From NCBI GenBank assembly GCA_024734495.1, contig JALMQS010000069.1, positions 348,961 through 412,960 of the forward strand: a DNA stretch of 64,000 nt. The letters run 5' to 3'. Origin of the DNA: Forficula auricularia (Eukaryota; Arthropoda; Insecta; Dermaptera; Forficulidae). The position numbers and the translations under genes are program-made. The notes under the pieces are model-generated. The model saw only the letters and a program-made list of their open reading frames with translations. It did no database searches and was not told the DNA's origin. Numbering within the stretch: the stretch's first letter is position 1; every line of letters begins with the position of its first letter. Positions 1-64,000 of this stretch are shown in pieces.

Positions 1-18
1 TCAGATAAGAGCTTATAT

Positions 19-260
19 CGTCGCTGATCTTACAAAACCTCGTAAGTCCTAAATTCATTGTTGCCAGAAAACAAGAAAAACCATTTTAAACAACAATACA
101 AACAATATTTATTATTTGTTCGTAGCGCGAAATTAAATTGGAATAGAATAATAAAGTTTCAATAGACAGATGCGCTGTGAAAAGTTGGTCGGTATAAACG
201 TATAGGTAATACATATTTGACCAAAAATCGGACTTACGAGGTTTTCTAAGATCAGCGACG
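19..260. repeat. MITE family A, copy 1
   Basis: A 242-bp element whose ends are inverted repeats: CGTCGCTGATCTTACAAAAC at the left and its near-complement at the right. A second copy with the interior in opposite orientation lies at 52012-52265. It has no coding capacity. It sits in the intron of the heparanase-like gene, with its right end only about 14 bases from the splice donor of the 280-627 exon. The target duplication is unclear. Confidence 0.85.
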
Positions 261-279
261 GTATTTGAGTTTGACTTAC

Positions 280-627
280 CAATCCAGAGGGGCTTGTTGG
301 AGATGGCCTTGCCAAATGTCTTGAAGAGCTCTTCCTTGTCAGACGTGAGTGTATCAATGTCCATGACCATTTCTCCGGTGGCGTCCACGCCGCACACATT
401 GGAAGCGCGAACAAACCGCGGATGCCAAGTGATTGCGTCCAACACGTGACCAGCCTCTTTGAAGAGATCCCGAAGAAAGTTCACCTCTTGGGTATTCTTG
501 AAATCGAGAATATCTGGACCAAAGATTGGAGAATGCGAGTATCTTGGGAAGGCGTCTAAAATGTGTCTCAATCGCACGAGTTCGCGACCTATTTCCGTGC
601 CGGAGGATGTCTGCACTGTCTGCAATT
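280..627 (-). CDS. Heparanase-like protein, coding exon 5 (GH79 barrel)
   Basis: This exon encodes residues 154-268 of the reconstructed protein. The acceptor is a T-rich tract ending CTAG (AG at 629-628); the donor is G|GTAAGT at 279-274. The translation matches the heparanase core: GPD near residue 190, the DLFKEAGHVLDAITWHPRF block (human VTWHHYY region) and PLWIG at the end, equivalent to human VWLGE. The exon stops one base into the Gly codon, so the catalytic nucleophile Glu should be the first full residue of the next exon, which lies beyond the window. The spacing from the presumed acid/base E153 to that position is 117 residues, against 118 in human heparanase. The family is endo-beta-glucuronidases cutting heparan sulfate, usually lysosomal or secreted. 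Family identity is strong; activity is not established. Confidence 0.88.
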
Positions 628-2289
628 CTAGAAAAAAAGGGACGAATTTTCATTATTTTCATTTTTCAAATAGAATTCTAAAAAGGATTGAAACTTAGCC
701 TAGGTACCGAAACTAATTGAAGACCCCTCGGAAAGAACAGAGCATGTACATTTTTTTTGAAAATGATCTTGGATAGTTGAAATTACTTTCAAATAACGCG
801 GTTACGAAAAAATTAACAAAAAATAATTTCATGCACCATTATTTACATTGACCATACATACCCTACGCCATAATAAAGTTTTTGTGAGAATATAATTTAA
901 ATCGCAGTATCTTTACACAAATAAACTTCAACGGATAGTTGCTAGACTTTATCTATAGTCGTTTTAAAATCCATGCTTCGCTATGGATAATGTAGTAAAA
1001 AATTATAGTGAATATAGAATCTCAAAATTTAGTATGATGACTACATCTCAATTATTCAATCCTTTATATCTCAATAGTTAGTTTTATCAAATTATTTTCT
1101 ATTTAATAAAATATTAAGCATTTTATTCTGAATAAAATGACACTTTAATTTTGAAAATTGGTTGACAATTAATCGAGTTATGATGTTTTTTTGTTGTCAT
1201 TATTTTAGGTTAGTCATGGTTAATTGGATGAGATGAAATCGGCCATCATCGAATTTTAAATATTTGAATTTGAACATTGCTGCCATCTTACATCGATTTG
1301 TCCAACTAGCTTGTTGACAGATTAATTATAAAAATTCAAACAATTCTTGATTGAATCCAGCACCATCTTTTTTTCATTTACTTAAGAATAACTAACCATA
1401 ATTATTACCATAATAACTCGGTTAATAATTAACCGATTTGCAAAAATAAGGTGTCATTTTGTTTATAATTAAATTATTAAAATTTTATTAACTTTAAAAA
1501 CTTTAAAAAACTCCTGAAATAGAAAAAAACATTCCATATTTGACTTTTTGTTGATTAAAATTTCGATCATTTTTAAAATTAACATGTTTTCTAAATTCCG
1601 CTCTTTATTTAAAATTTTAAAAATGTGTCCCATGCTAGCTAGTTGATTGGCTAGCAAGCATGATACATTTGTAATTTTTAGTAAATATTTATATTCCCTC
1701 CCCTAGCTTCTAGCTTCACTCCAATTTCATGAAATATAACCTCCACCAACTTCGTATCCGCCACAATCTCATGAAAATTATCCCCCCCCCCCCCACCTCC
1801 TTACAAATAGAAGATGAATAACAGTAGTGGAGCACAGCCTATGATATTTGTAATAAAAACACTGTACGTACACTGTTCACTTGATTATAAGCAAATGCGC
1901 TTTTTTAACTGTCATTACAACTTTTGTCTTACTATAGTTGTAAAGTATATTTTATTCAGTTCTAAAGTAAGTTTATATTATCTTTTGTTGAAGTTATAAA
2001 ACTTAACCGTTTTTATTTTTAGCATGTAATGGTAATTTTGCAACAATTTTCGAACCCCCCACCCCCCAGAAATTTCAATGACACATTCTGCGTCTTAATC
2101 CCCCTTTATAGTTTCTTTATCAACCCTTTTTAAAGCAACTATTATTTCAAAAATTTCAAATTTCTATTGATAAATGAAGAATTTCTCCTGAAACGTCTGG
2201 AATTTTAATAAATGATTCTAGATTGTTCTATAAAAAATTTGTATTTATTTGTATTCAGAAAGAAAGATCATAATAATAAAATAGAATTA
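628..2289. other. Intron sequence, AT-rich, mostly featureless
   Basis: Part of the 3.0-kb intron between exons 5 and 4 of the heparanase-like gene. A relic at about 905-1000 resembles the direct repeats at 23.78-24.16 kb and the segment near 24.54 kb. Poly-C tracts occur near 1784-1797 and 2056. I see no coding exon. Confidence 0.6.
905..995 (+). repeat. Relic of the 24-kb dispersed repeat
   Basis: Contains AATAAACTTCAACGGATAG followed by TTGCTAGACTTTAT, and then CCATGCTTCGCTATGGATAA. Both blocks recur, further apart, at 23.78-24.56 kb, so this looks like an internally deleted copy. Confidence 0.5.
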
Positions 2290-2405
2290 AATTGAAAGTT
2301 TCTTTTTGCCGAGAGTAGCAGAATTTTTATATATTAAAGGAGACAATAAAAGAGTGTGTCTTCTGGTGAAAAAATAATTTTTTAAATTTATTTATAACGA
2401 TATAG

Positions 2406-3554
2406 ATTAAGGTAGTTGTTTCGCGACAATACTAGCTAAAAGTTAATGCTAAAGTATATAGTACAGACAATAAGGATTCATAATTCATAACCATATATTT
2501 GGGAAGTACGGTCAAAGAGAATTGGGACCATTCTGTTGAGATCCGTTGCCGAATAGAAAAAGCTCGAAGCACTTTCATCAGAATGTCGGGCCTGTTCAAG
2601 TGCCATTTCCTTAATTTGCCAACTAGAGTATGACTCCTCCGATGCTACGTGTTCCCTGTGCTTCTGTATGGAGCTGAGACATGGATGGTTACAGAAACAG
2701 CTAGTAAAAGATTGAACGCATTTGAAATGTGGCTATATCGAAGAATTTTGAGAATCCCTTGGACAGCCCATGTTACAAATAAAAATGTGTTACAACGCCT
2801 AAATAAAGAAATGGAAATCATGACTACAATCAAGGCAAGAAAACTGGAATATTTGAGACACAAATGAGAAATAAAGAACGATATGGGCTCCTTCAGCTTG
2901 TACTACAGGTGAAGGGAATGGGAAAGAGAAGACCGGGCAGAAGACGCATCTCTTGGCTTAAAAACCTAAGAACTTGGTTTGCTACTTCCACTACGGGTCT
3001 ATTTAGAGCCTCACTAAATAAGATTATAATTGCCAGAATGATCGCCAACGTCCGGTAACGGACAGGCACTAGAAGAAGAAGAATTCATAAGACCAAAACT
3101 TTTTGCTGTTTATGTACCACTAATAGCCAATCCCGTGCTCGTTTGGCAAATCTGGGAACACTGTCCGAGCTTGTATATATTTTATCATAGAAATATCAGA
3201 TAAAGTACATAATAAAGGGAGATTTATAAAACAAAAAGTTCTTAATAAGCGATTGAATGCTGTTGCGACAATGGCTGAAAACGTCAAAAAACGTCAAAAA
3301 AGTACTGAAGTTAACCCAATTTTTAGGTTAAATAAATGTGTTGTTGCCAGCTTAATTATTATTAAATATATATTTAAACTTTCCGATATTCCGTATAGTG
3401 CAATGTATAAGAGTCTGAAAAACTCTATCTTTGGAATTTAATATCTCCGGAACTATATTGTTCATGTATTTCGTTTTGCATAATTATTTATTATCTGTCT
3501 AAATTTCAAAAAAAAATGTTAAGAAAACCCATATGGTGAAACAACTACCTTAAT
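2406..3554. mobile_element. TIR-bounded insertion carrying a LINE fragment
   Basis: Both ends read ATTAAGGTAGTTGTTTC (2406-2422 directly, 3554-3538 as the complement). The interior holds a decayed LINE reverse-transcriptase C-terminus. A DNA-type element enclosing a non-LTR fragment implies that the LINE inserted into or was captured by it. No target duplication was recognised. Confidence 0.6.
2500..3058 (+). pseudogene. Non-LTR retrotransposon reverse transcriptase, C-terminal fragment
   Basis: The translation shows the tail typical of many arthropod LINE polyproteins: LLYGAETW, then FEMWLYRRILRIPWT, a KARKLEYL block, and finally GKRRPGRRRISWLKNLR with IANVR at the very end. The reading frame is broken by an in-frame TGA near 2635 (before LLRCYVFPVLLYG) and by a frameshift at about 2863-2867, where the frame ending YLRHK stops and continues as MRNKERYGLLQLV one frame over. 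There are no polymerase catalytic residues, because only the region downstream of the palm domain remains. It is enclosed in the 2406-3554 TIR element inside a heparanase intron, so it is a dead passenger. The exact clade cannot be assigned from this fragment. Confidence 0.85.
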
Positions 3555-3670
3555 CGTTTTAAATAAATTAAAAAATGTATTTTTCCAGCAGAAGATATAC
3601 TCTTTTATTGTCTTCTTTAAAACAATAGACGATTATTAATATATTATTAAGAGAGAAAGAATGAGAGTAC

Positions 3671-3841
3671 CATATCCTAGCTGCCAGCTGAGTGGGAATT
3701 CCTTCTCGTTGCTGAATGTGATGAGATCGAGGGCGTCTCTTGGATCCCATTCGCCATTGCTTCTCTGCTGAGTGTTCAGACACATGATCAAATTGAGTTC
3801 CGAATCCCGAGTGAATTTATTCAGTAGCATCCAATCGGATT
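3671..3841 (-). CDS. Heparanase-like protein, coding exon 4
   Basis: Encodes residues 97-152, beginning SDWMLLNKF and ending PLSWQLGY. The acceptor is CTCTTTTCAG (AG at 3843-3842). The donor is G|GTACTC at 3670. Both ends are phase 1: G plus AA from the next exon regenerates GAA, so Glu153 is created across the junction. ELNLIMCLNTQQR matches human LDLIFGLNALLRT, and PLSWQLG matches ISWELG. Human has NEPN at the acid/base site; here the reconstructed sequence reads YELQ, so the Asn usually found before the acid/base Glu in clan GH-A is Tyr. This could reflect lost activity or a missed microexon. The intron to exon 3 is only 75 bases. Confidence 0.85.
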
Positions 3842-3916
3842 CTGAAAAGAGGGAAGATAAGTAATTAGATTGTAATGAGACCGAGAACTAGAAGAGGAGA
3901 GAGATGGATTGGTTAC

Positions 3917-4038
3917 CGCTTAGGGTGGAATTATCCGTGATTGGGGAATTTCTCTGGAAACGAATTGAGTTGCTTTGGGGGCCGCCCAATCGAAGATAAG
4001 CAGGCGAGAGCGCCCTCGCCATCGACACCGAATACCCT
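3917..4038 (-). CDS. Heparanase-like protein, coding exon 3
   Basis: Encodes residues 56-95, starting GYSVSMARALSPAYLRLGG, the near-invariant heparanase motif (human LARGLSPAYLRFGG). The acceptor is TTTTACTTACAG (AG at 4040-4039), entering in phase 2: CA from exon 2 plus A makes Gln55. The donor is G|GTAACC, leaving one base that joins AA of exon 4 to give Glu96. Only about 23 residues separate the LRLGG motif from the next conserved block (DWMLL), against roughly 75-85 in human heparanase, so the excised linker region has no counterpart. The following 75-bp intron leaves no room for another exon. Confidence 0.87.
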
Positions 4039-4261
4039 CTGTAAGTAAAACACAACAGGGCCATTTTAATACAAGAACTTTGAAACTAGATAATAAGAAT
4101 AAGCCAGCATATTATTAACAGGAGTAACAGAGTGAATGTACTAACTTAGTTTTCAATAAATCATTTTCATTAGATGTTCTTTTACGAAAACATAAACATA
4201 TTTTGAAGAAGACAATAAAAGAGTGTGTCTTATTCTCGAATTATAAATTTTATTTATAACG

Positions 4262-4299
4262 AGACTATAGTTTCGAGGGCTTTGCCCTCTTCATCAGTA
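4262..4299 (-). ncRNA. Hammerhead-like ribozyme motif, family D left arm
   Basis: Read on the minus strand: CTGATGA, one extra A, stem II GAGGGC/GCCCTC with loop AAA, GAAA, then ACTATAGT (palindromic stem III), and GTC before the predicted cleavage point. Stem I is at most two base pairs. All core bases are present. Confidence 0.6.
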
Positions 4300-4661
4300 T
4301 TTCGGAACACAAAAGAATTTTTAAAGGAGGTTCAGGTCATAGCGACGCAAACCATTTAATCTCCGAGAAACATTGTTTTCAAAACGAATCAAATATTAAA
4401 TGAATTAGATCAGAACACGATCCCCTAAAAATTAGTATCTTCGAATCGTTAGAAATTTTAAAATCATACAATAACTCACCCGAAAAATTTTTAATTCAGA
4501 AAACAGTAGGTATCTTAAAAGTAGCCGCGCAAATAAAACCCCAATACCACCACCTACAGACAAAAAATGAAAAAAGTATAAACGGAAAATCATAATTTGT
4601 CCAATCCAGGTGTATAGCTCACTTTCCATTCATACATTAATTCATGTGAATCAATTGTAAT

Positions 4662-4702
4662 AGACTGATGAAGAGGGCAAAGCCCTCGAAACAATAGTCT
4701 CG
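4662..4702 (+). ncRNA. Hammerhead-like ribozyme motif, family D right arm
   Basis: Mirror of the 4262-4299 motif. CTGATGA at 4665-4671, a six-bp GAGGGC/GCCCTC stem II, GAAAC at 4688-4692, loop AATA, GTC at 4697-4699. Stem III is AC/GT with a four-base loop. Confidence 0.6.
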
Positions 4703-4986
4703 TTATAAATAAAATTTGTAATTCCAGCAGAAGACACACTCTTTTATTGTCTCCTTCAAAATATAAAAATTCTGATACCCTCGGCAAAAAACTTTCAATT
4801 TAATAAACATATTTGTTATATTAAACAATTAATTATTCCAGCGCCTCCCAATCGATCACAGACCCCAAAGATCGAAAATAATTTTCTCTTCACCCGGGGC
4901 GCGACCACAACGAGGACGTGTAAAGACAATAATAACAAATTCAAATTTAGGGAACGAAGAAAAGATTGTTTTTATTACAGACAAAA

Positions 4987-5081
4987 GGATCAGCCGGGGC
5001 TCGATCCCGGGATCTTTGAATATGTACTGCAATGCTTTGTCATAAGAGGTTTACCTCCTATATCCACTAAGCTACTGATCC
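4987..5081 (-). repeat. tRNA-derived segment, copy 1
   Basis: Minus-strand reading has a 7-bp acceptor-like pair GGATCAG/CTGATCC, an A-box TAGCTTAGTGG and a T-arm with GCTCGAGCC-like B-box. The 95-nt length and irregular anticodon region argue for a SINE head or pseudo-tRNA. Confidence 0.7.
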
Positions 5082-5490
5082 CCGAACCCAAACTAATACC
5101 TTTTGTCTATATGAATTATGGAATTTCTTTTTTAATCCTCTCCTCGTTCATTTTTCGCAGCGTAGGCCTTGATTCATTAATTAAACAATTAATTATTCCA
5201 GCGCCTCCCAATCGATCGCAGACCCCAAAGATCGAAAATAATTTTCTCTTCACCCGGGGCGCGACCACAACGAGGCCGTGTAAAGACAATTAATAACAAA
5301 TTCAAATTGTGGAGTGTGGTGAAGAGAAAATTATTTTCGATCTTTGGGGTCTGCGATCGATTGGGAGGCGCTGGAATAATTAATTGTTTAATTAATGAAT
5401 CAAGGCCTACGCTGCGAAAAATGAACGAGGAGAGGATTCAAAAAGAAATTCCATAATTCATATAGACAAAAGGTATTAATTTGGGTTCGG

Positions 5491-5585
5491 GGATCAGTAG
5501 CTTAGTGGATATAGGAGGTAAACCTCTTATGACAAAGCATTGCAGTACATATGCAAAGATCCCGGGTTCGAGCCCCGGCTGATCC
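5491..5585 (+). repeat. tRNA-derived segment, copy 2
   Basis: Nearly identical to 4987-5081 in inverse orientation. Acceptor GGATCAG/CTGATCC, A-box TAGCTTAGTGG, B-box GGTTCGAGCCC. No standard anticodon stem-loop can be drawn with confidence. Confidence 0.7.
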
Positions 5586-5640
5586 TTTTGTCTGTAATAA
5601 AAATAATTTTTTCTTCGTTCCCTAAATTTGATATTTATTA

Positions 5641-6482
5641 TATTTCACATCCTATAATATGTAAAAAAATAAATGGAAAATATAAAATTCTGTAAATTTT
5701 TACCAAAAGAAAGAAATAACTAAACTGATGAGGCTATTTGATGAGTTTATTATAATCCTGCCCCTCCCCCCCCCCCTCCAGGTTTTAGGTTTTTTTTCAT
5801 TGTTAGTTTCCTAAGGCCTTAAAACCTTTAACTATTCCAAATCAGACGAAGGGTACACATATTTAACCCCTGGCCCATAATTTTTGGTTCGATTTTAAAA
5901 CTCTAATCAGCTCTTAATCTCAATATAATATTATATGTAAATATAAAATTTCGTATTGAGCTTACACGTGGGAACACGCACTCAAGAAGAACAGACATTT
6001 TGAGAAAATAATTTCGCACAATTTAAAAGTTGCCGATCAAATGATCTAATTTATTAAAATTATTCACCAATAATAATACGTTTATAATGAAAAAAACAAA
6101 AAAACAGTTGATGTCGCCATCTCATGAGTAATATAATAAATGTGCACTCCCCCCCCCGGGCTTCTTTAGGATGTTGATTTTTGCATTAATAATTCTTTAA
6201 GGTTTTAAAGGCTAACTGTACAAAATTTTCAAAAAGTTCACTGCTTAATTCTAGACCACAAACCATGACTCATTTTTTTTTGCTTTAATTAAACAAATCA
6301 TGATAATAAAATATTTATACACAAATATAGTATTTACAGAGTATGTAGTTTATATAGATTTTTTATTATATATTTATAATTTTATAATCAATGATTATAT
6401 AGAGGGATATATGTCAATCTTTAAGTATTTAATAAACTTTAATCTTTCAGATATAAAAGAGAAGCAAAAAAACAATTCTTTT
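5641..6482. other. AT-rich intron spacer
   Basis: Contains C-rich tracts near 5761-5779 and 6149-6158 only. I see no gene, inverted repeat or recognisable element. Confidence 0.5.
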
Positions 6483-6720
6483 TTAACCGACTTCAAAAAA
6501 GGAGGAGGTTCTCTATTCGACTGAATTTTTTTTTGTGCCTATGTTACCTCATATCTCCGCCAATTGTGAACCGATTTTGAAAAAAAAAAAAAAAATTTCA
6601 TAGGTATTAGACCTTTTTTATTAGGTTTTTTAGACCTAACTTCTTTGTTTATGAACCGATTTCGATGGTTCTTTTTTTATCCGATAGGGGGTGTTTTAGG
6701 GATGGTGTCATATTAATTTG
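6483..6720 (+). repeat. Dispersed repeat family G (ACCGACTTCAAAAAAGGAGG)
   Basis: Begins TTTTAACCGACTTCAAAAAAGG and continues through TATGTTACCTCATATCTCC. The same text is found inverted at 28757-28800 and 33130-33310. It is a common arthropod transposon-end sequence; its class is not assigned. Confidence 0.7.
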
Positions 6721-6771
6721 GTCAAGTTCTGATGATATGATCACTATTAATAACATCACTAAAAAGAGAAC

Positions 6772-7463
6772 AATAAAAATAATTTTTAAGAAAAAAATAA
6801 AAACCGACTTCAAAAAATTAAATGCAACAAATAAAATACATTAAAAGGTATAAAATAATTATTATCTTATTTAGTTACAACTAAACGACGAAATATTAAC
6901 ATGAAATTACTTTTTGAAGTTGGTGCCAAACATATACCTTTTATCAAATACTGTATATATCAATACAGGACAGTCTGTCAAAATACAATAGAAAAGCAAA
7001 CCGTTTTTGGTCTCATGAATTTGAGCGCCACCATGCGAGCAAAATGGAAATCTTGCAGTCAAATCCGACTTTCGGCTACCGTCAAAATTAAAAAAAAACT
7101 TGAGCGTCATGGAAAAAATATATATTGTGTCCGTTTAATGTTATATATGATTTAATAAGATCGATTTTAAATAATTTACGCATTTTAATATTATGCGCTT
7201 TATGTAGTTTACTTTTTTCTCGCTAGAGTGTGCTTTTTTCAGGGTACCATATTTTTGACAGGCTGTCTTGTATTGTTATATACAGTATTTGCTTATAGGT
7301 ATAGTTTGTTTGGCACCGACTACAAAAAGTAATTTCATGTTAATATTTCGTCGTTTAGTTGTAACTAAATAAGATAATAATTATTTTATACCTATTAGTG
7401 TATTTTATTTGTTGCATTTAATTTTTTGAAGTCGGTTTTTATTTTTTTCTTAAAAATTATTAT
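6772..7463. repeat. Large foldback element
   Basis: Arms of about 200 bp (6772-6985 and 7240-7463) are inverted copies, e.g. GTTACAACTAAACGACGAAA near 6875 and its complement near 7350. The ends contain a truncated family G sequence (GACTTCAAAAAATTAAATGC). The unpaired centre is non-coding. Confidence 0.8.
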
Positions 7464-7545
7464 TCACACTTTACATTACTTACCATATGGTGCCGTATGG
7501 TAAAGTAAAAAATTCCTAATAATGGTTGAATAGTTATTTACTCAC

Positions 7546-7707
7546 TGTAATAGCTGATTATCGAGAAGCACATTGGGATCAATGGTGAGACTAACGAACT
7601 TGTCACTGACCACTTGAAGAGGTTTGTTCAGAACCACCGAAATGTCGAGTGCCAATGTCGTTGCTGGCAGGATACACGCACACCAACTCACCACCAGCCA
7701 AGACAAC
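7546..7707 (-). CDS. Heparanase-like protein, coding exon 2 (signal peptide and N-terminus)
   Basis: Encodes the end of Met1 through the start of Gln55. The acceptor is TTTGCTCTAG with a CTACTAAT branch-like sequence upstream; the first exon base G completes ATG with AT from exon 1. Residues 2-20 (LSWLVVSWCACILPATTLA) form a hydrophobic signal peptide. The following LDISVVLNKPLQVVSDKFVSLTID matches the start of mature heparanase (human [24 protein letters not shown]). The donor is CA|GTGAGT at 7545, phase 2. The start is chosen because the upstream exon supplies AT in a good context (CAACACCATG) and the frame continues through all later exons. Confidence 0.87.
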
Positions 7708-8460
7708 CTAGAGCAAACATTAGTAGAGAGAGAGTGTAATAGACTTAGATATATAAAGGACTATTAAATTTATTTTAATCAAAATAAAAAATAATTTTTT
7801 TTGTAATTTAAGCAAATTCAATTTTTTTTTATCACAATATTCAAATACATATATGGATATTATTAGGTCAAGTAAACATGCAGGTGCATAAAATTCCAGC
7901 CTCTGCAAATAATATACATTTTCCAACATTGGAAACCTATCTCGAAAAATGAAACTATACAGGGGATTCAAAATACTAGTTAAAATTTTAATTCTTAAAC
8001 TAAAAGGAATACCGTAATTTTTGGAACCCCTTAAGTCTTAAAATAAAATTCATAATTTACAATTTTTGAAACCTTGGTAAAGTTCATTTTTTATCTTTTT
8101 ACAACATTTATTATTTAGTGGGAAATTTTTAAAATTTTGAATGTCCTATTTAAATAAAAATTCATCGTACGAAACCCAGAACATTCCACCTAATTTTTTT
8201 TATTTTAAAAAGTAATATTCGAATTTTCTTGATTTACAGCAAAATTGTTTTCTAGCTGTCTTCCAGTTTTCTCTTTATGTTTAATTATTATTCTATTTAA
8301 TTGAAAAGATTTTGTTTTGCCATGAGTAACAGAGTTACATAAATAGAAATAAATGATTTTGTTAAGGGAGAATGGTGTGAGTTCTTGGCGAAACATTTTA
8401 AATAAAGTAAAGAAAATTTTGAAAAATTTTAGAAGCTTTTTAAAATGAATGAGGATTATA
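7708..8460. other. Intron spacer
   Basis: Start of the 3.6-kb first intron of the heparanase-like gene. AT-rich; no gene or clear repeat recognised. Confidence 0.5.
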
Positions 8461-8660
8461 TATATTATTTGTTAGAGACTATATTAGTTTCGAATTTTGA
8501 ACTTCATCAAGAGTCTTTTTATAATTAGAAATTTAATTTCTCATGGGTTCAAATACCCAATTAGATGTTTTCGTTTTGTTTTAATAGTGAGCTGATGTCC
8601 TCTATTACAACAAAAAGAAAACATTTATTCGGATATTTGAAACCCATGAGAAATAACAGA
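8461..8660. repeat. Foldback fragment with decayed hammerhead motif
   Basis: The block TTTCTCATGGGTTCAAATA (about 8537) pairs with its complement near 8635-8655. On the minus strand, 8475-8515 reads CTTGATGA...CGAAAC...TAGTC, a degenerate member of the hammerhead-bearing family seen at 10.1-10.4 kb. Confidence 0.6.
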
Positions 8661-8664
8661 TAAA

Positions 8665-8840
8665 ATATTGAAGGAGACAATAAAAGAGTGTACTTATGCG
8701 GAATTATAAATTTTATTTATTTATAACGAATCGTTATAAATAAAAAAAATTTATAATTCCAGCAGAAGACACACTCTTTTATTGTCTCCTTCAATATATA
8801 AAAATTCTGCTACTCTCTGAAAAACTTTCAATTTAAGATA
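8665..8840. repeat. Short family D palindrome
   Basis: GGAGACAATAAAAGAGTG and its complement lie head to head around a TTATAACGAATCGTTATAA centre. The hammerhead core found in longer copies has been lost, consistent with central deletion. Confidence 0.75.
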
Positions 8841-8934
8841 AAATATTTATAATTAAAAAAAGACTAATAATGACGATTAAAACCTTCGAAACTATAGAAT
8901 CTAACAAATAATAAAAATATATAAATATATTAAC

Positions 8935-9165
8935 TACAAAAGCTGCGAAAAATGAACGAGGAAGAGATTAAAAGATTAAATAAAAATAAAATTCCATAAT
9001 TCATATAGACATTAAGTATCAGCTTGGGTTCAGGGATCGGTGGCTAAGAGGATAGGATCTAAGGCTCTTATAAAGGCATCGCATCGCACATGAGAAGATC
9101 CAGGGTTCGAATCCCGGCTAATCCTTTTTGTCTATAATATAAAAATCTTTTCTTCGTTCCCTAAT
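8935..9165 (+). repeat. tRNA-derived retroelement copy 3
   Basis: Carries GCGAAAAATGAACGAGGA, then the tRNA-like part at 9034-9124 (A-box GTGGCTAAGAGG, B-box GGTTCGAATCCC), then the tail TTTTTGTCTATAATA...CTTCGTTCCCTAA. Same order as at 5.4-5.64 kb. Confidence 0.75.
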
Positions 9166-9580
9166 TTAATATACCAATTAATATGCCAATTTCGAAGAAG
9201 TTAGAAAATGGCTCGATGAATGGTTTTGCTCAAAGGACAAACAGTTTTTTTGGGATGGCATCCATAAATTGCCAGAAAGATGGGCATGATGTATAGAATC
9301 AAATGGCCAATATTTTGAATAAATAAATTTTCCATTTTCTTAAAAATTACGTAGTTTTTTTTTCGAAAAAACCGGTAATGACTTTCCAGTACACCTAGTA
9401 AATATATGTTTATTTGCATCAAATTTTGAAAACTTTACTGGCTACTTGGACGCAATTCAGAGCTGTCTTTGAGAAATAAAATTTTAATTTATAGGCAAAT
9501 TTTGGAACCCGTATGGACATACTATATAGTTTGAAACATTGTGCTACTAGGGAATGCTCAACGTTGATGATAATAAACAT
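9165..9580. other. Intron spacer
   Basis: No gene or repeat structure recognised. Confidence 0.45.
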
Positions 9581-9765
9581 TTGAGCATCTTATTTTTGAA
9601 AAGAGTTGGAATGTTTTTAAAAAATGAGCTCGGGTTCAGATTAACAAATCAATTATAAACGAGAAAGAATTTAATTTATAGGACAGATTGTATGATTTTA
9701 ATAATATTTCTTTAAAATCATAGAATCTTTCCTATAAATTAAATTCTTTTCTCGTTGATGATAAT
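9580..9765. repeat. Dispersed repeat with hairpin
   Basis: GAGTTGGAATGTTTTTAAAAAA leads into a hairpin with arms CGAGAAAGAATTTAATTTATAGG and its complement (9660-9757). A related copy is at 16700-16905. Confidence 0.65.
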
Positions 9766-10099
9766 GTTCGTCGACTAAAAAGAAGAAAAAACATATGAAA
9801 TATTTATTTAACCAATTATATTAATTATTCCATTTGGATAATATTAATCTTATTATTGTATAAATATTGTTAAGTGAGGAATTATATTTTCCTAAATTGT
9901 GCCTTAAATATGTGAAATAACAAATCTTTTGACAATTGTGTTAATAATTGGTTAAGATAAATAAATTGAAAAGTTTTTTTTGCCGAGAGTAGCAGAGTTG
10001 TTGATTCACAAAGATAAACAAAGAGGTTGTCATCTGCTTGATGCAAATAAACATACACACATATATATCGAGATGATATATCTGTATATATATATTATT

Positions 10100-10135
10100 T
10101 ATTTTAGTTTCGAAGACTTGGTCTCATCATCAGTC
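10100..10135 (-). ncRNA. Hammerhead-like motif, partial
   Basis: Minus strand: CTGATGA (10133-10127), AGAC/GTCT stem II, GAAAC. The stem III and cleavage triplet region reads CTAAA, so the 3' part is eroded. Confidence 0.4.
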
Positions 10136-10334
10136 TTTCTTCAATTATAAATGTTTTTCATGGAGTCAATATCATATGGATATTGAAAACTTGGTGTTTC
10201 TTCATCACTGGTGGTTGATCTGGAACTAACAAGCTTTTGTTAGATTCCAGGTCAATCACCAGTGATGAAGAAACACCAAAGTTTTCAATATCCATATGAT
10301 ATTGACTCCATGAAAAACATTTATAATTGAAGAA

Positions 10335-10376
10335 AGACTGATGATGAAGAGCAAGTATTCGAAACTATAGTCTCAA
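10335..10376 (+). ncRNA. Hammerhead-like motif
   Basis: CTGATGA at 10338-10344, weak stem II, CGAAAC to 10365, ACTATAGT palindromic stem III, GTC at 10370-10372. Partner of the minus-strand motif at 10100-10135. Confidence 0.5.
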
Positions 10377-10482
10377 ACAAATAAATAATATGATACAATT
10401 TTGGCTGTATATGTATATAATTAAGTAATGGAGAGGATTCAGCCAATGGGTAGCCTCTGCTGAATAAAAAACTCCCAATTAT

Positions 10483-10526
10483 GGAAAACGTTTCGGCTTT
10501 AATTAAATAATGCCATCATCAGTTCC
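10483..10526 (-). ncRNA. Hammerhead-like ribozyme, full core
   Basis: Minus strand: stem I GGAA (10526-10523) pairs with TTCC (10486-10483). Core CTGATGA, extra T, stem II GGC/GCC, GAAA, palindromic stem III ACGT, cleavage expected after the T at 10487. Every core base is present and stem I is four perfect pairs. Confidence 0.68.
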
Positions 10527-10858
10527 TAAGAGTATTAGCGACACAATTAATTTTATAAATAAATTGTCCGCAGGCAGAGTTGTTGTGGATTTTATCATAA
10601 TATCAAAATTATATGAATTACAAAATGGTACATAAATCTTGGTGTGCTCACTTGATATGCGCAACGTTTCAAGTACAAATATGATATATATATATATAAA
10701 TATTTGTACTTGGGACGTTGCGCATATCAAGTGAGAGCACACCAAGATTTATGTACCATTTTGTAATTCATATAATTTTGTATATTATGATAAAATCCCA
10801 ACAACTCTGCCTGTGGACAATTTATTTATAAAATTAATTGTGTCGCTAATACTCTTAG

Positions 10859-10902
10859 GAACTGATGATGGCATTATTTAATTAAAGCCGAAACGTTTTC
10901 CA
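10859..10902 (+). ncRNA. Hammerhead-like ribozyme, full core
   Basis: Stem I GGAA (10859-10862) with TTCC (10899-10902); CTGATGA 10863-10869; one extra T; stem II GGC/GCC enclosing an AT-rich loop; GAAA 10891-10894; stem III ACGT; predicted cleavage after T10898. Mirror partner of 10483-10526. Confidence 0.7.
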
Positions 10903-11296
10903 TAATTGGGAGTTTTTTATTCAGCAGAGGCTACCCATTGGCTGAATCCTCTCCATTACTTAATTATAAATAAATAATATATATACAGATATATCATCTC
11001 GATATATATGTGTGTATGTTTATTTGCATCAAGCAGAGGACAACCTCTTTGTTTCTCTTTGTGAAGATAAATAAAATTTAAATAAAAAAAAAGAAATTGC
11101 ATCAAGCGGAAGACAACCTTATCGATTTCTCTTTATGATTAATTATTATTATTTTATATTATCCATTGAAATTCGTAAACGGGCAAAATTTTCGATAATT
11201 GACTCGATATAAGTGGTTCAAAATTTAATTAATTGCAAAAGAGGAGGAATCACGTTAATTATCGAATAATGTTTAAAAAGCAAGATTGTTACTTAC

Positions 11297-11460
11297 ATGG
11301 TGTTGTTGTTGTGGTGTGTGTCGGAGTGCTCGGCGCGGTTGAGTCGATCCCGATTGAAATATGACCAGGGGTGACCAGGATGGGAGTTGACAAGTTGATG
11401 TTGAGGTTGAGGTTGACCATGGACTGACACGGAGGCTCTTCTGCACGTTACCCAACCACC
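11297..11460 (-). other. Heparanase-like gene exon 1: leader plus AT of the split start codon
   Basis: The exon ends CAACACCAT|GTAAGT, with the donor at 11296-11291. Joining to exon 2 (G first base) gives a start codon in a favourable context, CAACACCATG. The 5' end is not fixed. A TCAGTC initiator-like sequence lies at 11427-11422, and an AT-rich TATA-like CATAAATT at 11489-11482. If transcription starts upstream of 11420, an ATG at 11420-11418 opens a roughly 50-codon upstream frame that overlaps the main start and ends at a TGA in exon 2. A CAA/CAC-rich stretch precedes the ATG. Confidence 0.72.
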
Positions 11461-11875
11461 CACTCCTTTGCTGACCTCAACAATTTATGCCTTCATATTA
11501 TTTAACAAAATCCAATTAAAACAACAACAAATAACATGGCGTTGGTTGCCGAAATTGAGGGCAAATCGGAGTTGGCATTTTTCTGAAATTATTACGCATC
11601 TCTCTTTCTTGCAACATTTAATTAAACTAAAAATTAGATTAATAAATAAATTACTCATTCAAAGATTTATTTATATATTTATATAAGTATATATACGATT
11701 TCATAAATGTTCATAGAAGGCATCGCCTATTTCTTAATAATTCAATAAATTGGTGGAAAAAGTGAAACCTTTTCAAGAACTCGGTACGTTGTTTGCAATT
11801 TTGGTGAATTAGTAATTTTAATTGAAAAATATTTAAATCAGAAATTCATTTTAATTATATATTTTCTTACCTAAC
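11461..11875. other. Presumed promoter side of the heparanase-like gene
   Basis: AT-rich, unique, no coding potential. The TATA-like CATAAATT (minus strand, 11489-11482) is the only promoter candidate I can point to. Confidence 0.35.
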
Positions 11876-12381
11876 GTTAAAATAGAGGGGTGAACCTCGA
11901 CCTAATATGCTGTACACCTACTTCCACTTGTACTTCCAAATATTTCCAAGTACTTTCAAATATTTTCAAGTACTTCCAAATATTCCCAAGCACTTCCAGA
12001 TATTCCCAAGTACTTTCAAATAATTCCAAGCACTTCCAGATATTCCCAAGTACTTTCAAATATTCCCATGTACTTCCAAATGTTTCCAAGCACTTCCAGA
12101 TATTCCCAAGTACTTTCAAATATTTCCAAGCACTTCCAAATATTTCCAAGCACTTCCAGATATTTCCAAGCACTTCCAGATATTCCCAAGTACTTCCAAA
12201 TATTCCCAAGAACTTCCAGATAATGCCAAGTACTTCCAAATATTCCCAAGTACTTCCAAATGTATCCAAGTGCTTCCAAATATTTCCAAGTATTTTCAAA
12301 TATTTCCAAGCACTTCCAAAATAATTCCAAAGAGGTGTATCTAAATCTACTTCCAATCGCGGATCACCCCTCGGTTAAAAT
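11876..12381. mobile_element. hAT-like MITE with internal 20-bp minisatellite, copy 1
   Basis: The element 11884-12373 is flanked by identical 8-bp target duplications GTTAAAAT (11876-11883, 12374-12381). Its ends are AGAGGGGTGAACC and GGATCACCCCTCG, an imperfect terminal inverted repeat. An 8-bp duplication and a RGRGGTG-type end are characteristic of hAT elements. The interior (about 11930-12330) is about 20 copies of a 20-bp unit of the form CCAAGTACTTCCAAATATTT. Long open frames on both strands here are artefacts of the repeat. Confidence 0.88.
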
Positions 12382-13047
12382 GATGTTCTTAAAATTATAG
12401 TAGCTAAGAAATTAATCACTAATTAGGTCTGGACTAGTATTTAGCATCCTTGTAATGCCTTAGCTCTAAAGTAAGAGAGACCATTTTATCCGCGCTCTTT
12501 TTAATAATTTTTCTCAATTGAATTCTAATGATTTATTAAATAATAAAAAAAGTCAAAACTTAATTACTCTGGAGACCTCTTACAAGTAATTAATAATAAA
12601 CTTATATATAAAATAAAACGTACATTTATGGCTTTATTATAAATACATATCGCCTTAAAATATCGATAAAATCATTCAAAAAATGATGTTTTTTGCACTT
12701 TTGAACCAGACGTTCTAAAGCTAGAAAGCTCATAATCGAATCAGTTTTCCGCATTGGAAATACAAAAATGTTATAATAAGAACGAAATATCTTCGACTTT
12801 TCGTTTTTAAGTTATCGTGAGTATCTGAATCCAGACACACAGAAAAACACACATACATACAGACAGGAAAAATATAATGTTTAAAAATGATTTTTCTCCA
12901 GGTTTCAGACCTTTTTAAACACAATGAGCAAATAAAAAATACAAGGCTCGCCCAGGAGGCAGACTAAAATGGATTATTTAATCCGCTCGGCGAATTCCGA
13001 ATGAGTTTTTCGGCTGTTGTATCTCAATATGTGTTTTGTAATTCATA
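12382..13047. other. Spacer with transposon debris
   Basis: AT-rich. A segment at 12660-12960 (ACATACATACAGACAGG and TTTTTCTCCAGGTTTCAGACC) looks like the tail of a dispersed element. No gene. Confidence 0.45.
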
Positions 13048-13774
13048 TACACCAATACCTCGCTTTAAGTCGTTTCGTTTTTCGTTTTTTCGAAGTTGTG
13101 TCGCTGCTTAATTAGTACTAATTTTCACTGTGCGTCGTTAGATTTTCGATGTTGCGTTGTTTTTGAGTTCGAGTCTTTAATTTTTTTTTTGAAATTTTTT
13201 TTTTAAAGATGACACCACTTTTGTTTCTAATTGCGCCATGCTATCAAAACTCGGGGATTTCTAGCTGAAAATCAACGCAATTTTAATACAGTTTTATTTT
13301 CACTTTGTTTTGCTAATTTTAGAGTTCAGTTTCAATTATGTAGTGTGTTGTGCTTTTTGTAACGTTTCAATTAGTGTGTTGTGTTTTTTATAACGAATAT
13401 CAATTGATACAATGAAATTTATTTTACGTTGAAAAAAAGCTGTTCAGCAAACTATTGGACCAATTTTTTGTGAAAGAAAGCCGGCTTACGGCAACAGCCA
13501 CTATGGATAATTTTGTTTTTCATAGATTAATTGAATATTTTATTTTGTTTTAATTGAATACGTTTTTTTGTTTTTTGTATGTATGTAATAAAATTTTATA
13601 TTATTTTTGTTTTTTAAATGTTTACTTTGTTCAATTTTCTTTTTAAAAAGTAGTATTTTCGTAACCCTGGAACCTATCTTCGATCTTTACATGGTTTGCT
13701 ATAGAAAATCTTAATTCACTTTGCGTCGTGTTTTTGTGGAACGTACCCTCGACGCAATGTGAGGTATTGGTGTA
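13048..13774. mobile_element. TA-flanked TIR element, non-coding
   Basis: Left end CACCAATACCTCGCTTTAAG (after TA) and right end complement CACCAATACCTCACATTG (before TA). TA on both sides suits a Tc1/mariner or pogo-type insertion. The 727-bp interior, with duplicated GTGTGTTGTG motifs near 13340-13385, has no transposase. Confidence 0.75.
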
Positions 13775-14470
13775 CCTAGTATAGCTGAAGAACTCACTCA
13801 GAAAGTTCAAAGTTCTCATGGCAAAATATTTATATTTGCAAAACGAAAAACTGATTAAATTTCGATCTTTCTTGTTTTAGGACTTTTTGTTCACAAATGC
13901 AGAATTTGATAAAACAATCCAATTCTCAAATGGGAATCTATCAAATGGTTGATGCTAATGAACTGAAATTTGGCGCATGAGTAGCTATTAATAAACTGCA
14001 CTTCAGCGCCAAGTACCTCAAATTTTATAAAATAATTAAAGCTAAATTCTTCACTGACCTTTCAAGTTAGCCACTGCAATTAAATTTCAAGCATTCCACA
14101 ATTTTCAATTTTTTCATTCGTTCTACCACAGAGCTCTGCATACCGATTGGATTTGAGTTATTTATTTAATCCAGATTCAATTACTTATTTTATAATCAGT
14201 AAATTACCCTTAACCACAAATATCACCTTTAATTAACCTAACCTTTCAGTCACGTAAGTATTCAAATATAAGAAATTTTTAATAGTAAAGTAAACAAGTT
14301 GTTAAGGTTTACATAAATTTCGGTTTAATAGAAATATTTTCATTTATTTGAGAATGTGATTAATTACAAAATGAAGAAAAAAGTTAAAAATTTTTCCAAG
14401 ACTCGATACGCCCGCCATTTAGAGCTGTCCTAGTAATTTATCTTATTATATTAAACGAGCAAAGTTTGTA
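13775..14470. other. Spacer
   Basis: Unique AT-rich sequence, no recognised feature. Confidence 0.45.
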
Positions 14471-14473
14471 TAT

Positions 14474-14857
14474 ATATATCTCAACAAAAACACTTGTGTA
14501 AAAAATATGTAATATTATGTATGTCACGAATTACTAGTTACCATATCATGGGAACTTAATAAGAGGGGAGTACTTGAGGCCTCATCAAACAATAATAATA
14601 ATAATTTAATGCGTAAAAGCCAAGTTTTAGGAAAATAATTTCAACTAAAAATGTGAAATCAATAAAAAATATAGAGGGACATGTGAAATGAAAAACATGC
14701 GTTTTAATTGAAGTTACTAATATATTCTCGACTCATTTAATAAATTGATGATGTTGAACTTGGCAGTACATTAGATCTCACTACTTTTTTTGGCAAACGG
14801 ATTTTATTAATCGAACTTGGCCTTTTTTTACACAAGTGTTTTTGTTGAGATTATATA
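14474..14857. mobile_element. TIR element, non-coding
   Basis: Inverted ends ATCTCAACAAAAACACTTGT (about 14478) and its complement (14825-14853), at least 27 bp each. Preceded by TTATATTAAACGAGCAA, a phrase repeated near 48520 and, inverted, near 26790. Confidence 0.7.
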
Positions 14858-14869
14858 TTAAAAATTGGG

Positions 14870-15980
14870 CAATTTTATTGATTAAAAATCGAGTTTTAAA
14901 TCCCACAAATACTAATTTGACAATTTGATTGATGAACTCAAAAATTGTTATTTAATTAAAAAATAATTATACCGTATTTATTTATATACCATACCTATAT
15001 ACACATAACACATAATCTGTGGGCCACTGAAAGCTAGAAATGCAAAAACTGGGTGCGTGAGCCGGGGCAGATGAGGGGTGCAGGAGGTGGGGTGAAGCGA
15101 GGGGGTTTCGAGGATTAATATATAGCTATTAACTGAAGCAAAAATTTACCGAGCATCGCTATAAACATAAGGATATATGTATATTTTATATATAAAGCAA
15201 CATTATTAATAATATTAATATATAATATATATATTTATAGTCATGGGCGTCCTGAGACAATTTTCCAGGGGATGCTTAGAAAAAAATAATTAAATCTACA
15301 TTTTTTGTTTTATTATTTTTTAAATTACTTTATAGAACTCCCTATTTACAAAACTAATCGCTCTTTGTTAATAACAGTAACGAAATTACTTATTTCTAGG
15401 AGAAGGGGCAAATTCCAAACGGGGTTCGCCCCTCTGCGGATAACCAAGTCTTCAGTCTAATTAATAGGTCTGGGAATCAAAAGATAGTCGGGGGCCTTTT
15501 ATTTTTTAAAATTTTTTTTCTAAAAATAAATTAAAAACTCAGAAACTCTCTGTAAAATACCATTTTATTAATTTTACATAAATTGTATTTAATGCGTGTC
15601 CGAGAAACACGATATTTAAATATGATTGACACATTATGAAAAAAATTCTTAACGAAATAATTTAAGGTCATGCATTCATTAGTTATTGCGCCACTTCAGT
15701 CACATACACACACATACACATACAATAAATACATTCTTAATCAGTCATTATTATATAGACAAATAGACCTAAATTAAATAAATCCATGTCTATTGAGTAC
15801 ACGTATTAAAAATAAAATTACTTTCATTCATTCAACAAAATATAAAAACAAAAAGTTTCTAAAAATATTTTCTTTTATATTGAAATATGTATATATAAAT
15901 AAATAAATAATTTTTATGCATATATGAAAAAAATATTTATATTTTTTTTAGAAAACTAAAGATTTGAGCATCTTTTTACT
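14870..15980. other. Spacer with a G-rich patch and repeat remnants
   Basis: A purine/G-rich patch at 15045-15110 (GGGGTGCAGGAGGTGGGG) resembles 49080-49165. Sequence at 15400-15450 (GGGGTTCGCCCCTCTGCGG) resembles 16830-16870. No gene. Confidence 0.45.
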
Positions 15981-15981
15981 T

Positions 15982-16690
15982 TACCATACAGGGTATGGTC
16001 AATTATTGTAATCGTACATGAAAAAAGTGATTTTTTTCCTTCTTTTTTTCAAAATATCTCAAAAACGGCTCAAACTATTTTGATTAAAAAAATTGAGCGA
16101 AACCATGGCATTTTGCTCTACAAAAAAAGCCCTTATAAGTGAACATCGAAAATATTATATTTTTCGAGATAATAATTGTTTTGTCAAAATGTCTGTGAGT
16201 CTGTCTCGTTGTCTGGTTGTCCGTTAGTCTGTGCGTTACCAAATTTTTGTAGACGAGCTATCTCAAAAACTAGTGTGAATATCGAAACCAAATTTCACAC
16301 GTAGTTTTGGTCCATTGAGATTAAGAGCTGATTAGATTTTGGTGCATATCGACCCAAAATTAAGGGGGTGGAGGGGTGGGGGTTAAAAATTAAAAATCTA
16401 GGCTATTTGAGCAAACTCAACCAAATTTTGTATACAAAATCAGTGGGACCCCAGTCTAAAAATACAAAAACTAAACTCCCGGAATTTTGGGAGGGGGTCA
16501 AAAATGAAAATATAGGCCCTTGTACCAATCTCAACCAAATTTTGTATACATAATCAGTGGACCCACAGTAATCTAAAAATGGAAAATCTAACTCCCTCCC
16601 CTATATGATTATAAATAATTTTATTAAATATTAAATATAAGTTGTATAGGTTGTATGGTAAAGTCAAGTGGATGCCCACATCAGAACACG
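15982..16690 (+). repeat. Dispersed element family E, copy 1
   Basis: Starts ACTTTACCATACAGGGTATG and ends GTTGTATGGTAAAGTCAAG, so ACTTTACCATACA forms a short terminal inverted repeat. The interior has CGAGATAATAATTGTTTTGTC and a CTGTCTGGTTGTCCG-type pyrimidine/G tract. No transposase. Other copies: 17005-17725, 18855-19300 (plus); 25750-26150, 27890-28460, 28640-28755 (minus). Confidence 0.8.
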
Positions 16691-16905
16691 TCAGCTTATT
16701 TGAAAATAGTTGGAATGTTTTTCAAAAAATCACCTCAGGTTAAAATTAACCAATGTTTATTAAAAGAGAAAGAATTTAATTTTTATGACAATTTCTAAGA
16801 TTTTAGTAGGCATATTATTAAATATCAGAGGGGATGAATTTCTGCAGAAGGGGCGAACCCCCCATTTGGAATTGAAAAATTAAATTCTTCTCTTTTAATA
16901 TTTTT
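16691..16905. repeat. Hairpin repeat related to 9580-9765
   Basis: GTTGGAATGTTTTTCAAAAAA, then arms AAAAGAGAAAGAATTTAATT and the complement at 16880-16905, with GAGGGG/CCCCCC interior motifs. Confidence 0.6.
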
Positions 16906-17004
16906 TTATCTTATAATTGTTTTGGGACTATTTTTTCAGATTAGATCAGTCAATGTCGTATATGTCTACCTAAATAGAAAATTAAATTTCAGTAATAAGA
17001 ATAT

Positions 17005-17725
17005 GTCATTTTTACTTTACCATACAGGGTATGGTCAAGTATTGTAATCGTTCATGAAAAAAGTGGTTATTTTCCTTCTTTTTTTCGAAATATCTCAAAA
17101 AAAGCTGAAACTATTTTGATTAAAAAAATTGAGCAAAACCATGGCATTTCGCTCTACAAAAAAGGTCTAATAAGTGAACATCGAAAAAAATTATATTTTT
17201 CGAGATAATAATTGTTTTTTCAAAATGTCTGTTATTTAGTCTGGTTGTCTGGTTGTCTGTGCATTACCAAATTATTGTGGACGAGCTAGCTCAAAAACTA
17301 GTGTGAATATCAAAACCAAATTTAACAGCTAGTTTTGGTCCATTGAGATTAAGAGCTAATTAGATTTTGGTGCATATCGAACCAAAATTAAGGGGAGTGG
17401 AGGAAGGGGGTTAAAAATTAAAAATCTAGGCCATTTGAGAAAACTCAACCAAATTTTCTATACATAATCAGTAGACCCCCAGAAGTCTAAAAATGCAAAA
17501 ACTAACAGCCCAAAATGGGGGCGGGGGGTGTAGGGTCAAAAAATGAAAATCTAGGTTCTTGTACCAAACTCAACCAAATTTTGTATACATAATCAGTGGA
17601 CACCATAAGTATAAAAATTCAAAAACTAACCCACCCCCTACCTGATTATAAATAATTTTAGGGGCCAGGTTGTATGGTAAAGTCAAGTGGATGGACACAT
17701 CAGAACACGTCAGCTTATTTTTATT
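17005..17725 (+). repeat. Dispersed element family E, copy 2
   Basis: Same layout as 15982-16690, including the common right flank CAAGTGGATG...CACATCAGAACACGTCAGC, which implies that the repeat continues past the TIR-like block. Confidence 0.8.
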
Positions 17726-17779
17726 TGCTCTAGAGCAGCGATTCTATACTTTTCGAAACAAGTTACTAAAACTAAATTG

Positions 17780-18800
17780 ACATATTATCGTCACTGTTAT
17801 ATCAAAATGTCGTATGTAAATATCAACACTTTTCAGTAGCTAAGAAAAAATTTTGTTTTCATCTATATTAACCCTAAGTGAGTAACGGCAACGACAAACC
17901 GTTTCTTATGGCAAACGAATCAAATACTGTGTTTTGTTTTTAATCTGTAACTTGAGTTCTATCAACTGATAACTAGAGACCGGATTTTTATTCAGTAAAA
18001 ACTGCCAAAATATGCCATAAAATATGCAGTTAAAAATGCTGAAATATTCAAGTAATATGCAGAATACGTTGAAATATGCAAATATATGCAGTAAAAGATG
18101 TCAAAATAAAAAATTTTATGCACTAAAAAATTAAAATTAAATACAAAAAGACTATATATTTGAAAGAGTCCTATGAAAAAAATAAAATGATAAAGTAAGT
18201 TATATACATCAAGTGTCAAATATGTACTTTTATTGAGTAAAAATTCCCCAAAATTCTCATTATATTTAATATATTAAAAAATCTTTCAACTCAAGAAATA
18301 ATAAATGCTCTTGAATAAAATCAACATAATAAATATAATAATGTTTCAAAAAAACGAAAAAAATTCGGAGGGGGGTAGTTTTATTTAACAGATAAGATTG
18401 TATTGTATTGCTTTTATTTTTTATATTAACAAGCTTTTCTTTTAAAAAATCTGTATTTGGCGCGAAATATGCAATATTTAATCAAAAATCCTTAAAATAT
18501 GCAATTTTATGGAAAATTCTTCAAAAATGGAATTTTATGCAATATTACTCAAATATGCAAAAATATGCAGTATAAAATTTTACCCACAGTATCCTAGATG
18601 CATGATTCGGATAGATAATTCATCCCCTGGGTCGTATATGGCGGCAAACAAAATATGCAATTGCATAGGAATCCGGTCTCTACTTATAACATACAAAAAT
18701 TTGAGAGCAAATGTAGCTAACAAATATGTACTAGTGTTTTTCTTTAATAAAATTTTTTTTGTTAATTTTGACATACGACATTTTAACAGTGACGATTTCA
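17780..18800. repeat. Inverted-repeat element split by a hAT-like MITE
   Basis: ATCGTCACTGTTATATCAAAATG (about 17788) pairs with the complement at 18757-18797. The 17974-18682 MITE lies between the arms. Confidence 0.6.
17966..18690. mobile_element. hAT-like MITE with AATATGCA subterminal repeats
   Basis: Ends TAGAGACCGGATT and AATCCGGTCTCTA form a perfect 13-bp inverted repeat (17974-18682). Flanking 8-mers CTGATAAC and CTTATAAC differ at one base and suit a hAT target duplication. Both subterminal regions are filled with AAATATGCA/AATATGCAG motifs in both orientations, the kind of repeat bound by hAT transposases. No transposase is present. Confidence 0.82.
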
Positions 18801-18854
18801 AAGTTAAATAAACCCTTTTTTTTAATTTGCCAAGATTTCGATAAATGTAATTTT

Positions 18855-19300
18855 TACTTTACCATACAGGGTATGTAATCGTGCATGAAAAAAGTGGTTT
18901 TTATTCCTTCTTTTTTTCAAAATATCTCAAAAACGGCTGAAACTATTTTGATTAAAAAAATTGAGCGAAACCATCGCATTTCGCTCTACAAAAAAGCCTT
19001 AATAAGTGAACATCGAAAAAATTATATTTTTCGAGATAATAATTGTTTTGTCAAAATGTCTGTTAGTTACTCTGTCTGGTTGTCTGGTTATCTGTCTGGT
19101 TGTCCGTTAGTCTGGGGAGGGGGGAGGGTGTAGGGTCAAAAAATGAAAATCTAGGCCCTTGTACCAAACTCAACCAAATTTTGTATACATACAAGGTTAA
19201 AAATGAAGATTTTAGCCCTTTGAACCAAACTCAACCAACATCTGTAAACTCTAGTTGCAATAAAGGTATTCAGCGAAACGTGTTTTTACAGCAACATATA
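18855..19300 (+). repeat. Dispersed element family E, truncated copy 3
   Basis: Begins TTTACTTTACCATACAGGG with an internal deletion; ends in a (TA)n run at 19296-19316. Confidence 0.7.
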
Positions 19301-19584
19301 TATATATATATATATAACACTAAAAAATCCAAAAAATAAAAAATAGACAAAAACCATTCTAAATGAAAAATAAATAAATAAAGGTTTATTTATGTAATGT
19401 ATTTATTTCTTAATTTTTATATTTATATATTTCATTTGCTGAAATTGCTGATCTAAATTAAACAAGTATAAACATTCAATACCTAAATCACGCAAATGAT
19501 CAACAAAATTATGTAATATAATTTAAGTGTCCCCAATCGATTATATTATTATTTATCTTATTTTATTTTTTTATAATGAAATGA
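19301..19584. other. AT-rich spacer
   Basis: Nothing recognisable. Confidence 0.4.
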
Positions 19585-19793
19585 AGTTACACCAAAAAAC
19601 TACAACCTCTGTGGCCCACGGTGGACCCTTATATTGTGAAAAGAAGAGGTTTCAGGGATGGGTCGGATTTTAAGGTATCTGTCGATCCGAGTCTTGAAAG
19701 ACTGAAGGTTATATGTAGCCGGGGTGACGGACGGGGGAATAGAGTTCGAGTCTCTAGAAGTCATAGGGATAACAGTTAACACACAATATCCCC
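19585..19793 (+). repeat. Dispersed repeat family F
   Basis: Contains ACAACCTCTGTGGCCCACGG and GAGTTCGAGTCTCTAGAAG. The first block recurs at the right edge (63977-64000) and the second at 61820-61860. The GTTCGAGTC resembles a polymerase III B-box, so a SINE is possible. Confidence 0.6.
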
Positions 19794-20328
19794 AGAATAT
19801 TCTAAGAAGTTATTTAAAGGACATATATATTCCAATTATCTCCAGGAGATCCACAGAATATTCTAAGAATATTCTTTTCCAAATATTCCAAGAATGCGCA
19901 ACTAGGAATATTCTGGGAAAGGGAATTTAATGTCCTACACGAATATTTTAGTTCTAAGAATATTCTCAGAATATCTACGAAGATTGAAAGATTATTCACT
20001 GGATATTCCAATGTCCAGAGAAGATATTATAAGAATATTTATAAAGATAAGAGTAAATAAATATTATATTTAATATTGATTTACTATGAGTTAAGGATAC
20101 TAGGTCACTTATTTCACATTAAATTTAAAAAATTAAAAGAAATAAATTTTTTTTTTTGAAAAAAGAAATTTTTTTTTAATTTTAATGTGAAATAAGTGAC
20201 TAGTATCACTAACTCATAGTAAATCAATATTAAATATAATATTTATTTACTCTTATCTTTATTAAAGATGTTTCACCTTGCACCAACACCACAATCTCTA
20301 CTAATTAGAACATTTCATAGAATATTCT
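19794..20328. promoter_or_regulatory. Array of AGAATATTCT palindromes
   Basis: Five perfect copies of the 10-bp palindrome AGAATATTCT (19794, 19855, 19866, 19957, 20319) and several near copies. Each matches the inverted nGAAnnTTCn unit of heat-shock elements. A foldback (20038-20310) interrupts the array. Function is inference; it may equally be transposon end structure. Confidence 0.35.
20038..20310. repeat. Foldback family I, short copy
   Basis: Inverted arms TAAAGATAAGAGTAAATAAAT and TAATATTGATTTACTATGAG around a poly-T/A centre. The right flank GATGTTTCACCTTGCACCAACACC also borders the longer copy at 34290-34650. Confidence 0.8.
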
Positions 20329-20930
20329 TGTGCTACCTGGGATGTTCGGTTAATATCAATTTAAGTGTATAGGGATGTTGAATCTTCGAAAATCGTGTAT
20401 TTCGCGCAAATGAAGCTTTTGAGGGATTATATACATATTTATATATTAAAAGACTACATACCGTAAATAAATTTTCATTTTGTTTGATTTAGTTCTAATT
20501 GTAATTGTTAAATTAGGCAAAGCCAAAATCACAATGCGAACGCAATAACTAATGTATTTACCAACATTTGACACTAACAAAAATATATATTTGACTAATT
20601 ATCACCTAGTAATAATTTATTTAATTTAATTCTACTTTTTTCGTCAAAAAATAATATTTTCTTATTATACTAAAACTTAATTAAAGATAATTGAAATAAA
20701 TAAATAAATAAATATAAATAAAACAGATACATAGATAAGTATACTCTCTCATTTCATACTAGATAAATAAATAAATAATTCATAAATTTTAAAATAAATA
20801 TACGATATTTAATATAAATATTTGTAACATTTCTAAGTATATGTTGCCTTTAGAAATATGACCGCCAAATTTATATTATATTTACATATTATATTTCAAT
20901 AATATTTTTATTAAAATATTATTATTCATT
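20329..20930. other. AT-rich spacer
   Basis: Unique low-complexity AT sequence; no feature. Confidence 0.4.
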
Positions 20931-21033
20931 TTATTTTATTATTATTAAAAGCAGATTTAGTCAGTGGCCTATTGAACCGCTGCCCATGAACCCGGAAGGG
21001 TCCATAGAACGTCTAATATTTTCAAAAAAATAA

Positions 21034-21893
21034 TATAGGGCCCTTTTTAGTTTTACCATCCAGGACCCCTAAACACTGGCTATAGTCATTTATTAGTTAA
21101 AATATAGAAATTTGAGTAATTTTACTAAATAGTAATTGTCGAATTAAATTAGCAAATTGCTAGTTTTATTAAAAATAGGGCCCTTTTGAGTTTTACCACC
21201 CAGGGCCCTACACACTGGCTTTAGTAATTTATTAGTTAAAATATGGAAATTTGATTAATTTTACTAAATAGTAATTGTCGAATTAAATTAATAAATTGCT
21301 AAATTTATTAAAAATAGGGTCCTTTTGGTTTTACCACAGGTCCCCTAAACACAGGCTTTAGTCATTTATTAGTTAAAATATGGAAATTTGAATAATTTTA
21401 CTAAATAGTAATTGTCGAATTAAATTAGTAAATTGCTAGATTTATTAAAAATAGGGCCGCTTTTTAATTTTACCACCCAGGTCCCCTAAACACTGGCTTT
21501 AGTCATTTATTAGTTAAAATATGGAAATTTGAGTAATTTTACTAAATAGTAATTGTCGAGGGGTGAACCTCGACCTAATATGCTGTACACCTACTTCCAC
21601 TTGTATTCCAAATATTTCCAAGTACTTCCAAATATTTCCAAGTACTTTCAAATATTTCCAAGTACTTTCAAATATTTCCAAGTACTTCCAAATATTTCCA
21701 AGTACTTTCAAATATTTCCAACAACTTCCAAAGATTCCCAAGTACTTTCAAATATTTCCAAGTACATCCAAATATTTCCAAATACTTCCAAGTACTTCCA
21801 AAATACTTCCAAAAAGGTGTACACCTACTTCCAATCGCGGATCATCCCTCGGTAATTGTCGAATTAAATTAGTAAATTGCTAAATTTATTAAA
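21034..21893 (+). repeat. Tandem array of a roughly 140-bp unit
   Basis: Units begin AGGGCCCTTTT at 21037, 21177, 21316 and 21463 (spacing 140, 139, 147). They share GGCTTTAGTCATTTATTAGT and GTAATTGTCGAATTAAATTA. The fourth unit is split by the MITE at 21557-21851 and resumes at 21852. Confidence 0.85.
21549..21859. mobile_element. hAT-like MITE with internal 20-bp minisatellite, copy 2
   Basis: The element 21557-21851 is flanked by exact 8-bp duplications GTAATTGT. Ends CGAGGGGTGAACC and GGATCATCCCTCG match copy 1. The internal array is about half as long. Because it interrupts a tandem repeat, the pre-insertion site is readable in neighbouring units. Confidence 0.9.
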
Positions 21894-22059
21894 AACAGCT
21901 TAGTTTAACTTACTGATCGAATTTTCGAAATATAATATTTTAGTTTCAATTAATAAATTTGGCGATTTATTTGGTTTCATTCCGATTCTAATTTCATAAG
22001 ACACACTTCTTAGAAAATTAAACCACAAAAAAACTCCCACATATCCATTAATATTTCTC

Positions 22060-22065
22060 TTTATT
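22060..22065 (-). terminator. Poly(A) signal AATAAA
   Basis: AATAAA on the minus strand, about 130 bases downstream of the stop codon of the 22194-22341 exon. Confidence 0.5.
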
Positions 22066-22193
22066 AAAGAGAGACCGTTTTCATATGACCGTCCAAATGA
22101 ATTGAATCATGAATCATTAATTCATAATCTGATTCAAGTCCAAAATAAATAGCTAAATAGTTTAATTTGTTTAACACCCTAGTTAAGGCACAG

Positions 22194-22341
22194 TTAGTTG
22201 AGTTCCGTGTTGATGGAGCAATTGGTGTAATGTTTCAGGCAATCCTTGTTTTCTTGACCGTCCCGGGCGGCTTGCATGTACCGGAAAAACCGCACCACAG
22301 CCGTATTCGACGACGAGGGGCGCTCTAATTCGTTAGGCTCC
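22194..22341 (-). CDS. 3' terminal coding exon of an unrecognised gene
   Basis: A strong acceptor (a run of 14 T then CAG) precedes an open frame of 48 residues ending in TAA, followed by AATAAA. The exon begins with G completing the preceding codon. The peptide starts EPNELERPSSSN, continues TAVVRFFRYMQAARDGQ and ends NKDCLKHYTNCSINTELN. It is markedly richer in GC than its surroundings. A CLKHYTNC segment gives two cysteines six residues apart, an arrangement seen in some secreted peptide hormones, but I cannot assign a family. Upstream exons must lie at higher coordinates on the minus strand. The exon ending at 42939 leaves one base, so it cannot join this one directly in frame. Confidence 0.65.
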
Positions 22342-22439
22342 CTGAAAAAAAAAAAAAACGAAAAATTCAGAAAAGTTTGGAATTTTAATAAACAAACTAA
22401 AAAATAAATTGGTTATTTTCTAAAAATATAAAAAAATCT

Positions 22440-22650
22440 ATAAGTGTCGTGACGCATCATGCTCGATGGAAGTACTAGGTTCTTATGCAGTCTTTAAGCG
22501 ATTTAATATGTGAATATAGAGAATGGGAAATCAGTGAGTGGAAAAGATTAAGAGTCGGGCCGCATTTCTGGACCACGGGTTGGACAGATCCTGATGTAGA
22601 GCTTCATACGCCTTTAAATACATTTTTGAACCAATAAACATTCCCATAAA
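22440..22650 (-). repeat. hAT-derived relic, copy related to 28450-28640
   Basis: Contains CCACGGGTTGGACAGATCCTG, a mutated hAT-type end (compare CAGGGCTGTCCAACCCGTGG at 28517), plus shared flank GAGCTTCAT...TTTAAATACATTTTTGAACC. Confidence 0.65.
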
Positions 22651-22785
22651 ATCTTATTTTTCGTATGCATAGATAGTTACATAATAGATAATAACAACTT
22701 ATTTAAATAGATATGGTACTATAATGTTTTAAAATTATAAATTGTGGTGTTTTTTGAGGCTCTTGAAAACCTTGGAAACAGAATT

Positions 22786-23147
22786 TGTCCGCCTCCGTGG
22801 TGTAATGGTCAGAGTAACTGACTGGCAACCCGGAGGTCTCGGGTTCGATTCCCGGCTATACCCAGACATTTTTTCTGTAAGTATAGGGTCTGGTAATAAA
22901 AATTAAGTGGGAGATAAATTTAACCGAATTTATCGCGCGGAGAAATTACCACTGCTCGAAGCCCCTAAAACCTTAGTAAATTGGATATTGAATTGTATCT
23001 AAGTTTCTGAGATTGGCTCGTGATCCCGGCTTCTTTTTCTTCTACTCTGTTCTTTTCACGATGGAGGGGCCAGCCCATACTGGCCTTTAGGGGATCCACC
23101 TTCTGGTGTATCTCCTTCTCACATCAATATCATTAAAAAAAAAAAAA
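22786..23147 (+). mobile_element. tRNA-derived SINE A
   Basis: The head (22791-22864) has tRNA features: TGGTGTAATGGTC as A-box and GGTTCGATTCC as B-box, with a paired CCGGG/CCCGG T-arm. The body runs to a 14-base A-run at 23134-23147. The intact foldback arm on the other side (25025-25040) shows the empty target site, so insertion postdates the foldback. Confidence 0.82.
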
Positions 23148-23223
23148 GATGTAATGTCTTCGTTAGGAAAAAGGAAATAAAATTTCTTTATATTCTAACA
23201 AATTTATTTTCATGAAAAACTTA

Positions 23224-23264
23224 TGAGACGTTTCGGCGGATATTCTCACACCATCATCAGTCTA
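23224..23264 (-). ncRNA. Hammerhead-like ribozyme motif
   Basis: Minus strand: AGA, CTGATGA, extra T, stem II GGTG/CGCC (one wobble), GAAA, ACGT palindromic stem III, cleavage triplet GTC. Two stem I pairs. Confidence 0.58.
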
Positions 23265-24913
23265 CAAGGAAAACATAATCTTAATTACAGTAAATTACTA
23301 ATTACATGTCATTCTCAAGATAAAAGAAGAAAAGAACTCACCCAAGCTTTTCATAATATAGTACATATGTCTGTGTAGAATGTCATTTTCTTTTTACAAT
23401 TAATAACATTTTAATCAAAAAGCTTGTAATAAAAATAACAAATTAGAATTAATTTTAATTAACCTAAATAAATCAAATAAAAAATCTTCATATTTGATAT
23501 TTACCTGGAGATATTTTGTTGTGTTAAATTGTTATTAATATAGTATGTCAATATCAGTGAATATATCATATATATAATGAAATGTTTTAAATCTTATAGA
23601 ATGCCTTTTTTATAAGTTGTTTTCTATAGTTATTCCACTTTAAACATTTTCATAATATAGTACATATATATATGTGTAGAATGTTATTAATTGTAAAAAG
23701 AAAACAACATTCTACACATATATATATATATATTATGAAAATGTTTTAGGAATGGAATAACTATGAAAACAACTTATAATAAACTGCAACGGATCGTTGC
23801 TAAACTTTATCAAATTCATTTGAAATATTAATATGTTCTAGAGTAAAGTACTTTAAAATATAATTTTACTAAAAACTTTATTTAACCTTTTTTGTGGGTC
23901 CCAAGGTACTTAATTAGGATATTAAATTTCATCAAAATTGGTTAAGTCATTTTCAAGATATTTAGAAATAAACTGCAACGGATCGTTGCTAAACTTTATC
24001 CAAAATTCATTTGAAATATTAATATGTTCTTGAGTAAAGTACTTTAAAAATATAATTTTACTAAAAACTTTATTTAACCTTTTTTGTGGACCCCAAGGTA
24101 CTTAATTAGGATATTAAATTTCATCAAAATTGGTTAAGTCATTTTCAAGATATTTAGAAAAAACTAAAAAAGTACTGAAATAAAGTACTAATGTTTGTAG
24201 ACCGATATGTACCAAAAACTAATCAGCGCTTCATTTTTGTTAAACTAATGGTAGGTTTTCAATTTCATTTCAATCAGCACAAAGGTGTGGAAAAAATCGT
24301 GGACGAAAAAAACGATAACACACACACATACATACATACATCCATCCCCACACTTCCAAAAAAATGGCAATTTTTGGCCTCTCGACGAGATTCCAGGTAA
24401 TTTTTGGCAAAACCGTCACGTGCTAAAATTCAATCTCATTGAATACTTCAATTTGTGACCTTAATTGAGTCTATGGGTTCCGTAGTCTTTACCTGAGGAC
24501 CCTTTGAAGTCGCGCTTGCCGCGAGGCGATTCCAATACTTTCTCCCATGCTTCGCATTGGATAAAAGTAAAAAAGATATTCTATAAGATTTAAAACATTT
24601 CATTATATATATGATATATTCAATGATATTGACATACTATATTAATAACAATTTAACACACAAAATACCTCCAGGTAAATAACAAATATGAAGATTTTTA
24701 TTTGATTTATTTATGTTAATTAAAATTAATTCTAATTTGTTATTTTTATTACAAGCTTTTTGATTAAAATGTTATTAATTGTAAAAAGAAAATGACATTC
24801 TACACAGACATATTTACTATATTATGAAAAGCTTGGGTGACTTCTTTTCTTCTTTTATCTTGAGAATGACATGTAATTAGTAATTTACTGTAATTAAGAT
24901 TATGTTTTCCTTG

Positions 24914-24955
24914 TAGACTGATGATGGTGTGAGAATATCCGCCAAAACGTCTCAT
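24914..24955 (+). ncRNA. Hammerhead-like motif with a core mutation
   Basis: Same as the partner at 23224-23264, except that the catalytic G of GAAA is A (position 24944), which should abolish cleavage. Confidence 0.5.
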
Positions 24956-25117
24956 AAGTTTTTCATGAAAATAAATTTGTTAGAATATAAAGAAATTTTA
25001 TTTACTTTTTCCTAACGAAGACATTACATCTGTTTCCAAGGTTTTCAAGAGCCTCAAAAAACACCACAATTTATAACTTATTTAAATTTGGATTACTTTT
25101 AGTTATACATAAAATAT

Positions 25118-25342
25118 ATTTTTTTTTTGTTTATTTATTGATTGTCACTGGGAATAAAGCCCATTTAGACAGCACATCAGTAAAGTGTTAGTAGGGTTAG
25201 TGAGGGAGCCGACTTTTTAGCAGGTTGAAATTTTATATGCTGGCCAGGCTCGAACCCGAGTCTCCCGCTTGAACATCGTCAACATTGATGCTGAAGCGGA
25301 GCCAGCGCCTTAGCCAGCTCAGCCAACCCGACTCCCCAACCT
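25118..25342 (-). mobile_element. tRNA-derived SINE B, copy 1
   Basis: Minus strand: 5' GACTCGGGTTCGAGCCTGG B-box region downstream of GGCTGAGCTGGCTAAGG A-box-like sequence; 3' end TTTATTCCCAGTGACAATCAA and an A-rich tail (T-run at 25118-25129 on plus). Confidence 0.8.
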
Positions 25343-25749
25343 AAACCTATTTTCATATATATTTTGCTGTATTTAATATTAATATAATAATATAACAAAC
25401 AGTAGTTATTTTAAATTTAAGAAATATATTTGCATTCACCATATTATGGTAATTTCCATTGACGTTATTAAATTTAGAAATTTTCGGAAATAATGTTTTT
25501 TGAAATATTTTCAAAATATTTATTTTGGGAAAATAATATAAATAAAGTGATTGGCTAAATAGTTAAGGCCAGAAGCCAGGAAGAAGAAGAAAAAAAATTA
25601 AAATAAAAACTTATAATTTAAAACTACTCGCTGTAAATTTTAGTGATTTAGCAATTTTATATCATTGATTGGTTTGAGCTAGAAAAAGAGAATCTTAACC
25701 CAAAGTTTATTTATACAAACTGTTGTGCCGAATTTTAGTTCATTCTAGA

Positions 25750-26150
25750 TCTTCCTATAGAAAAGAAAAAACCCCTTAATTTTGGGTCGATATGCACCAA
25801 AATCTAATCAGCTCTTAATCTCAATTGAGCAGAACTAAATGTGAAATTTGGTTTTGATACTCACACTAGTTTTTGAGCTAGCTAGTCCACAAAAATTTGA
25901 TAACGCACAGACTAAAAACCAAACTAACAGACATTTTGACAAAACAATTATTATCTCGAAAAATATAATTTTTTCGATGTTTACTTATTAGGGATTTTTT
26001 GTAGACTGAAATGCCCTGGTTTTGCTCAATTTTTTTAATCAAAATAATTTCAGTCGTTTTAGAGATATTTCGAAAAAAAGAAGGAAAAAAACACTTTTTT
26101 CATGCACGATTACAATACTTGACCATACCCTGTATGGTAAAGTAATCATT
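25750..26150 (-). repeat. Dispersed element family E, copy 4
   Basis: Inverse of the 15982 copy; ends CATACCCTGTATGGTAAAGT on the plus strand. Confidence 0.75.
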
Positions 26151-26616
26151 ATACGTTTTTGATGGTGATTTAGTAAAATACTTACTGATATATTTCAATT
26201 CATGATCTGATATATATATATATATATTTATATATATAATACATTTTATACATTAAAGTTATAATAACTTTGAAATCTCATTGCATTTAGGTACTAGTAA
26301 TTGCATGTTTACTTAAAAAAATCATTAGTTTTAAATTTTAATTTTTTTACTAAGCAATTATAGAATTAATAATTATATAGATTATAAAAATAGGTCCCGA
26401 AATTAAATAAAAATGCAAAACACGATAATGATAATCTAATAGATAGTATTTATTCGGCTTCACATATTTTGTATAATTTTATCATTTTCACGGAAAATAA
26501 AAAATAGTAAACATTTCTTTTTATGAATTTATCTCTTATTGAAATTATAAAAAAAATATTTCTGATAGGCCCATTTGGAATCATGCGAACCAATAATCAT
26601 TTGTCTTTCTTTCCAG
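26151..26616. other. AT-rich spacer
   Basis: A (TA)n stretch at 26208-26240; otherwise nothing. Confidence 0.4.
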
Positions 26617-26682
26617 CGGAGAGATGCACCCTGAGAATCGGCTTCCAGTCCAGCAGAAAACCGCCCGGGTAGAACTCTTCAG
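26617..26682 (+). other. Putative exon A (66 nt), plus strand
   Basis: Flanked by TTTGTCTTTCTTTCCAG and GTAAGC, both close to consensus. GC-richer than the surroundings. Only one plus frame is open, and it contains ATGCACCCTGAG; joined to exon B in that frame it meets a TGA at once. So this is more likely a leader or non-coding RNA exon than an internal coding exon. On the minus strand an alternative open frame (EFYPGGFLLDWKPIL...) exists, but it lacks a good acceptor. Confidence 0.5.
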
Positions 26683-26724
26683 GTAAGCGAATCTCCATTT
26701 GCTTTTAGAATTATTAAATAGTAG

Positions 26725-26815
26725 CTTCAAGGCCCGCCTTCGGCGAAGCCGTTTTCGAGAACCCGATTCTATATATATATAAGAATTGCTCGTTTAATAT
26801 AATAAGATATATCAA
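26725..26815 (-). repeat. Dispersed repeat H end (TTATATTAAACGAGCAA)
   Basis: Minus strand reads ATATCTTATTATATTAAACG then AGCAATTCTTATATATATAT and GTTCTCGAAAACGGCTTCG. Related starts near 14450 and 48520. Confidence 0.6.
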
Positions 26816-26851
26816 CATATTATTCATTGTAATTTGTCATTTTTTTCCAAG

Positions 26852-26920
26852 GTGAAGATTCCGACACACACCGAGGATCTTTTCCATAGCAGAGCTTTGA
26901 GCAGAGAACACCGCCTGCAG
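26852..26920 (+). other. Putative exon B (69 nt), plus strand
   Basis: Preceded by TTTTTTTCCAAG and followed by GTAGGC. Open only in the frame starting GTG AAG ATT, giving VKIPTHTEDLFHSRALSREHR. Its phase does not match the open frame of exon A. Same length class (multiple of three) as exons A and C. Confidence 0.45.
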
Positions 26921-27117
26921 GTAGGCAATTCCTCGACTTCTCTTTTTTCACTGTCTCCTTACATTATACACGATCTAATACGCTTATAACGAGAACCCGG
27001 ATTTAACGAGAAAATTGAAAATATAAGGTTTATACAATGTTAATTAATATTATTAAAGTTGTTATAGGGAAATAAGGACTATATCTTTTATGCAGATAAT
27101 TTACTATATATTTTATT

Positions 27118-27155
27118 GCCGATGTTTCGTCAACTTTGTTGACTTCTTCAGTTCT
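27118..27155 (-). ncRNA. Hammerhead-like motif
   Basis: Minus strand: CTGAAGA, extra A, perfect six-bp stem II GTCAAC/GTTGAC, GAAA, then CATC. Core complete; stem I not evident. Confidence 0.5.
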
Positions 27156-27283
27156 CATATAGTTAACTTCCCTGCATATTTGTCATTTTTATAATTATTC
27201 TTTCTTAGTAAACATTTTTAAAGTCAATTCATCAACATCAATTGATTATAAAAATGACAAATATGCAAGGAAGTTAACTATTT

Positions 27284-27322
27284 GAGCCTGAAGAAGTCAA
27301 CAAAGTTGACGAAACGTTGACA
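27284..27322 (+). ncRNA. Hammerhead-like motif
   Basis: CTGAAGA at 27288-27294, extra A, six-bp stem II GTCAAC/GTTGAC (27296-27310), GAAAC 27311-27315, ACGT stem III. Stem I weak. Confidence 0.52.
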
Positions 27323-27889
27323 ATAAAATATAAATTATCTGCATAAAAGATATAGTCCTTATTTTCATATAATAACTTAAATTAATTTAATCGATGGACA
27401 TAAATAATCAAAATAATGTTAATTAAGTTAACCCGTTTTTTACAACACTCGACTATAAAGAGTAAACATTGCGGTCCCTTTGCGCTCGTTTATAAGCGGA
27501 TTTGACTGTATTAAAATGATAAAGAGGTGCATTCAAGCGGCCTTATACAGTAGGCGACTTTCCTGGCCTGAATAATTTTGGATTCCCTCGAAATTCTGCC
27601 TTTACAAAAAGATCCCATAATCAAATGATATTTCAAATGGGATTTACGTAGTATAAAGTCTCAGGAGTTATCGGTCACAAAATTGAACACCATGAATGTG
27701 AGGCCACAAAAAATCTAACAAACTCACATCATTTGTAGAGCTTTTGATTAATTTTTAAACTAGGTATCATCATTACAATTAGACACATGTTTTGCATTCC
27801 AAATTTCTACTTGTTGCTAATCTAGAAAAATACTTTCTATTGATATTTATATCTAATAATAAATTGACACTTTCTTATGTGGCCATCCA

Positions 27890-28460
27890 CTTGACTTTAC
27901 CATACACTTCTGGTTGAGTTTGGTAGAAGGGCCTAGATTTTAATTTTGAGCCTACACCCCCCCCCATTTTGGGGGGTTATTTTCCATTTTTAGTCTTCTG
28001 GTAGCCCACTGATATGTATACAAAATTTGGTTGGATTTGGTCCAATGGCCTAGATTTTCATTTTTTGACCCCCACCCTACTAACTAACTAATTTTGGCCC
28101 CAAAAAAAAAATATTTTAGTTATTATAGGTTAATTGTATATTATTTCGTGTTTGTTTAGTTTGTTTGGATTTGATATTCACACTAGTTTTTGAGCTAGCT
28201 TATCCAAAATATTTGGTAACGCTACAGACTAACGAGACATTTTGACAAAACAATTATTATCTCGAAAAATATAATTTTTTCGATGTTCACTTATTAGAGC
28301 TTTTTTGTAGAGCGAAATGTCATGCTTTTGCTAAATTTTTTTTAACCAAAATAGTTTCAGCTGTTTTTTGAGATGTTTTGAAAAAAAGAAGCAAAAAAAT
28401 CACTTTTTTCATGCACAATTGCAATACTTGACCATATTTTGAATGATAAAGTAATAAGTA
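27890..28460 (-). repeat. Dispersed element family E, copy 5
   Basis: Left boundary GGCCATCCACTTGACTTTACCATAC on the plus strand, right boundary near TTGACCATATTTTGAATGATAAAGT. Confidence 0.75.
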
Positions 28461-28516
28461 TTGTGGGAATGTTTAACGGTTCAAAAATGTATTTAAAGGC
28501 TTATGAAGCTCTACAC

Positions 28517-29048
28517 CAGGGCTGTCCAACCCGTGGACCAGCACTGCAATGAAATGCGGCCAGACTCTTAATATTTTCCACTCACTTGTTTCCATTCTTT
28601 ATATTCACATATTAAGTCACTTAAAGACTAACCAAATTAACCAAAATAGTTTCATCAGTTTTTGAGATATTTCAAAAAAAAAAAAGCAAAAAAATCACTT
28701 TTTTCATGCACGATTACAATACTTGACCATACCCCTGTATGGCAAAGTAAAAAATTCAGTCGAATTGAGAACCTCCTCCTTTTTTGAAGTCGGATAATAA
28801 TGGAGTCGAATATGCCACAATTGCGATTATTTTTCACATTAAAAATTTAAAATCTTTCGTTTTATTCTTCGAAAACTTTTGGGATGATTTTCCAATCTCT
28901 TCTTATTTTAGAAAAAAAAATCATATTGTATCAGATTTGTTTTCCAGAAACTATATTGTACATAAAAATCTTAATGTTTCAAGGAAGTTTATAATTTTAT
29001 GTCGGGCCGCATTCATTGCAGTTCCGGGCCGCAAGTTGGACAGCCCTG
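28517..29048. mobile_element. hAT-type element relic with nested fragments
   Basis: Ends CAGGGCTGTCCAAC and GTTGGACAGCCCTG form a perfect 14-bp inverted repeat of the kind known from Charlie/Tip100-like hATs. Inside are a family E piece (28640-28755) and a family G piece (28757-28800). No transposase frame. Confidence 0.75.
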
Positions 29049-29446
29049 GTCTAGATTTTTTATTCCACCCAGTATCCTCTCTTTTTCCCCCTAAAGGTGG
29101 ATGCCCTTCTTCATTTCCTGCAGATTACTTTTATAATGAGGATATTTGGTTAATCTAGGATGGAACAAGCGGTGTTAGCAAATGGCCGTTATAGATTGCA
29201 TTAATTACTTACTTGACACGGGTTTATTATCTAATTTTAATAGTTCATTAACCGTAAATTAGTTTGTTCAATATATTCTAAAGAAGTTAGAATTAAATTA
29301 TGCTAATCGATATCAATTAAGAATGAATAAAAAAGTTTCACTTTAAAAAAGTCAATTTAGATATCTTGATATGTTTACGTTGAATTGCCGATTACCTTGT
29401 TTTGTGTAGTTACTTGCAGGAAATATACTTCTGCTGAAACCACTTA
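29049..29446. other. Spacer
   Basis: No feature recognised. Confidence 0.4.
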
Positions 29447-29642
29447 GGGCCAGTTGTATGTCAGTTGGTAAACTCTTTTTAAACGTTGACAAAGGGTAAA
29501 TCCTTAAATTCACCTTGAGACCGACGGGGTGACCAATCAGATGAAAGTGCCTGTCATCTGATTGGTCTATCCATCGGGCACAAATTGAATTCTAAGGTCT
29601 ACCCTTGTCAACGTTTAAAAGGAGTCTGTACTTGACACAATA
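29447..29642. mobile_element. Foldback MITE J, full copy
   Basis: Arms TTTAAACGTTGACAAAGGGTA and complement of TTTAAACGTTGACAAGGGTAG; centre CCAATCAGATGA...TCATCTGATTGG. A half copy lies at 62440-62540. Confidence 0.78.
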
Positions 29643-29869
29643 CTTACGTTATATCAGAATGCCCATTAGTTTATATCAAGACTTCAACCTGCACTTGAAA
29701 ATGTCTACAGAAATAGACCAAACGTCGTGCATTCTGATGATCTTAACTCGTTAAAATCTATAGATAATATAATATAACCGATTTCAGCCTAAACATCTTT
29801 CTTAATCAGCAATTCAACCACCGAAGCACATTACAAATTGAAAGTCAAAATATAGTATATAGTCCAGTC

Positions 29870-31017
29870 AAATTGTGTTTTTATCGGGAAAGTTTTGGGG
29901 TAGTTCTGATTTTTTGCATATATATGTATTTTGTGGCGCTGAATCCAAATCTGAGGTCTCCCACCAAAATTTCATGCCGCAACATTGTAGAAAATGCAAA
30001 AAATGGTGAAAATTTCTATTTTTTGGCTGTTTTTCTCTTATAACTTGAAAACTATCAACTTTTCTTAAATAACCTTCCTATTCAAAATGAAAGTTCATAA
30101 AATTTACTACAAATTTCATCTTTTAGTTGCACTTTTTAGAGATAGGAATCAATTTTCTAAGATGAGTGGTTTTCCTTTTATGAAGAAAATCGAGGCGACT
30201 GTGAGTCAGTGGGTAGAGTGTCGGTTCGCTGAGTCTCGGCAGATTAGATATTGTGCAGTCGCCTCCTACTTGGAAAGCAATGGTAACCTACCAAGAGTAT
30301 AATTGCCTAGTAACCCTCTCCAAACTTGCCGTTCCGGAGCCTAGCGTTAAAAAGTACTGTCCCGAGAATATCTGTGGTAAAAACAGCTAAATACACTCAT
30401 CAAAGGTATAAGTGGAGAGGAGCCAAAACGTCGGGGAGACCTGATATGGCACTTAAAAGAAGAAGGAAAAATTGGAGTTTTCTCAAAACGTCAACTTTAT
30501 TGCGGCACGAATTATCATTTATCTAATTAAGATGAAACTTTGTTTGAATTGTAGAAAATTTAATCTAGTTTAAAAATGTGTAGAGTGGTCTTTGTCAAAA
30601 ACGTGCTCCTTCATGGTCAAAATGGGAAAATATCAAAAAAATGGAGAGTTTTTGGCATTTCCCGAAACAGAAAAAATATGCCAATTTTCAACTAGCGCTC
30701 GAACACGAACGTTTCGTTGGAGAAAAAAACTAAAGAATGCAATTTATAGGAAATTTTATAAAATTTCATTCTGAATAGAAAGATTATTTACGAAAAGTTG
30801 ATAGTTTTGAGTTATAAGCGACAAACCGCCAAAAAATGGAAATGTTCACCATTTTTTGCATTATCTAAAATGTTACCTCACAAAATTTTGTCGGGAGACC
30901 TCAGATTTGGATTCAGCTCCCCCCCAAAAAATATATATATATATATGCAAAAAATCAGAACTACGCCAAAACTTTCCCCATAGGGGCCCCATTTGAGCAC
31001 AATTTGACTGGACTAAT
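29870..31017. mobile_element. Long-TIR element K with nested SINE C
   Basis: Ends AGTCCAGTCAAATTGTG and CACAATTTGACTGGACT; the inverted arms extend about 240 bp. The interior is split by a SINE (30186-30480). No transposase remains. Confidence 0.75.
30186..30480 (+). mobile_element. SINE C, copy 1 (internally deleted)
   Basis: Starts GAGGCGACTGTGAGTCAGTG; shares AACCTACCAAGAGTATAATT and GAGAGGAGCCAAAACGTC with the fuller minus-strand copy at 46715-46995. The B-box region present there is disrupted here. Confidence 0.75.
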
Positions 31018-31374
31018 AATGAGTAAAGGAAAAATAATTTTCCAAGTAATATTTAATAATATGTCCATATAAAATACTTTAATGATAAACTTGTACAAAA
31101 TGAGAGTAAGTTTTTTCTGTACACCCGATTTATACTCATTATTTTTATATAGAAATTTATCTCGGGTCCCGTTCGTAAGACCAAAAATAACGAAGCTCTC
31201 CATGTGGTTTTTCAAAGCATTTTTCCTTTCATTTTTAATGTTCCCGAAAATTTTGTCGGCCTTAGTTCATCATTAAGCTGAGAAAGTCTAGAAAAAGGAA
31301 TTAGTATTAATTTAATTTTATTTATTTTCTTAGAAAGACGTACTGGTTAAGCGAAATAAGTAGGTTATAATGAA
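31018..31374. other. Spacer
   Basis: No feature recognised. Confidence 0.35.
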
Positions 31375-31410
31375 AGGCAGTCCATAAATTATTTAATTTT
31401 ATTCAATTTC

Positions 31411-31452
31411 CGTCGTTTCAGGGACTTTTTCTCTCCTTCTTCAGTGTATTGA
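31411..31452 (-). ncRNA. Hammerhead-like motif, degenerate stem II
   Basis: Minus strand: CTGAAGA (31444-31438) followed by GGAG...CCC, then TGAAACGAC. The base before GAAA breaks the stem closing pair. Confidence 0.35.
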
Positions 31453-31702
31453 GGTAGTTATTGATGGGTGGGTATAACTCGGTTCCCATTTTGTCTCTCC
31501 TTTCAGTGATAGCAGCAATATTGTAATATTGTTGCTATCTTACAGAGAGAGACGATTATGTGAAGGCTAGAGAAGGGTCATAAAATGAATATGTAGGCCC
31601 ATATACAAAACTCAACCAAATTTTGTATACATAATCAGTGGGTTCCAGAGGACTAAAAATGTAAAAACTAGCCACAAAAAATGGGGTGGGGGTGAAATTC
31701 AA

Positions 31703-31745
31703 TACCCTGAAGAAGAAGAGAAAGTCTCCGAAACTTTGGAAATTG
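31703..31745 (+). ncRNA. Hammerhead-like motif, degenerate
   Basis: CTGAAGA 31707-31713, AGA/TCT stem II remnant, GAAAC 31730-31734, stem III CTTTG lacks the palindrome. Confidence 0.35.
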
Positions 31746-31904
31746 AATAAAATTATATAATTTATGGACTGTTTTTCATTATAACCTACTTATTAGTATT
31801 AATTTTTGTTCAAATTTAGAATGAAAGTATTATTTAAAGCAGAGAATAAGTATCTCTTTTTGAAAAAAAGATGGAATTTTTTAAAAAATACAACCGAATT
31901 ATTT

Positions 31905-32205
31905 ATCTGGTCTTAATTTCTTTGATATTAGTTGAAATATTTTTATATTGCATTATTAGAGGTCCCACAGGGGGTTGAATTCAAGTACTAAACACAAATT
32001 TCGGGCATGTTAGTTCGACCCTTTCGAAATTTTTTGCTACATTTTAATATATTGCATGCCAGAGGTGTTTTGTGTTTGAGGGTCGAACTAAGATGCCCGG
32101 GAAGTGTGTGAGTACCTGGGTTTAACTCCTGGGGGGACAGACCTTCTGATAATGCAATACCAAAATATTTCGGCTAATATCAAAGAAATTAAGACCAGAC
32201 AAATT
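31905..32205. repeat. Foldback element
   Basis: TTATCTGGTCTTAATTTCTTTG (31910) pairs with its complement at 32175-32200; GGTCGAAC and GGGCAT blocks pair nearer the centre. Confidence 0.72.
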
Positions 32206-32614
32206 AAATTCTTTTCATAAAGTATTATATTTTTTAGTACTTGAAAAGAGTATTTCTTCATTGGATCAATTTTTATTTTTGACCTTCACCGTCAGTCTTT
32301 TTAATTAGAAATATTTTTTCCTTATCTCTCATGGGATCAATTATCCGATTGGATATAGAAAATTCATTTAGATTGTTATAGATAGCCATATAAACGAATC
32401 TACATAATATATATTTGGTATATAATATATGTATATTATGTTTGTCTGCATCAAACGGAGGACAACCTCATTGATTTCTCTTTATGATTCAACAATTCTG
32501 CTATTCTTGACAAAACCAAATCTTTTCAATGGGTTCGCCTGCCGTATAGACGAGCTCTCTCTTTTCCTTCATAATAGGTTGCATAACCTGCAGGCGGCCA
32601 GTTAGAGAAGACAA
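32206..32614. repeat. Fragments of the hammerhead/TATA repeat family
   Basis: 32280-32350 shows GTCAGTCTTTTTAATTAG and TCTCATGGGATCAATTA. 32440-32510 carries GCATCAAACGGAGGACAACC and CTCTTTATGATTCAACAATT. Both are remnants of the family at 9.96-11.08 kb. Confidence 0.55.
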
Positions 32615-32875
32615 TAAACCAATGAAATTTAGGGAACGCGGTGTTGGTTTATAGTGAAACATTATTAAAATTATATTAGGTTAAAGTTGGTGGTGTTTCA
32701 CAAAGAGAAAAAATTATTTCGAGCTCTTAACTGATCAGTTAATGTTCTCTGACGATGAGTTAAGAGCTCGAAATATATAAAGTAAACTAAAAAAAATCTT
32801 TGTATTTTAATTTTTTCTCTTTGTGAAACACCACCAACTCCAAACTAATATAATTTTAATAAACACAATGGTTAT
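32615..32875. repeat. Foldback with GGTGTTTCACAAAGAG arms
   Basis: Left GGTGGTGTTTCACAAAGAGA and its complement at 32815-32840. A related element was inserted at 55150-55370. Confidence 0.75.
32744..32780 (+). ncRNA. Hammerhead-like motif
   Basis: CTGACGA 32749-32755, extra T, stem II GAG/CTC, GAAA, ATAT stem III. Stem I is poor; on the opposite arm the core reads CTGATCA and is broken. Confidence 0.42.
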
Positions 32876-33109
32876 CCTACCTCCAAATAACTTTAATTTG
32901 TAAATTTAAAATATACGAATCCGAACAGGGAATTTATGGATGAGAAATAAATAAATAAATAATAAAAAAATAATTTATGAATTAAGATTTAACTTTTTCT
33001 AAAACAAAATGTAAAATTTCAATATTTTAAATTCATTCTATTTGTATTTATTTAAAGACGAGAATAATATTCCGTATATATTAATACGTAGTGAAGCATT
33101 ATTTTACCC

Positions 33110-33310
33110 ATTGTTTATACACCTAATTATTATAGAGTATTACTTTTGGTAGGTAGCTCGACAGGTTGAGCTTGTCGGAAGCTAGACTGGACCCAATGCA
33201 AAAAAATTTTCAAAATCGGTTGACAATTGGCGGAGATATGAGGTAACATAGGCACAAAAAAAAAAAATCAGTCTAATAGAGAACCTCCTCCTTTTTTGAA
33301 GTCGGTTAAA
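33110..33310 (-). repeat. Dispersed repeat family G, inverse copy
   Basis: Plus strand reads GAACCTCCTCCTTTTTTGAAGTCGG preceded by GGAGATATGAGGTAACATAGG. Confidence 0.7.
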
Positions 33311-33344
33311 AAGTGGTTAAATATTTAAAAATAGTGTCTCCATG

Positions 33345-33590
33345 TCAAATCACATCCCCAAGGGACGATCTACCATGATCGACTGGCTATGAATCCGAAT
33401 TACCATTGATATTAATGAGATGTCTCTTTTAAAAAATTTATTTTGAATGTAATTATAGATCTATTTTTGCATTCAAAATAAATTTTTAAAAATGAGACAT
33501 CTCATTAATATCAGAAGATTGGTTCGGAGTTCATAGCCAGTCGTCCATATGTAGATCGTCCCCTTGGAAGTGTGATTTGCAGCGAATGTG
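33345..33590. repeat. Foldback element
   Basis: AAATCACATCCCCAAGGGACGA (33348) and GACTGGCTATGAA pair with complements at 33530-33585; the centre is AAATTTATTTTGAATG and its complement. Confidence 0.75.
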
Positions 33591-34159
33591 GTTTAAATGC
33601 AGCACCACTTTGCGCTCTTGGATTGTCTCTGGTCGAGATGTATTCTTTCTGGAACTCGTCCGTCAGGAATGGATAAAAACTGATCTATTGTGATATGTTA
33701 TCTGTGATTTCCCAGTGAAATGTATTGTTCAATCAAAAAAATTTTATAAACAAAAAATGTAAATAGGTCTGATGAGCCAAACAATGGCGAAACTAGTAAC
33801 AATAATAAATAATTCAACATGAACATTTATTAAATTTCATTTATCCATTTCAAAATTTTCTATTATTAATACGAAGGAGCTAAACATAAAAAGATAATTT
33901 ATATTAATTTCTCACTCCTAAACACTAAAATACTCTATAAATTTATTTTATATTTATGTTTATTTTTATTATTAATTACTTATAAGTGCGTCTGTAGGGT
34001 CAATATGTTTTCATTTTTTTTGTTATTTAATCAATGTTTGGGTGATCGATTCTTTCATTAGAATCTGATCGGTAAAATGACTAAAAAGGCTCTTCCTTTA
34101 TCGCAAAGGATGCCAAATACAAGTACATGCTAGTAGAGATTAATTTCTAATTTCTTTTA
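33591..34159. other. Spacer
   Basis: A short GC-richer open stretch at 33580-33690 (SVICSECGLNAAPLCALG...) has no splice sites I trust. Otherwise AT-rich. Confidence 0.35.
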
Positions 34160-34289
34160 TTCTAAGAACTTGACTCTACACTGAAAAAAAAAACAATTTC
34201 TTTATAGTAAATATATTGATAGAGTTGATCATTTTTAATGAGTTCATATTTATTCCACAGATATTTTATTAATAGTCAGAGATACATAA

Positions 34290-34650
34290 TTAGTAGAGAT
34301 TGTGGTGTTGGTGCAAGGTGAAACATCTTTAATAAAGATAAGAGTAAAATAAATATTATATTTAATATTGATTTACTATGAGTTAGAGATACTAGGTCAC
34401 TTATTTCACATTAAAATTAAAAAATTAAAAGATATAAATTTTTTTCTTTTTCAATATATATATTTCGGGCTATCAACCCATCTTCAGGAAGTACAGAAAT
34501 TGGGTTGATAGCCCGAAATATATATATTGAAAAAGAAAAAAAATTTATATCTTTTTAATTTTTTAATTTTAATGTGAAATAAGTGACCTAGTATCCTCTA
34601 ACTCATAGTAAATCAATATTAAATATAATATTTATTAAGATTGGAGTAAT
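34290..34650. repeat. Foldback family I, long copy
   Basis: The same arms as 20038-20310, plus a central TCAATATATATATTTCGGGC palindrome carrying a hammerhead-like core. Confidence 0.8.
34455..34490 (-). ncRNA. Hammerhead-like motif
   Basis: Minus strand: CTGAAGA (34487-34481), extra T, stem II GGG/CCC, GAAA, then ATAT. The other arm lacks CTGAAGA. Confidence 0.42.
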
Positions 34651-34679
34651 TTTTGGAGACGGACTGATAAGTGAATTAA

Positions 34680-34835
34680 GTGGATATTGATGAGGCAGTC
34701 CAAAAAAAGAAGAAGACAATTTACACTATCTTTCCATTCATAAAACCGACGTTTCGGAGGCTAAAAAAATAGTGTAAATTATCTTCTTTCTTTTTTTTGG
34801 ACTGCCTCATCAATATCCACTTAATAATATTTATT
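34680..34835. repeat. Foldback GGCAGTCC family, short
   Basis: GATATTGATGAGGCAGTCC (34686) and its complement (34800-34825), with ACGTTTCGGAGG half-core inside. Confidence 0.7.
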
Positions 34836-35330
34836 TAATCTTATCTTTAATCAAGATACATTGAAATCATTCCAAATATGACCAAATTTTTAGGTATTTA
34901 ATCCAAATATATTATATACTTGAGTGATTTATTTTATTCTATTAGATATCTCTTACATATTAAATGAATTTCTTGTTTAGCTTCTAGTGAAACGATCTTA
35001 TTTTATATAAACGAATAAATATCTAAATTAAAAAATAAATAGTATGAAAGCTGTAAAATGTTTGAAATATAAACAATTATAAAAAATAATTAAATACAAA
35101 AGTTAGTTTGATTTATTCAAATCAGCTGATAATAAGCTCTTGTATGATTTGTGTAAGTTGTATTCTGCTGTTAATGTTTACATCCATGAACATAGCGTTT
35201 CTGCGATTTTTTAAAGTAAATTTCTCAGTAAATTCCACGGTCAACTGATATATTTTTATTGGAAAAAAAGAAACCTGCATGTTTCAAAAAGCTAATTTTT
35301 AGTTTTATTTTAACTTTATCAATTCAACTT

Positions 35331-35347
35331 NNNNNNNNNNNNNNNNN
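35331..35347. other. Assembly gap (17 N)
   Basis: Seventeen undetermined bases. The true gap length may differ. Confidence 0.99.
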
Positions 35348-35725
35348 ATACTTAATAATTATAGAAATGTTTTATTTTAACAATATTTTCAGGTTTGAAT
35401 AATAATTACCTAAAATCTAAAAAATATAGACGAAAAAAAATATTAATTTGACTTTGTGACATCACAATTTTTAAGATCTCCAGGCTCCCCTCTCTCATTT
35501 TGTCACAAATCTGAGAGCCCCCTCCCACCTTACTGTGTGACGTAATTTATGGACGGCCCTTTAGGGAAAAGAAGTATGCAGAAGGCCCGAAAATAGGAAG
35601 TATTAAGTTGAATATTTTTAAGTTAAATATATATCTACGGCTGAAAAAATATTAATTTTTTTTATAAACTGTTAAATAATTTCAATTTTTAGGAATTTTT
35701 CACTAAAAATATATATAAAACTAAC
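35348..35725. other. Spacer
   Basis: AT-rich with a CCCCTC-rich patch near 35480-35530; nothing else. Confidence 0.35.
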
Positions 35726-36591
35726 AGGTCATTCAATAAGTCCGTAGGATAAGTAAGAAAAAAACAAAATTTTGACAAAACTCGATTTTATTATTCAACA
35801 TAGTAGCCTTCGAGGGCGATACAACGAGTATAGCGATTTTCCAACTTTTCGATACCACTTTTATACTACGATTTCTCTTTCTCGTTAAAATAGGCCTCAG
35901 TTTCAGCGATTACTTCATCATTGAACTTCTTTTGGATTCTGGTGTGTAATAGTGAAGCCATGTCTTATCCATTGTCACATATTGACGATAGAATTACATT
36001 TTATTGCTGTTTAACAGCGCCAAACACTCCTCTGAAGCATCGAATCGTTGTTGTTTTTGATCGACTGAGAGCTCACGCGGCAACCACTTTGCACAGAGCT
36101 TTCGAATACGCAGATGTTCGTATAAAATGGTAAAAACACTACCATCTGATATCTTTACAATGCCAGCTAGCTCGCGCACCTTCAATTTGCGATCTTTCAT
36201 AACCAATTTGTGGATTTTTTTGTTTTCTGGAATAACAGCCTCTTTTGGGCGTTCACTGCGCTCTGCATCATTTGTGCTGGTTAAATTCAGCAATCCACTT
36301 CTCTACCATTTGTCTCGATGGAGCAGAGTTCGGATAATGTTTATCAAGCCATTGTTTGGTTTCCACTGTATTTTTTTCATCAAAAAGCAATGCTTTATTA
36401 AAACTCGAAATTCACTTTTTTTTCAATAACAAAAGTTGCTTCACACAAAATGCTATAACTCACGAATCAATAGTCAGATTGCTGTCAAATTTATACACGT
36501 ATCGTTTGAAGGTTAGTACTAAATAAAAATCATATGGAAAAATTCTAGTAACGCCATCTATGTGTCATCCTACGGACTTATTGAATGACCT
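35726..36591 (-). mobile_element. Mariner element, internally deleted
   Basis: Terminal inverted repeats AGGTCATTCAATAAGTCCGT (35726) and its exact complement ending at 36591. The total of 866 bp is shorter than the usual 1.3 kb. The minus-strand transposase is decayed and lacks most of the catalytic domain. Confidence 0.88.
35790..36430 (-). pseudogene. Mariner transposase remnant
   Basis: The readable central part contains RPKEAVIPENKKIHKLVMKD, then KVRELAGIVKISDGSVFTIL and LCAKWLPRELSVDQKQ, which is the helix-turn-helix DNA-binding region and WVPR-like motif of mariner transposases. Upstream, in other frames, are FRVLIKHCFLM-like and STNDAERS sequences, so the N-terminus is frameshifted. 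Downstream, after CLALLNSNK, the text jumps to WLHYYTPESK and then to DEVIAETEAYF near the C-terminus. That removes most of the DDD catalytic domain. It cannot encode an active enzyme but could be mobilised in trans through its intact ends. Confidence 0.85.
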
Positions 36592-37199
36592 AATAGTCTT
36601 GAGCCAAACTTTAATTGATAAATATCGATTCATAGTCACAAATTATAATAAATTATTCATTTATATAATATTTTTGTTTACAATTAGGAGACCATGGGGA
36701 ACTTTTGTGGGTGTATTCAAAATGATATAAGACTAATTTCCCGAAGGTTATCTAATTGTAACCAAAAGTATTATAAAATAATAAATAAGGGAACAACAAT
36801 CCTGGAACCTGTATTGAAGAAGATTTTCTACTATGAATTATACATTATATTAATGGATTATTAAATTAAAATTCGATCGATACGTTTCAATATAATTATA
36901 TCATTATATAATATGAAACACACCTAGAATATTAATTTACTAATCTATCAAAGACTGATTTTCTCGACACCTTCACCCACTATAATATGTTGATTCCTTT
37001 TTTTTGTTGCTTTATCAATCTCACCTAAAATTTCTTGTAAAAGGAAAAAAAATCTGGTGTGTGAACTCGACTTTCACTTATAACCTCATCATACTAATTT
37101 CCCCCTTTAAAATTAATCTCTTCTCACTTTTATAACCGACATTTAAAAATACAAAACAGAATATTTCATTATTCGAGTCCATGATTATTAATTAAAAGG
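36592..37199. other. Spacer
   Basis: AT-rich, no feature. Confidence 0.4.
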
Positions 37200-37254
37200 G
37201 ATCGAAGGGTGTTGGACTTGACTTTAAATTAAATACAAAGTTTTTATTTAAATA

Positions 37255-37296
37255 GGCCAAACGTTTCGTTGCTGGTTCATAACTTCTTCAGTGGCT
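37255..37296 (-). ncRNA. Hammerhead-like ribozyme, full core
   Basis: Minus strand: stem I GCCA (37295-37292) with TGGC (37259-37256), four perfect pairs; CTGAAGA; extra A; stem II GTT(A)/(C)AAC; GAAA; ACGT stem III; cleavage expected after the base at 37260. Confidence 0.66.
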
Positions 37297-37576
37297 GAAA
37301 TAGCGAAACAAAGCCGTTAGACATCTTTTTATTAATCAATTATTTCATTATTTACAAAAGTACAATTGTAAGTTTTTTTCACCTCATTTATTAAACTTAT
37401 CTGTCTGGGGGTTTTGACTAAGAGAAAACTTCCATTTTCAAACAGTATCTTTACAAATCACTCAATTATATCAAATAATATAAAACATAAAACATTGTTT
37501 TAAATGCTGTACTTTTGTAAAAATGAAATAATTGATTAATAAAAAGATATCTAAAAGGCTTTGTTTCGCTATTTTA

Positions 37577-37616
37577 GCAACTGAAGAAGTTGTGAACTAG
37601 CAACGAAACGTTTGGC
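37577..37616 (+). ncRNA. Hammerhead-like ribozyme, near-complete
   Basis: CTGAAGA 37581-37587, extra A, stem II GTTG/CAAC, GAAAC 37605-37609, ACGT. Stem I GCAA versus TGGC has one mismatch (A37579 with G37614) relative to its mirror copy. Confidence 0.58.
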
Positions 37617-37670
37617 CTATTTAAATAAAAACTTTATATTTAATTTAAAGTCAAGTCCAACTCCTACGAT

Positions 37671-38721
37671 TCCTTTAGATGGGAAAATTTTGAAATTCAT
37701 CATTTATGAGCCGCCCGTAAACCAATTTTTCCCGCAGAAAACCGTATTAATTAAAAAGAGCACATATTTTTACATAAATACAGCGAGTTTAATCAAAACA
37801 GCTAGAGCAGTTTTAATCTTAAAAGAGTGTATAGTCAGAGAAGTAAAGTGCCACTTTCGGTATGTTGATTTTATCCAAAACCCTGTTATCACACTACGGC
37901 TGATTTCTAATATAAATAAAAATTTTACTAAACACGATTCTGGGCTATGCTGACCACATATATGCCATCTTCGAAACTCAGTGGACCTTAAAACGTGTAT
38001 TTCCGATGAAAACTGGAATTCGAAATTTTTGTCGATCGCAATACCATATACTATATACTCCATATATCGGTAAGTGAAAGTAAAAGAATCAATTTTTTAC
38101 GGAGATAAAGTTTCGATTAAATTCATAATAACTAAAATATTAATAATAGTAATAAAAATAAATTTTCGCTTTTTTTTTTTATTTCTCGAATATAATATAG
38201 ACCCGTTCTTTCTGTTTTTTTTGACGAGGAGGGTTATATTGATGGCCAGGATGGATAGTAAGACACCTGTTCGTTTATTTTCTGGCCAGCTAATCAAGGG
38301 TAAGCATTAATTGGGTGGCTATTTATGAAAATGTGTTAAAAAGAATAATGAATCTTGAGGAAGCCTTTTTCTTTAGTCAAAAGGGAATATAAAAAAAAGT
38401 CTGAATTGAGCCAATTAACACCACCAACAAAGAGGGGGTTACCAAGAGGTTGGGTTAAACTGCAGAACAAGCGGAAGCTATAAAAATACACCAATCAATC
38501 GAGAGTGAGAGAGAGGGCTATTTATCATATACACATACACACACTCTCCATGAACAATCAATATAAATATAGAAGGAGTCATCCACACTGAAAAAACGAT
38601 ATATTTATAGTTAATAAATTATACTTGATATGAATGGTGAAGTTAATTATGGTGAAATCGATCTCTGTTCAATATGAATAAATGATATACTTATTTTAAG
38701 TATTCTCATATTAGCAATTCT
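37671..38721. other. Unassigned segment with a lone splice donor
   Basis: A 113-codon frame spans 37612-37953, and ATCG|GTAAGT at 38070 resembles a donor, but there is no recognisable protein and no convincing acceptor. 38400-38720 is unique AT-rich sequence; ACTGAAAAAACGATATATTT at 38588 resembles 34180. Confidence 0.3.
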
Positions 38722-38971
38722 AGATAAATTAATAGTTAAGATGCCGCTATTTGAACCAAACACCAATAAGTAAATTATGAAAATATTGTTATTTGAGTAA
38801 AATTTAATAGTTGGGTATTTAAATGGAATAATATGTACGTAATTACGACAAGAAATGATATAAATTTGAATATTTTTTATTTATAATAAATATGAGTATA
38901 TATTTCTGACTAGAAGATGAGTATATTCATTTGATGTAGGATCTATATTCAATCAAATGAATTATATAAAT
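38722..38971 (+). repeat. Direct duplication, copy 1
   Basis: TTAATAGTTAAGATGCCGCT through TTCAATCAAATGAAT; the partner is at 39546-39812. Confidence 0.8.
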
Positions 38972-39545
38972 ATTTATATAATATTTATTTTAATTATTCA
39001 TTAGGTGAATTAATTAGATAAAAATTTGAATTAATTATTATATTTGATTTAAGTTACAAGGTGATCTACTTTTATTATATATTAATATTTCTTATAATCA
39101 TATAGTGGGTTTTTAAAATTAAAAAAAAAAAAAAACAATTAATAGCAAATTTTTGTTATTTTTTTAAATATCTTAATTATTAAGATATTACTATTTGCAA
39201 AAAATCTAAGTCGTTTTATGATAAAAAATCATTCGTTTAGATATAATAATAGATTTGACTAGTAGTAAACAAGACATTCATTTAATATTAAAATATATCT
39301 AATAGAATAAAATAGATCACTCAAGTATATAATATATTTGGATTAAATACCTAAAAATTTGGTCATATTTGGAATGATTTCGATTTATATTGATTATTAA
39401 TAAAATATCTTTGGAATAAATAGGAGGTCTTTAAAAATGCTCAACTTTAGCAATATACTGCATGTACTCAGTAAAACAACGACAGCTCAATTAAACATTT
39501 AAAGTTTTTGAGGAAGTTTTGAGATTTTATTGAAAAAAGATATTA
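38972..39545. other. Spacer containing the right arm of the 34.2/39.3-kb inverted repeat
   Basis: 39270-39450 is the inverted arm; the rest is AT-rich. Confidence 0.5.
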
Positions 39546-39812
39546 AAGTAGATATATTAATAGTTAAGATGCAGCTATTTGAACCAAGCACCAATAAGTA
39601 AATAATGAAAATATTGTTATTTGAGTAAAATAGTAGAATAGTTAAATTTAATAGTTGGGTATTTAAATGAAATAATACGTAATTACGACAAGAAATTATA
39701 TAAACTTGAATATTTTTTATTTATAATAAATATATGTATGTATTTCTGACTAGAAGATGAGTATATTCATTTGATGTAGAATCAATATTCAATCAAATGA
39801 ATGATATAAATT
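39546..39812 (+). repeat. Direct duplication, copy 2
   Basis: Same as 38722-38971 with a short insertion (GTAGAATAGTTAAATTTAAT); the two copies are about 820 bp apart. Confidence 0.8.
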
Positions 39813-39970
39813 ATTAATAATAATAAAAAATGAACCAATATTATGAAAATATAGAAAAGAGTTCTAAGCTCAAAAATTATTGTTTAAATTTAAGATATCC
39901 CCATTTTTTTAAAGAGTTTTTAAAATTTCTTGAAAAAAAGATCTTAAAGTAATTTAAGAAATTATTATTA

Positions 39971-40181
39971 TTTTTTTTATTTATTTATTGTCACTGGGAA
40001 CAAAGCCCATTTAGACAGCACATAAGTAAAGTGTTAGTAGGGTTAGTGAGGGAGCCGAGTTTTTAGCCGGTAGAAATTTTTATTTGCCAGCCAGGATCGA
40101 ACCCTGGCCTTCCGCTCCAACATCGTCATAATCGACCGATGCGAAGAGGGGCTAGCGCGTCGGCTAATCCGACTCCCCAAG
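39971..40181 (-). mobile_element. tRNA-derived SINE B, copy 2
   Basis: Highly similar to 25118-25342. Flanks AAGAAATTATTATTA (left) and AAGAAATTGTTAATAA (right) look like a target duplication of about 12-15 bp, as expected for LINE-driven retrotransposition. Confidence 0.82.
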
Positions 40182-40749
40182 AAATTGTTAATAATAATAA
40201 AAAATGAGCCAATATTATAAAAAGCCTTAAAAGAGCTCAAAAATAAAAAATTATGGTTTATATTTAAGATATCCTCAATTTATGAGGGAGGTTCTAAAAT
40301 TTGTAGGTGATTGCATATTTCTGGTGCAACACTCTATTTCGTATCGATAAATATGATTCAAGTTAAAAATTTAGAAAAAAATTTCTTGTTAATTACCCAT
40401 TTGATGCCAATAGGAATATGGATCTATATAGTTGGGTAAACAGGGATATGGAGCCCTTCTTGCCCTCTCCCGCCTACGGGAATTGATCCTGTCAACAGTC
40501 GCCTCGTCGGACCACTGTGTCTCTGGTTCATTCAAATTTAGAATTCTCTCAAAATCTTTTAGAAAAGAAAAAAAAACAAAAAAAAAAATTAAAATTTTAG
40601 AATAAAGATATTTCAAAATCATAAATAAAGTAAAAAAAAAAAATAAATAAAAAAAAAAAATTATAAATCAAATAAATAGATAAGTTCAATAAAGTAGTAG
40701 TTCCGGAGAAATCGTGTGATATCTTAAAATGTTCCTAAATATACGCGTT
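40182..40749. other. Spacer
   Basis: A short GC-richer patch at 40440-40530 (AGCCCTTCTTGCCCTCTCCC) with no splice context I trust; long A-runs at 40565-40665. Confidence 0.35.
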
Positions 40750-41722
40750 AAGCTAAACAAGCATTTGATCTTTTATTTATGTGAAACCTACCTAGTATTT
40801 TATATTTAAAAAGCTAAACAAGGATCTGATCTTTTATTTATGTGAAACCTACCTAGCATTTTATATTTAAAAAGTTAAACAAGCATCTGATCTTTTATTT
40901 ATGTGAAACCTACTTAGTTTTTGATATTTAAAAAGCTAAACAAGCATTTGATCTTTTATTTATGTGAAACTTACCTAGCATTTTATATTTAAAAAGTTAA
41001 ACAAGCATCTGATCTTTTATTTATTGTGAAACCTACTTAGTTTTTTATATTTAAAAAGCTAAACAAGCATTTGATCTTTTATTTGTGTGAAACCTACCTA
41101 ATATTTTATATTTAAAAAGCTAAACAAGCATCTGATCTTTTATTTGTGTGAAACCTACCTAGTATTTTATATTTAAAAAGCTAAACAAGGATCTGATCTT
41201 TTATTTATGTGAAACCTACATAGTATTTTATATTTAAAAAAGCTAAACAAGCATCTGATCTTTTATTTATGTGAAACCTACCTAGCATTTTATATTTAAA
41301 AAGTTAAACAAGCATCTGATCTTTTATTTATGTGAAACCTACATAGCATTTTATATTTAAAAGTTAAACAAGCATCTGATCTTTTATTTATGTGAAACCT
41401 ACCTAGTTTTTATATTTAAAAAGCTAAACAAGCATCTGATCTTTTAATTATGTGAAACTCCACCTAGTATTTTATATTTAAAAAGCTAAAAACAAGCATT
41501 TGATCTTTTATTTGTGTGAAAAACCTACCTAATATTTTATATTTAAAAAGCTAAACAAGCATCTTGATCTTTTATTTGTGTGAAACCTACCTAGTATTTT
41601 ATATATTTAAGAAAGCTAAACAAGGATCTGATCTTTTATTTATGTGAAACCTACCTAGTATTTTATATTTAAAGAAAGCTGAACATGTTTATGTGAAACC
41701 TACCTAGTATTTTATATTTAAA
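40750..41722 (+). repeat. Tandem array of a roughly 61-bp unit
   Basis: About 16 units of the form AAGCTAAACAAGCATCTGAT, CTTTTATTTATGTGAAACCT, ACCTAGTATTTTATATTTAA. Divergence is low in the middle and rises near the right end, where units carry 1-4 base insertions and the last is truncated. Confidence 0.93.
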
Positions 41723-41937
41723 AATTTTATTGAAAAAGCTCCAAAATAACATTTTCAAAAAAATTTATTTAATTTATTTAATGTTTCAACAAGAACCTAC
41801 ACCATTCTCCTTAACATATAAATATATAAAAGCTTGTGTTTTGAGCTCATTTCTATCTTTAGATAGTATTCCCTATAGAAACATATTATTAAATTTAAAC
41901 TATTTTCTTTTGGAGACAGACTGATTGAATTCATCAT

Positions 41938-42600
41938 AGATGGAAAGGCAGCCCTAGAATAATGAAAAATAAAATTCCAAATAAAATAATAATTTATTGG
42001 AACGTAATTTTTATCTTCTTAAAAATCGATGTTTCGGTGCACTTTCCCGCATCATTCAGATTTTAAAAATTTTGTCTTTGAATCTTTGGCATTCCTCAGC
42101 ATGTATAGGCTTCTTAATTTCTTGTTTTAAACCCTCTACATAAGGCGTACATATGTTGCAGTAAAAACCCGTTTTTAATAAGAACGCGTTCTTACTAGTT
42201 AAATCGCGTTTCACTGAATGAATACCTTTATGGCAACTAGAGTTAACAAAAGTTGCATGAGTTTGGTTCAAAGGCCTAGAATCTTCATTTTTGACCTTCC
42301 GACTCATTTTGGGTGTTTATTTTCTAAAGAATTTTAAACAAAAATGTCAAAAATTAGAAGCAAAGTTGTAGAAAATGTAATTTTTTGACATTTTCGTTTT
42401 AAAAAATATTTGAAAATAAACACACCAAAATGAGGCGGAAGGTCAAAAATGAAGATTCTAGACCTTTGAACCAAACTCAACCAACATCAGTAAACTCTAG
42501 TTGCCACAAAGGTATTCAGTGAAACGCGTTTTAACTAGTAAGAACGAGTTCTTACTAAAAACGTGTTTTTACTGAAACATATACCATATATCAAGCAGAT
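41938..42600. repeat. Hammerhead-type end plus foldback with family E text
   Basis: 41938-42060: GATGGAAAGGCAGCCC end and a degenerate core (see 62745). 42165-42585: inverted repeat with GTAAAAACCCGTTTTTAATA and ACCTTTATGGCAACTAGAG, and with CAAACTCAACCAACATC blocks shared with family E. Confidence 0.65.
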
Positions 42601-42938
42601 GACACCCTTATTGATTTCCTATTGAAAATCTTTTTGTAGAAATTCAAAAAGAAATTGTAAGGAAATATTTTCTAATAAGAATGAAAAACTTTATTTTTTT
42701 AGCTTAACGGATAAATAAATAAATAAAGTCGTGGTAAGTGAGCGATTTTCGATAGCAAGCGAGAAGAAGCCTCGGCTCCCCTGACTGGCTGGCCCAAGCC
42801 GTACAAGTGGCCTGCTTTCTAGCTAGTAATCGGGGTCGGGGGTTAAAAGCTGCTTTGTCAACAACACCCCCACTTCTCACCCCTTTTGACCAACGTTTTT
42901 TTCTTTTCTTAAATCAGAAATCAAGAGAAGGTATTTAC
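42601..42938. other. Intron side of the Ala/Pro-rich exon
   Basis: A family repeat scrap at 42590-42620 (ATATCAAGCAGATGACACCC), then unique GC-richer sequence at 42740-42900 directly downstream of the minus-strand donor. It may hold intronic regulatory sequence. Confidence 0.35.
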
Positions 42939-43108
42939 CGTTGGGACTGGCGCCTGGTAGGGGTGCGTGCGGGGGGTGCAGCCGCCAGGCGGCGTACCAG
43001 GGGCGGCCTGCCTCCGGGGGTGAGCCCCCCGCGGCCGCTGGGGGGTACACCAGGAAAGGGCTGCGTGCTGCCGCCGCCAGAGCCCCAAAATGGGTCATCA
43101 GACCCAAT
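42939..43108 (-). CDS. Internal coding exon, Ala/Pro/Gly-rich, unrecognised gene
   Basis: 170 bases at roughly 70% GC in otherwise AT-rich DNA. The acceptor is TTTGTGTTTCAG (AG 43110-43109); the donor is G|GTAAATA at 42938. Two minus frames are open. The likelier reads LGLMTHFGALAAAARSPFLV, then YPPAAAGGSPPEAGRPWYAA and ends HPPHAPLPGASPN, leaving one base (phase 1). Ala/Pro/His-rich low-complexity segments with an aromatic island are typical of transcription-factor N-terminal regions, and the gene-poor, GC-island-rich DNA to the right would suit a developmental regulator. No DNA-binding domain is visible, so this is inference. The alternative frame reads IGSDDPFWGSGGGSTQPFPG and ends phase 2. 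Confidence 0.6.
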
Positions 43109-43199
43109 CTGAAACACAAACAACATAACAAATCAATTAACATTTCAAAATTGTACATTATAACAAAAAAAGAACCGAAACAACATAATTTGTAATATA

Positions 43200-43330
43200 T
43201 TTAAACGCCTTCCAATCAATCACGTGCCCAAAGGTTGAAAATTATTTTTTCTTTATCCTGGGGCGCAATCGCGACCTGGCAATTTCCAAAGATAATTATA
43301 AATTAAATTAATTTAGAGAACTAAGATAAG
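43200..43330 (+). repeat. Diverged copy of the CGCCTCCCAATCGATC block
   Basis: CGCCTTCCAATCAATCACGT...GGGGCGCAATCGCGACCTGG matches 4840-4950. Confidence 0.65.
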
Positions 43331-43790
43331 AGTTTTTTAGATACTATGGCAACTTCCTTGACTATGGCAACTTCCTGTCTACTTATTTGTTGATCTGTTT
43401 TTTAAATTATTTATTTTTCCTTAATTTAACTAGAATTTCTTCAAACCTAGTGACATATTCTAACTATTTATTTTTTATTTTATTTTATTTATTTATTATT
43501 TCCCAGTGTATTTATTTGTTTGTTTATTTGTTTTTATTATTTGGACGACATGCGGTATTCCTTTTTGTTTTTTTATTATTTTCTTCTTGGCCGTAGCATA
43601 CTAAGGTTTCACACCGTTCTGCTGTGGCCACACCATGAGCCACTCAACCGGATACTGAATGGGTGGATCAGAGGGTCTATAAGAGGAGACGTGGAAGAGC
43701 TTAAAAAAAGGAATGAATATAGTTTAATAATTAAACCAGGTCACTATAGAGGCACGAAATAAATTAAGAGGAGATTAAAAATGAAATAAA
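43331..43790. other. Spacer
   Basis: T-rich stretch 43380-43600, then a slightly GC-richer 43600-43700. No feature. Confidence 0.35.
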
Positions 43791-43794
43791 TGAA

Positions 43795-43965
43795 ATTTCA
43801 AATTCCTATAGATATTAGGTATTGACTTAAGTTCAAAGATCAGTGGCTAAGAGAATATATTATAAAAGCTTCGCTCTTGTAAAAAGCATCGCATCGGACA
43901 TGCGAAGATCCCAGATTCGAAACCCCGGTTAATCCTTTTGTATATATTAAAAAAAATTTAAATGG
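43795..43965 (+). repeat. tRNA-derived retroelement copy 4
   Basis: tRNA-like part 43837-43935 (A-box GTGGCTAAGAG, B-box GATTCGAAACCC) preceded by ATAGATATTAGGTATTGACTT, as in copies at 5.49 and 9.03 kb. Confidence 0.7.
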
Positions 43966-43974
43966 CTTGGTGTG

Positions 43975-44190
43975 TACTTTTTAAAAGAGAATGAATGAAA
44001 TTCAATTGCTTCTATTCAGTAATTTTTATTTTTACAAGTGCTCCTCAGCTAATTCGCTGTTATTCTGGCCCTGCGGATAGATGCCATAGTGCTCTCGAAA
44101 TATTTGGATAAACCACTTGTAAAAATAAAAATTATTGAAAGAAGCAATTGAATTTCATTCATCCTCTTTCAAAAATAATTTCTTTGTTTT
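43975..44190. repeat. Foldback element
   Basis: AATGAATGAAATTCAATTGC and CACTTGTAAAAATAAAAATTA pair across a GC-richer 70-base loop. Confidence 0.78.
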
Positions 44191-44700
44191 AAAATTTAAA
44201 TAATTTATAATATTGAGAAAACTATTACAAGATATTAGTTTGTCTTGTGGTCAGCTCAATATTATAACAAAACGAAAACATACAATTGGTTATTTGAAGC
44301 CATGAGAAATAACCGAAATAATATTTATAACTGAAAAGAATGATGATGAAGATCAAACCTCCGAAACTATTTTTACTCAAAACAATAGCACGAATCGTAT
44401 CGAGATTTTTCCTTCACTGAATTAAGAAAGTATATATATAATTATAAATATGTAAATTATTTTTAAATTGAAAAGGTTTTTTAGTCACAAACTAATAAAA
44501 TTATTCTCTTTTAATAGTTTGTGACTAAAAAAAAACTTTCAATTTAAAAATTAAGTCACTTAAGTTCTGTAAGAATTTTATAACAATAAATATGTAAATA
44601 TATATTTGGATTAAGTAGAGGAGAACCATATTGTCTTCTCTTTGTGAATCAACAACTCTGCTAATCTCGGCAAAAACAAAATCTTTTCAATTAAACAAGA
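44191..44700. repeat. Decayed member of the 10-kb hammerhead family
   Basis: GCCATGAGAAATAACCG, then AATGATGATGAAGATCAAACC, CCGAAACTATTTTTACTC (44340-44385, broken core), a hairpin at 44463-44545, and GTCTTCTCTTTGTGAATCAA near 44632. Confidence 0.6.
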
Positions 44701-45307
44701 TTTGTCTTTAAGCGCCTTGCGTTTAGGCAACCGGTTATTCTTATTTCACCTTGGTTATTTTCACCTTTAATAACTTCTGAACTAGGAAAGATAGAAAAAA
44801 TAACTAAATAGTGAAATTGTTCAGGAAAAAGTATAGTTTTGAAATTCACAAAGAATTTTGATATAGCTCTTAATCTTTGAGTAATAGCGATGCAAATTTG
44901 AAAAAATTGAGAAATTCCAAAATTCCAAAATTTAATTAGTTGTCTGTCTGTATTAAAAATACAAAAATTTCGATAAGAGATCAAAATTTCTAAAACGTTC
45001 TATTTTCTGAATTATCATTTGTATTTTAATTCAGGCACATTTATAGAAAATCATTTTTCCTTACACATAAAGAAAACTCAAGAGATTGTCATTTAATGAA
45101 TCCGAGATTTTAGGGATGATTTTTATTATACGTCAGAAAAAATGATTTCATCTCCTTGTGAATTGAACCCAAGTTCTAAAAATATGATATGGGCGATTGT
45201 CTTCATAGTTGACAATCCCTTGTGTATGCTTTAGAAATCTTAGAGTTTGCTATTATCCACCATATTACTTACTAATTTAATTTTTTCTATTTTTTTCTAT
45301 GTTTCAG
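44701..45307. other. Spacer / putative intron
   Basis: Unique AT-rich sequence leading into the acceptor at 45290-45307. Confidence 0.4.
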
Positions 45308-45352
45308 ATATCTCTAATCGCCATAATCCACTCTGCGAGCCGAGAATATCGA
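45308..45352 (+). other. Putative exon C (45 nt), plus strand
   Basis: A long pyrimidine tract (TTTTTTCTATTTTTTTCTATGTTTCAG), with CTAATTTAA as a possible branch site, precedes a 45-base segment ending ATATCGA|GTAAGTAG. Open in two frames (ISLIAIIHSASREYR or ISNRHNPLCEPRIS). Splice signals are among the best in the window. It may belong with exons A and B, some 18 kb upstream, or to an independent transcript. Confidence 0.5.
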
Positions 45353-46050
45353 GTAAGTAGATTTAAAAACTAGGTTAAAGAAAAAGACACTTACTACGCT
45401 TCCCATGTTTCAAATTTTTTACGTTTTTCGGACTAAATTTTATATCTTTTTATAGATTCATTTTTCACCAGAGAATTATTTACAAAATACAAAATAGTCA
45501 CGAAAATAATGATATTGACGACAAATAAAAAAATATATCTAATAATACTCGTATAATAAATAATTAAAGTAATAAAATACCTTGAGAAAATAAATATAGT
45601 TTGTGATTTCTAATTTTAGAGTAAAATCGGCACTTAATTAAAATAAATACTGTAGATAGGTTGTTTATAGAATGATGATTAAAATAATAGAAATGCATTA
45701 TTTATGGTCCAAGATTTATATTTATCAAATAAAACCCGGAAAATATACAAATTTTAAGTGGTTCTTTTTTTTGACGGGTTCTTAATTTCCAATGTTCATT
45801 TAATGGCGATTTTTACATTAAATGTTGATTTTTTTTACAATGTTAAAGCAAGTTTCTTTTTTGCAAGTCAATCATTATTATTTGCTTGTGTAGAATTATT
45901 ATTATTAATATTATCCGTGCTTGATTCATTTTTAATGGCTTCTTCTTTTTCGCTCTTTTTTTCTACCCTTAAACGATTTTCTTTTTTAATTTTATTTGTT
46001 TTGAACGGTTTTTAATTTGATCCAAAAAAATACTAATAATAATAATTCGT
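45353..46050. other. Spacer
   Basis: AT-rich; T-rich 45750-46000. No gene supported. Confidence 0.4.
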
Positions 46051-46460
46051 GAGTTGATCAGTTGTTTCCGGTTCTTTTTCCTTTCTCTCTTTGGGAAATC
46101 ATTAGATGACAATTTCCGTGGGGATTAATTTAATTAAAAGAAGGCTTTGGCAAAAACAACAGCAACAACAACAACAACGTGAACAAAAAATTTGAGTGAA
46201 ATAGAGGGTAAGGGGGGTGTACAAAGCTGTCATTTCCGGTTGTGCGTGTGCCTTCTCTACTTGACTGGGTTTTATCAGCCCATCCGATCTCTGTTCGCGT
46301 GTCCCTTGCCTATCCTAATAGAAAGATATCTAAACAGCCCAGCTAAACAACCAACAACCTGTGGCTGCCTATCCCGAATCCCGTCACCCATCAAAACCAC
46401 CAAATTTTATTTATTTAGTCAACAGACATGGAGAGAGAAAAAAAGGGTGTAATCGAAAGG
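46050..46460. promoter_or_regulatory. Unique GC-richer island 1
   Basis: Non-repetitive. Contains ATTAATTTAATTAAAAG (homeodomain-type), a CAACAGCAACAACAAC run, and a 29-codon ATG frame at 46106 with seven Gln. Possible cis-regulatory DNA or untranslated exon; there is no direct evidence for either. Confidence 0.3.
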
Positions 46461-46714
46461 CTGTCCACTTTAAACAAAAATTTACCCCTTCATGGAACTG
46501 ACGGAGCAATAAAATTAGCTAAGTACCTACTACACCTATTCCTGATTTATACTGAAGCATAGGTTCTATGAACTTTTTAAGGTGGGGGGGCTCAGAGAAA
46601 AAAAAAGATGGACGAAATGTTGCAAATTTTTATTAAAGAGTAACCAAAAATTAGAATTAAAAAATTTAATAAGGATAAATATATTTTTAAATATTATTTT
46701 AGATAATATCTTCT

Positions 46715-46995
46715 TTAAGTGCCATATCAGTTCTCCCTGACGTTTTGGCACCTCTCCATATATACCTGTGCTGAATGTGTTTTAACTGTTTTTACACAGA
46801 TATACGGGACCTACTTTTTAACGCCGGTTCCGAACGGCTAGTTTGGAGAGGTTACTAGGTAATTATACTCTTGGTAGGTTGCCATTGCTTTCCAAGAGGA
46901 GGCGACTGCAAATATCTTCCGAGACTCGGTCTCGAACCAGCGTATTTCAGGCAAGCGGACCGACACTCTAACCACTGACTCACAGTCGCCTCTAT
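46715..46995 (-). mobile_element. SINE C, copy 2
   Basis: Minus strand: GAGGCGACTGTGAGTCAGTG, A-box GTGGTTAGAGTG, B-box GGTTCGAGACC, ending past GAGAGGTGCCAAAACGTCAG. More complete than the 30186 copy. Confidence 0.78.
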
Positions 46996-47029
46996 AATAT
47001 TATATAATACATTTAATTAAATTGAAAAT

Positions 47030-47180
47030 TTATTTTTGCCGAGAGTAGCAGAATTTTTATGAAATGAAGGAAACAATAAAAGAGTGTGTCTTCTGGTGGA
47101 ATTATAAATTTTTAATTTATTTATAATGAGACTATAGTTTTGATAAATAAAATGAATTTATCTTATAAGATAAATTCATT
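47030..47180 (+). repeat. Family D end
   Basis: GCCGAGAGTAGCAGAATTTT, AACAATAAAAGAGTGTGTCT and GAGACTATAGTTTTGATAAA, then a hairpin in place of the hammerhead core. Confidence 0.7.
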
Positions 47181-47794
47181 TATTAATATTTTAGATCTGG
47201 GTTGATTTTTGAAATAATTTCCATCTTTTTTCAAAAAAGACACCTAAAAAAGATACTTAAATCTTGCTTTAACTGTAAAAACTTTATTAAATAGTAAATT
47301 ATTTTTATTTATTTTTTAAAAGTAACCATAGATTATTGAAATTATTGCTTATTGAAAGTGTAGTTGGCACTTGTTATTGACTTATTCAGTCACCCAATTT
47401 GAACTGCTTGAACTTCAGAAATATTCATTTTTGTAAGTATATTTTATCTTTTCTATCAATGATGCTTAGTTCAAAATGATTCTTATTGATATTTCAAATG
47501 GAATTTTATCTTTTTATTAAAACTTTATTTAAATTTAAACTGATATTGAGAAAGTATGATAATTTGTAATTGTATCTTTTAATATAATTTTAATTATTTT
47601 TTTTATAAAATTGGAAAATTATCAATGAAATTTATTGAATATGTTAGTTTAAGAGTTAATAGAACAAATTATATGGTTATTTGTAAAAATTTTAAAAATA
47701 TTTGCAATTTAATAAAGTTTTTATTGGTGGCTCGATTTTTTTCCACCGTAGTGTATATTGTGTGTATATTTATATTTGGAATATATATGTGAAT
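47181..47794. other. Spacer
   Basis: AT-rich, no feature. Confidence 0.4.
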
Positions 47795-47850
47795 GTATAT
47801 ATTTGCATCAAGCAGAGGACACAAGCTAATTGATTTCTCTTTTTATGAAA
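47795..47850 (-). repeat. Short GCATCAAGCAGAGGAC repeat end
   Basis: TTTGCATCAAGCAGAGGACAC and TTGATTTCTCTTTTTATGAA as at 11.03 kb. Confidence 0.6.
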
Positions 47851-47879
47851 CAATTTCAGTTTGTTGAACGAGTGCTTTT

Positions 47880-48180
47880 CCTTTTCTCGAGTACTCTACT
47901 CTACTCTACTAGCTAGCGTAGGTTTCTCTCTCGGTGGCTGTCATGTCGATTGTTGTAGGACAAGCAAAGTGGATTAGGCTCAGGAGGCACTCTCCGCCCC
48001 TCCTGCCCTATCATTACTCATCATTTGGCTCGGTTAACTGCGCTAATTGCATTTGGCTCTCATTAGACGCCAACAGCTATCAAAGCCAATTGCTATGGCT
48101 TCCTTCTCTACCCCCTTATATTACCACCCCTTAATCCTTCATTCCACCCCTAAGGAGAAACTAATCTATTCAGGGTGAAA
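47880..48180. promoter_or_regulatory. Unique GC-richer island 2
   Basis: Non-repetitive; starts with four tandem CTCTA units (47893-47911) and contains GCTAATTGCATTTGGCTCTC. A 66-codon open frame lacks splice or protein support. Candidate enhancer by composition only. Confidence 0.3.
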
Positions 48181-48515
48181 TGATAAATAAATGCGGAATA
48201 GGAATTGGGAAAAGCCACTTGAGAAACCGCAAATTGGAGCCAGAAAATACTCAAAAGATTTAATCATTTAAAATTCAGAATTTTAATCAAATTTAATCGC
48301 AAAAATAAAAGCTTCAACAGCTTCATTACTAATAAATATTTAATCAATTATTAGTACCTACAGGAAATTGACATCAACAAACCTTTACTTGTGTTGTTAA
48401 TATTTTTTCAAGTTATTTACATTTAAGAATTTAGAAATTTTAAATTTAATCTACATCCATGATGAAAGTAATAAATTAATTCCACGATCGTCTTAAAATT
48501 TTAATGATAAATCTA
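48181..48515. other. Spacer
   Basis: No feature. Confidence 0.4.
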
Positions 48516-48720
48516 CTCTTATTAAACGAGCAAAAATTGTATATATATATATATATATATTTGTATCTTGGCTCTATTTTGAAAACGATTCTACGTATTT
48601 TGATGAAATTCACGGGTTAGGGGGTTTTTGGGGTGACGATTCGATCTGTCACGGTCTCATCTTCGACAAAATTGTTTTTGATGGGTTTTTTCATAATCAA
48701 ATTAATTATTCTCAGGTAGA
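48516..48720 (+). repeat. Dispersed repeat H, with (TA)n
   Basis: TTATTAAACGAGCAAAAATTG then (TA)n 48540-48560 and TGAAAACGATTCTACG; related to 26725-26815 (inverse). Confidence 0.55.
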
Positions 48721-49744
48721 CACATCCCAATCTTGGAGTTTAAAAAAGGTTTTCTTTGTTTACTTTTGTACCCAGACAGGCAATGGGTCGGGTTAATCTC
48801 ATTATTCTCAAAGGCCTTGAAGAAGTATTGTGATTGTGGATTTTAACATATTTTTGTTCTCCCTAAACGTTAGAAATATTAATAAACGTTTTATAATTGC
48901 TTTTATAAAGAACTTTATTTATTTAATAGAATAAAAAATAATCAAGAATTTATTTAAAAGTATATTTCGCATCAGCAGGTCTCAATTTTCTGAAAAAACA
49001 ACACATTTTGATAGGTTTTATTTATTAACATTGGGTGAATAAAAATGAATCATATGGTTGAATCAAAACAGGTGCAGAAAGTAGGGGCGCAGTGGTGGGG
49101 AATTCGGGGGTAGGGCGAGGTTTCGGGGGTGGGGTCGAATGGGGTGGAGGTGGGGGCGAATACATTGGGCGAATATTATATATTTTTGTATTTTTTTAAT
49201 TTGAAAACGGCTCTCAAATAAAAATCGACCTTTTTATCAGAATTTTAAATTAAAAATAATATTAAAATAAAGCTTTTAACTGAAAGGAAGAAGTTACTGA
49301 GCTTCGCTCGGTGCCTCCAGGTACTATCCTATTATAATCCATGTATATAGTGCGGAGAATTTAAAGAAACTTTTTGTTATTTGGTAGGATCACTACAATA
49401 GGGATTAGGATTAAAATAAGCCAACAGATTATTTATTTTAGGCCCTACTTTTGTGTTTTTGTTCACCTTAACAAATTCCAACATTTTTTTGATTTTTTTC
49501 AGAATTTTAGGGATTAAAATCGGTTATCTATCACTATAAAAGTTTTTGTCAATATGGAAGAATTAATTTATTTCTTACTAATTTAAGCACAAAAACTTTT
49601 AATAGTTCACTCTATATGTCTAAATCGATCACCCTGTAGAGCAACAAAAACAGAAAATCACTTTGTGTGAGTCTATATTTGCGTCTAAATAAATTATAGT
49701 TTAAAAAAACTAAAAAAACACGAAAATTTTCGGTTGACTTTTAA
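48721..49744. other. Spacer with a G-run cluster
   Basis: Apart from the G-rich cluster at 49084-49165 and GAGCTTCGCTCGGTGCCTCC near 49299, I see nothing specific. Confidence 0.4.
49084..49165 (+). other. G-quadruplex-prone tract
   Basis: At least eight runs of three or more G within about 80 bases (for example GGGGGTAGGGCGAGG and GGGGTGGAGGTGGGGGCG). Strand-asymmetric. Confidence 0.6.
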
Positions 49745-50010
49745 TCAAAAATCCCCCTGTGGACCGGGGTTAGAATATGTCCACAGTATCCCCTGCTTGT
49801 CGTAAAAGGCGACTAAAAGGGGTTGGAGTGAGATCTTTAAAAAACATCTCTCGGTTTTATTTTTATAATATTATATTAATAAATTTATACAAAACGAATT
49901 TTTATTTTAATATTTAAAAAAAATCCCCCTTTGGACAGGGAACGATCATCCCCTGTTTGTAATAGAAACCGGCTAAAAGGGGTTGGAAGTGAGGCTTACA
50001 ATTCCATACT
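49745..50010 (+). repeat. Two copies of a retroelement 5'-end-like repeat
   Basis: CCCCTGTGGACCGGGGTTAG...CGTAAAAGGCGACTAAAAGG (49750-49823) and CCCCTTTGGACAGGGAACGA...GGCTAAAAGGGGTTGGAAGT (49924-49992). Matches a phrase widespread in arthropod LINE-type repeats. Confidence 0.55.
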
Positions 50011-50979
50011 CTGCAAAAAAACTTCCCGGTTACAAAATCAACATTTGGCCTCGAGACCATGTATAAGAGAATCCGAAGATGAAACCTCCTAAAATATTAC
50101 CGAGTCCTGATCTAAAGGAGAAAGATGCGGATACTTTCTCTCCAGCAGCAGCCTTCCTTCGCTAGAAGCTTCTCAATATTATTACTAAAAAATATGTTTA
50201 ATATAAAATAATAAAAATAACGAAAAGTTTAGTTGTAGCGGCGCCTAAATAAAAAACCTTATCTCTTTATGTTGAAAAAAGGTGTGTGTATTTGGATGTT
50301 GCAAATTAATCGAAATGGTTTCGGCGACAATTCATCACCATATTCAGTCTACAAAATATCAAAGTTGTTGCGATAAGAATGGAAACAATTATACAGGTTG
50401 TAAGAATACAATTCGAATATATGACGTACAAAATGACACAATGCAAAAAACATACAAAAACAAAAAGTTTTCAATTCATACAATATAACATCTTTAAAAA
50501 TAATTGTGGTGAAGTCAATTTCAATATTACCTCTTATTCACTGTTCCAAGTACATTAGATTGTTTATTCTTAAACAACGGAGTACCAAGTATTTCATACT
50601 AATTTAACAATATATATATATGTATAAGTATACTTTATATGTATATACCTATGTTTTGTTTAATCGAAAAAAAATTCTTCGTTATAACTAATATATAATA
50701 ATGTTCATATTGTTATTATTTTCTCAATAGAATAAGACTTAAGAGTGTTTTGAAATGAAAAAATAATTCCTATTGACCCGAAACGTCTATTTAATTGTCC
50801 CATTTTTTTGATTTTGACCCGCAGCCAAAAAAGGTTGCCGACACATGCTCTATGTATGTATTTTTTACTCATCAAAGAGGGGATGTAATGAGGATTTTCC
50901 AGTCCAGTTCCAATTGAAAGACAACTGTCAGCCATAAAAGTAAATTCCATTCCAATGAATGATTCTGGATGCTAATCTA
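50011..50979. other. Spacer
   Basis: A decayed hammerhead-like core at 50310-50350 (minus; CTGAATA instead of CTGANGA). Otherwise nothing. Confidence 0.4.
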
Positions 50980-51310
50980 ATTGATCCCTACCACATACAA
51001 ACATACACTTGTGTGTGTGTGTTTTGTATCCCCCCATGTTTGTCTCTGGACGCCAATTGGATTGTTCAGCTTCATGCCTCGTTAAATATTATAACATTCC
51101 TAAATTAAAAGCCATTAACTCTCTTTCTGTTTTGGGTGTCTCCTCCTCTCGCAGATGCCTTGGGAGACGGAAAGGCGGAGGCCACGCCCTTGCATTAGAC
51201 CAGGGGGGGTCGTCCCTCGTCCCTTACTTACCATACTTTCTTACTTAACACCGTCCAGACAAAATGGCCAGGCATTCCACGAAAGAGGGAAACAAACGTT
51301 ATAGCCGTCC
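50980..51310. promoter_or_regulatory. Unique GC-richer island 3 with strong acceptor
   Basis: A pyrimidine tract ending CTCCTCCTCTCGCAG (51139-51153) precedes ATGCCTTGGGAGACGG, open for about 49 codons to TAG near 51301. Could be a terminal exon on the plus strand; no protein similarity recognised and composition is repetitive. Listed as an island rather than a gene. Confidence 0.3.
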
Positions 51311-52011
51311 GTTAGGACTAAAAAAGACCAGCTGGGGGGGGGGGTTAACAGAACAAATTAAAATCCCAAATGAACAACGTTTAACTTCTTTTCTTGCTTT
51401 AAGTTTGTTCGTTGGAAACAAAAATTAGCTCAACCCTTTCTTAAACGGTCACGAGTTATGGAAATATTTTTCGTATTAGTATTTAAATATATTTACTCTT
51501 TCCCTTAATAAACTGGAAATAGAGGATACATTAGAGTTTTAGCTTTTAGCGACAATTTGAGTTTAACATACTCAAAGTGCAATAAATTAATTTATGGCCA
51601 TGCGGTCTTTAAGTACGATTATCGAAAAAACCTAACTTAACAGCTAGAGGTAGACGCAATAGCCAGGACGTCCTGTTTCTAGGCCCTGGAAGAGACGTCC
51701 CACGAAAGACGCTAATTGTCCTGTTATAATCGTATGGATGACAAGAGTACTTTATTATACTAACTCTGCTTCAGCTGTTTCACTGTTTTTGAAAATTTCA
51801 TACCTACTTAAGGCAAAATTTTGCTGGATCACGCATTTTTGAGCCTCGTCCAGCATTTGACTTATCGATTTCTTGCAAATCTCTGCTCCAAATTTGGCAA
51901 TCCTAGTTAGAGATGTTGTAAAAAGATTTTGTTTCAAAAATCAACCTAGGTACTGTGAAAGTAATCTTTGACTTCTTATTTTTGTTATTAATATTTGATG
52001 CATAAGCATAA
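51311..52011. other. Spacer
   Basis: A 60-codon minus frame at 51755-51937 has no support. No other feature. Confidence 0.35.
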
Positions 52012-52265
52012 CGTCGCTGATCTTACAAAACCTCGTAAGACCGATTTTTGGTCAAATACCTATTATAGGTTTACACCGACCAACTTTTCACGGCGCATCA
52101 TCTGTCTATTATAACGTTATTATTCTATTCCAATTTAATTTCGCGCTACGGACAAATAATAAATATTGCATTGTATTTGTATGTATTGTTGTTTAAAGTG
52201 GTTATTTTTTGTTTTCTGGCAAACAGTGAATTTAAAACTTAGGAGGTTTTGTAAGATCAGCGACG
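52012..52265. repeat. MITE family A, copy 2
   Basis: Terminal repeats CGTCGCTGATCTTACAAAAC / complement. The interior is inverted relative to copy 1. Flanked by ATAA on both sides. Confidence 0.85.
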
Positions 52266-52369
52266 ATAAATGTTTTAAATGAATTGCTTCATAAACAAGA
52301 TCGGAAAATTTGGATAGAGTAAAAAAGCTGTAAAATTGGGAAGGAATTAACTGATAAGTACATAAATAG

Positions 52370-52510
52370 AACGTGGAAGATGGTATTTTCTGCGAGCAAA
52401 GACTATTGTTGGACTTGAAGATGTAGATGAGCAGAATATTGGGGAGTTACTGCAGGTTTCTGAATAGAGCCTTGCCAACTTCTTTTAACGGTGTTTTGTT
52501 TAGCGATTTA
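52370..52510 (+). pseudogene. Tigger/pogo-type transposase scrap
   Basis: The frame reads VGLEDVDEQNIGELLQVSE then a stop and SLAN. This resembles the acidic linker in Tigger/jerky transposases that follows the DDE domain (GLEDVDEENIEELLESH-like). Too short and broken to place further. Confidence 0.45.
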
Positions 52511-53059
52511 TCGTTTATAGGAACGAGAATTTATTATTTTATTGCCAGAAGAAATTTTAGAATCTGATTAGAGATATGTAACATATTTGGTTTGATGTGG
52601 TTCTTGTTCGATTCACGTTAAAATGTCATTTAATGTTTATAAATTTATTTTATTTTTATTTTATTCAATATACGAGAATTTTTCCAATTACAATATTACA
52701 TTTTTATACAATAAAAACACATAGAACATAAAAACAACCATATAAATACATCAAATATATTACATAACACCATATAATCAATACAATCAACAAAATCTTA
52801 ACAACCATTCATTTTTCCAAGACTCTAGTTGATTATTATTAGATATTTAATCGTAGTGTGAACAAATTGTAATTTAATTGCGAGTTATTCAAGTTTTAAA
52901 TTCCGATTTGGCAGCATCTCGTAATGAAAGTATTTTACATCTTAATTTTAAATTTTATCTAGGTAATAATAAAATATATATAGGTATTTGGACTGATATA
53001 CGTTTAAACAATATCATAAAAAAAGAAAATAGACACACATAGATATCAGAGTGGTAGCA
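52511..53059. other. Spacer
   Basis: AT-rich, no feature. Confidence 0.4.
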
Positions 53060-53545
53060 AAATATCGATTTTTCAAATTTGATCATATTGTCAACAGGTA
53101 GGTAATTAAAAAATAAGGTTTGTAAAGTTTTAGGTCTATTGAATTATTGTTAGCTTATGGCCAATTTTCATAATATGCGTTTTTTGCGTAAAAATCGCAG
53201 TTTTTCACACATAAAATGAATACTTTTTGTCCTATATGGGTACCTGATTCATGTGTTTCATTTGATAGAAAATATTGTTACCTTGATGTTTTACTCTCAG
53301 CACTTCTTTGTTGAGATCTATTGATTTGAAGAATTTTAACATTTTCCAGATCTACTCATGAACTCGATTTTCAATTTGACGTTTTTTAAAATCATCTAAA
53401 ATAGAAGAAAAACTGCGATTTTTCTGCAAACAACGCATATTATCGAAAATTCGAAGTCAGTGCGCCATAAGTTAACATTATCCTATCGACCTGAATCTTT
53501 ATCAACCTAATTTTTCACCAATTGGAAACTTTTATGGCTTCCCGA
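53060..53545. repeat. Foldback element
   Basis: GTTAGCTTATGGCC and CATAATATGCGTTTTTTGCG pair with complements near 53425-53485; arms about 70 bp. Confidence 0.7.
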
Positions 53546-53639
53546 AAAAAATTTTCCTCCCCTATGTCTTTCCACAACTTTAGAACAAAATGCAAATAAA
53601 CAAAGGGCAAATCTTGTCGAAACGTAGGTATAATTACAC

Positions 53640-54360
53640 TATTCGACAAAAAATTTTCCCCTTAAATCTAACAATGGATTCCAGTAGAGTTTTATAGGCA
53701 GATTATCATGCAATTTCCTCTATTTTTTACAACACGTCTGAGTTTTGAGATATTATCTGTCAAAATGACGAAAAAGGCCATTTCGACCTATTTTCGAGTC
53801 CCATTAAATATTAAACAGAATTATTTGAAGTCAAAATATTTTGTTGACGTAATAGAAAACAGCTTCCACTTGATTTTCAAATTACCAATTGTTTTTAAGC
53901 TCAATTAGAACTCGAGTTATAATTAAAAAACTAAGACCATATGTTTTTATCTATGTTTATTATCACGTAATTTTAGTTTTTTAGTTATAACTCGAGTTCC
54001 AATTGAGCTAAAAACAAGTGGTAATTTGAAAATCAAAGAGGAAGCTGTTTTCTATTACGTCAACAAAATATTTTGATTTCAAATATTGCTGGTTAATATT
54101 TAATGGGACTCGAAAATAGGTCGAAATGGTTTTGTCATTTTGACCGATAATATCTCAAAACTCTGACGTGTTGTAAAAAATGGGGAAATTGCATGATAAT
54201 CAGCGTATAAAATTCTACTGGAATCCATTGTTAGGTTTACGGGGACAATTTAATTTTTGTCGAGCAGTGTTATTATTATTCTTTTAATTTATTATCATTT
54301 CTACGCCTTTTAAGTATAATAAATTTCCAGTATGTTTGTGTTTAATATTAATAGCATTAT
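53640..54360. repeat. Palindrome with flank, duplication unit 1
   Basis: Inverted arms TCTAACAATGGATTCCAGTAG (53668) and complement at 54210-54240; centre TAGTTATAACTCGAGTTC. The flank CAGTGTTATTATTATTC...TTTAATATTAATAG (54267-54358) recurs after unit 2. Confidence 0.82.
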
Positions 54361-54869
54361 TAAGGCTTTATTGTAGATCGAAACACCGTGAACCCACTTT
54401 TTTTAAATCAAAATAGTTTAAGCAGCTTTTGAGATTTTCCGAAAATAAAAAATAAAAAAAAACTTTTTGTGCACGGTTATAATATTTTACAATACTTGCG
54501 ATAATTAAATAAGAAATTCACTTTATCAAATTTCGCAAATGGAACCAAGTAAGATTGAGACTAATTTTCATCAAAAGTACTAATAAGTTTGATGATTTTT
54601 TGCAGATTTTGAAATCAAAAGGTAACAAAATTCGAGGGAAACATAGTACTCTATTTATATTAGGGAAACTTCATAATATGTAAAAATAAAATTTACTCAA
54701 TTATATTTTCAGTAGATTTTAAAGACTTTTTTAACGGAATCTAATTGCGAGAAATATTTTTTTTTTTCTATGCTTATAGTGAGTTTATATTTTACGATTA
54801 AAACATAATACATATATAATAATGAGTAATAAAATAATTTATTATAAATGAAGGAGTTTTTAATTGAAG
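54361..54869. other. Spacer with a decayed family E copy
   Basis: 54370-54520 is a diverged minus-strand family E remnant (GTAGATCGAAACACC...GCACGGTTATAATATTTTAC). Confidence 0.45.
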
Positions 54870-55080
54870 ATTTAGTTTGCCGAGAGTGTGTAACAGAGGT
54901 GATGATTTATAAAGAATCAATGAGGCTATTCTCTGCTTGAATATAAATATGTATATATATATAGTATATAACTATAATATATATTATATAAAATTTGTTA
55001 GAAACTATGACGAAGACTTATAATGAAAGTCAAACCTTCGAAACCATAGTCTCTAACAAATAAATTTTATATACTATATC
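54870..55080 (+). repeat. Family D-prime element with decayed hammerhead core
   Basis: GCCGAGAGTGTGTAACAGAG end, then 55014-55056 GACTTATAATGAAAGTC...CTTCGAAACCATAGTCTC. CTGATGA has become CTTATAATGA. Confidence 0.6.
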
Positions 55081-55084
55081 TAAT

Positions 55085-56045
55085 TACTACACAAGTCGAC
55101 AAATATTTGTAACCGTAAACCTAACAATGGATTTCAGTAGAGTTTTATATTTAAAGTTTAGGGAAAGCGGTGTTGGTTTATAGTGAAACATATTAAACAC
55201 AGGAATTATTTAACGGGTTATAGTGGTGTTTCACAAAGAGGAAATAAAATTAAAAAATTAAAAAATCTTTTAAATTATTTTGGAGATTTTTTATAATTTT
55301 TTATTAATTTTTTAATTTTATTTCCTCTTTGTGAAACACCACTATAACCAGTTAAATAATTCCTGAGTTTTATATTGCTGATCATCATGCAATTTCCCTG
55401 ATTTTTTAAAACACGTCAGAGTTTTGAGATATGTTCGGTCAAAATGACGAAAAAGGGCATTTCGACCTATTTTCGAATCCCATTAAATATTAAACAGCAA
55501 TATTTGAAATCAAAATATTTTGTGGACGTAATAAAAAACAGCTTCCACTTTGATTTTCAAATTACCACTTGTTTGTAGCTCAACTAGAACTCGAATTATA
55601 ACTAAAAATCTAAGATCTATGTTTTTATCTATGTTTATTATCCTTTATAATCAGGTAGCTTTAGTTTTTTAGTTATAACTCGAGTTCTAATTGAGCTAAA
55701 AACAAGTGGTAATTTGAAAATCAAAGAGGAAGCTGTTTCCTATTACGTCCACAAAATATTTTGATTTCAAATATTGCTAATGGGACTCGAAAATAGGTCA
55801 AAATGGACTTTTTCGTCATTTTGACCGATGATATCTCAAAACTCTGACGTGTTGTAAAAAATTGGGAAATCGCTTGATAATCACGGTATAAAACTCTGAT
55901 GGAATCTATTGTTAGGTTTACGAAGAGAAATTTTTGTTTAATTTTTGTCAAGCAGTGTGTTATTATTATTCTTTTAATTTATTATCATTTCTACGCCTTT
56001 TAAGTATAATAAATTTCCACTATTTTTGTGTTTAATATTAATAGG
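55085..56045. repeat. Palindrome with flank, duplication unit 2
   Basis: Same palindrome and right flank as 53640-54360. The left arm is interrupted by the foldback at 55149-55369. Confidence 0.82.
55149..55369. mobile_element. Foldback inserted into duplication unit 2
   Basis: Flanked by GAGTTTTATAT on both sides (about 55138-55148 and 55366-55376), an 11-bp apparent target duplication. Contains GTGGTGTTTCACAAAGAGG and its complement. Related to 32615-32875. Confidence 0.75.
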
Positions 56046-56420
56046 AACGTAAACAATAGCTTGTGCCAGTTATTCCTCAGTTTGAATAGCGGCCCTAACG
56101 GCAAAAAGTGGCGCGTCTGATTCCTATTGTTTCTATTCTGCAAGAGACTAACGATTACTGCTGAATGGATAGATAGGGTGGATGAAACAGCCAGGGTTCA
56201 TTAGCATAAATTCATAAAACAGAAACCCATGCTAAGTGGGGGGCTCAAGCCTCGTATCCATTAATTCGATTAGCAACGGAGAATAGAAGAACCTCGACGT
56301 ACGCAGTAAACTAAAGAAAACTCACAATGAACGAACCAGCCAGCCTCGCACTTTGCCTCTGTAATTATTACAAAGGCGTTCTTATAGGAAATATCTTGGG
56401 CAACAAATTAACAATCTAAT
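56046..56420. promoter_or_regulatory. Unique GC-richer island 4
   Basis: Non-repetitive, with TTCATTAGCATAAATTCATAA, TCCATTAATTCGATTAGC and CTGTAATTATTACAAAGG, all homeodomain-type AT cores in GC-richer context. No open frame of interest. Confidence 0.33.
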
Positions 56421-56761
56421 TAATTCACTTAAATGCTACTTTATAATTATCTAGTCATTTGCTAATAATTTTCTAACAAACATACAGAACACAAAGAAAA
56501 GAATCTCATCCATAATAATAATGAGAGAATCCTTTCTCGTCATGTTCATCACTTGGTTTAATTGTTGAAAATTTGTTAATAATAGTCTTTGAAATTATAT
56601 ATCTATTAGGTAATGCACAATTCGATATCTTCCATATATATATTATGGGAATCTTCCAGAACAATGTTTCTCAAACTAAAGAGAAGACACAGATACATCC
56701 ACAGCACCGGTGTTTTGTATTGGATTTAAATAATGATATATACAGGAATTCCATATAGCTA
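56421..56761. other. Spacer
   Basis: No feature. Confidence 0.4.
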
Positions 56762-57447
56762 TAGGGATTGCAATCCCGCAGTGTTTCTCATCCCCCGGAA
56801 TCCCGCATAGGTATTTTACATTATAAGAAATTCAATAAATAAAACGTTTATTTTGTCAATAATCTAACCAAGTTTAATAAAAAGTACCAAAATCTTCAAT
56901 CGGTAGTATACTCTAGTTAACAAAATTATTTTAGAGTTTGGCTTCTTATTAGTTAACTGCACAACACATCACATATGTAATGTGTATAATGACTATGACT
57001 TTGTATGCTTTTTAAGTGCAAGTAAATTAGGGTGAATTAACTTATTTATTATTTTAACATATATATCTAATATTCTCTAATTATATAGTCTATAACTTGT
57101 CTAACAGAGATAATTATAATAAATCTTAATAGTTACTAAAGCAAATCAAAATTAATTTGTATGAAAGTAAAATTTGGGTAACTAAACAGTCTTTTCACAA
57201 TCTCCATATTTATATAATAGTATTAAATAATTTAACATCAAATTTGAAAATAATTATGAAAGTATTTAAATAATTGAATCACTTCTCTTTTTGGAAAAAT
57301 GATCTTAACAGAGATAGATAATTATGATAATTCTTAATAGTTACTCAAGTAGATTCGCCAAAACGAGTTCACGACTTTTCGGATCCCCAAGCTGGTGTGG
57401 GATCCCGCGGGATTGCGAGACCCCACTTTGCGGGATTGCAATCCCTA
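56762..57447. mobile_element. hAT-like TIR element, non-coding
   Basis: Ends TAGGGATTGCAATCCCGCA and the complement of TGCGGGATTGCAATCCCTA; the 19-bp end is itself palindromic (GGGATTGCAATCCC). CGGAATCCCGCAT and GGATCCCGCGGGATTGCG add subterminal repeats. No transposase. Confidence 0.75.
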
Positions 57448-58320
57448 CATACTAGTATAACATAGACCGGGATATCGGTTCCGCAAATTTCATCACTGTT
57501 TGAAATCGGACTAATCGAGGAACCCTTTTTTTATCTCGTATATAAAAATCAATCAATCACAAATATTTACAAATTAGTTAATTATTATTTTTTTTTAATA
57601 AATTTGAATAAATTTTTTTAACTCTTATGGGTTTTTGGTTTTTTGTTCCTGTTACTTCATCACTTCTTTCAGACCTTCGTCTGGCTTCTTTTATCTTCTC
57701 TAATAGATTTTTAGTTACTAAAATTTGATATTTTTATATTTGAAAATTTACAAATATATTATAATATTTACTAAATCTACTTTCTAGTATCATTTTTTAT
57801 CTAGATTAATGGATGATTATTGCGAAAAATCGCAAACAGAAAACAATTCGAAAACACTAACTAATTGCGAGTGAGTGAACTCATTTTCAGTCCTAGGAAA
57901 AAATTACTTAAGGGAAATCCCCCAATGAATATAAAGCGTACGAAAGCCCCGATCGTGCAGGCCGGTTTACTTGGATCGCGCGTGTTTCGTTTTACATAGT
58001 ATAAAAAATCCTCTAAAATAAAAAAATAATAGCTTTCCTAATCTTAACCTCTTTGAAATTAGAAAAATGGGTCTCTGTTTTGACTTAACCTAGCTTCATT
58101 TTTCTTAGTATATATTATTTGAATTTGTGATTTGACCGGAAAAGTTATGAAGATACGAGAAAGTATCAGGTTTTCAGTCAAAAATAACACATTAAAATTG
58201 CTTTTTATGAGCTTTAGATCTTTTAATTGATCACTTTCAGGACGACTATAAGAGAGTAGAGTAATTCAATATAATGGAAACATTTCTTAAGAGTTTATAT
58301 ACTAAAAAATAATCTTTTGA
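57448..58320. other. Spacer
   Basis: A phrase near 57660-57700 (CTTCTTTCAGACCTTCGTC) resembles hammerhead-family ends without a core. A GC-richer stretch at 57900-57990 (GATCGTGCAGGCCGG) is unique. No gene supported. Confidence 0.35.
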
Positions 58321-58700
58321 AAAAGCGGATGGCAGAAAGTAGTTCAGAGGATAATGCTTGAGGGTAACTGGTAAAAGGGTGGTCGGTTTCCTCACTCTAG
58401 ATGAAGCTGCTCTTGTTTATTTGGCTAATTAATTACTCAACCTTGGTGCTAGGGGTGAGCAGCCCCTTTCTTCTTCCTCTTTCGAACCCAAAAGTGGAGG
58501 GGGTCAAAAACTTTGCTCAACTTTGCTTCATACTCTCTCTCCCTCTTGTTTTTGTTCCATCCATGTTTGTTTGAAGAGAGAGTACAAAGTAGTGGAGAGT
58601 GGGTGAGGTGGTATCATCAGATGATAATCACCCTCCATTAGAACTAACGATGTCGGTAATCAGTTACTTTGGGTGTCAAATGACTTGAATCATTCTTGTC
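58321..58700. promoter_or_regulatory. Unique GC-richer island 5
   Basis: Contains CT-rich and GAGAGAG tracts (58540-58580) and ATCATCAGATGATAATC. Non-repetitive, non-coding. Confidence 0.3.
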
Positions 58701-58817
58701 TTCAGATTCTTAGACACACAACACTTGCATCGTCTTCTTAATTCATTATTTATTTAAATACTTAAAAGATATCTGATATTTATTTTATTACACTGAACGA
58801 TACAGATTTCGTTTCCT

Positions 58818-59657
58818 AAAGGAGCGTTTTCACTAATTGACCGATTATTAACAAAAGTTGAATGCAATCTGTAGTGAGAACCATTGTTTCTATAGAGTTG
58901 ATCTATCCAAAAACATAAATGTGAAAAAAGGGCAAGTTTGGTACAAACGGCTTCCCCGACAAAAGAGTTGGAATCTAAACGGGTACCAATCTGTAATCTG
59001 TGCAATCTGTAGTGAAAACCGTTGTTTCAATAGAGTAGTTCTGTCCAAAAACATAAATGTGAAAAAAGGGCAAGTACAGTCGGCTTCGCCGACAAAAGAG
59101 TTGGAATCTAAACGGGTACCAATCTGTAATCTGTGCAATCTTTAGTGAGAACCATTGTTTCAATAGAGTTGTTCTGTCCAAAAACATAAATGTGAAAAAA
59201 GGGCAAGTTCGGTACAAACGGCTTCGCCGACAAAATATTTGGGATCTAAACGGGTACCAATCTGTAATCTGTGCAATCTTTAGTGAAAACCGTTGTTTCA
59301 ATAGAGTTTATCAAATTTTTAGCTGATCAAGAAAATTAAAACTTTATCATTCAAGTGATGATCGATTTCTTCTTAATATGCATTGCCTCCCTCAAAAAGG
59401 ACGTTTCTTACGTTTTTTGCTCCATATTAAATAAAATACGTAGTTTTCAGTTTTTCTTTTAATAAAACCGTTACTGTCTGTACAACTTCACGGACAACTG
59501 CTTTAGACGCCATTTTCAATTTAATTAAATCTTTATTGATTGAATTGAATCAGTTTCTGTTGAAATGTGTGAGCAATAAACGAATTCAAGCCATATTCAA
59601 CTTTGGTTGATCAAGTATAATCGGTCAATTAAACGTGATTCGTGAGAACGCTCCTTA
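58818..59657. mobile_element. TIR element with internal 118-bp minisatellite
   Basis: Ends AAAGGAGCGTTTTCACTAATTGACCGATTA and the complement of TAATCGGTCAATTAAACGTGATTCG...GAACGCTCCTT. The interior 58858-59305 is about 3.7 tandem copies of a roughly 118-bp unit (GGGTACCAATCTGTAATCTG; CAAAAACATAAATGTGAAAA). Open frames across it are repeat artefacts. Confidence 0.8.
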
Positions 59658-60330
59658 AAATGTTAGATTTGTTTCTAAGTATAGTTATTTAGACAAGCTA
59701 AATTTCAATCAAAAATAGCAAAAGATTTTCTGTATCAATTTTATAGATGAAATACCCACATTTGGTTAAATATTTGAAAAAGGCGATTTTCAATATTTTT
59801 GAGGCCTATTATTTATTGATTCAGACCAGCAATACTTAATATAATTATTTTATAAAATAATCTTCATACGTTTATTAGAATACTAAACGTTTCGGGAAAA
59901 ATTCTCCCTTTGTTATTGGACATTTTAAAAATTATAAAAAAAAGCTGCTTCAAAAAAGCTTAAAGAAAAGCTGCTTCAAAAAAGCTTAAAAAAAAAGCTT
60001 CAAAAAAAGCTCTAGCTATCGAAAATCGTTCAATTACGAAGAATTTATTTATTTTTTCGTTAATCTAAAAATTAAAAAGCTTTTTAATTTAATTAGAAAA
60101 TATTTAAAGATTTCTTTTTAATTTCTTAAAAAAATTTCAAATCGTATTAATCAACGATATGGATTAGGCTTGATACAAATAAACGAATACCTATAAATAA
60201 ATATATTTATATAGAGTTCTTTTATAAAAAATCCCAAAACCTTTATTATACATGTGTATACACTTAAATCCAAACGTTTCGGGAAAAATGTCTTCTTTAT
60301 CAATGGATATTTGAAAAAATAGTTGCATTA
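59658..60330. repeat. Spacer with two decayed hammerhead-type ends
   Basis: Minus strand 59922-59885 and 60305-60262 read CCCGAAACGTTTAGT and CCCGAAACGTTTGGAT. The second keeps a 5-bp stem I (ATCCA/TGGAT), but CTGATGA is TTGATAA. Between them are short AAAAAGCTGCTTC tandem repeats (59938-60010). Confidence 0.5.
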
Positions 60331-60940
60331 AAAAGGAATTTCAAAGCAACTATAATCAAATAAATATTATGAAATGATAGTGATTAAATGGTACTTGAGG
60401 AATAACCATTCTAAATTGCATTTTTGACGTTTCGATTATTATATTGGTAACCAGTGCTGAAGATATGGAGCAATCGACTTCTAATCAACAATAAAGATCG
60501 ATTCCCATCTACTGAAAATATGGAAGAATCGACTTAAAATCAAAAAGACCAATTTCTTTTTTGGTAAACAACTCAACTTCTAGGGATAAAGTAAATCAAA
60601 AATAGAAATCACCAAGTTTATAAAATTAGAAAACCTTCCAAAAAATCTCCTTGTATTATATATTATTTTGCATTGTACAGAATGGACATAAGACGGCCAA
60701 TATGTGATAAAGCAATTTCATCTCGATATACCATAATAACAGCTTCGGTAATTGATCGAAAACAATTAGAAGAGAATTCGAGAAATAATTTTGAATTTAA
60801 TTACTTTTAGAATTATTTTAGTAACAAGTTTCGAAAATATCATTTTATCCGATCTCTAGCGCCAGGTGATCAACATACATAAGACATCACATCTGAAATT
60901 CTTAGGTCTAGCATTCGAAACAAATCCTCCCTCTCCGGGG
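60331..60940. other. Spacer
   Basis: Nothing recognised apart from short direct repeats (AATCGACTT near 60473 and 60530). Confidence 0.4.
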
Positions 60941-61620
60941 CCTATTATACCCTTTAACGGTTATTTTTCTTTAATGGAGGATTTTATGATTATGATTTGG
61001 TATATGCGGTCATTCTATTGAATAAATTGCAAGAGGGAGGGCGGGAGGGGTTAATGCACTGCTATTATGTTAATCATCATTTGGGGATATTATTTGTTTA
61101 GTTCTATTAACTGTAATAACATGCGAGATACAGAGAGAGCAGAGGGCGCGGGGGTTGATCTATTTGTCTGATATATTATATGTAGAGTGGACTCTTTTTG
61201 TTGAATGTGTTTGTTCCTCTCTCTTCACTCTAATTGATTAAATGGTTGGTGTTGCGTTAACGAGGGGCACGTGCACGTGTGGGCCCCATCTAAACAGAGA
61301 TAAGATCAACACCCCACCCCTGTGTCACGTCTCTTAATGAGTTTTTATGAAACTCTCAAATTCCGCTTAATTATTGTAATTGAGTCGGTAGGTGAGCAGA
61401 TGGCATTTCAATTGGAGTGCATCCCAACACACACACACACACACACACACTGACAAACATTTCATTTACCAACCATCATCCTCTTTTGCTGTTCTCGGGT
61501 CTTTTTGACCCGCCCCCCAGCACGCACACATGGGGCGTGGCTTGGCTCCCCTAATTGAATTCCCCCCTGTGGATGGCCATCTATTATCATACAGACGATT
61601 CTTCCTCGGATGGATCTGCA
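60941..61620. promoter_or_regulatory. Unique GC-richer island 6 with tandem E-boxes
   Basis: Two abutting CACGTG palindromes at 61267-61278, TCTAATTGATTAAATGG just upstream, an (AC)n run at 61427-61450 and GC-rich blocks. No exon structure found. Regulatory role is inference. Confidence 0.35.
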
Positions 61621-61729
61621 TACGCTTAATATTGGACAAGCATACATTCAGGGTACAAACTAACTTAGGTCTGCTTTTGTACATCTCAAAATCTGAAGAT
61701 ATTGATGGAAGAAAATGTGGTACCATAAA

Positions 61730-61870
61730 GGGGTAAGTGGATCCTTGCATCGTGAAATCTTGGATTGGAGTTAAAAGTACATGTAAATACGAATCTTGAT
61801 AGACTGAAAGTTATATGCCGCGAAAAGAGAGTTCCAGTCTCTAGAAGTCCTAGGGATAAACGAATTGGAA
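61730..61870 (+). repeat. Dispersed repeat family F, diverged copy
   Basis: GTGGATCCTTGCATCGTGAAA and AGTTCCAGTCTCTAGAAGTCC. 61890-62060 repeats the preceding sequence (CTGAAGATATTGAATG...GGACCCTTGCATCGTGAAAT), a local duplication of 61625-61775. Confidence 0.6.
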
Positions 61871-62071
61871 AATACGTTTGAATAAATCAGCATACGCTGA
61901 ATAGTGGACATGCGCACAATTTGGGGAACAAACAAATTAAAGTCTGCTTTTGTACATTCTCAAAATCTGAAGATATTGAATATGCAAGAAAATGTGGTAT
62001 CATAAAGGGGTAATCTCTATAGTCCGAAGTGGACCCTTGCATCGTGAAATTTTGGGTCGAGTTGAAAGTAC

Positions 62072-62455
62072 AGTGGTACCTCGAGATAGTGCCCTAACAT
62101 ACGAGATATTTGAGATACGAGCTGTCGACCGAGCGAAGTTTTGCTTTGAAATACGAGCGACATCTGAGATACGAGCAACGGCCACCTGCGAAACTTTTTC
62201 CGAACTGATAGAAGCCAATGGATACATCTCCAGCAAGTCTTCAACTGTGACGAAACAGGACTTTTCTGGAAGAAGATGCCGAATAGGACTTACATAACGG
62301 CAGAGGAGAAGATAATGCCAGGCCACAAACCCATGAAGGATAGACTAACTCTCGCACTGTGCGCCAATGCGAATGGTGACTGCAAGATAAAGCCTCTGCT
62401 TGTATACCATTCGGAAAACCCCAGAGCCTTTAAGGGCCGGTTGTATATCGCAAAG
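62072..62455 (+). pseudogene. Tigger (pogo-type) element, internally deleted
   Basis: Starts with the Tigger-type end CAGTGGTACCTCGAG, with repeated GATACGAG motifs to 62180. It then jumps to the DDE region: [22 protein letters not shown] at about 62230-62297, followed by [20 protein letters not shown] and [26 protein letters not shown] holds the first catalytic Asp. The N-terminal DNA-binding domains are missing between the end and the DDE start, and the right part is cut off at about 62450, where a MITE J half copy begins. Not functional. Confidence 0.82.
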
Positions 62456-62540
62456 TAAATGCTTTTACTACTAGCCAAGGGTAGATAGTAAATGGACGGG
62501 CTGGGATGGCCAATCAGATGACAGGCACTTTCAAGACAAT
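62440..62540. mobile_element. MITE J, half copy
   Basis: GGGCCGGTTGTATATCG...CCAAGGGTAGAT...GGCCAATCAGATGACAGGCAC matches one arm of 29447-29642. Confidence 0.6.
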
Positions 62541-62744
62541 AGTATGATAATATTAGCTATATAGCTTTAAAATGTATATAAATAATCAAGAGAGATGGTC
62601 AAATACTAAATCCAAGGTGTTATAGATTATTTTTATTTTTATATTCAATTTAAGAATAGCCATTCCATTGACGCATTTGATTTTGTGAAAATTTTCAAAA
62701 ATCCAAACCCTCAAAATGGAGAATTGATGGAAAGGCAGCCCAAG

Positions 62745-62885
62745 GATAAGGAAAAAATTCAATTCCGAATAAAATCAATTTATTGAAAAGTCATTTTCAT
62801 CTTTTTTAAAAACCTACGTTTCGGAGGGTCTTCCCTCCTTCAGTGTTTAAAAGGGTCAATAAAGGAAGGATACCATCAATTCTCC
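62745..62885. repeat. GGCAGCCC-family end with shortened hammerhead core
   Basis: GATGGAAAGGCAGCCCAAGG, 60 bases, then ACGTTTCGGAGGGTCTTCCC. Minus strand 62843-62815: CTGAA directly followed by GGAGGG/CCCTCC stem and GAAACGTAG; three core bases appear deleted. Confidence 0.55.
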
Positions 62886-63620
62886 ATTTAAATTCTAGCA
62901 AAGAGAAAATACTTCTAACATATTGTTATCAAAATATATGCTTTGGTTTTATGCCAGGATCTAGAATCAAATGACCGCAAGATTTTTTAATGATGAAGAT
63001 CGATTATTATTTGAGTGAACAAATTTTACCCGTGCTAAATGTCAAATGAAATTCACCGGGGTGGGCAAGCCAAGTGCTCGGATTGTATTTTTGGGCATTT
63101 AGGTTCAGGGAAACAACCATTCCTACGTAATAAAAATAATCCATAACATATGGAATTTAGTAGTTGACCATCTCTTTTCATTTTCTATAGATATGCTAAT
63201 ATTGTTTTTGATGTCAAAATATCTAAGTATGGCTTCAAACAATTCAGAGAACTCGGATTCGAATACATTCTGTAATAAGAAAAATGGAAGACTTAATTTG
63301 AAACCCAGAATATACTTATTTCATTGTTAACGCCCTGTCCGTTGTCAGAATAACAAGTATATTTCGGGAAAACGTGCATATTGCTGTTGTTATTGTTTTT
63401 GTTAAAAAAAAGAGGACGATCAGTTTACCTCCCCCATCTTTTTTGATTCATCCCTCAATCGTGGCGATCTTTAAAGGTTTTCGACTTAAGAAAAGGGATC
63501 CGTTTACTTTCTCCACCCCCTTTATGTTTAAGAGAGTTGTGAGGATGCAGACAGGGTGAGCTCTTTACCGTTTGATAAGTGGTAGTGAATATTTGATGCC
63601 AAACTCAACGAACAACCAGC
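62886..63620. other. Unique sequence upstream of the candidate promoter
   Basis: No repeat recognised after 62900. 63400-63560 is GC-richer with a 61-codon frame that has no support. Confidence 0.35.
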
Positions 63621-63625
63621 CCAAG

Positions 63626-63660
63626 TATATATATAGTTCCATTGAGGAGCTTGAGTGAGT
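63626..63660 (+). promoter_or_regulatory. Candidate TATA region and hairpin
   Basis: TATATATATA at 63626-63635, followed by a 28-base hairpin (AGTGAGTGGG and CCCACTCACT, 63655-63682). Confidence 0.38.
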
Positions 63661-63852
63661 GGGTGCAAACGCCCACTCACTTACTTGGAGTGTATCGGTG
63701 CAGCAGCAGCCTCTCTTGATGCTCAACGTCTTAAGCACACCCATGAATATTTAAGAGCGAGTTCATTTAGAGAAGAAGCGGCTGGGTGGCTGCACTTATT
63801 GAGGCGCAATTGAGGGGATGAAGCAGAGGAGACGGACAGACATACAACTAAG
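63661..63852 (+). other. Candidate first exon
   Basis: A unique GC-richer segment ending AACTAAG|GTAAGG (donor at 63853), about 190 bases beyond a TATA-like run. An ATG at 63818 (GGGGATGAAGC) starts MKQRRRTDIQL and stays open across the donor; an earlier ATG at 63720 is followed by a short frame. Whether translation begins here cannot be judged, because the next exon is outside the window. Confidence 0.35.
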
Positions 63853-63957
63853 GTAAGGAATCAAAAATAAACAAATTGAAATCTATATAACAACATTCAC
63901 TAAGTCCTTCCCTTATTTTAACCTCCCTTTTTATATATAATGATATTAATACAAGAA

Positions 63958-64000
63958 GAAGTTGCAACAAAAAGATACAACCTCTGTAGTCCGCGGTGGA
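63958..64000 (+). repeat. Dispersed repeat family F, start, cut by window edge
   Basis: ACAACCTCTGTAGTCCGCGG matches 19608; continues beyond the window. Confidence 0.6.

Follow-up and report, generated by a model that had tools for sequence, protein, structure and literature searches.

Within a 64,000-nucleotide stretch of the Forficula auricularia genome (the window, that is, the whole of the DNA that was analysed), two hammerhead ribozyme motifs lie back to back on opposite strands of a single palindrome. This raises the question of what kind of element would carry its ribozymes as mirror images, and whether these could be expected to cleave. A first-pass annotation, made from the letters alone, had described the pair as outward-facing and apparently intact, and direct reading of the sequence bore this out, since GGAA-CTGATGA-T-GGC…GCC-GAAA-CGTT-TTCC is present letter for letter in both arms, complete-looking in each (Table 1). 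The cleavage position it gave for the minus strand (after 10487) is retained, while that for the plus strand had to be moved from 10898 to 10897. The foldback it placed at 10422-10968 also exists, with longer bounds, 10392-10967, that are flanked by two copies of AAATAAATAATAT. We refer to this element as E4.

A chance resemblance within AT-rich palindromes had to be considered, given that only about 15 core bases define the motif. The pattern CTGATGAN{5,35}GAAA occurs 8 times in the 64-kb window versus 1.25 expected. The full descriptor (CTGANGA, 0 or 1 base, stem II with ≥3 pairs, GAAAC, N0-5, GTH, and stem I with ≥1 pair), which was drawn up post hoc, returned 10 hammerheads versus a mean of 0.003 and a maximum of 1 in 300 dinucleotide shuffles. 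When CTGANGA, GAAAC and GTH were demanded at the right distances and no stems were required, the same 10 were recovered, and every one of them proved to have three or more pairs in stem II and one or more in stem I. The ten are not independent cases, since they come from only seven loci, with both arms counted in three, and E2 and E3 share distant sequence similarity (73-76% across 50-65 bases). All have the type I arrangement CUGANGA ... GAAA ... UH with an open stem I. Stem III starts A-C and ends G-U in all ten; it is self-complementary in nine, the exception being 4665+, and the palindromic stem III reported for the E4 pair is among the nine. The extra base after CTGATGA, previously said to recur in every family, was found at six of the seven loci (nine of ten hammerheads) and is missing at 33769+. 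A viroid hammerhead, too, has an extra base, to judge by the title of one reference in PMC6155905.

Covariation of stems I and II, as expected of a type I hammerhead, was seen in an alignment of 8 hand-trimmed sequences from 6 loci, from which E7 was omitted (it has no extra base) and in which the E4 arms were entered once. Paired cells amounted to 87.5% versus 65.4% in shuffled alignments (stem II 100% of cells, stem I 67%), pairs changing on both sides numbered 5 versus 2.6 (a value reached in 5/500 shuffles), and the covariation score was 0.536 versus 0.108 shuffled and at most 0.143 slid, all of these figures being favoured by trimming to the expected structure and by the kinship of the rows. 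A covariance-model match had been set beforehand as a test, and here the outcome was negative: no Rfam hammerhead matched the window at E up to 1, or positions 10420-10970 at E up to 10, in searches run without a minimal PLE hammerhead as control. We place little weight on this result because stem III is almost absent from these motifs and because their own covariation is direct evidence, although the missing match does count in favour of chance. Rfam microRNA-precursor models matched over 10610-10775, in all cases under their gathering scores, and these matches were ascribed to the palindrome. With ten hammerheads where 0.003 were expected, stem II in every core-only match, and covarying stems, chance resemblance is scarcely credible. 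The hammerhead observation is real and statistically solid, and cleavage itself is predicted from the sequence.

The structure of E4 bears on how the pair became mirrored. E4 interrupts the right arm of E3, itself a foldback, and the left (mirror) arm of E3 is continuous, has a single copy of AAATAAATAATAT and represents the empty site. Each E4 arm is about 277 nt long, with about 208 nt from the centre to the cleavage site and 70 nt (95 with the tail) from the cut to the element end; the latter distance is about 65-103 nt in E2. Over an alignment of 280 columns all differences between the arms fall in the inner ~130, and the outer 150, which include the hammerhead and a stem-loop predicted to fold beyond the ribozyme (within 10417-10967), are identical. 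The intactness of both ribozymes probably reflects youth; in E3, E5 and E6 the ribozyme of one arm is broken. The earlier statement that the element has no coding region holds, because its ATG ORFs of at least 30 aa are only 31 and 41 aa inside it and 48 aa overlapping the right end. The TATATA-rich centre is possibly a two-way promoter.

Table 1. Coordinates of the mirrored hammerhead pair, its element and the related loci of the window. Cleavage positions are predicted.
Feature	Position	Strand	Details
E4, head-to-head pLTR-like arm pair	10392..10967		inside E3
E4 target duplication, left copy	10379..10391		13 bp, AAATAAATAATAT
E4 target duplication, right copy	10968..10980		13 bp, AAATAAATAATAT
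E4 one-sided extension (tail)	10392..10416	-	25 nt, left arm only
E4 palindromic centre	10681..10706		TATATA-rich, arms meeting head to head
E4 left-arm hammerhead	10483..10526	-	identical to right; cleavage after 10487
E4 right-arm hammerhead	10858..10901	+	minimal type I; cleavage after 10897
E4 plus copy, stem I 5' side	10858-10861	+	GGAA
E4 plus copy, CTGATGA	10862-10868	+	extra T next, then GGC...GCC
E4 plus copy, GAAA	10890-10893	+	
E4 plus copy, CGTT	10894-10897	+	
E4 plus copy, stem I 3' side	10898-10901	+	TTCC
E3, host of E4	9966..11063		inverted arms; 39-nt extension left only
E3 duplication	9954-9965 and 11064-11075		AAGATAAATAAA
E3 right-arm hammerhead	10336..10374	+	stem III ACTATAGT; cleavage after 10372
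E3 left-arm hammerhead copy	10133	-	cleavage side lost
E2	4204..4802		34-nt extension right only; duplication ATAAACATATTT overlapping left arm end
E2 hammerheads	4297 and 4665	- and +	
x8, mini-element	8670..8835		two E2-family arms; 41-nt extension right only; duplication AGATAAAATATT
Tenth foldback around x8	about 8457-8930		decayed, E3-like; outside the nine duplication-tested
E1	2289..3628		E2-family arms; tail motif left only; no clear duplication
E5	22709..25074		duplication AACTTATTTAAAT
E5 hammerheads	23260 and 24918	- and +	23260 intact; 24918 G12 to A
E6	27048..27414		duplication AATGTTAATTAA
E6 right hammerhead	27288	+	intact
E6 left hammerhead copy	27151	-	without cleavage-side GT
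E7, single hammerhead	33767..33800	+	without extra base
E8	37195..37677		no duplication found
E8 hammerheads	37291 and 37581	- and +	complete in both arms
E10 foldback	54913-55073		right end uncertain

We next consider the other foldbacks of the window, since they bear on whether E4 is an isolated case. Target duplications of 12-13 bp flank six of the nine foldbacks tested (E2, x8, E3, E4, E5 and E6) and were not found in E1, E8 or E10, with none at all in E8 and E10 and only a chance-level 8-mer in E1. By comparison, 0.0055 (0.55%) of 2000 random-window pairs reach 12, mismatched flanks of the same elements do so in 0/70 cases (longest 10; two E3/E4 cross pairs omitted), and none of seven other inverted repeats of the window has a duplication of at least 12 (longest 10). 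One arm is 25-41 nt longer than the other in all seven of these nine foldbacks that could be resolved, a count in which E6 is scored as 36 versus 8 nt and E1 is judged from its tail motif. This motif, TGCCGAGAGTAGCAGA, was chosen from these same tails, and with up to 3 mismatches it occurs at 8 places versus 0.09 expected. When viral contigs were scanned with it, three single 16-base matches were obtained, and the one inspected resembled unrelated DNA. Wherever a hammerhead is recognisable in a foldback it is oriented outward, and this is true of several different arm sequences.

Foldback and MITE DNA transposons have long inverted arms and are non-coding. The long, nearly perfect inverted arms of E4 and its lack of a coding region are shared with these, and would also suit a class II element that is moved by a transposase and has captured its hammerhead elsewhere by chance. 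A class II element would be expected to have matching terminal ends, however, and E4 does not, its 25-nt extra tail being matched by the same asymmetry in all seven resolvable elements. Moreover, the outward-hammerhead plan is common to arms of several different sequences, the other inverted repeats of the window lack long duplications, and E4 and its kin have retrotransposition-like joints as well as unequal ends. A class II origin is therefore improbable, and we rejected it because the tail is one-sided. The first-pass suggestion of a possible non-autonomous foldback was apt as to a non-autonomous, non-coding element; the change made here is that the element is best taken as a product of reverse transcription and not as a class II foldback.

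The lead towards Penelope elements proved the better one. The arrangement looked for, namely head-to-head pLTRs (~200 bp) with a palindromic joint, a tail of 30-40 bp on one of the inverted pLTRs and a target duplication at an AT-rich site, is what E4 displays, with a tail of 25 nt and a duplication of 13 bp. E4 is, very probably, a non-autonomous Penelope-type insertion consisting of two head-to-head pLTRs with hammerheads near their outer ends. It is filed as such by architecture, because a reverse transcriptase is absent from the window ORFs scanned: neither a PLE reverse transcriptase nor a GIY-YIG endonuclease gave a Pfam match in 9 of the 14 stop-to-stop ORFs of at least 110 aa. The mirrored ribozyme pair is, on this assignment, a by-product of the Penelope-type insertion architecture.

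Several further features of the window were recorded. A 122-codon open frame (37585-37953, +) begins near the E8 hammerhead, runs outward and has no Pfam match; it may represent the beginning of a Penelope ORF or have arisen by chance. No mirror arm of E7 was found in the window by BLAST. More decayed E2/E3 pLTR ends and tails lie at 32401-32512, 44317-44672, 47020-47143, 47781-47842 and 54913-55073. The centre of E1 holds a TTAA-flanked insert (2411-3553) with two TTAA copies and, by eye, 12-bp inverted ends GGTAGTTGTTTC; it resembles a TTAA-duplicating DNA transposon. An exon-like ORF at 86-649 (-) resembles heparanase, solved chains of which match it at E of about 1e-7, and a protein search with part of it matched one unnamed protein. 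A long inverted repeat at 4928-5644 has arms with tRNA-like sequence, with an Rfam tRNA at 5491-5586 above the gathering score. Large tandem arrays occupy 11854-12389 (10/20-base period) and 40649-41727 (period ~61 bases).

Whether the ribozymes act is a separate matter. In fold predictions the RNA of the whole E4 element forms one hairpin of about -450 kcal/mol in which both ribozymes are buried, so that cleavage would need transcripts running outward from the centre. The hammerhead was never the lowest-energy fold, neither in the nine tested as monomers nor in the eight of these tested as dimers; by computation the ACGU stem III cannot close in a monomer and can close in a dimer. Dimers of Penelope hammerheads are reportedly the subject of a 2017 paper. 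Assistance to the ribozyme by a protein is plausible by analogy with the anole element, for which the portion of PMC11167929 consulted reports that insertion in vitro did not need the ribozyme, that the ribozyme itself depended on the protein, and that RNA ends at the cut site were not observed. These reported properties, together with the very short stem III, the hammerhead fold not being that of minimum energy and the broken arm in each of E3, E5 and E6, would also be in keeping with relics, that is, hammerheads which match in sequence and whose RNA goes uncleaved in the animal. Against this, the cores are complete, the stems covary and the arms of x8 begin exactly at the predicted cleavage site, and we regard relics as a serious possibility and yet a rather doubtful one.

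We propose that a PLE protein encoded elsewhere would nick both strands of an AT-rich site, and that reverse transcription would be primed on both target strands, the cDNA from an outer start acquiring the tail and that from an inner start having none. The two cDNA ends would then be joined in the middle, head to head. Such joining would account for mirror-image arms, for a tail on one side only and also for unequal arms such as those of E2, which differ greatly in length, the shorter one beginning at about CTGATGA. Excerpts of PMC11167929 describe a PLE enzyme that cleaves and extends both strands of AT-rich DNA, a tail that is the stretch between two RT start sites, and copying that begins within an AC-rich stem-loop, 111-118 bp into the ORF, the ribozyme cut lying at +26. 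The start sites were not seen to differ between the strands there, which counts against a fixed outer/inner division. Transcripts that run outward from the TATA-rich centre could form the ribozyme, most probably by dimerising through stem III (ACGU) or else with assistance from the PLE protein, and cleavage would then follow position 10897 or 10487; none is expected in whole-element transcripts. Such cleavage would separate the pLTR from the presumed copying start and leave a short 5'-OH RNA as a possible template.

An alternative within the Penelope type is self-priming, in which an antisense pLTR transcript folds back at the palindrome of its 5' end, so that copying yields a hairpin, as is proposed for the rotifer Penelope in the accessible text of PMC3846280. 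The palindromic centres of E3 and E4 agree with it. The joint of x8, on the other hand, has no palindrome beyond the arms themselves, plus one extra A, the E2 arms differ greatly in length, and simple self-priming would be expected to place a tail on both arms where only one has it. We consider self-priming unlikely, and prefer the joining of two cDNAs.

The joint of x8 carries a further hint. Each of its arms starts with the nucleotide that follows the predicted cut, and the joint reads ACGA(8729)-A(8730)-TCG(8731), as would be expected if two cDNAs had run to the end of a self-cleaved RNA. Hammerhead cleavage might accordingly set the 5' end of the insertion-template RNA, with two cDNAs reaching the 5'-OH end and then being joined; we offer this tentatively, and hold it as a lead only because x8 is a single clean case. 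Among the nine foldbacks there is one exact cut-site joint (x8) and one possible one (E1). The arms of E1 meet at the cleavage site or within about 10 nt of it, and E1 was not counted as a second exact case because its 10-nt filler TATAGATTAA could retain a TATAG remnant of the ribozyme. E10 was set aside, its left arm beginning about 6 nt before the cut site, and the arms of E3, E4, E5, E6 and E8 begin much farther upstream of the cut and give no cut-site joint. No paper on insertion joints at a ribozyme cut site was found among the matches listed in the open-licence literature. If the idea is true, the centres of mini-foldbacks (x8, perhaps E1) mark the ribozyme cut to the base, the ribozyme determines whether an insertion is long (from uncut RNA) or mini (from cut RNA), and self-cleavage within the animal is documented in its genome. 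More generally, small size, repetition and nesting make the joints of these elements legible as a record that bears on the role of the hammerhead in Penelope elements, just as the one-arm tail bears on the priming of PLE insertions. The copies here are clues to how such elements are copied, and make both the use of cleaved RNA and the one-sided tails testable.

Comparison with known systems places E4 as follows. Animal non-LTR retrozymes, as described in part of PMC7229834, share with E4 a non-coding nature, a type I hammerhead and low GC, and dimer action is reported there for those of amphibians. They differ in being tandem repeats with circular RNAs of ~170-400 nt, whereas the E4 copies are mirror images. 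E4 has no stretch delimited by a pair of ribozymes of like orientation, its copies lying on opposite strands and facing outward instead of head to tail in the same sense, and we rejected the retrozyme reading because the copies are inverted, not tandem. Terminons, in the excerpt of PMC6431247, are PLE relatives with a 3'-terminal hammerhead and are in this respect similar; they are, however, telomeric and giant, with telomere-type repeats after the ribozyme.

The closest likeness is to the Penelope-like elements. Cervera and de la Pena are said to have described, in 2014, Penelope-like elements with hammerheads in their pLTRs. E4 shares with PLEs a type I hammerhead of the minimal form, in which helix III is all but absent (according to the part of PMC6155905 seen, Penelope hammerheads are usually without it) and head-to-head inverted pLTRs. 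Also shared are the palindromic joint (E3 and E4), the one-arm tail, the target duplication, the AT-rich target, the TATA-rich centre and, in E4 and E2, a comparable spacing between the ribozyme cut and the end of the element. In the sections of PMC3846280 consulted, Penelope insertions have adjacent inverted pLTRs (181-218 bp) that meet head to head at palindromic joints, an optional 31-bp tail on one inverted pLTR, duplications of 8-10 bp in some copies, and a TATA that can be read in both directions. Compared with the rotifer Penelope, the arms (~277 nt) and the 13-bp duplication of E4 are longer, the duplications across the window being 12-13 bp. E4 differs from PLEs in consisting of two pLTRs only, with no ORF, and even this is not wholly new, since the same sections describe unrelated sequences captured between solo pLTRs. 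A hammerhead-bearing pair in inverted pLTRs is, as far as the portions seen of PMC3846280, PMC11167929 and PMC6155905 extend, a known kind.
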